From IMG/VR virus record IMGVR_UViG_3300031227_000532, positions 1 to 20,862 of that record: a DNA stretch of 20,862 bases, one strand, 5' to 3'. Position 1 is the first letter of the stretch; every line of letters starts with the position of its first letter. Under the pieces are notes generated by a model. The model did not search any database, was not told the origin of the DNA, and saw nothing but the letters and a program-made list of their open reading frames with translations. Positions 1 through 20,862 of the stretch are shown in pieces. The DNA comes from a virus. The position numbers and the translations under genes are program-made.

Positions 1-388
1 CTGAGTATATCTCAGATGGGTCCAAGATCTTCTGCACTTTTGCGTCAACTACACCCGGAGCGTTAAGGCGTGTTGCAGCTTTGACTACCCACATACCTTT
101 ACATGCTTCGTGGCGTTCCCTTCCGGTGCTCGTTACTGCATCGCCATCCTGAATGCGTTTCATATCCAGTGTTTTAAGGTCTACATCTGCACCAAACTCA
201 TTCTTAGCGGCTTGTATCATCGCCGCTTTAACTGCGTTCATATCTGAATTAGCCTTGTCAAACAACATAGTAACGGCCCATTCATCTTTACCTTTCAGAT
301 CGTTGAACTTTGCTTCAAACACTGCTGGATACAACAGTACACATTCCGGCGTGTTTATTTTAACTCCTGTAAATTCTTTCTTAGCCAT
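1..388 (-). CDS. DUF2815-type ssDNA-binding protein (3' part cut by window edge)
   Basis: The gene starts at the ATG at 388 and runs off the left end, so about 129 residues are visible. It begins MAKKEFTGVKINTPECVLLY and continues with a core containing 'AVFEAKFNDLKGKDEWAVTMLFDK', a run of short beta strands and Lys-rich helix typical of the phage DUF2815 family. Members of that family are predicted OB-fold single-stranded-DNA binders found in replication/recombination clusters next to DUF2800 nucleases and SNF2 helicases, which is the context here. It is the last visible gene of the leftward early operon. Family call is from memory of the pattern, and the missing C-terminus cannot be assessed. 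Confidence 0.7.
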   Translation of the reverse strand, partial: MAKKEFTGVKINTPECVLLYPAVFEAKFNDLKGKDEWAVTMLFDKANSDMNAVKAAMIQAAKNEFGADVDLKTLDMKRIQDGDAVTSTGRERHEACKGMWVVKAATRLNAPGVVDAKVQKILDPSEIYS

Positions 389-418
389 GATTTGGCTCCT
401 TTTTTTGTTAGTTTTTGT

Positions 419-676
419 TTAGTTATTGTAGCTATTTACGTACGCTATCGCTGCTTCGATAGGCTCAGGCCCCACCTCTATGCCTCTTTCTGAAAGCCAG
501 AGTCTCCACCTTAACACATGGAGCCCAACTTCTGTCCTCTGGAAGTCCTCGTCCTTTTCCATCAGCTCCGCTTCTGGCGCGTCGTCAGGCATATCCAACA
601 TATAATTAACTATGTTGTTTAGCGTTGGCAACGGGTTGCTTTCAGCGTCTAAATTCCATTTTCTTTCCTCTAACAT
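419..676 (-). CDS. Small acidic hypothetical protein, 85 aa
   Basis: The ATG at 676 is preceded by a strong SD (GAGGAGG, about 6 bases upstream). The product is 85 residues and acidic in its middle (DMPDDAPEAELMEKDEDF), with a tryptophan-containing segment (LRWRLWLSERGIEVG) and no membrane span or signal peptide. It lies 14 bases downstream of the DUF2800-type gene and 30 bases before the DUF2815-type gene, so it is almost certainly co-transcribed with the replication genes. I do not recognise the family. The SD, the tight spacing and the lack of a competing frame make it a real gene. Confidence 0.75.
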   Translation of the reverse strand: MLEERKWNLDAESNPLPTLNNIVNYMLDMPDDAPEAELMEKDEDFQRTEVGLHVLRWRLWLSERGIEVGPEPIEAAIAYVNSYNN

Positions 677-690
677 AATGTTCCTCCTCT

Positions 691-1833
691 TTATTCTATC
701 ACATTAAATACGCTCTTAGCTCCTACAGCCTCACCTTTGGCTGACTCAGGTACTAGTTGTACCCCTTTGTCAGGTATCGCTGTTAGGTTATCTACTCTAT
801 CCTTACCCACGATTTTCTGTAACTGGGCAGGACTTTTCACCTTCTTGTCGTATATCACCTCCCCGTACTCATGTTCAAATTCATTTTCAACAGCTACTTC
901 GTCTACCCAGGCTCTACGTCCAAACTTTCTTACAAGTTTGTACCCTGGATACTCTACACCGGTCTCCATGGCTGTCTTTTCTACATGTTTGTATAATGCT
1001 TTTGACCAATCAGAAATCAATCCCGATAATTCGAGTACCCTGACTATATTCTCCGGAGTCATTTGGTTGGGCTCAGGAAACTTAATGTCGAGTTTTGGCA
1101 TTGCTACCTGTACTGCTTTCTGGCTGACTTCTGGGCATAGCCCAAACGCCGGACACCATTTACACCACTCCCCCGCACATAGTTTAGCTTTGGGTTTCTC
1201 ACAAGCAACTACCGCTTCCATTAGCTCTCGTCTGAAAAGATTTAACTCGTCAGCAGTTAGGGGTTGTGTTCTTATCGGGTCTGCCTGTTCATATCTAGGC
1301 TGAACAATAGTAATGTTTATCTCTTCGTTGATGCACCCTACCTCTTCCCAAGCACCAAGAGCGTATATCTTCAACTGGCTGTTATCCAATACCTCAACAT
1401 ACATCCCTTGCCCGTGCTTGTAGTCATACACATACAGTTTACCCAGAGGGCTAGAAAACGACGCATCGTTTGTGCCTGTAATAGGTAATCCCTTTACACT
1501 AAATTTAGTCTCTACCGACAATTCTGAATGAGGAACACCCTCATCGTCCATGTCTTTCCTTATGGCATCGAGGTAGACTTGGACATTCTCTGCCATATTC
1601 TCTGTTACAGGGAAGATTTTGTCCTCTACCTCTATAGGTTCGCCCACCCATTCGCAAGCATCCTGTCGCATCTTTAGGCAATTAGCAGCCAGTTCATGTG
1701 CCGCAGTCCCTTCCATAGCATACTTACTCGATGCTTGTTGTGGAAACTGAAGACCTAATCTCAATGCCCCTGGGCAGTTCATCCATCTCTTACTGGCGGA
1801 TGGGGAGAACCTGAGTTTCTCTGTCTTCGCCAT
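691..1833 (-). CDS. DUF2800-type PD-(D/E)XK nuclease with C-terminal Cys cluster
   Basis: This 380-residue protein opens with the signature 'FSPSASKRWMNCPGALRL' seen in DUF2800/Cas4-like phage nucleases. PD-(D/E)XK elements are visible in order: an acidic ETKF near residue 108, GTNDASF near 122, and VYDYKHG near 137, whose D-x-K is the likely catalytic core. A CxxxxCxxCxxxxxC-like cluster (LCAGEWCKWCPAFGLCP, near residue 220) resembles the iron-sulfur Cys sets of AddB/Cas4-type nucleases. The expected role is processing DNA ends in phage recombination or replication. The SD (GAGGAGGTGA) lies inside the last codons of the helicase gene, whose stop is 2 bases upstream, so translation is probably coupled. 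Family and motif calls are by eye. Confidence 0.8.
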   Translation of the reverse strand: MAKTEKLRFSPSASKRWMNCPGALRLGLQFPQQASSKYAMEGTAAHELAANCLKMRQDACEWVGEPIEVEDKIFPVTENMAENVQVYLDAIRKDMDDEGVPHSELSVETKFSVKGLPITGTNDASFSSPLGKLYVYDYKHGQGMYVEVLDNSQLKIYALGAWEEVGCINEEINITIVQPRYEQADPIRTQPLTADELNLFRRELMEAVVACEKPKAKLCAGEWCKWCPAFGLCPEVSQKAVQVAMPKLDIKFPEPNQMTPENIVRVLELSGLISDWSKALYKHVEKTAMETGVEYPGYKLVRKFGRRAWVDEVAVENEFEHEYGEVIYDKKVKSPAQLQKIVGKDRVDNLTAIPDKGVQLVPESAKGEAVGAKSVFNVIE

Positions 1834-1835
1834 AA

Positions 1836-3533
1836 CTATCTCACCTCCTCTAATATCGCGTCGAATTTAACTTTGCACTCCTCGACTTTACCCGAGGGGA
1901 GCTCTTTAAGGCTCTTTATCCCGTAATCTGCCTGGAACATTTCCTTCAGCTTTTTTACGATGTGCCCTCTTCTGGAAAAATCCTTGATAGCTACAAGCTG
2001 TTCGTTGCAACTCTTCAAGAAATTCTCAGCAGACATGCTCTGTTCTACTGCAATATTGCCTTCGTTAGATACATTCTCTGGCGTGACTGCTGGACCGAGT
2101 TTCGTGCTCTTTCTTTTCTTTGGTGCGGGTTTTATTGGTTCGTCCATTACTGGCGGGGCCACACTCCCTGCCATTCTAGCCTCGATACGCTCAAGACTAT
2201 CCGCGATTCTTCCTAGTTCCGATTCCATACTCATATCTTTCTCCTTTTGTTGTGTTGCTGTTGGTTTTACAATCTGTTTAATTATTTTTTCTTTTCTTGA
2301 GACGGTCTTCGCAATATCTTCGTCAATAGATCCTTCAAGGACAAGGAATTGTACGAGCACCGGACACGTTTGGCCGATTCTATGGCACCTGTCGATAGCT
2401 TGGTGTATTTGACCAGGCACGTAGGACATTTCTGCGAAGATGACCGTGTCGCACACGTCTTGGAGTCCGTCCACCCCTGTCCCCGCTGCCTCGATTTGTC
2501 CGATAAAGACGCGGCAGTTGCTTTCATTCCTGAAGCGATCCACTTCCTTCTGCCTTTGTTTAGATGCGGTGGAACCTGTGATAATCGCTGGGTTGTACGT
2601 ATTAAGCGCTTCCCTGAGTCCATTGATAACGTCTCTATGATAAGCGAAGATGACAATTTTCCGTTTCTCTCGAAGAACATTTTCGACGTGTTCAGTAACT
2701 TGACTAATTTTGTTGCATCCATTTGTGCGTCTAATAGACGCGAGCTCTCCGAGTATTGATTCTTTTGTTTTTCCATATGCCTCCCTCTCTTTTTCTATAT
2801 CGTTTGCGTTACCTTTAAGAACAACTGTCTGATATGTTTTGTCCGGCAGTTGCTTGAGTACATCTTTCTTTAGCCGCCGGAGCATAAACCCGTCTAATAG
2901 CCCTGATAATTCTTCGAGGTTCGACGCGCCGCTTTCATCCCATCCCCATTTAGTCTCGCGAGCATCACAAAATTTCTGCGCAAAATCATACCGGCTATAA
3001 TATTTAGGGGCTAACGTATCCGGCACAAGCGCTTTAAGATGTGTGAATAGCTCTATAGGTCTATTTAATACCGGCGTCCCTGTCAGTAGCCAAACGTAAT
3101 TGGCTGTGCTCGCTACCCCTTTGGGATAATACACTGCCTTTGTTCTCTTAGCGCTGCTAGTCTTTAGGTAATGTGCTTCGTCTAAGACCAATACGCCCCA
3201 CTTGCGTCTAATAAGCTGTAGGAAAGTATGTTTGGCTAGAAGAAGATCATAATTTATTATAACAAAATCTACTCTGGGTATCTCTTGTTTCTTTCTGCCC
3301 TCTATTATGTGAGTAGTACGTCCCGGCCACCATTTTTCTATCTCCCTTTGCCACTGTATTTTTACAGTAGCGGGACATATGATAAGATTATTCTGTAGCC
3401 CCAGTTTTTTTACTGCAAGAATACTGGCCATTGTTTTTCCCAGCCCCATATCAAGAGCCAAAAGGCCTGTTCGCCTTTTGGTAAGCCAGTCTATAGCCTC
3501 AATTTGGAAAGGGTATGGTTTAAGTTTTACCAT
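1836..3533 (-). CDS. SNF2-type DNA helicase/translocase
   Basis: The 565-residue protein shows the full superfamily 2 set: YPFQ at residues 7-10, Walker A MGLGKT at 29-34, DEAH at 118-121, LTGTPVLNR (motif III), and C-terminal motifs VI 'HQAIDRCHRIGQ' with 'EAAGTGVDGLQ' before it. The last about 130 residues, after 'KEKIIKQIVKPTATQQKEK', form a low-complexity linker and helical tail not needed for the ATPase core. Such single-chain SNF2 helicases are common in phage replication modules beside DUF2800 and DUF2815 proteins. The ATG at 3533 overlaps the end of the HNH gene by 14 bases. An orphan, divergent copy of this N-terminus lies on the other side of that HNH gene (3875-3979), suggesting the helicase was replaced or repaired by recombination. 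Confidence 0.9.
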   Translation of the reverse strand: MVKLKPYPFQIEAIDWLTKRRTGLLALDMGLGKTMASILAVKKLGLQNNLIICPATVKIQWQREIEKWWPGRTTHIIEGRKKQEIPRVDFVIINYDLLLAKHTFLQLIRRKWGVLVLDEAHYLKTSSAKRTKAVYYPKGVASTANYVWLLTGTPVLNRPIELFTHLKALVPDTLAPKYYSRYDFAQKFCDARETKWGWDESGASNLEELSGLLDGFMLRRLKKDVLKQLPDKTYQTVVLKGNANDIEKEREAYGKTKESILGELASIRRTNGCNKISQVTEHVENVLREKRKIVIFAYHRDVINGLREALNTYNPAIITGSTASKQRQKEVDRFRNESNCRVFIGQIEAAGTGVDGLQDVCDTVIFAEMSYVPGQIHQAIDRCHRIGQTCPVLVQFLVLEGSIDEDIAKTVSRKEKIIKQIVKPTATQQKEKDMSMESELGRIADSLERIEARMAGSVAPPVMDEPIKPAPKKRKSTKLGPAVTPENVSNEGNIAVEQSMSAENFLKSCNEQLVAIKDFSRRGHIVKKLKEMFQADYGIKSLKELPSGKVEECKVKFDAILEEVR

Positions 3534-3897
3534 GTAAATGAATCCTCATATGTTCTGCCCGTGTTATGACTATTAAATTATCTATATTGTTATTGCGTTT
3601 GTCCCCATCTATGTGATGGACAATCTCGTTAGCCTTTAATTTAAGGTTGAGCCACTCTTCCATAACAGCGCGGTGGAGGTGCTGTCCGTGGTATTTAACA
3701 TAGGCTTTGGATCCTGTGCCCCGCTTAGCTATATTATGTTTTCCGCCTTCTGACCCGGCTTTAACCTGGTGGGTTCTGTCGTTTCTGTCACGACAAGCGC
3801 ACAAGCGCGAGCAATACCTAGCGTTGGTATTCCCATTGTGTCGGTTAAACGGGCTGTCGCATCTGGCACAGTATCTAACCTCTTGTACTCTTGACAT
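3520..3897 (-). CDS. Free-standing HNH endonuclease (homing type)
   Basis: The 125-residue protein has an N-terminal zinc-finger-like part (CARC near 9-12, YCSRLCACRDRN near 28-39) and a C-terminal HNH nuclease domain: 'IVHHIDGDKRNNNIDNLIVI' followed by an H-rich end (RAEHMRIHLHGK). The paired HH, central N residues and final H match HNH_3-type enzymes that cut double-stranded DNA in phage homing. Its SD (ACAGGAGAC) lies inside the orphan helicase fragment, and its tail overlaps the intact helicase start by 14 bases. The gene is therefore wedged exactly at a helicase 5' end, as expected of an endonuclease that spreads by cutting helicase alleles lacking it. Confidence 0.88.
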   Translation of the reverse strand: MSRVQEVRYCARCDSPFNRHNGNTNARYCSRLCACRDRNDRTHQVKAGSEGGKHNIAKRGTGSKAYVKYHGQHLHRAVMEEWLNLKLKANEIVHHIDGDKRNNNIDNLIVITRAEHMRIHLHGKT

Positions 3898-3979
3898 CGC
3901 AGTCTCCTGTTTCTAATAATGCCCGGCGTTTTGATGTTAGAAAGCTAACACCTTCCGCCTGGAACGGATACAATTTCAT
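3875..3979 (-). pseudogene. Orphan N-terminal fragment of a second SNF2 helicase
   Basis: From the ATG at 3979 a 34-residue frame reads MKLYPFQAEGVSFLTSKRRA, then LLETGDCDVKSTRG and a stop. Its first 26 residues align with the start of the intact helicase (MVKLKPYPFQIEAIDWLTKR then RTGLLALDMGLGKT): shared K-x-YPFQ-x-E, LT, KRR, LL and D. Similarity ends just where Walker A should begin, and there the sequence passes into the HNH gene, whose ATG is at 3897. It has a weak SD (AGGGAAG). I read it as the remnant left upstream when the HNH gene entered a helicase gene. It may still be translated and serve to couple HNH translation. It is too short and too partial to be an enzyme. Confidence 0.65.
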
Positions 3980-3980
3980 T

Positions 3981-4163
3981 TTACTTCCCTGTTCTATACC
4001 ATTTATATATTCTATACCACAAAGGCTCTTTCTTTGGCTTTCTATTCCAGTAGCTTTCAGGCGCTTTTGTAGGGTCTAGCCTCTGCACTCTTTCCCCAGT
4101 AGCCCTAACTGCCCCACATACCCCAATAAGTTCACATAATTTTTGTTTTGTTATTATGCCTCT
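3981..4163 (-). other. Conserved small open frame without a standard start (paralogue of 6720-6839)
   Basis: In the minus strand, one frame is open from about 4163 to a TAA at 3981-3983 and reads ...LCELIGVCGAVRATGERVQR, then LDPTKAPESYWNRKPKKEP and LWYRIYKWYRTGK. Its C-terminus matches the small ORF at 6720-6839 (VR-x-x-G-x-RVQ ... W-x-x-x-YKWY-x-TG), which argues that it is or was protein-coding. No ATG, GTG or TTG lies in a suitable upstream position. An out-of-frame ATG followed by TGA at 4138-4133 suggests a small deletion at the true start. Alternatives are a rare ATT start at 4127 or a -1 shift at the A6 run at the end of the 4154-4381 gene. Probably a decayed or unusually started basic protein. 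Confidence 0.4.
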
Positions 4164-4381
4164 TTTTTAGTAAAAATTAATGTCCCCGAGGTTTCTACCC
4201 CCGCGGGGGCTTCGATTATTATCTTACGGAACTTTTTTGTTTTTATGTTGTACGCAACCGGAGCATACTTATTGTGGCATACAAATATGTCGTCTCTAAA
4301 CGCAGCAACCATAGTGCCGTCTTTTATAAACCGTTTAGGCATTTTTCTTATGGCTTCTAATTCGTGTTTGCTCCAAGACAT
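4154..4381 (-). CDS. Small basic hypothetical protein, 75 aa
   Basis: The ATG at 4381-4379 overlaps the stop of the VapE gene (TGATG), the usual sign of coupled translation. A GTG three bases upstream is possible but less likely. The product begins MSWSKHELEAIRKMPKRFIK and continues with beta-rich sequence (TMVAAFRDDIFVCHNKYAPV, YNIKTKKFRKIIIEAP). There is no signal peptide or membrane span. It could be a small DNA-binding or accessory replication protein given its neighbours, but I do not recognise it. Its 3' end has six adenines before GAG GCA TAA, noted because the next open frame lies in -1. Confidence 0.75.
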   Translation of the reverse strand: MSWSKHELEAIRKMPKRFIKDGTMVAAFRDDIFVCHNKYAPVAYNIKTKKFRKIIIEAPAGVETSGTLIFTKKEA

Positions 4382-6477
4382 CACACCCCCTCTTTAGTTA
4401 ATTTCACGTACACATATTGCCTGGAACCACCGCGTAGTGGCCTCGATTTATACCATCCCATATCGCTGAGTATTCGGCCTATCCTCGTCTGCTCTGCTCG
4501 GGATATGCTTTTTATACCCCCGCCAAGCACGAGCTCGTATACTTGTTGCATACTCAACTCAGTTACTTCTGGCTGTTCTTCCACCCAATCAGCTATAGCA
4601 TCATGCCAAGGGTCAACGTGACGGCGTGCATTTTGTTCTATCTCAGCCATTTTAGCAACGTCTCCACTTAAATATAACTCTTCACCTTTCTTAAATGCTA
4701 GATACGCCTCGGCAATTATTTGGTCTTTGGCTTTTTTGAATCCTTCGAGATCGAACGCGCCATCGCATTTAACCGGCCAGAATCTTCTATTGCCTGTTGT
4801 ATCGGTGAGATACCCCATTTCATCTGGATTGATTGTTCCCACAAAGACGCACTGTCTTGGGAAATCTTTAGTAGTTCGTTCGTAAGCAAGCCTAGCTCTA
4901 TCTGTTGTTCTAGAGATAAATGCTTTAAGAGCTTGCGCCTCCGCCCTTCTAGTAACTTCCATTTCCGATAATTCAATAACCCATTTACCACGTATAGCGT
5001 CAATGGTATCTCTAGCATGAGGATCAAGGACCACATCTCCATACCACTCACCTCCAAGTATCGCACAAATGGTGCTCTTACCTATACCCTGTGCACCTTC
5101 TAAAATTAAACAATAATCAAATTTTACTCCAGGAACAAATATCCGGGAAATCATACCTATAAGCAATTTACGTCCAATAGTGGCTGTGTACCCATCATCT
5201 TTAGTCCCGCAGTACGTAGACAGCCACGAGTCCAGTCTTTTTACCCCGTCCCACTTAATGCCTGATACATAATCACGTATAGGATGATAAGAATGTCTCT
5301 TGCCCGCTGTCTGTATGGCTTCCCAAAGCATTTGGGATGAAAACTCTACACCTTTTAATTTTTTAGCTAGATAATATTTCATAAGAACAATATCAGAGTC
5401 TTCCCATATGTTTGATGATGTACGTTTTTTGTGCCAGGGGAGCGGTTTTGCCACCTCTAAATTACCTGTAAAACTATTAAATTTCACTGTGCCAATAATC
5501 TCTGGCCAGGTATAGATATAATTTACTGCATTTTTTAATGTTTTCTTAGGGTTGCCGTGTTGGTCTAAGTCCCACAATCTTTTGTCGTCTGATTCAGAGT
5601 CCCATTCAACGGGAGTGCTCTTGATTTCTTTAAAAGCAAGGCTAGGGTCTTCTTTTCCCGCTTGTGAATTAGCATACTTATACGCATTGTTAACTTTAGT
5701 AATAAGAGTCTCATCACCCCACGGTGGTTCGCATTTAGGGTTGTAATGGTCAATAAGAGCTTTAAGTGTAGCCTCAACAGGAAGACCATAATCTCGCCCC
5801 TTAACCGCCGCCTTATATGTCTGATGATCTCCATTTTCGCCCTCCACTGCTGGTGGGAACTTCTTCAGCCACTCTGTATAGCGTCTAATTTCTTGTTCCC
5901 CGCCTGTTAATTGTCCTGTCCCTTTAGTAGTTTCTTTTGGCCTTACATTCTTTAATAAAAAAGGAATGACCACGGGCGGGATGGGTTTTATATCGGATAG
6001 TTCCGCCCCCGGCATAGCTGTGTATGCTTTCCCGCTCTCGTGGCCACTCCCTATACCTATAACATATGTTCCTTTGTCCTTGAATCCCGCTTTGAAATCT
6101 ATCCCTGGGTAATCTTTAAGGAAGGGTACAAGATCAAGCTCCGCGGGTTTCTTAAAATATATGTGCACTCCGCCGGAGCCTGTCTTAACCTTTGGTGCGT
6201 CTTTACCTAGTTGAGGGAGTTTCAAGTCCTCTCTAAATCTTTTCCAGGGATTATCCCCTTTCTTGAAATTTCTAGGATCAATGTCGACAATAAGATCGTC
6301 AGGGTTTAGAACAACCCCATATGCTCCCGCGTGTAAGTATTGGTCAGCTTCTTGGTCTATTGTGAATATGTTGGCTGTACGTGCTTTCCACCCGGGAGCT
6401 AGAGGCTTTTTGTTCTTTGCATTAACCGGGAATGTAGCCCAACCAAGCAGATTATATGTTTCTATGTTGTTTATCAT
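4381..6477 (-). CDS. Fused primase-polymerase and VapE-type SF3-like helicase
   Basis: The 698-residue protein has two parts. Residues about 1-180 are a bifunctional primase/polymerase (prim-pol) domain: WATFPVNAKNKKPLAPGWK at the start, the metal-binding 'LIVDIDPRN', and 'GGVHIYFKKP' (G-x-H-x-YF). The C-terminal half is a virulence-associated E (VapE)/phage helicase domain: 'WDGVKRLDSWL', Walker A 'LEGAQGIGKST', Walker B-like 'KWVIELSEME', sensor region 'FVGTINPDEMGYL' and arginine finger region 'TGNRRFWPV'. Proteins of this build prime and unwind DNA at phage and satellite origins. The ATG at 6477 follows the 6485-6718 gene by 7 bases. This is the most likely replication initiator of the phage. 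Confidence 0.9.
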   Translation of the reverse strand: MINNIETYNLLGWATFPVNAKNKKPLAPGWKARTANIFTIDQEADQYLHAGAYGVVLNPDDLIVDIDPRNFKKGDNPWKRFREDLKLPQLGKDAPKVKTGSGGVHIYFKKPAELDLVPFLKDYPGIDFKAGFKDKGTYVIGIGSGHESGKAYTAMPGAELSDIKPIPPVVIPFLLKNVRPKETTKGTGQLTGGEQEIRRYTEWLKKFPPAVEGENGDHQTYKAAVKGRDYGLPVEATLKALIDHYNPKCEPPWGDETLITKVNNAYKYANSQAGKEDPSLAFKEIKSTPVEWDSESDDKRLWDLDQHGNPKKTLKNAVNYIYTWPEIIGTVKFNSFTGNLEVAKPLPWHKKRTSSNIWEDSDIVLMKYYLAKKLKGVEFSSQMLWEAIQTAGKRHSYHPIRDYVSGIKWDGVKRLDSWLSTYCGTKDDGYTATIGRKLLIGMISRIFVPGVKFDYCLILEGAQGIGKSTICAILGGEWYGDVVLDPHARDTIDAIRGKWVIELSEMEVTRRAEAQALKAFISRTTDRARLAYERTTKDFPRQCVFVGTINPDEMGYLTDTTGNRRFWPVKCDGAFDLEGFKKAKDQIIAEAYLAFKKGEELYLSGDVAKMAEIEQNARRHVDPWHDAIADWVEEQPEVTELSMQQVYELVLGGGIKSISRAEQTRIGRILSDMGWYKSRPLRGGSRQYVYVKLTKEGV

Positions 6478-6484
6478 AAAAATT

Positions 6485-6718
6485 TTATCCTTTTAGCATG
6501 TCCGTTCTATCGTAGGGATCTGTGTCCGCACAATCTTTAACTTCTATACAGTCCCATCCTATTTGTGCGGCACGCATTTTGCCTTCTCTTATCACGTCTG
6601 AATACTGCGTGTAGTCTTGGGTTATGTAGCGGGAATTGTTATCTTTAGCTATGTCAAGAACTATCCCCCAGAACAGCCCTTCTACAGTTTTCCGTATTTC
6701 GATTCTTACTTTTCTCAT
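6485..6718 (-). CDS. Small hypothetical protein, 77 aa
   Basis: Starts at the ATG at 6718 with an SD (GGGAGG) formed by the last codons of the small ORF upstream. The product (MRKVRIEIRKTVEGLFWGIV...) begins with a basic beta strand and ends in an acidic stretch (CADTDPYDRTDML). No signal peptide or membrane span is seen. It sits 7 bases before the prim-pol/VapE start in the same transcript. I do not recognise the family. The start, spacing and absence of other frames support a real gene. Confidence 0.72.
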   Translation of the reverse strand: MRKVRIEIRKTVEGLFWGIVLDIAKDNNSRYITQDYTQYSDVIREGKMRAAQIGWDCIEVKDCADTDPYDRTDMLKG

Positions 6719-6719
6719 A

Positions 6720-6839
6720 TCAAAACCTCCCTGTTTTATACCATTTATAAACTTTTTGCCACACCTTGAGCACGGGGTTTGATCTATTCTTGTGCGAACA
6801 GCTAATTTTCTGCACTCTCTTGCCTTCTAGCCTGACCAC
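6720..6839 (-). CDS. Tiny basic protein ending YKWYKTGRF, 39 aa
   Basis: A frame ending at TGA 6720-6722 reads VVRLEGKRVQKISCSHKNRS, then NPVLKVWQKVYKWYKTGRF, starting at a GTG at 6839. The frame stays open for five more codons upstream but offers no ATG. Its SD is poor (a run of G directly before the GTG), so the start is uncertain. The C-terminal half matches the start-less frame at 3981-4163, including YKWY-[KR]-TG. In both places the final codons (ACAGGGAGG / ACAGGGAAG) also form the SD of the next gene. Amino-acid-level conservation between the two loci is the main reason to call it coding. Function unknown; strongly basic, so nucleic-acid binding is possible. Confidence 0.45.
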   Translation of the reverse strand: MVRLEGKRVQKISCSHKNRSNPVLKVWQKVYKWYKTGRF

Positions 6840-6849
6840 CCCCCGATTT

Positions 6850-7053
6850 TCATATCAAATCATCCACTTGTGTTGGCTCTTTAACTCCTACAAAGCGGTT
6901 GAGCTCTTCCGGGGCAATAAAATACTGTCTGCCTCGTTTTGCCGCCTTTATTTTTCCGTCTCGGATAAGACGTGCCACATATGGTGGGAAGTACCCAAGA
7001 GCTTCAGCAGCTTCCTTAATAGTAAGGTAATTTTTGCGGTCAAATGTTTGCAT
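6850..7053 (-). CDS. Excisionase-like helix-turn-helix DNA-binding protein
   Basis: The 67-residue protein starts MQTFDRKNYLTIKEAAEALG and continues 'YFPPYVARLIRDGKIKAAKR', 'GRQYFIAPEELNRFV'. This is the MerR/excisionase-type winged helix: 'LTIKEAAEALG' helix 1, 'VARLIRDGKI' recognition region, 'GRQYFI' wing. Such proteins serve as phage recombination directionality factors or small transcription regulators. No integrase is present in the window, so a regulatory role is as likely as excision. The ATG at 7053 shares its A with the stop codon of the upstream gene (TAATG), with SD GGAGAAATA. An in-frame longer start upstream lies inside that gene and is not used in my reading. Confidence 0.78.
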   Translation of the reverse strand: MQTFDRKNYLTIKEAAEALGYFPPYVARLIRDGKIKAAKRGRQYFIAPEELNRFVGVKEPTQVDDLI

Positions 7054-7307
7054 TATATTTCTCCTTGTGTTTTTTGTTTTAATGCTCTCTGTATGCTGTC
7101 TGGTGCGATGTTCAAATCCCAAGCCTCCACCCATCTGGAAAGTCGGGTTGTTGCTATAAAATCATACCCATCTTTAAAAGTCCCCATTTCTTTCTTTATC
7201 GCCTGCGGTAGCATCTTTTTATCTTTGTTCTTAAGATACAAGCACGCGTCCCTGAAAGCCTGTTCAATAACAGCACAAGCCATTCTTTTTGCTCCAAAAA
7301 TATTCAT
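7053..7307 (-). CDS. Hypothetical protein, 84 aa
   Basis: The ATG at 7307 is preceded by SD GAGGAGAAACATA, copied almost exactly upstream of the 7485-7862 gene. The product is largely helical (GAKRMACAVIEQAFRDACLY, then a Lys-rich KNKDKKMLPQAIKKEMG, then FIATTRLSRWVEAWDLN) and soluble. The 'ACAVIEQAFRDA' segment resembles small phage proteins of unknown function found near replication genes, but I cannot name a family. Its stop overlaps the start of the HTH gene by one base, implying coupled translation. Confidence 0.72.
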   Translation of the reverse strand: MNIFGAKRMACAVIEQAFRDACLYLKNKDKKMLPQAIKKEMGTFKDGYDFIATTRLSRWVEAWDLNIAPDSIQRALKQKTQGEI

Positions 7308-7335
7308 TATGTTTCTCCTCGGTTATGTTGTAATT

Positions 7336-7497
7336 TTAGCCAGAGCCAGAGCCAGAGCCAGAGCCATCGCCATAGCCAGAGCCATCGCCATAGCCAGAGC
7401 CATCGCCAGAGCCATAGCCAGAGCCAGAGCCATCGCCATAGCCATAGCCAGAGCCATAGCTAGAGCCAGAGCCAGAAATTTTAATTATTTCTTCCAT
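7336..7497 (-). CDS. Gly-X repeat micro-protein, copy 1 (53 aa)
   Basis: From the ATG at 7497 the frame reads MEEIIKIS followed by 45 residues in which every second residue is Gly and the others are only Ser, Tyr or Asp (one Ser replaces a Gly early on), ending at TAA 7336-7338. The start codon overlaps the end of the upstream DUF6948-like gene by 13 bases, as in copy 2, and the first eight residues are identical in both copies. A translated frame is thus more likely than a passive repeat. The composition is that of a flexible, low-complexity, Tyr-containing polypeptide. No enzymatic function is expected. Similar (Gly-Ser/Tyr/Asp)n tails occur near DUF6948 genes as far as I recall, but this was not searched. 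Confidence 0.62.
   Translation of the reverse strand: MEEIIKISGSGSSYGSGYGYGDGSGSGYGSGDGSGYGDGSGYGDGSGSGSGSG
7339..7479. repeat. Hexanucleotide microsatellite (agagcc/atcgcc/atagcc)
   Basis: About 140 bases made of near-perfect six-base units ending in gcc, which vary only in the preceding triplet. On the minus strand the units are GGC plus TCT, TAT or GAT. All frames stay open because no unit contains a stop in any frame, which produces several spurious long ORFs on both strands. Slipped-strand or unequal exchange should easily change its length. Confidence 0.95.
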
Positions 7498-7862
7498 ATT
7501 TTCACCTCGTCAAGATTTTTACTTGACTGTTCAGTTAATGGGAGAATCTCTATAACATTAGCTATAAACTGACTATCTATGGCTTCTGTTATTTTACAAT
7601 TTTTCTGGGTCTTAGAACCTTCCATTGCTAGCTGCGTTAAAGAGCAAGCCCCATCCCAATAATAAATCCTTTTTGCTTTTACTAATATAACATTAACTCC
7701 ATTAAGTTCTGCTTTCTTCTCTTTGACATACCCAAAAAATACTCCCGCACCATAACTTCTAACAACACATCTTTCAAGACCGTCAACTTTCTCCGCTGGC
7801 TTTTGCACGGCATCAGCCCTCACACACTTTACTTCATCAATCATTATCGTTTCTGGTTTCAT
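7485..7862 (-). CDS. DUF6948-like protein, copy 1 (125 aa)
   Basis: Starts at the ATG at 7862 with SD GAGGAGAAATATA. It shares most of its sequence with the 8130-8510 product: MIDEVK-x-VRADAVQKPAEK near the N-terminus, 'VRSYGAGVFFGYVKEKK', then 'YYWDGACSLTQLAMEGSK', and a closing 'IWKK'. The 'V-R-[ST]-Y-x-AGVF-x-G' and 'YW-[DS]-GA-x-SL-x-Q-[LI]-A' motifs recall the phage DUF6948 family, whose function is unknown. The protein has no signal peptide or membrane span. It is directly overlapped by the Gly-X micro-protein gene. The two copies differ at many positions, so the duplication is old or the copies diverged under selection. Confidence 0.78.
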   Translation of the reverse strand: MKPETIMIDEVKCVRADAVQKPAEKVDGLERCVVRSYGAGVFFGYVKEKKAELNGVNVILVKAKRIYYWDGACSLTQLAMEGSKTQKNCKITEAIDSQFIANVIEILPLTEQSSKNLDEVKIWKK

Positions 7863-7890
7863 TATATTTCTCCTCGGTTATGTTGTGATT

Positions 7891-8142
7891 TTAGCCATCG
7901 CCATCGCCAGAGCCATCGCCATAGCCAGAGCCAGAGCCAGAGCCATCGCCATAGCCATCGCCATAGCCAGAGCCATCGCCATCGCCATAGCCATAGCCAT
8001 CGCCATCGCCAGAGCCATCGCCATAGCCATAGCCATAGCCATAGCCATAGCCAGAGCCATAGCCAGAGCCATCGCCAGAGCCATCGCCATAGCCAGAGCC
8101 AGAGCCAGAGCCAGAGCCAGAAATTTTAATTATTTCTTCCAT
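7891..8142 (-). CDS. Gly-X repeat micro-protein, copy 2 (83 aa)
   Basis: Begins at the ATG at 8142, inside the last codons of the upstream DUF6948-like gene. It reads MEEIIKIS followed by 75 residues of strictly alternating Gly with Ser, Tyr or Asp, ending at TAA 7891-7893. It is 30 residues longer than copy 1, all of the difference being in the repeat. Its termination and the spacer after it (to the next gene's SD) match copy 1 at nearly every base. It is probably disordered and might phase-separate or bind a partner through Tyr residues; that is inference only. Confidence 0.65.
   Translation of the reverse strand: MEEIIKISGSGSGSGSGYGDGSGDGSGYGSGYGYGYGYGYGDGSGDGDGYGYGDGDGSGYGDGYGDGSGSGSGYGDGSGDGDG
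7894..8121. repeat. Hexanucleotide microsatellite, longer copy
   Basis: About 230 bases of the same six-base units as at 7339-7479. The order of unit types differs from the first copy, so the two arrays are not simple recent copies of each other base for base. They share only unit type and edge sequences (gccagaaattttaattattt on one side and ttttagcc on the other). Confidence 0.95.
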
Positions 8143-8510
8143 ACTTCTGCCCCCATTATATTTGTTTTAGCTTTTTCTGATACAGGGATAATTTCAACAA
8201 CATTTGCGATGAACATTTCTGGAATAACCATAGCTACCCGACAATTAGAAATATCTTTGCTTCCCTCCATTGCGATTTGGCTTAGACTACAAGCTCCACT
8301 CCAATAATGTAACCTTCTTGAATTAACTAATATAACATTAACCCCATTCCTGTCGTTTTTCTGCTCTTTGACATATCCCACAAATACTCCCGCACCATAA
8401 GACCTAATAACACAACATTTCATTCCGTCAACTTTCTCCGCTGGCTTTTGCACGGCATCAGCCCTCACATACTTTACTTCGTCAATCATTACCGTTTCTG
8501 GTTTACTCAT
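8130..8510 (-). CDS. DUF6948-like protein, copy 2 (126 aa)
   Basis: First gene after the strong leftward promoter and structured leader. The ATG at 8510 has SD AAGGAGAAAG. The product carries MIDEVKYVRADAVQKPAEKV, 'CVIRSYGAGVFVGYVKEQ', 'RRLHYWSGACSLSQIAMEGS' and ends 'AEVWKK'. It parallels copy 1 along its whole length with scattered substitutions. The conserved Y-x-AGVF-x-G and YW-x-GA-x-SL-x-Q blocks suggest a small beta-rich domain of the DUF6948 type; its role is not known. Being promoter-proximal, it should be among the most strongly expressed early products. Confidence 0.8.
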   Translation of the reverse strand: MSKPETVMIDEVKYVRADAVQKPAEKVDGMKCCVIRSYGAGVFVGYVKEQKNDRNGVNVILVNSRRLHYWSGACSLSQIAMEGSKDISNCRVAMVIPEMFIANVVEIIPVSEKAKTNIMGAEVWKK

Positions 8511-8676
8511 TTTACTTTCTCCTTGTGTTTTTAATTAAATAGCAACAGCGACGCAAGCGGCATGACACCAGAAAGACCAGGGGAACCAAGAGCACTAAGA
8601 GAAAGCTCAATGGTGGTCAAAAAGGAACCGCTTGCGTCGCTAAATTTTATTGTTTTTTTGTTGTCTGGTGTCATGC
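8511..8676 (-). ncRNA. Structured 5' leader with pseudoknot topology
   Basis: Between the predicted transcription start (about 8676) and the ATG at 8510 lie two perfect inverted repeats that interleave. Arm A is 8547-8560 with partner 8628-8641 (14 bp: agcgacgcaagcgg / ccgcttgcgtcgct). Arm B is 8561-8572 with partner 8664-8675 (12 bp: catgacaccaga / tctggtgtcatg). Reading order A-B-A'-B' can only form together as a pseudoknot. Arms A and B abut, so the helices could stack. A further imperfect hairpin (8575-8618: gacca...tggtc, cca...tgg, gagc...gctc) sits inside. The 5' end of the RNA would be the outer B strand. It could be a leader controlling stability or translation, or a processed RNA; no terminator follows it. 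Confidence 0.6.
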
Positions 8677-8681
8677 TTTTT

Positions 8682-8710
8682 AGTATACCTTATGTTTGTT
8701 TTTATGTCAA
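8682..8710 (-). promoter_or_regulatory. Consensus sigma-70 promoter, leftward early operon
   Basis: On the minus strand TTGACA (8710-8705), a 17-base spacer and TATACT (8687-8682) form a near-perfect sigma-70 promoter. The spacer ends CATAAGG directly before the -10, as in the rightward promoter at 12506-12534. The expected start is at about 8675-8676, exactly the edge of inverted repeat B. Confidence 0.85.
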
Positions 8711-8715
8711 ATAAA

Positions 8716-8796
8716 TTATTTAAAATGAGCTACAATTATACATACCAGAAAAAGCCCCAATAGCCCACAGCCCACTGTTATTAGTAGTATCAGCAT
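8716..8796 (-). CDS. 26-residue single-span membrane peptide
   Basis: An ATG at 8796, 3 bases after the stop of the preceding gene and downstream of a GGGAGAG SD, opens a 26-codon frame: MLILLITVGCGLLGLFLVCI, then IVAHFK and TAA. It is one continuous hydrophobic segment with a basic end, as in small phage membrane peptides. The tight spacing and SD support translation, but random short frames can look similar. It ends 5 bases before the -35 box of the early promoter, so it is the last gene of the upstream transcription unit. Confidence 0.5.
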   Translation of the reverse strand: MLILLITVGCGLLGLFLVCIIVAHFK

Positions 8797-8799
8797 TTT

Positions 8800-9141
8800 T
8801 CACTCTCCCGCTCTAGCCATTCGTATAGTCTTATCATGACCCCCACTCTTGAAGAGCTCAAAACAACTTTTTCGATTTTTGTCCTCATCAAAATATTGTT
8901 CTATAATAAGCCCTTTTGCTTTGCTGACGTCCACCCGTATCCAGTACGTAACACGGTAGGGGAAATTTTCGGGCACGTATGCCTTAAAGCTGTTTGGCCG
9001 GGTGTTTGGGTGCGCCTTTCTTATGTCTTCGTAGAATCCTTCAACATCTAAGCTAGGCTCGGCTTTAGGCCACCCGAGAAGTTCATCCCTGTTTTTAATT
9101 TTCATAGCCGGTCGTGCACAATTTGGACCTTTATTTCCCAT
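8800..9141 (-). CDS. Hypothetical protein, 113 aa
   Basis: I use the ATG at 9141 because it overlaps the stop of the upstream gene (TAATG) and has SD GGAGG. A longer frame upstream lacks a better signal. The product begins MGNKGPNCARPAMKIKNRDE and has a two-part look: a helical region with 'FYEDIRKAHPNTRPNSFKAY', then beta-rich 'FPYRVTYWIRVDVSKAKGLI' and a basic tail. No membrane span. I do not recognise the family. Confidence 0.72.
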   Translation of the reverse strand: MGNKGPNCARPAMKIKNRDELLGWPKAEPSLDVEGFYEDIRKAHPNTRPNSFKAYVPENFPYRVTYWIRVDVSKAKGLIIEQYFDEDKNRKSCFELFKSGGHDKTIRMARAGE

Positions 9142-9332
9142 TACTTGACCTCCTTTTCTCCGCATGACATCTCTGCTATCTTAAAATTATCTAAGTTGTC
9201 GTTGTCTACATACTCAAACTTATCATCGTGCTCGCCTTCTACTAACTGCGACATAAGCACGTCTTCATTCTTAGCCAAAATAAAAGCCCTAAGAATAGTC
9301 GTTTCTGTCGCGTGTACCATGTACTTTCTCAT
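9141..9332 (-). CDS. Small acidic hypothetical protein, 63 aa
   Basis: The ATG at 9332 overlaps the stop of the upstream gene by four bases (ATGA) and has SD GGAGGTGATGAA. The sequence (MRKYMVHATETTILRAFILA...) is a short beta-alpha stretch followed by an acidic region 'VEGEHDDKFEYVDNDNLDNF'. It may be a DNA mimic or simply a small soluble phage protein; nothing decides this. It belongs to the same run of overlapping genes as its neighbours. Confidence 0.7.
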   Translation of the reverse strand: MRKYMVHATETTILRAFILAKNEDVLMSQLVEGEHDDKFEYVDNDNLDNFKIAEMSCGEKEVK

Positions 9333-9535
9333 TTCATCACCTCCATATCTATTTTAACCGCGTGTCTGGTCTCACAAAGACAACATTGAAAGGTCACCTC
9401 ATTTCCGTTTGATTTTGTCCAGGGGAAATGCATTTCTATCCCTTGCCCGCACCTGCACTTACCTGTCAAACTCACCCACACTTGCTCTTTAAATATGGTA
9501 TGCGAAACTTTAACCTCAAATTCAGAATGCCCCAT
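9329..9535 (-). CDS. Putative zinc-ribbon protein, 68 aa
   Basis: Starts at the ATG at 9535, which overlaps the stop of the 3D-domain gene (TAATG). The product contains 'GKCRCGQG' near residues 26-33 and 'FQCCLCETRH' near 49-58, two CxC/CxxC-like knuckles about 20 residues apart, as in small zinc-ribbon proteins. The rest is beta-rich. Zinc binding is inferred from the cysteines only. A role in transcription or nucleic-acid binding would be usual for such folds. Confidence 0.65.
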   Translation of the reverse strand: MGHSEFEVKVSHTIFKEQVWVSLTGKCRCGQGIEMHFPWTKSNGNEVTFQCCLCETRHAVKIDMEVMK

Positions 9536-9936
9536 TACAATACCTCCACGTTATTTGTATAATAGATACCTTTATTACGTGCCCCAACATGGGACTTGCA
9601 ATAGATATCAAATGCTAAAATCGGAGCGCTGAAGCTCCCAAAGATTGATTTTGCCCCGCGATCTCTAACAGTGTATATTATGCCATCAATTTTGACCTTT
9701 GTCCCAAACTTCAACCAATTGCAAGCAATAGTTGGCGAGGTAGAAGCTGTGATTTTTTCGTTGTTAGCAAATCTTCCATCAGCCCATTTCCCGCAGCATT
9801 TCGTACAGGCACAATAGTGGCTGATACGATATGTTTGGCGAGGTATGTCGTTATGCTCAGAAATTGCAGAAGCCAAATTTGTGGTGGCTGTCCCCGCTAT
9901 GAGCAGAGCCAGTAATACAACATGTGATTTTTTCAT
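9535..9936 (-). CDS. Secreted 3D-domain (RlpA/MltA-type barrel) protein
   Basis: The 133-residue product starts with a clear signal peptide (MKKSHVVLLALLIAGTATTN, cleavage probably after ...LASA). A Cys-rich 'ISHYCACTKCCGKWADG' follows, then 'FGTKVKIDGIIYTVRDRG' and 'FDIYCKSHVGARNKG'. These are hallmarks of the 3D domain, a double-psi beta barrel seen in peptidoglycan-acting proteins (YabE/YocH-type, MltA-related), with Asp residues in DRG and FDIY. The expected site is the periplasm or cell wall and the role would be cell-wall modification or lysis assistance. It lies in the early strand, not next to a holin. An 8-3-8 dyad lies just upstream (9957-9975). Confidence 0.78.
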   Translation of the reverse strand: MKKSHVVLLALLIAGTATTNLASAISEHNDIPRQTYRISHYCACTKCCGKWADGRFANNEKITASTSPTIACNWLKFGTKVKIDGIIYTVRDRGAKSIFGSFSAPILAFDIYCKSHVGARNKGIYYTNNVEVL

Positions 9937-9956
9937 ATTTTCACCTTTCCGTAATT

Positions 9957-9975
9957 ATGTTTACAATGTAAACAT
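9957..9975. promoter_or_regulatory. Dyad operator candidate atgtttac-aat-gtaaacat
   Basis: A perfect 8-base inverted repeat around a 3-base centre, 21 bases upstream of the 3D-domain gene start. Its form (8-3-8) equals that of the dyad at 11800-11818 but with a different sequence. It is a plausible repressor site; no clear promoter hexamers could be assigned around it. Confidence 0.4.
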
Positions 9976-10006
9976 TTTTATATTCGATATGATCCCGCTG
10001 GGTATT

Positions 10007-10195
10007 TTATCCGCGGCCGCTCAAGCGTACCCGCGCGGCTTCTGAGTTCGGCGCGTGCTTCCGCCCGTATCGCGTCAAAGTTGCCTTGCAAGGGCCTTTT
10101 TTGTCGATTGATGTCAATATACCAGCGCGTTCTGCTTTGCGCCGCATGGCCCAATACGAAGCGTCGTAACGTGCTAAATAGTTTGTATTGTTCAT
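10007..10195 (-). CDS. Basic hypothetical protein, 62 aa
   Basis: The ATG at 10195 has SD AGGTGA. The product (MNNTNYLARYDASYWAMRRK...) is strongly basic, with 'AMRRKAERAGIL' and a tail 'YGRKHAPNSEAARVRLSGRG', so nucleic-acid binding is possible. Codons are rich in GCG/CGC, unlike genes left of it. It is the last gene of the GCGC-rich block. I do not recognise a family. Confidence 0.65.
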   Translation of the reverse strand: MNNTNYLARYDASYWAMRRKAERAGILTSIDKKGPCKATLTRYGRKHAPNSEAARVRLSGRG

Positions 10196-10273
10196 TTGTT
10201 CACCTACTTTTTTGTTTGTTCCCGGACTTTGGACCGGGAATGTAGTTTAAACGCGCTTGCGCGCGCCCCATCA

Positions 10274-10579
10274 CTATTTGATAAACTCGAAATTTTTAAG
10301 ACTCCGGCCTAGATCGCGCCAAACGTCCGCGCACTGGTATAGCTCGAGCGCCGTGCGGCCGTATTTGGCGCGTATGTGGTATTGCTTGCGCGCTTCAGCG
10401 CTTCCGCGCACGATCCCGCCGATAATGCCATAAGCGCCGTAGAAGATACCCGGCGCAAGCGCGAATACTAACGCGTTAATAATAACGATCTTGACTAATA
10501 GTCCCTTTATACGCTTGTTAATGGGATATTTTAGCTTCCCGGCGTACGGTTGCTTCTTATTGAATGATAATAATTTCAT
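10274..10579 (-). CDS. Membrane protein with one or two spans, 101 aa
   Basis: The ATG at 10579 follows SD AGAGGAGAAA. After a basic N-terminus (KKQPYAGKLKYPINKRIKG) comes a hydrophobic stretch 'LLVKIVIINALVFALAPGIF' and 'YGAYGIIGGIV', enough for one long or two short spans, then a basic soluble tail ending 'LGRSLKNFEFIK'. Positive charge before the span suggests an N-terminus inside the cell. Function unknown. In a phage it could be an exclusion, holin-like or accessory protein, but nothing specific shows this. Confidence 0.7.
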   Translation of the reverse strand: MKLLSFNKKQPYAGKLKYPINKRIKGLLVKIVIINALVFALAPGIFYGAYGIIGGIVRGSAEARKQYHIRAKYGRTALELYQCADVWRDLGRSLKNFEFIK

Positions 10580-10602
10580 GATTTTTTCTCCTCTTTTTTG
10601 TG

Positions 10603-10854
10603 TTAGCAGTACATCTTTGTCATCTCTTTAGTTGTACCCACTTTGAAATCATGCTGATATGCGTATTCTTTAATATGTCTCGTTGTGGTTGCGGAGTACC
10701 AGCCATTGATCTTTAATACTCCGGCGTTAATGGTTGCAACTTCTGTTGTGTAAGAGATTAAGCGCGAATGGCCTACGCCGTCGCTTTCGACTCTTGCCTT
10801 GCCATAAAAACTTTTTCTGTTGTCATATTGTGGGTTTAATAAATAGCTTGTCAT
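10603..10854 (-). CDS. Small protein with Tyr/Thr-rich 'NGWYSATTTRHIKEYAYQ' core, 83 aa
   Basis: I choose the ATG at 10854. An in-frame GTG nine bases upstream is part of the SD (AGGTGA), and the same leader precedes the next gene with the same choice. The product has MTSYLLNPQYDNRKSFYGKA at its start and 'SYTTEVATI', 'INGWYSATTTRHIKEYAYQH', a pattern I associate with small phage proteins (DUF8033-like, low certainty). It ends in a lone Cys. Soluble, probably beta-alpha. Function unknown. Confidence 0.7.
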   Translation of the reverse strand: MTSYLLNPQYDNRKSFYGKARVESDGVGHSRLISYTTEVATINAGVLKINGWYSATTTRHIKEYAYQHDFKVGTTKEMTKMYC

Positions 10855-10890
10855 TGTAATCACCTTTTCCTTTTTTTGTTTTATAGATCA

Positions 10891-11433
10891 TTAATTAATT
10901 TTAAATGGCATAATAAGCGCGCTGATCGTCCCAGCGCTGTTCTCGAGGTATATGGCGCGATTATCACCTTGGCTATATACGCCCCAATAAGCGCCTAGTA
11001 TAGATAGTTTCTTTACATACTCATTTGCGTACGCGTTCCCGGTTAGCTTATACATCTGTATAATGGCGCTTGTAATACTATATGGCGCGTCTTTCTCTGG
11101 CATGATCTCAATAGTAATTTTACTTCCGGCAGTAGCATTCTCAGGAAATAATCTTTTAGTGTCTGGAAACTGCGCTTCCGGTTGGTGCTCAAGTATTATT
11201 TCGGTAGAGAGCTTGTTGCATTTTGTTGCGCTTATTACTTTGTAAGCGCCATTTGCTATAGTTGGCAAGGATATGCTTTCTTTTGTAAACCTTATCGCAA
11301 TGTGGCCGTTCGTGCTTTCGATATGTTGATCTGTTATATTGATATTTTTTAATGTCTCACGGCTTTCGTTTTTCCCAACGCGGCACGCGTCAAGAGTCTT
11401 CCAATTATTTGTAACCATTAAAATCTTCTCCAT
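10891..11433 (-). CDS. Sliding-clamp (DnaN)-like protein, weak resemblance (180 aa)
   Basis: Start at the ATG at 11433 with SD AAAGGTGA; the leader (aaaggaaaaggtgattaca) is identical to that of the 10603-10854 gene. The N-terminal part 'SRETLKNINITDQHIESTNG' followed by 'HIAIRF' resembles the 'TRPAL..I......ATDGHRL' block of beta clamps. The C-terminal 'ISALIMPFKIN' resembles the closing 'vMPmrl' strand of DnaN. The length is about half of a host clamp, so it would be a reduced clamp domain or a mimic that binds clamp partners. The call is inference from two short blocks. Otherwise a hypothetical protein. Confidence 0.5.
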   Translation of the reverse strand: MEKILMVTNNWKTLDACRVGKNESRETLKNINITDQHIESTNGHIAIRFTKESISLPTIANGAYKVISATKCNKLSTEIILEHQPEAQFPDTKRLFPENATAGSKITIEIMPEKDAPYSITSAIIQMYKLTGNAYANEYVKKLSILGAYWGVYSQGDNRAIYLENSAGTISALIMPFKIN

Positions 11434-11494
11434 TGTAATCACCTTTTCCTTTTTTTGTTGCGCCGGGATCCGCGCCGGCGCTCGCGTGTTTTAT

Positions 11495-11752
11495 TTAATA
11501 TTGGTTTTCAATTTCGACGTTACCATATTTAATATCCATTAGATATTTTAACTTATATAACTTGACGCGGCGCTCTGCATCGTTTAGCGCGCGCGCAATC
11601 ATGTTATAATCTTTGTCTATTTTATCAATTTCTTTGTAGCTTGCTCCGGCGTCGCGCGCGGCGCGCACTGCTGCGTGGTTAGCTGCGGCCATGTCTAGGC
11701 GCGTGTAGAATATTGATTGCTTCGCTTGTGTCGCTGCTTGTTGAGTGTTCAT
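11495..11752 (-). CDS. Helical hypothetical protein, 85 aa (first gene of its transcript)
   Basis: The ATG at 11752 has SD GAGGAGAATATC and follows a good promoter at 11802-11829. The product (MNTQQAATQAKQSIFYTRLD...) is Ala-rich and almost wholly helical, with heptad-like spacing ('AAVRAARDAGASYKEIDKID', 'ALNDAERRVKLYKLKYLMD'), so it may form a short coiled coil. GCG/CGC codons abound, as in the rest of the block. Being promoter-proximal and next to the dyad, it is a candidate for an autoregulated product, without direct proof. Confidence 0.7.
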   Translation of the reverse strand: MNTQQAATQAKQSIFYTRLDMAAANHAAVRAARDAGASYKEIDKIDKDYNMIARALNDAERRVKLYKLKYLMDIKYGNVEIENQY

Positions 11753-11799
11753 GATATTCTCCTCTTTTGTTATGGTACGTTAGTATTCTTTTGTCTCTA

Positions 11800-11829
11800 C
11801 TATAATACACTATTATAGGACATTGTCAA
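11800..11829 (-). promoter_or_regulatory. Leftward promoter with embedded operator dyad
   Basis: On the minus strand TTGACA (11829-11824), a 16-base spacer and TATTAT (11807-11802; or ATTATA with 17) form a good promoter for the 9.5-11.75 kb genes. A perfect dyad, ctataata-cac-tattatag (11800-11818), covers the -10 and half the spacer, so a protein bound there would block RNA polymerase. Confidence 0.7.
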
Positions 11830-11868
11830 GTGCTAAATGAAAGAAAGTGAAAATAGTTTATCCCGGCG

Positions 11869-12037
11869 TGTCCAACGTTGTCCTACTGGTTATTTGGTAG
11901 GTTGGACGGGATTGCTTATATATCATTATATATAGGGACCTACTGGTCCTACTAGTCCTACTGAATATAGGATATAACTAGCTAGGTATAAATGGGTGTT
12001 ATACGTGTCCTACTGGTTTAGTAGGACAGGTTGGACA
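11869..12037. repeat. Cluster of TCCTACTGG and TGTCCAAC motifs
   Basis: TCCTACTGGT or close variants occur at 11881, 11938, 11947, 11956 and 12008. TGTCCAAC or its complement occurs at 11869, 11901 and 12030. Two composite blocks (11879-11908 and 12007-12037) combine both motifs in inverted order. The second forms a perfect hairpin tgtcctact-ggttt-agtaggaca (12006-12028). This looks like iterons or a multi-site operator. No U-run follows, so it is not a terminator. Confidence 0.75.
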
Positions 12038-12248
12038 TGAGGCCCTTTCTTATGGTTTTTTTGTGTTACTCTTATCCCCTCTTATATACTCTTGTATTCC
12101 CCTATACAATTGTATACCCTACTATACAATAGGCCCTTAGATGCGATTCTCACGCGTCGTTTCAGAGGGCCCGCCACTATAATGGCATGATATAGCATAT
12201 TATACCCTATTGCATACACTGCATGTCATGTGATATAGCGTGTTCATG

Positions 12249-12312
12249 GCCCTTAGATCATGGGCATTGGCGCAATCCCCACGGGCATGGCTTCAAGGAT
12301 ATGCCCAAGGGC
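12249..12312. repeat. Long imperfect inverted repeat
   Basis: gccctt (12249-12254) pairs with aagggc (12307-12312) and gggcat (12262-12267) with atgccc (12301-12306), with a one-sided bulge, giving up to 12 pairs around a 33-base loop. A second gggcat in the loop (12283) offers an alternative pairing. Possible cruciform or protein-binding site. Confidence 0.45.
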
Positions 12313-12505
12313 GCGCCGTGTATCCGCCGGTGCAAGGCATGGGGGGCACCCCTCTTTTTATTTGAGTCGTGAGGGGGGTAGGCGACCCAAGGGGGCACTA
12401 CTTCAACTGTCATAAACAGGTACCCACTGACAAGGATTTCCCAACAAAAAAATAACTGCCTATTTCCCCCTGAACTCTCTTAACTAAAAAATATTACAAA
12501 AAAAT

Positions 12506-12534
12506 TTGACACTTCAACATCCATAAGGTATACT
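12506..12534 (+). promoter_or_regulatory. Consensus sigma-70 promoter, rightward morphogenesis operon
   Basis: TTGACA (12506-12511), 17-base spacer and TATACT (12529-12534), again with CATAAGG directly before the -10. The start is expected near 12541. A small hairpin gggat...atccc (12545-12564) follows in the leader, then SD GGAGGAAT before the ATG at 12591. Confidence 0.85.
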
Positions 12535-12590
12535 TCTTTCTAACGGGATGCACAACGCAATCCCAACAAACCCCAAGACGGAGGAATATT

Positions 12591-13151
12591 ATGAATGAAG
12601 AATACTACGAAGCAAAAGTGCATGGCGAATATTTCGCACAGAGTGGCAAGGATAGGGTAGTACGTGGGTATAGGGCGACTTTCAGGCTGCCCAACGCAGA
12701 TGCACCTCTGGGCGTTATCAAAGGGAAGTTACTTATTCCTTTCCTTCAGAAGAAAGACCCAGCGTTCACCGCGGTCTATACGCATTACATCGACGAGATA
12801 AACCCTAAAGGGCGAAAGTTCGACCCTGACGAAATTCCTTATCGTTTCCAGACAAAAGACCAATTAAAAGTTTATTGTTCACGTCATCGCCTCGCAATCA
12901 ATGTCGATGAGTATGGCTCACTTGGACTTCTTCGTGACCACGTACGTATAGCCAAAGAAGACCCCGACCACTTTCCCGACATATATGCGAAGTTCTCAGA
13001 GAAACGTAAAGCGGAGAAAGAACTTTATAACCTTAATGCTGAAGTATTTGAGACTGGAGAAGTTAATCTTCCTGTATCAGTAAAAGATGGTGGCGATGCT
13101 ACACCCGCTGCTCCGCGCACTGACCAAGGAATAGAGGACATTTTAGAATGA
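12591..13151 (+). CDS. Hypothetical protein, 186 aa (first gene of the rightward operon)
   Basis: ATG with strong SD (CGGAGGAAT) directly downstream of the rightward promoter. The product begins MNEEYYEAKVHGEYFAQSGK and has a basic, beta-rich first half ('VVRGYRATFRLPNADAPLGV', 'GKLLIPFLQKKDPAFTAVYT') with a helical, charged second half ('YAKFSEKRKAEKELYNLNAE') and an acidic flexible tail. No signal peptide or span. I do not recognise it. Its position before the terminase genes suggests a packaging- or DNA-related role, but that is inference. It overlaps the next gene by 4 bases. Confidence 0.75.
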   Translation: MNEEYYEAKVHGEYFAQSGKDRVVRGYRATFRLPNADAPLGVIKGKLLIPFLQKKDPAFTAVYTHYIDEINPKGRKFDPDEIPYRFQTKDQLKVYCSRHRLAINVDEYGSLGLLRDHVRIAKEDPDHFPDIYAKFSEKRKAEKELYNLNAEVFETGEVNLPVSVKDGGDATPAAPRTDQGIEDILE

Positions 13152-13348
13152 TGAGCGAAGAAGAAAAAGAGCTTCAGGCCAAAATGAATTACACGCCGAA
13201 AGAACGGCTTTTTGGCAACATAAGAATCCTAGAAACCTTAATAGCTAAAATGCCAGAAGGCGGGCTAAAAAAGGAAATGGAAAGACGTGTCGAAGGCGCG
13301 CTTAGCTGGGAGCCGCTTATACTAAGTAAAGAGGAGGTTAGCGAATGA
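13148..13348 (+). CDS. Small helical hypothetical protein, 66 aa
   Basis: The ATG at 13148 (or the adjacent one at 13151) overlaps the stop of the previous gene as ATGATG. The product (MMSEEEKELQAKMNYTPKER...) is charged and helical, with 'LIAKMPEGGLKKEMERRVEG' near the middle. Its own 3' end supplies the SD (GAGGAGG) of the next gene. I do not recognise the family. Overlaps on both sides indicate coupled expression with the terminase genes. Confidence 0.7.
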   Translation: MMSEEEKELQAKMNYTPKERLFGNIRILETLIAKMPEGGLKKEMERRVEGALSWEPLILSKEEVSE

Positions 13349-13749
13349 AACCCTCAGACAGAGGCCCTATAGTTGTTCGCCCTCCCGGCTCAACGGTTCC
13401 AATCCCGGTGGGTCGGGATACTAATTTAGCTCAAAAGGCAGAAAATTGCCTTGAGACAGTGTCAAATCTTGCCGTCCCAGACGTCCCAAATATTGAAGAT
13501 GTGGGCAAGACCTATCTTGAAATGGCAGTTATCAATCTAGCGAGAGCCGCGATGTTTGACGCCGACGCGAGGAAAGAGTACCTAGATCGTGTAATGGGTA
13601 AGCCAAAGCAACGTGTTGACTCCACCACAGTCACAGTTAATCTTACAGATTACCTACAACAATTAGTTGAAAAAGAGGAGGCGATAGATGCAGAATTCAC
13701 ATCTGAAGATGATTCAGAAGTTGAAAGCGAACCTACCCTTCTATGCTGA
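13345..13749 (+). CDS. Putative terminase small subunit, 134 aa
   Basis: Overlaps the previous gene by 4 bases and the large terminase by 62. After a Pro-rich start (RGPIVVRPPGSTVPIPVGRD) the core 'AVINLARAAMFDADARKEYL' then 'DRVMGKPKQRVDSTTVTVNL' resembles the C-terminal part of small terminase-type proteins, where 'GKPKQ' precedes an acidic tail that binds the large subunit. The tail here is acidic (EAIDAEFTSEDDSEVESEP). A DNA-recognition HTH is not obvious, so the call rests on the GKPKQ block and position just before the large subunit. Confidence 0.55.
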   Translation: MKPSDRGPIVVRPPGSTVPIPVGRDTNLAQKAENCLETVSNLAVPDVPNIEDVGKTYLEMAVINLARAAMFDADARKEYLDRVMGKPKQRVDSTTVTVNLTDYLQQLVEKEEAIDAEFTSEDDSEVESEPTLLC

Positions 13750-15286
13750 GAATTGCTTGAGTATCAAGACGAAGAGTGGCGAGATCATCCCCTTTGTGTT
13801 CAATAGAGCACAACTATATATACATAAACGACTTGAAGAGCAAAAACGATTAACGGGCAAAGTTCGTGCCCTTGTAGTTAAAGGCAGGCAACAAGGTGCG
13901 TCAACCTATATTTCAGGCAGGTACTTCCATCAAACGTCCCTCACGCCGGGGCTTGATGCTTTTATTATGGCGCATATCTCTGACTCTACGAGGCATCTGT
14001 TCGAGATGGCAAAGAGATATTACGAAAATGCACCTCCAGCTATTGTGCCAAAGATTGATACTCTCAATGAACGTCGCCTCGTGTTTGCGGGCATTAGGTC
14101 GGGCTACAGTGTAGGGACCGCAGGGTCCGCCCAGATTGGTCGCGGACTTACTATTCAAAGATTCCACGGGTCTGAGGTGGCGTTCTTTGAAAATACAGAT
14201 GAAATAACGACAGGTATCCTTCAAGCTATCCCGGATGTAGCGGGAACGGAGATTATACTTGAGTCCACTGCTAACGGTGTGGGGAACATGTTTCATGCTA
14301 TGGCGATGGCGGGACTAGGAGATAATCCCGAAAGCGACTTTATAACTATCTTCGTCCCTTGGTTCTGGCAAGATGAATACACAAAGATACCGCATATGGA
14401 CTTCGAGATGTCTGAAGAAGAGGAGAAGATTGCTAATTTGTATTCTCTTAATGAAGGACAGATATACTGGCGTAGGCGGAAGATAATGGACACTTTCAGG
14501 GGTGACGTCTGGAAATTTAGACAGGAGTACCCGTGTTCCGTGCAAGAAGCCTTTGTTGTAAGTGGAGTTACACTCCTCTCTGCTGAGCAAGTGGCCACGG
14601 CACGAGCATGTAAAGCACGGGATGCGTCATCCCCGATAGTGATAGGTTGTGACCCAGCCAGGAACAAAGACAGAACAGTAATAGTTATCAGACGTGGCCG
14701 GGAGGTTATCCGGTGGATTAAGTACGATACGATGGACGAGATGTCACTTGCTGGCATACTGGCGTCCTTAATCGACAAATACCAGGTCATGAAGTGTTTT
14801 ATAGACACAGGTTATGGCTATGGAACGATAGACAGGCTGAGAGAATTAGGTTTTGGGCAGTACGTGACAGGAGTGCATTTTGGGAGTAAGTCTCTACAGC
14901 CAGACATATATAGTAATAAACGCGCCGAGATGGGCGATTCAGTTCGCGAGTGGTTCGCTGAGGGCGGGGTTAAGATCCCAGATGACGATGAATTTCATAT
15001 GGATATGCTGGCGATGCCACCTTTGAGCCCCAAAGGTTCTCGAGGTGTACTTGCATTTCCACCGAAAGAAAAGATCATAGAGACTTTTGGGAGAAGCCCA
15101 GATGTATTCGATGCGCTTATGCTTACCTTTGCTTTTCCTGTTGCGTCTCAAGCAGTACAAAACCATGTAAAAAGAGCTAAATTAGACCCGCGTAGGCCGT
15201 CGAGTCCTCTTTCAACTATACGTGATTTCAACCGAACTGGGACTAAAGAAATAAAAAAGTTTTCAACTAAAGTTGACTTTCGCTAG
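13688..15286 (+). CDS. terL: Terminase large subunit (DNA-packaging ATPase and nuclease)
   Basis: The 532-residue protein has a terminase-type Walker A 'VVKGRQQGAST' at residues 63-73, the 'FHGSEVAFFEN' segment as Walker B region, and coupling motif 'LESTANGVGNMF'. The C-terminal RNase H-like nuclease shows 'IGCDPARNKDRTVIVI', 'KCFIDTGYGYGTIDRL' and 'VFDALMLTFAF', which carry the acidic metal ligands. It pumps DNA into the prohead and cuts concatemers. The ATG at 13688 has SD GAGGAGG and overlaps the previous gene by 62 bases. A later ATG at codon 8 is possible. The length is normal for the family. Confidence 0.93.
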   Translation: MQNSHLKMIQKLKANLPFYAENCLSIKTKSGEIIPFVFNRAQLYIHKRLEEQKRLTGKVRALVVKGRQQGASTYISGRYFHQTSLTPGLDAFIMAHISDSTRHLFEMAKRYYENAPPAIVPKIDTLNERRLVFAGIRSGYSVGTAGSAQIGRGLTIQRFHGSEVAFFENTDEITTGILQAIPDVAGTEIILESTANGVGNMFHAMAMAGLGDNPESDFITIFVPWFWQDEYTKIPHMDFEMSEEEEKIANLYSLNEGQIYWRRRKIMDTFRGDVWKFRQEYPCSVQEAFVVSGVTLLSAEQVATARACKARDASSPIVIGCDPARNKDRTVIVIRRGREVIRWIKYDTMDEMSLAGILASLIDKYQVMKCFIDTGYGYGTIDRLRELGFGQYVTGVHFGSKSLQPDIYSNKRAEMGDSVREWFAEGGVKIPDDDEFHMDMLAMPPLSPKGSRGVLAFPPKEKIIETFGRSPDVFDALMLTFAFPVASQAVQNHVKRAKLDPRRPSSPLSTIRDFNRTGTKEIKKFSTKVDFR

Positions 15287-15310
15287 AAAGTAATATATAC
15301 TCGTATACAT

Positions 15311-16123
15311 ATGGAAAAACAAATCAGTGTATTAAATTCTAATGAAGTAAGTGTCCCAGAGTTCCGTAAATCTATTATGGACTTTCAAGAACGTATGGTG
15401 CAACTTCCTGGCGTAAGATTTGACGAAGACGCTGGGGAATATAAACATGCGTTTTTTGATGGCGGATATGTTCGTACGATGATAGCCCCAAAAGACAATA
15501 TCTTTATAACTAAAATCCATAAAAAGAAACATCCTTTTTTTCTTCTTACAGGCGAAGTCAGTATCCTATCTGAAAAAGGCGCGGTGCGAATTAAAGCACC
15601 TTACCAAGGCATGACCGAAGTAGGGACTAAGCGAGTTGTATATGCACATGAAGAAACAACGTGGGTCACAGTACATGCCACAGACAAGACAGACTTAGCT
15701 GACATCGAAGAGGAAGTCATTGCTAAAAGTTTTGAAGAGTGCGACGAGGCTAACGCGAATAGTTTTGTGCAGTTACTGAGGTCTCAGACAGCAATTATTA
15801 TTGCAGCGGAGAAAGATGGCTTCTGGAGCGACTGGACGGAAGAGCAACAAAAGCTATATGTCTCTGGTGACTGGGAAGCGTTTTCTAGATCGCGTGGATA
15901 TACTGACGAAGAGATAAAAGATTTTAAAGTATGGATCAGATTGATGCTTGAGGGATTTGGTCGGGGGATAAACAGTATAGTTGTCATTGGCGCACAGACA
16001 GTAGATGCTGCAATTAAAAATTTAGAGAAAGACAAACAAAATGAAATAGAGAAGTCTTCGCATCTGCCGAATGAAGTAGCAGACGCGTATGTAGAATTCT
16101 TGTCAAAGCAGGGAGGTAGATAA
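15311..16123 (+). CDS. Cupin-like virion-module protein, 270 aa
   Basis: An ATG 24 bases after the terminase stop, with no good SD visible. Residues about 45-130 form a cupin-like beta barrel: 'HAFFDGGYVRTMIAPKDNIF' then 'ITKIHKKKHPFFLLTGEVSI', 'IKAPYQGMTEVGTKRVVYAH' and 'EETTWVTVHATDKTDLADIE'. Such proteins are found between terminase and portal in many podovirus-like genomes, though their role is not settled. The C-terminal half is helical with Trp-rich 'KDGFWSDWTEEQQKLY' and 'DFKVWIRLMLEGFGRG'. It overlaps the next gene by one base. Virion component or assembly factor by position. Confidence 0.68.
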   Translation: MEKQISVLNSNEVSVPEFRKSIMDFQERMVQLPGVRFDEDAGEYKHAFFDGGYVRTMIAPKDNIFITKIHKKKHPFFLLTGEVSILSEKGAVRIKAPYQGMTEVGTKRVVYAHEETTWVTVHATDKTDLADIEEEVIAKSFEECDEANANSFVQLLRSQTAIIIAAEKDGFWSDWTEEQQKLYVSGDWEAFSRSRGYTDEEIKDFKVWIRLMLEGFGRGINSIVVIGAQTVDAAIKNLEKDKQNEIEKSSHLPNEVADAYVEFLSKQGGR

Positions 16124-16401
16124 TGAGTTACGCGATTACAGGATTGGCGATAGCAGCCGCAATTGGGTATGGGGCGTATTCAGTGAGTGAGGGCAATACT
16201 GCGAAAAAGACTCAAGCCTCGGCCATGCAACAGGCCGAAAGAAAAGCCGTAGAGCAGGAGAATAAGTTAGGCAATGTGTCTAAAGCAGAGGCACAGAAAA
16301 GCGCATCAAAGTCAGCATTTCGTGAAGGATTATTTTTTACGTCCCCGACTGGGTTGGGGACAGGGGGGAGCCGTGGACGCTCCCGATTAATGGGAGCGTA
16401 A
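16123..16401 (+). CDS. Small virion-type protein with N-terminal hydrophobic helix, 92 aa
   Basis: Starts at the ATG overlapping the previous stop (TAATG) with SD GGAGGTAG. Residues 2-20 (SYAITGLAIAAAIGYGAYSV) are hydrophobic, followed by a helical, Ala/Lys/Gln-rich coiled-coil-like region and a flexible Gly/Ser/Arg tail ending 'GGSRGRSRLMGA'. Podovirus-like genomes often carry a similar short protein near the portal that is taken as an internal or ejection protein. That role is inference. The next gene begins after 28 bases. Confidence 0.62.
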   Translation: MSYAITGLAIAAAIGYGAYSVSEGNTAKKTQASAMQQAERKAVEQENKLGNVSKAEAQKSASKSAFREGLFFTSPTGLGTGGSRGRSRLMGA

Positions 16402-16429
16402 CAGAGGGCTTAACACAGGAGGAACGGAA

Positions 16430-17014
16430 ATGAGAAAAATTTTTATGTTAACGTTAATAGGAATGCTGGTCTGCGGGTTAGCTTTCGCAGCAGGGAACAA
16501 AAATGATTTGGCGTATTTAGCTACTACTGAACTTGAAACAGCATCTACGGTATTAGCCACTGACGAGATAATTATTGTGAAGAGTGATATTCCTATGCAA
16601 GGAATGACAGTATCAGATTTGTCTAAAGTTAATGTTGCGGGAATAAGAGTAAAAACGACCACTCGGAATACAACTATTTTAGCGACAGAGACAGGGAAAA
16701 CTTTTATCTGTACTGCTAACTCAAAGTTTCAGTTACCCCCAGCAGCAGAAGGATTGAATTATACTTTTGTCACGGTTGGTTCTGCTGAAGTTGAGATTCA
16801 GGTAAACACTACTCCCGACACAATTGTATTAGTTAGTGCGGGAGATGGTGACGGATCCCAAGGTAAAATAGAGACAGGCATAAATACTACAGGTAACACT
16901 ATCACTCTTATCTCTGACGGTACAAGTTGGTATGCTATGACTAAGTATACTTCAGAAGCCGGCTGGGTTGACGGTGGCGTATGGTTAGCATTCTCTACAG
17001 GAGAAAACGAATAG
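16430..17014 (+). CDS. Secreted beta-rich protein with signal peptide, 194 aa
   Basis: ATG with SD CAGGAGGAACGG. The N-terminus MRKIFMLTLIGMLVCGLAFA is a classic signal peptide, so the product should leave the cytoplasm. The mature part is Thr-rich and beta-like ('VAGIRVKTTTRNTTILATET', 'KFQLPPAAEGLNYTFVTVGS', 'NTITLISDGTSWYAMTKY'), resembling surface or fibre-type domains. A signal peptide is unusual for a virion protein, so it may act at the cell envelope. It overlaps the O-antigen-ligase-like gene. The two may be a functional pair that changes the host surface. Confidence 0.68.
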   Translation: MRKIFMLTLIGMLVCGLAFAAGNKNDLAYLATTELETASTVLATDEIIIVKSDIPMQGMTVSDLSKVNVAGIRVKTTTRNTTILATETGKTFICTANSKFQLPPAAEGLNYTFVTVGSAEVEIQVNTTPDTIVLVSAGDGDGSQGKIETGINTTGNTITLISDGTSWYAMTKYTSEAGWVDGGVWLAFSTGENE

Positions 17015-18189
17015 TGATTATTGGGCTGTTATTAATTGGCCTAGCAGTTACCCCGTTCATCTTGGCTCCCGGCGCGGAAGATCTCGCCCGGGAGCCTAAG
17101 ATGGCTTGGGCGCTTGTGTTTGCTTTATCTATCGGCTTAGCTGCACTTTATCGAGGAACGCTCAAACCTTTCAAAAATAAGTGGGCTCTTGCTCTTGTAG
17201 GTTTTTGTCTTTTGAGTTTTTATCTTGCACCTAAACCTGACCTTACGTTTTTTGGTGTTAGGTCGGCTAGATTCTGGTCGTGGGAACCTCTGTATCAAGG
17301 ACTTGTGTTTTTACTTTTTACTATAGCAGTATCGAGTATAAAGCTAACTCGTCAGAAAATAGACTACATACTTACCACAATGGTTTGGTGTGCAGGGATA
17401 ATGGCTTGTTTTGTGATACTTCAGTTTTTTGGATTAGATCAATTCTTCGAGCACAGATACGGAACCTATGGGCGCATGGCTGGAACTATAGGAAACCCTA
17501 CTTTAATTGGCCCTTTCTTATGTTTAAATTTACCACTTATGTTTTATCAGAAACGCAAAGCTTTTGCAATACTTTCGATTATAGCTATTCTGGCTACACG
17601 ATCCGATGTTGCGGCTATAGGATTAATACTGACTTGTTCTATTTACTTAATGCTTAAAAGTCGTAAACTTTTTATTTATGGGGCAGGACTGGGAGCGGCA
17701 ATTGTTTTAACGGTTGCGAGTGTATATATTACAAACCCTACTTTCAGAAACATATGCCCTGATAACGAACGCTTTCTTACTTGGACGCGTAGTTTGGCTA
17801 CTCTTACAACTCCAGTAATGCGAGACTCTAAAAAAATATATGCTATAACAGGGATAGGCCCTGGGAGTTTTAAATATATCTACCATACCCAACACGAGAA
17901 ACAGAAAGTCGAGACTTCAGCGTATGCGCATAATGAATATGTGCAGACCACCTATGAATTAGGAATTGTCGGACTTATTTTATTTATAGGCCTAATCGTT
18001 GTTATCTTACGACAGAAGGGAGGGGGTCCAGCGCATAGAGCTTTAATGTCAGGACTAATAGGTATTCTTGGGTGTGCGGGAGGTATCTTTATTTTTCAAG
18101 TCGGAACACATATTTTTTACACTCTCACTATTGTGGGATTGCTCTGCAATGAATCAGTTTGTGCTAAGGAGGAGATATGCCAACAGTAA
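17014..18189 (+). CDS. O-antigen ligase/polymerase-like membrane protein (Wzy_C type)
   Basis: I prefer the GTG at 17014, which overlaps the previous stop (TAGTG) with AGGAG upstream, giving 391 residues. A frame-compatible ATG at 16981 would add 11. The protein has about ten hydrophobic spans. A periplasmic segment carries 'GIGPGSFKYIYHTQ' and 'AHNEYVQTTYELGIVGLILF', with an upstream 'AGTIGNPTLIGPF': the hallmark blocks of WaaL/Wzy-type O-antigen ligases and polymerases, which join O-chains to lipid A core or to each other. Phages use such genes to alter the host surface and block superinfection. No separate promoter or terminator frames it, and the portal SD lies within its last codons. Confidence 0.82.
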   Translation: MIIGLLLIGLAVTPFILAPGAEDLAREPKMAWALVFALSIGLAALYRGTLKPFKNKWALALVGFCLLSFYLAPKPDLTFFGVRSARFWSWEPLYQGLVFLLFTIAVSSIKLTRQKIDYILTTMVWCAGIMACFVILQFFGLDQFFEHRYGTYGRMAGTIGNPTLIGPFLCLNLPLMFYQKRKAFAILSIIAILATRSDVAAIGLILTCSIYLMLKSRKLFIYGAGLGAAIVLTVASVYITNPTFRNICPDNERFLTWTRSLATLTTPVMRDSKKIYAITGIGPGSFKYIYHTQHEKQKVETSAYAHNEYVQTTYELGIVGLILFIGLIVVILRQKGGGPAHRALMSGLIGILGCAGGIFIFQVGTHIFYTLTIVGLLCNESVCAKEEICQQ

Positions 18190-19895
18190 AACAGTTAGTG
18201 GCTAAACGTGAGGTGCTTCGCGGGCGCAAACAACCTTGGGAATATCCTTATCAGATTCTCGGGAAATACATATATACTCGAAAACAACAATTTCAACAGA
18301 CTGTCGAACCCGGAGCTTTTCTTAATGATGGGATGATAAACGACAGTACGGCAGTTCGCTCAAATGGAGCAATGGCGTCAGCCATCATGGGCGCACTTTG
18401 GAAAAGCGGAGGAAAGACTTTTAGGATACGTAGACCTCGGCATATCCCAGACACGAAAGGCAATCAAGAATACTATATGCGTATTAATGATGTGATGGCA
18501 GAGGCAATGGAAAGCCCTAGAGCAGGGTTTGAAATGGCGTTTGATGAGTCGCTTCGTGAGGAAGGTGCATTTGGGACAAGCGGTATCGCTGAATTTAAAG
18601 GCGACTACCAGAACCCTTTAATTTTTAAAAGCTGGAGTATCCAGTCAGTATTGATAGCCGAAGGCGCAGATGGATTTGTGGATACAGTTTACTATGATGA
18701 TTCTGTTCCTCTTGCAGTTTTAGTAGATACTTATGGATTAGCAAAACTACCAAAGGATTTACAGAAGAAATACGAAAGTCCAAAATTTCACATGGATCGG
18801 ATAAAGATTTGCATAGCTATCGAACCAAGAAGAGAGAAGGACAGGAAAGGAAAAGGGGACAGCGCTTTAGGTATGGAAGTCGCCTCTTATCATTTCACTT
18901 TTGAAGGAACACCACATATGCTCAGGGAAAGCGGTTTCACTGAAATGCCCGTAAGAATTAGCAGATGGTACAAATTAGCAAATGAAGAATATGGTCGAAG
19001 TCCAGGCATGGATGCGCTTCCGGCTATAATGCAACTTAATGCTTTTAAGGAAACTTTTCTCATCTGTGTTGAGAAAAAAGCAGAGCCCCCTCTTTATATT
19101 ATGGATGACGGCTCTCTAGGCGCTGGTACAGTAGATACATCAGCTCGGGGCTTGTCAGTATTTAATTCTTTTGGCAAAGCACCCGGGCAGCCCCCTATTG
19201 GTCAGATACATGATATAGGAGAACTTCAAAGCCTAGCCGCAGCTATAGCAGAAACTAAAGAAGAAATAACACAACATTTTTTAATAGACAAATTGTATGA
19301 CCTTAATAATAAGTCGCGTATGACTCTTGGCGAAGCCGAAATGAGATACCAGATTAGAAGTGACGCTTTGTCTTCCATCTATGCGAGGAAGACAGCGGAG
19401 ACACTTAATCCTCTTATTACTCGGTCGTTTAATATCTTGTTTGAAATGGGGCTTTTAGGCATAACTCCAGAAGATACCGCAACAGCTAATATACTTATTG
19501 CCAATGGTATTGACCCCATAATCATCCCTGCGGACGTATCTCAGGCGATAGTAATGGGTAAAGACATATATAAGATCGATTATATATCTCCAGCAGCTCA
19601 TGTAATGAGAGAAGAGGAATACCGAGGAGTTATTACTACGGGTAACAATGCTATGCAAGCGATGCAACTTAGTCCTGATGCGGGGGATAAATTTAATTTT
19701 GATAAATTTCTTGAGTATTCACAGGAACTTACAGGTGCGCCTTTAGATCTAATTAAGTCAGATGATGAAGTAAAAAAGATACGTGATGATCGTGCAGAAG
19801 CACAAAGAGCAGAGCAAGAAACACTAATGGCCAGAGAGCAAGCCGCGGCGTTAAAAGACACCGCTAGTGCTCAGGCATCAATGACAGGAGGATAA
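18177..19895 (+). CDS. Portal / head-to-tail connector protein
   Basis: The 572-residue protein starts at an ATG with SD AAGGAGGAG inside the end of the previous gene (13-base overlap). It has the podovirus connector signature: 'SNGAMASAIMGALWKSGGKT', 'EEGAFGTSGIAEF' and above all 'SRWYKLANEEYGRSPGMDAL', then 'LNAFKETFLICVEKKAEPPL' with 'GEAEMRYQIRSDALSSIYAR' later. Connectors form the dodecameric ring through which DNA enters. The C-terminal about 60 residues are Gln/Ala-rich helix (EAQRAEQETLMAREQAAALK), as in portal barrels. Length is normal. It is the start of the shell-building part of the operon. Confidence 0.93.
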   Translation: MPTVKQLVAKREVLRGRKQPWEYPYQILGKYIYTRKQQFQQTVEPGAFLNDGMINDSTAVRSNGAMASAIMGALWKSGGKTFRIRRPRHIPDTKGNQEYYMRINDVMAEAMESPRAGFEMAFDESLREEGAFGTSGIAEFKGDYQNPLIFKSWSIQSVLIAEGADGFVDTVYYDDSVPLAVLVDTYGLAKLPKDLQKKYESPKFHMDRIKICIAIEPRREKDRKGKGDSALGMEVASYHFTFEGTPHMLRESGFTEMPVRISRWYKLANEEYGRSPGMDALPAIMQLNAFKETFLICVEKKAEPPLYIMDDGSLGAGTVDTSARGLSVFNSFGKAPGQPPIGQIHDIGELQSLAAAIAETKEEITQHFLIDKLYDLNNKSRMTLGEAEMRYQIRSDALSSIYARKTAETLNPLITRSFNILFEMGLLGITPEDTATANILIANGIDPIIIPADVSQAIVMGKDIYKIDYISPAAHVMREEEYRGVITTGNNAMQAMQLSPDAGDKFNFDKFLEYSQELTGAPLDLIKSDDEVKKIRDDRAEAQRAEQETLMAREQAAALKDTASAQASMTGG

Positions 19896-19896
19896 C

Positions 19897-20229
19897 ATGG
19901 GAGAAGCAAGAATTTCTAAGGAACGGAAAGAAGCAGAGACTAAAGCATACAATGCGTTTGCTAACAAAATGAAAGCATCGCTTTCAGACATGTCTAAGAA
20001 TGAGGCAGGATTACAAGTGCTTCGTCACCAGTTACATACTAGTGGCTTTCTTCTTCCTCTGACACACGGAACACCCGAAGGCATAAACACCCAATTACTT
20101 TTGCAAAACGAATCAAAACGAATGATGTATTTAAGTCTACGCGTTCACATGGACAACGAAACTATTATACGCGTAGAGATGGACGAAGTATCACCACCAA
20201 AACAGGAGGAAACTAATGCCGGAGCCTAA
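19897..20229 (+). CDS. Small virion-module protein (Bbp19-like?), 110 aa
   Basis: The ATG at 19897 lies one base after the portal stop, with SD ACAGGAGGA. The product begins MGEARISKERKEAETKAYNA (helical, basic) and includes 'EAGLQVLRHQLHTSGFLLPL' and 'ESKRMMYLSLRVHMDNETII'. The 'L-x-H-x-L...G' and 'R-x-M-x-L-x-L' pattern recalls the Bbp19-type family often placed between portal and scaffold, but the match is loose. The C-terminus is acidic and flexible. It overlaps the scaffold start by 14 bases. Function unknown, probably structural by position. Confidence 0.6.
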   Translation: MGEARISKERKEAETKAYNAFANKMKASLSDMSKNEAGLQVLRHQLHTSGFLLPLTHGTPEGINTQLLLQNESKRMMYLSLRVHMDNETIIRVEMDEVSPPKQEETNAGA

Positions 20230-20862
20230 TGTCGACTCTAATGTCGATTCAAAACCCGAATCAGAATTTGTCAATACAATACCCGAAGCGTACAGGGATA
20301 AACCCTGGGCGAAAGAAAATTCAGCAGACGCAGATTCTTTCTACAAGTTTGTAGATAACCAAAATGCTCTTGTAGGAAAGAAAGGTATTATTATCCCTGA
20401 AGATGGAGAAGACAGGAGCGAGTTTTATAAAGCTCTTGGAAGGCCGGATACTTTTGAGGAATACGATACAGCACCCGCAGAAGACCTTAAAGAAATTAAA
20501 AGAGACGCCGAGGTAGATGTGGCGTTTAAAAAACTCTTCCACACTGCGGGGCTTCCAAAAGCTACGGCTACTGAAATATCTCAGGGGATTGAGAGAATCA
20601 TATACGAGAAAGGCAAAGCCGAGATAGACAAAAGCAATGCTGAGGATAAGGCTTTTGCAGATTACAACACTACGTTGTTTGGCGAAAACAAAGATACGAT
20701 AGTGGCAAACGCTCAGAAAATAATAAAAGCAGATGTTCCACAGGAGCTACACGCTGGACTAGATAAAATTGATGGCGAAGCACTGTCGGTGCTAGTGGCC
20801 ATCACTGATAGTCTCTATAAAAAGTATGGGAAGGAAGATGCCTTTACTGGCGGGGGAGACGG
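20216..20862 (+). CDS. Capsid scaffolding protein (3' end cut by window)
   Basis: The ATG at 20216 has SD CAGGAGGAAAC. About 215 residues are visible: MPEPNVDSNVDSKPESEFVN, then 'IPEAYRDKPWAKENSADADS', 'FVDNQNALVGKKGIIIPEDG', 'EFYKALGRPDTFEEYD' and a long charged helical region. The 'P-x-x-[YL]-R-D-x-P-x-x' start and '[FY]-x-[KA]-LGRP-x-x-x-x-x-Y' block are typical of podovirus scaffold proteins, which shape the prohead and then leave. It ends in 'DAFTGGGDG', the usual flexible stretch before the C-terminal helix that binds the capsid protein. The major capsid gene would be expected just right of the window. Confidence 0.85.
   Translation, partial: MPEPNVDSNVDSKPESEFVNTIPEAYRDKPWAKENSADADSFYKFVDNQNALVGKKGIIIPEDGEDRSEFYKALGRPDTFEEYDTAPAEDLKEIKRDAEVDVAFKKLFHTAGLPKATATEISQGIERIIYEKGKAEIDKSNAEDKAFADYNTTLFGENKDTIVANAQKIIKADVPQELHAGLDKIDGEALSVLVAITDSLYKKYGKEDAFTGGGD

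What the first reader, a model, noticed from the sequence alone, without database searches (positions are those of the whole stretch)
8511..8676. Two interleaved perfect inverted repeats beginning at the transcription start
Arms of 14 bp and 12 bp are ordered A-B-A'-B', the topology of a pseudoknot. A and B touch end to end. The outer B' strand begins at the predicted first base of the RNA, and a branched hairpin fills the inner loop. Perfect long arms in an otherwise drifting intergenic region imply selection. The two helices can form together or compete, which would suit a switch. I know no phage leader of this layout.
Basis: partly seen in the sequence, partly recalled or inferred. Interest (0 to 1): 0.75.

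Follow-up and report, generated by a model that had tools for sequence, protein, structure and literature searches.

The report
Pseudoknot leader before phage Sm-like gene
A phage messenger RNA appears to begin inside an unusually long, perfectly paired knot just ahead of the gene for a small protein with a predicted RNA-binding (Sm-like) shape, most likely as a control or protection device for that gene, although no relative covers the site, so selection on it is unproven.

Summary
The repeats are real. Arm A (14 bp, 8547-8560/8628-8641) and arm B (13 bp, 8560-8572/8664-8676) are perfect, interleaved and touching. They are the only perfect inverted repeats of 10 bp or more within 150 nt in the window. 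A leftward promoter (8710-8682) puts the RNA start at B'. The same 19-of-19 promoter motif lies at 12506 (+), and variants precede the capsid gene in sibling contigs.

Best reading: a structured 5' leader whose coaxial pseudoknot buries the RNA 5' end and sets up a translational switch. Autoregulation by the Sm-like product is plausible but inferred. No homologous leader was found, so covariation could not be tested, and perfect arms alone do not prove selection. Closest known system: the T4 gene 32 leader pseudoknot. New variant of a known kind; interesting, unproven.

The parts
8682..8710 (-). Promoter TTGACA - 17 nt (ending CATAAGG) - TATACT
   Evidence: Consensus scan 11 of 12; 19 of 19 motif bases shared with the promoter at 12506 +; variants before the capsid gene in sibling contigs
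8664..8676 (-). B' (5' strand of helix B, RNA nt 1-13); predicted +1 at 8676-8674
   Evidence: Perfect 13-bp complement to 8560-8572
8642..8663 (-). L1, 22-nt A-rich loop (CAACAAAAAAACAAUAAAAUUU)
   Evidence: Sequence
8628..8641 (-). A' (5' strand of helix A, RNA nt 36-49)
   Evidence: Perfect 14-bp complement to 8547-8560
8573..8627 (-). L2, 55 nt, with a bulged hairpin at 8618-8575
   Evidence: Folding, -13 kcal/mol
8593..8612 (-). C: anti-RBS segment inside L2
   Evidence: 17 bp with 8508-8527, -20.3 kcal/mol, 4 of 4000 shuffles; strongest of 27 window genes
8560..8572 (-). B (3' strand of helix B, RNA nt 105-117)
8547..8560 (-). A (3' strand of helix A, RNA nt 117-130), directly abutting B
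8508..8527 (-). C': ribosome-binding site with SD (8516-8521) and start codon (8508-8510) of the DUF6948 gene
   Evidence: Sequence; pairs with C
8130..8510 (-). DUF6948 gene, predicted Sm/LSm-like fold
   Evidence: PF22253 E 3.7e-21; model pLDDT 92.5; fold matches
8531..8674 (-). 47-codon open frame (plus stop) across the whole leader, AUG at or 2 nt after the predicted +1; coding status unclear
   Evidence: Translation and coding score

Best explanation
It is a structured 5' leader of the leftward mRNA that starts at 8676-8674 and encodes the Sm-like DUF6948 protein. Helix B (RNA nt 1-13 with 105-117) forms first as the RNA emerges. Helix A (36-49 with 117-130) then closes, and the two stack end to end as a pseudoknot of about 26 bp with the RNA 5' end buried at the junction, which should protect the mRNA from 5'-end-dependent decay. 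In that state the 36-nt A/U-rich segment with the RBS is largely open. The large loop carries an anti-RBS (C) that can pair with the SD and AUG instead of staying in its local hairpin, shutting translation. I think the most likely trigger is the gene's own Sm-like product, binding A- or U-rich loop segments and annealing C to the RBS (negative autoregulation, working like Hfq or T4 gp32 on their own mRNAs). Shown: arms, promoter motif, anti-RBS complementarity. Predicted: Sm-like fold and pseudoknot fold. Inferred only: 5'-end protection, switching, autoregulation. The confidence given is for a cis-acting RNA element controlling this gene; the autoregulation step alone I put near 0.25.
For: Non-chance interleaved perfect arms, unique in the window. 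Order argument: a single inverted duplication would give nested arms, not interleaved ones. Promoter with the same 19 of 19 bases at a second place in the window, so the 5' end is credibly placed. Prefix folding makes B before A. Anti-RBS at -20.3 kcal/mol with 4 of 4000 shuffles as good, the most extreme of 27 window genes (z -4.1) and more extreme than any of 31 DUF6948 relatives. The DUF6948 model matches Sm/LSm proteins throughout the top of the list. Parallel design in the same phage group: a promoter variant before the capsid gene is followed by a structured leader with compensatory changes and an invariant GUCAAAC complementary to the capsid RBS; the 12506 promoter is followed by a 5'-proximal hairpin.
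Against: No related leader was found, so there is no conservation or covariation. Other DUF6948 genes lack such arms and lack an anti-RBS, so this is not a general feature of the gene family. The nearest DUF6948 homologue (L013, 69%) has a structured but nested leader. About 1% of genome windows pair with this RBS equally well (8 of 638, own leader and antisense strands included). The pseudoknot ends 25 nt before the SD and does not itself cover it. Fold matches have Z below 8, so the Sm-like assignment is not certain, and RNA binding is untested.
Confidence: 0.5

Rival explanations
1. Passive 5' stabiliser and insulator: the pseudoknot only shields the 5' end from decay enzymes and keeps the RBS region open; there is no switch and no ligand, and the anti-RBS match is fortuitous.
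For: B' starts within 2 nt of the predicted +1; helices leave the SD mostly unpaired in the nested ensemble; other promoters of this class are also followed by 5'-proximal hairpins.
Against: Does not explain the -20.3 kcal/mol anti-RBS, the most extreme of 27 genes, nor the need for two crossing helices where one hairpin would do.
Confidence: 0.25
2. Leader-peptide gene: the region is a 47-codon leaderless open frame (8674-8534, stop 8533-8531) ending 9 nt before the SD. Ribosomes translating it unwind A, B and the anti-RBS and so couple its translation to the DUF6948 gene.
For: Open frame runs from an AUG at or 2 nt after +1 to just before the SD; coding score 0.04 lies between genes (0.16) and off-frame pieces (-0.25).
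Against: A frame this long stays open in 18% of shuffles; no homologue of the peptide in the loci compared; the AUG is inside helix B; no SD.
Confidence: 0.12
3. DNA-level or mutational origin: arms arose by two template-switch events, or serve as protein-binding or recombination sites in DNA, with no RNA role.
For: Arms are perfect with no G-U pairs in 26 positions, as recent copying would give; no conservation is demonstrable.
Against: One copying event gives nested, not interleaved arms; neither arm is itself a palindrome as most operators are; no recombinase was recognised among the window genes scanned; the coincidence of B' with the RNA start and of A/B with an anti-RBS is unexplained.
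Confidence: 0.1
4. Self-cleaving ribozyme of HDV-like crossing topology at the 5' end of the mRNA.
For: Helix order resembles HDV P1/P2; the same operon carries a real twister ribozyme.
Against: No Rfam match even at relaxed threshold; B and A abut, so the joining strand that carries the catalytic cytosine in HDV-like ribozymes is absent; helix B is 13 bp, not 7.
Confidence: 0.02

Closest known systems
T4 gene 32 mRNA translational operator (5' pseudoknot, autoregulated by gp32; PMC535899)
   Same: Phage mRNA leader with a pseudoknot on the 5' side, followed by a less structured A/U-rich stretch holding the SD; downstream gene encodes a (here predicted) nucleic-acid-binding protein.
   Different: The T4 pseudoknot component is about 28 nt; here it spans 130 nt, with helices of 13 and 14 bp, no nucleotide between B and A, and a large L2 with a hairpin and anti-RBS. 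The product is Sm-like, not a single-strand DNA-binding protein. Autoregulation is shown for T4, only proposed here.
E. coli hfq mRNA autoregulation (PMC6348989)
   Same: An Sm-family protein repressing translation from its own 5' UTR; here the leader likewise has U-rich and A-rich segments and an ARN-like RBS (AGGAGAAAG).
   Different: The account read describes two binding sites in the hfq UTR, not a long pseudoknot or cis anti-RBS; DUF6948 is not Hfq by sequence and its RNA binding is untested.
H-type pseudoknot riboswitches and ribosomal-protein leaders (preQ1-II, SAM-II, S15, alpha operon; from own knowledge)
   Same: Pseudoknot near an RBS that controls initiation.
   Different: Shorter helices that usually involve the SD region directly; no Rfam match here.
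HDV-like ribozymes (from own knowledge)
   Same: Crossing order of the two main helices; first helix begins at the RNA 5' end.
   Different: No joining strand between B and A for the catalytic cytosine; helix B too long; no Rfam match.

Membership tests
Phage leader pseudoknot of the T4 gene 32 kind | two crossing helices on the 5' side of an mRNA leader | tested here: met
   Arms A and B interleave and abut; pairing follows from sequence and is not probed
Phage leader pseudoknot of the T4 gene 32 kind | structure conserved or covarying among relatives | not testable with these tools
   No related leader found in the collections searched
Phage leader pseudoknot of the T4 gene 32 kind | gene product binds the leader and represses its own translation | not testable with these tools
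   Only a fold prediction of the product is available
Sm/LSm proteins (DUF6948 product) | Sm fold | tested here: inconclusive
   Listed VIA matches are Sm/LSm or Sm-like, Z 6.0-6.9, several at 1.6-2.0 A over 58-61 residues; Foldseek probability up to 1.00 but E about 0.02; Z stays below 8
Sm/LSm proteins (DUF6948 product) | recognisable Sm sequence signature | tested here: not met
   Profile of 49 DUF6948 sequences finds no Sm chain in the PDB up to E 10; hence called Sm-like by predicted fold only and not filed as a member
Sm/LSm proteins (DUF6948 product) | ring oligomer and RNA binding | not testable with these tools
   No complex prediction or assay available
Known Rfam RNA families (riboswitches, leaders) | covariance-model match | tested here: not met
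   No match at 8511-8676 at gathering threshold; only chance-level matches at relaxed threshold
HDV-like ribozyme | joining strand with catalytic cytosine between the 3' strands of P1 and P2 | tested here: not met
   B and A abut with no nucleotide between them

The most novel reading that the evidence does not exclude
A phage-encoded Sm-like protein autoregulates through a leader in which three helices interleave in the order B'-A'-C-B-A-C' (5'-end helix, clamp helix, anti-RBS): a pseudoknot that both buries the 5' end of the mRNA and positions a cis antisense segment for annealing to the RBS.
Probability: 0.2. Interest if true: 0.7.

Novelty: new variant of a known kind. Interest (0 to 1): 0.45.

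Why it matters
If true, it would be another natural design, besides T4 gene 32, in which a phage mRNA leader carries a pseudoknot that controls a nucleic-acid-binding protein, with a topology (long coaxial helices, no junction nucleotide, buried 5' end) unlike the short H-type pseudoknots of known leaders. It would also point to a function for DUF6948, a family with hundreds of relatives in viral contigs, a predicted Sm-like fold and no paper in the library searched, and would give a testable case of Sm-mediated autoregulation in phages.

Tried and rejected
Homologous leaders: blastn against phage records (only weak short matches, E 0.08 or worse); the DUF6948 protein and two DUF6948 profiles against viral contigs and genome contigs; the primase/VapE protein; the A-B junction 15-mer (44 hits, near what chance would give in a collection of this size by my estimate); the promoter pattern; the portal (siblings L138-L140 found, but contigs of 4-6 kb that do not reach the leader). 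No usable relative, so no covariation test. Interleaved long arms upstream of other DUF6948 genes: none. Interleaved arms elsewhere in 1.44 Mb of fetched loci: only short or repeat-derived cases, about what chance predicts; L072 (terminator whose loop is complementary to an upstream segment) and L051 (tight intergenic case) looked at and set aside as different. Rfam at gathering and relaxed thresholds: nothing at the site. Coding test of the 47-codon frame: ambiguous. Anti-RBS as a general DUF6948 feature: rejected (mean z 0.09 over 31 relatives). The DUF6948 paralogue at 7485-7862 has only a short leader after the repeat gene. Sequence search of DUF6948 against PDB chains: no Sm chain.

Full report
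What is there. On the minus strand the RNA predicted to start at 8676-8674 reads B' (nt 1-13), 22-nt A-rich L1, A' (36-49), 55-nt L2, B (105-117), A (117-130), then 36 nt that include the SD (156-161), and the AUG of the DUF6948 gene at 167. All 26 bases of the contiguous B-A strand have Watson-Crick partners. In the whole 20,862-base window these are the only perfect inverted repeats of 10 bp or more with arms within 150 nt, and shuffles give 0.015 interleaved pairs of 10/10 bp per window. Chance is excluded; a mutational origin is not formally excluded.

Where the RNA starts. The promoter at 8710-8682 has TTGACA, a 17-nt spacer ending CATAAGG, and TATACT. The same 19 bases in the same spacing occur at exactly one other place, from 12506 on the plus strand, upstream of the rightward (packaging/structural) operon. 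Close variants stand before the capsid gene in sibling contigs L139, L140, L242, L244 and L246. L139 and L140 have portals 96% and 78% identical to the window's, and L242 matches the end of the gene at 19897-20229 at 100% over 26 residues. This makes the promoter and the 5' end credible, though unmapped.

Folding. Nested prediction chooses A plus the L2 hairpin (-46 kcal/mol); B plus the L2 hairpin gives -40.8. Prefixes of the transcript form B first, and A only when nt 130 is out. B (about -20 to -23) and A (about -28) share only base 8560, so both can form. With B and A abutting, the 22-nt L1 has to span both helices, which by my own estimate (about 73 A of helix against more than 110 A of chain) is possible. 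The pseudoknot is therefore predicted, not shown.

Anti-RBS. Segment 8593-8612 in L2 pairs with 8508-8527 (CACAAGGAGAAAGUAAAAUG) by 17 bp, -20.3 kcal/mol; 4 of 4000 dinucleotide shuffles of the leader do as well. Tested in the same way, this gene has the most extreme anti-RBS of 27 window genes (z -4.1; next -2.9), while 31 other DUF6948 genes average z 0.09 with a minimum of -1.6. As a caution, 8 of 638 windows of the genome, own leader and antisense strands included, pair as well with this RBS. The three pairings follow the order B' A' C B A C'.

The gene. 8130-8510 is DUF6948 (PF22253, E 3.7e-21). A confident model (pLDDT 92.5) matches Sm and LSm proteins at the top ranks (Foldseek probability up to 1.00 but E about 0.02; second look Z 6.0-6.9, e.g. 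1i8f at 1.7 A over 59 residues, and 3by7, an Sm-like protein from an uncultured source). A sequence profile sees no Sm relation. I therefore call it Sm-like by predicted fold only. The paralogue at 7485-7862 (64% identical) has no leader of this kind.

How it probably works. A leader that starts in a closed, stacked structure should resist 5'-end-dependent decay (established for bacterial mRNAs; inference here). The L2 loop can either close on itself, leaving the RBS open, or pair with the RBS. A protein with an Sm-like fold made from this very mRNA is an obvious candidate to drive that exchange. Precedents are Hfq on its own mRNA, which binds a U stretch and an RBS-spanning ARN site (PMC6348989), and gp32 on its leader pseudoknot (PMC535899). 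A supporting analogy comes from the same phage group: the capsid-gene leader has a 5'-proximal stem in which four pairs are changed on both sides and kept, and an invariant GUCAAAC that can pair with the invariant GUUUGAC at the capsid RBS. Shown: arms, promoter motif, complementarity. Predicted: folds. Inferred: protection, switching, autoregulation.

What could not be done. The nearest DUF6948 homologue, L013, has its own strongly folded but nested leader (z -2.9). This hints that leaders of this gene can be structured, not that this structure is conserved.

Rivals. A purely passive stabiliser is the strongest rival and shares most of the evidence. The 47-codon open frame across the leader could be a translated leader peptide that couples to DUF6948, but its coding score is ambiguous and such a frame is open by chance in 18% of shuffles. 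A DNA-level or mutational origin is disfavoured by the interleaved order. An HDV-like ribozyme is disfavoured by the absent joining strand and the lack of any Rfam match.

Verdict. A real, non-chance leader element; most likely a regulatory and/or protective 5' pseudoknot of an Sm-like gene; a new variant of phage leader pseudoknots, unproven.

Noticed in passing
10222-10275 (-): Twister-P5 self-cleaving ribozyme (54.2 bits, E 5.7e-9) between genes of the leftward operon, upstream of this leader.
   Followed up: no
L139 2678-2868, L140 3544-3735, also L242, L244, L246: Capsid-gene leader of sibling phages: same promoter class, structured RNA (folding z -4.9 and -3.4), compensatory changes in its first stem, invariant GUCAAAC complementary to the RBS GUUUGAC; no Rfam match in the L139 copy. 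Possibly an undescribed structured RNA family.
   Followed up: partly
16981-18189 (+): O-antigen ligase-like membrane protein (Wzy_C) in the structural operon between terminase and portal; 56% identical to the sibling L138 while the portal is 94% identical, so a fast-changing gene that may modify the host surface.
   Followed up: no
7336-8142: Two tandem copies of a DUF6948 gene, each followed by a hexanucleotide-repeat gene coding Gly-Ser/Tyr/Asp repeats; DUF6948 is also followed by such repeats in L009, L011 and L013.
   Followed up: partly
11850-12250: Intergenic region between the divergent operons with repeated TCCTACTGG-type motifs, possibly a replication or regulatory region.
   Followed up: no
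L072 931-1018: Strong intrinsic terminator hairpin (14 bp plus T-run) whose loop is complementary to CCGGACAGG about 35 nt upstream of the hairpin, looking like an attenuator in another DUF6948 phage.
   Followed up: no
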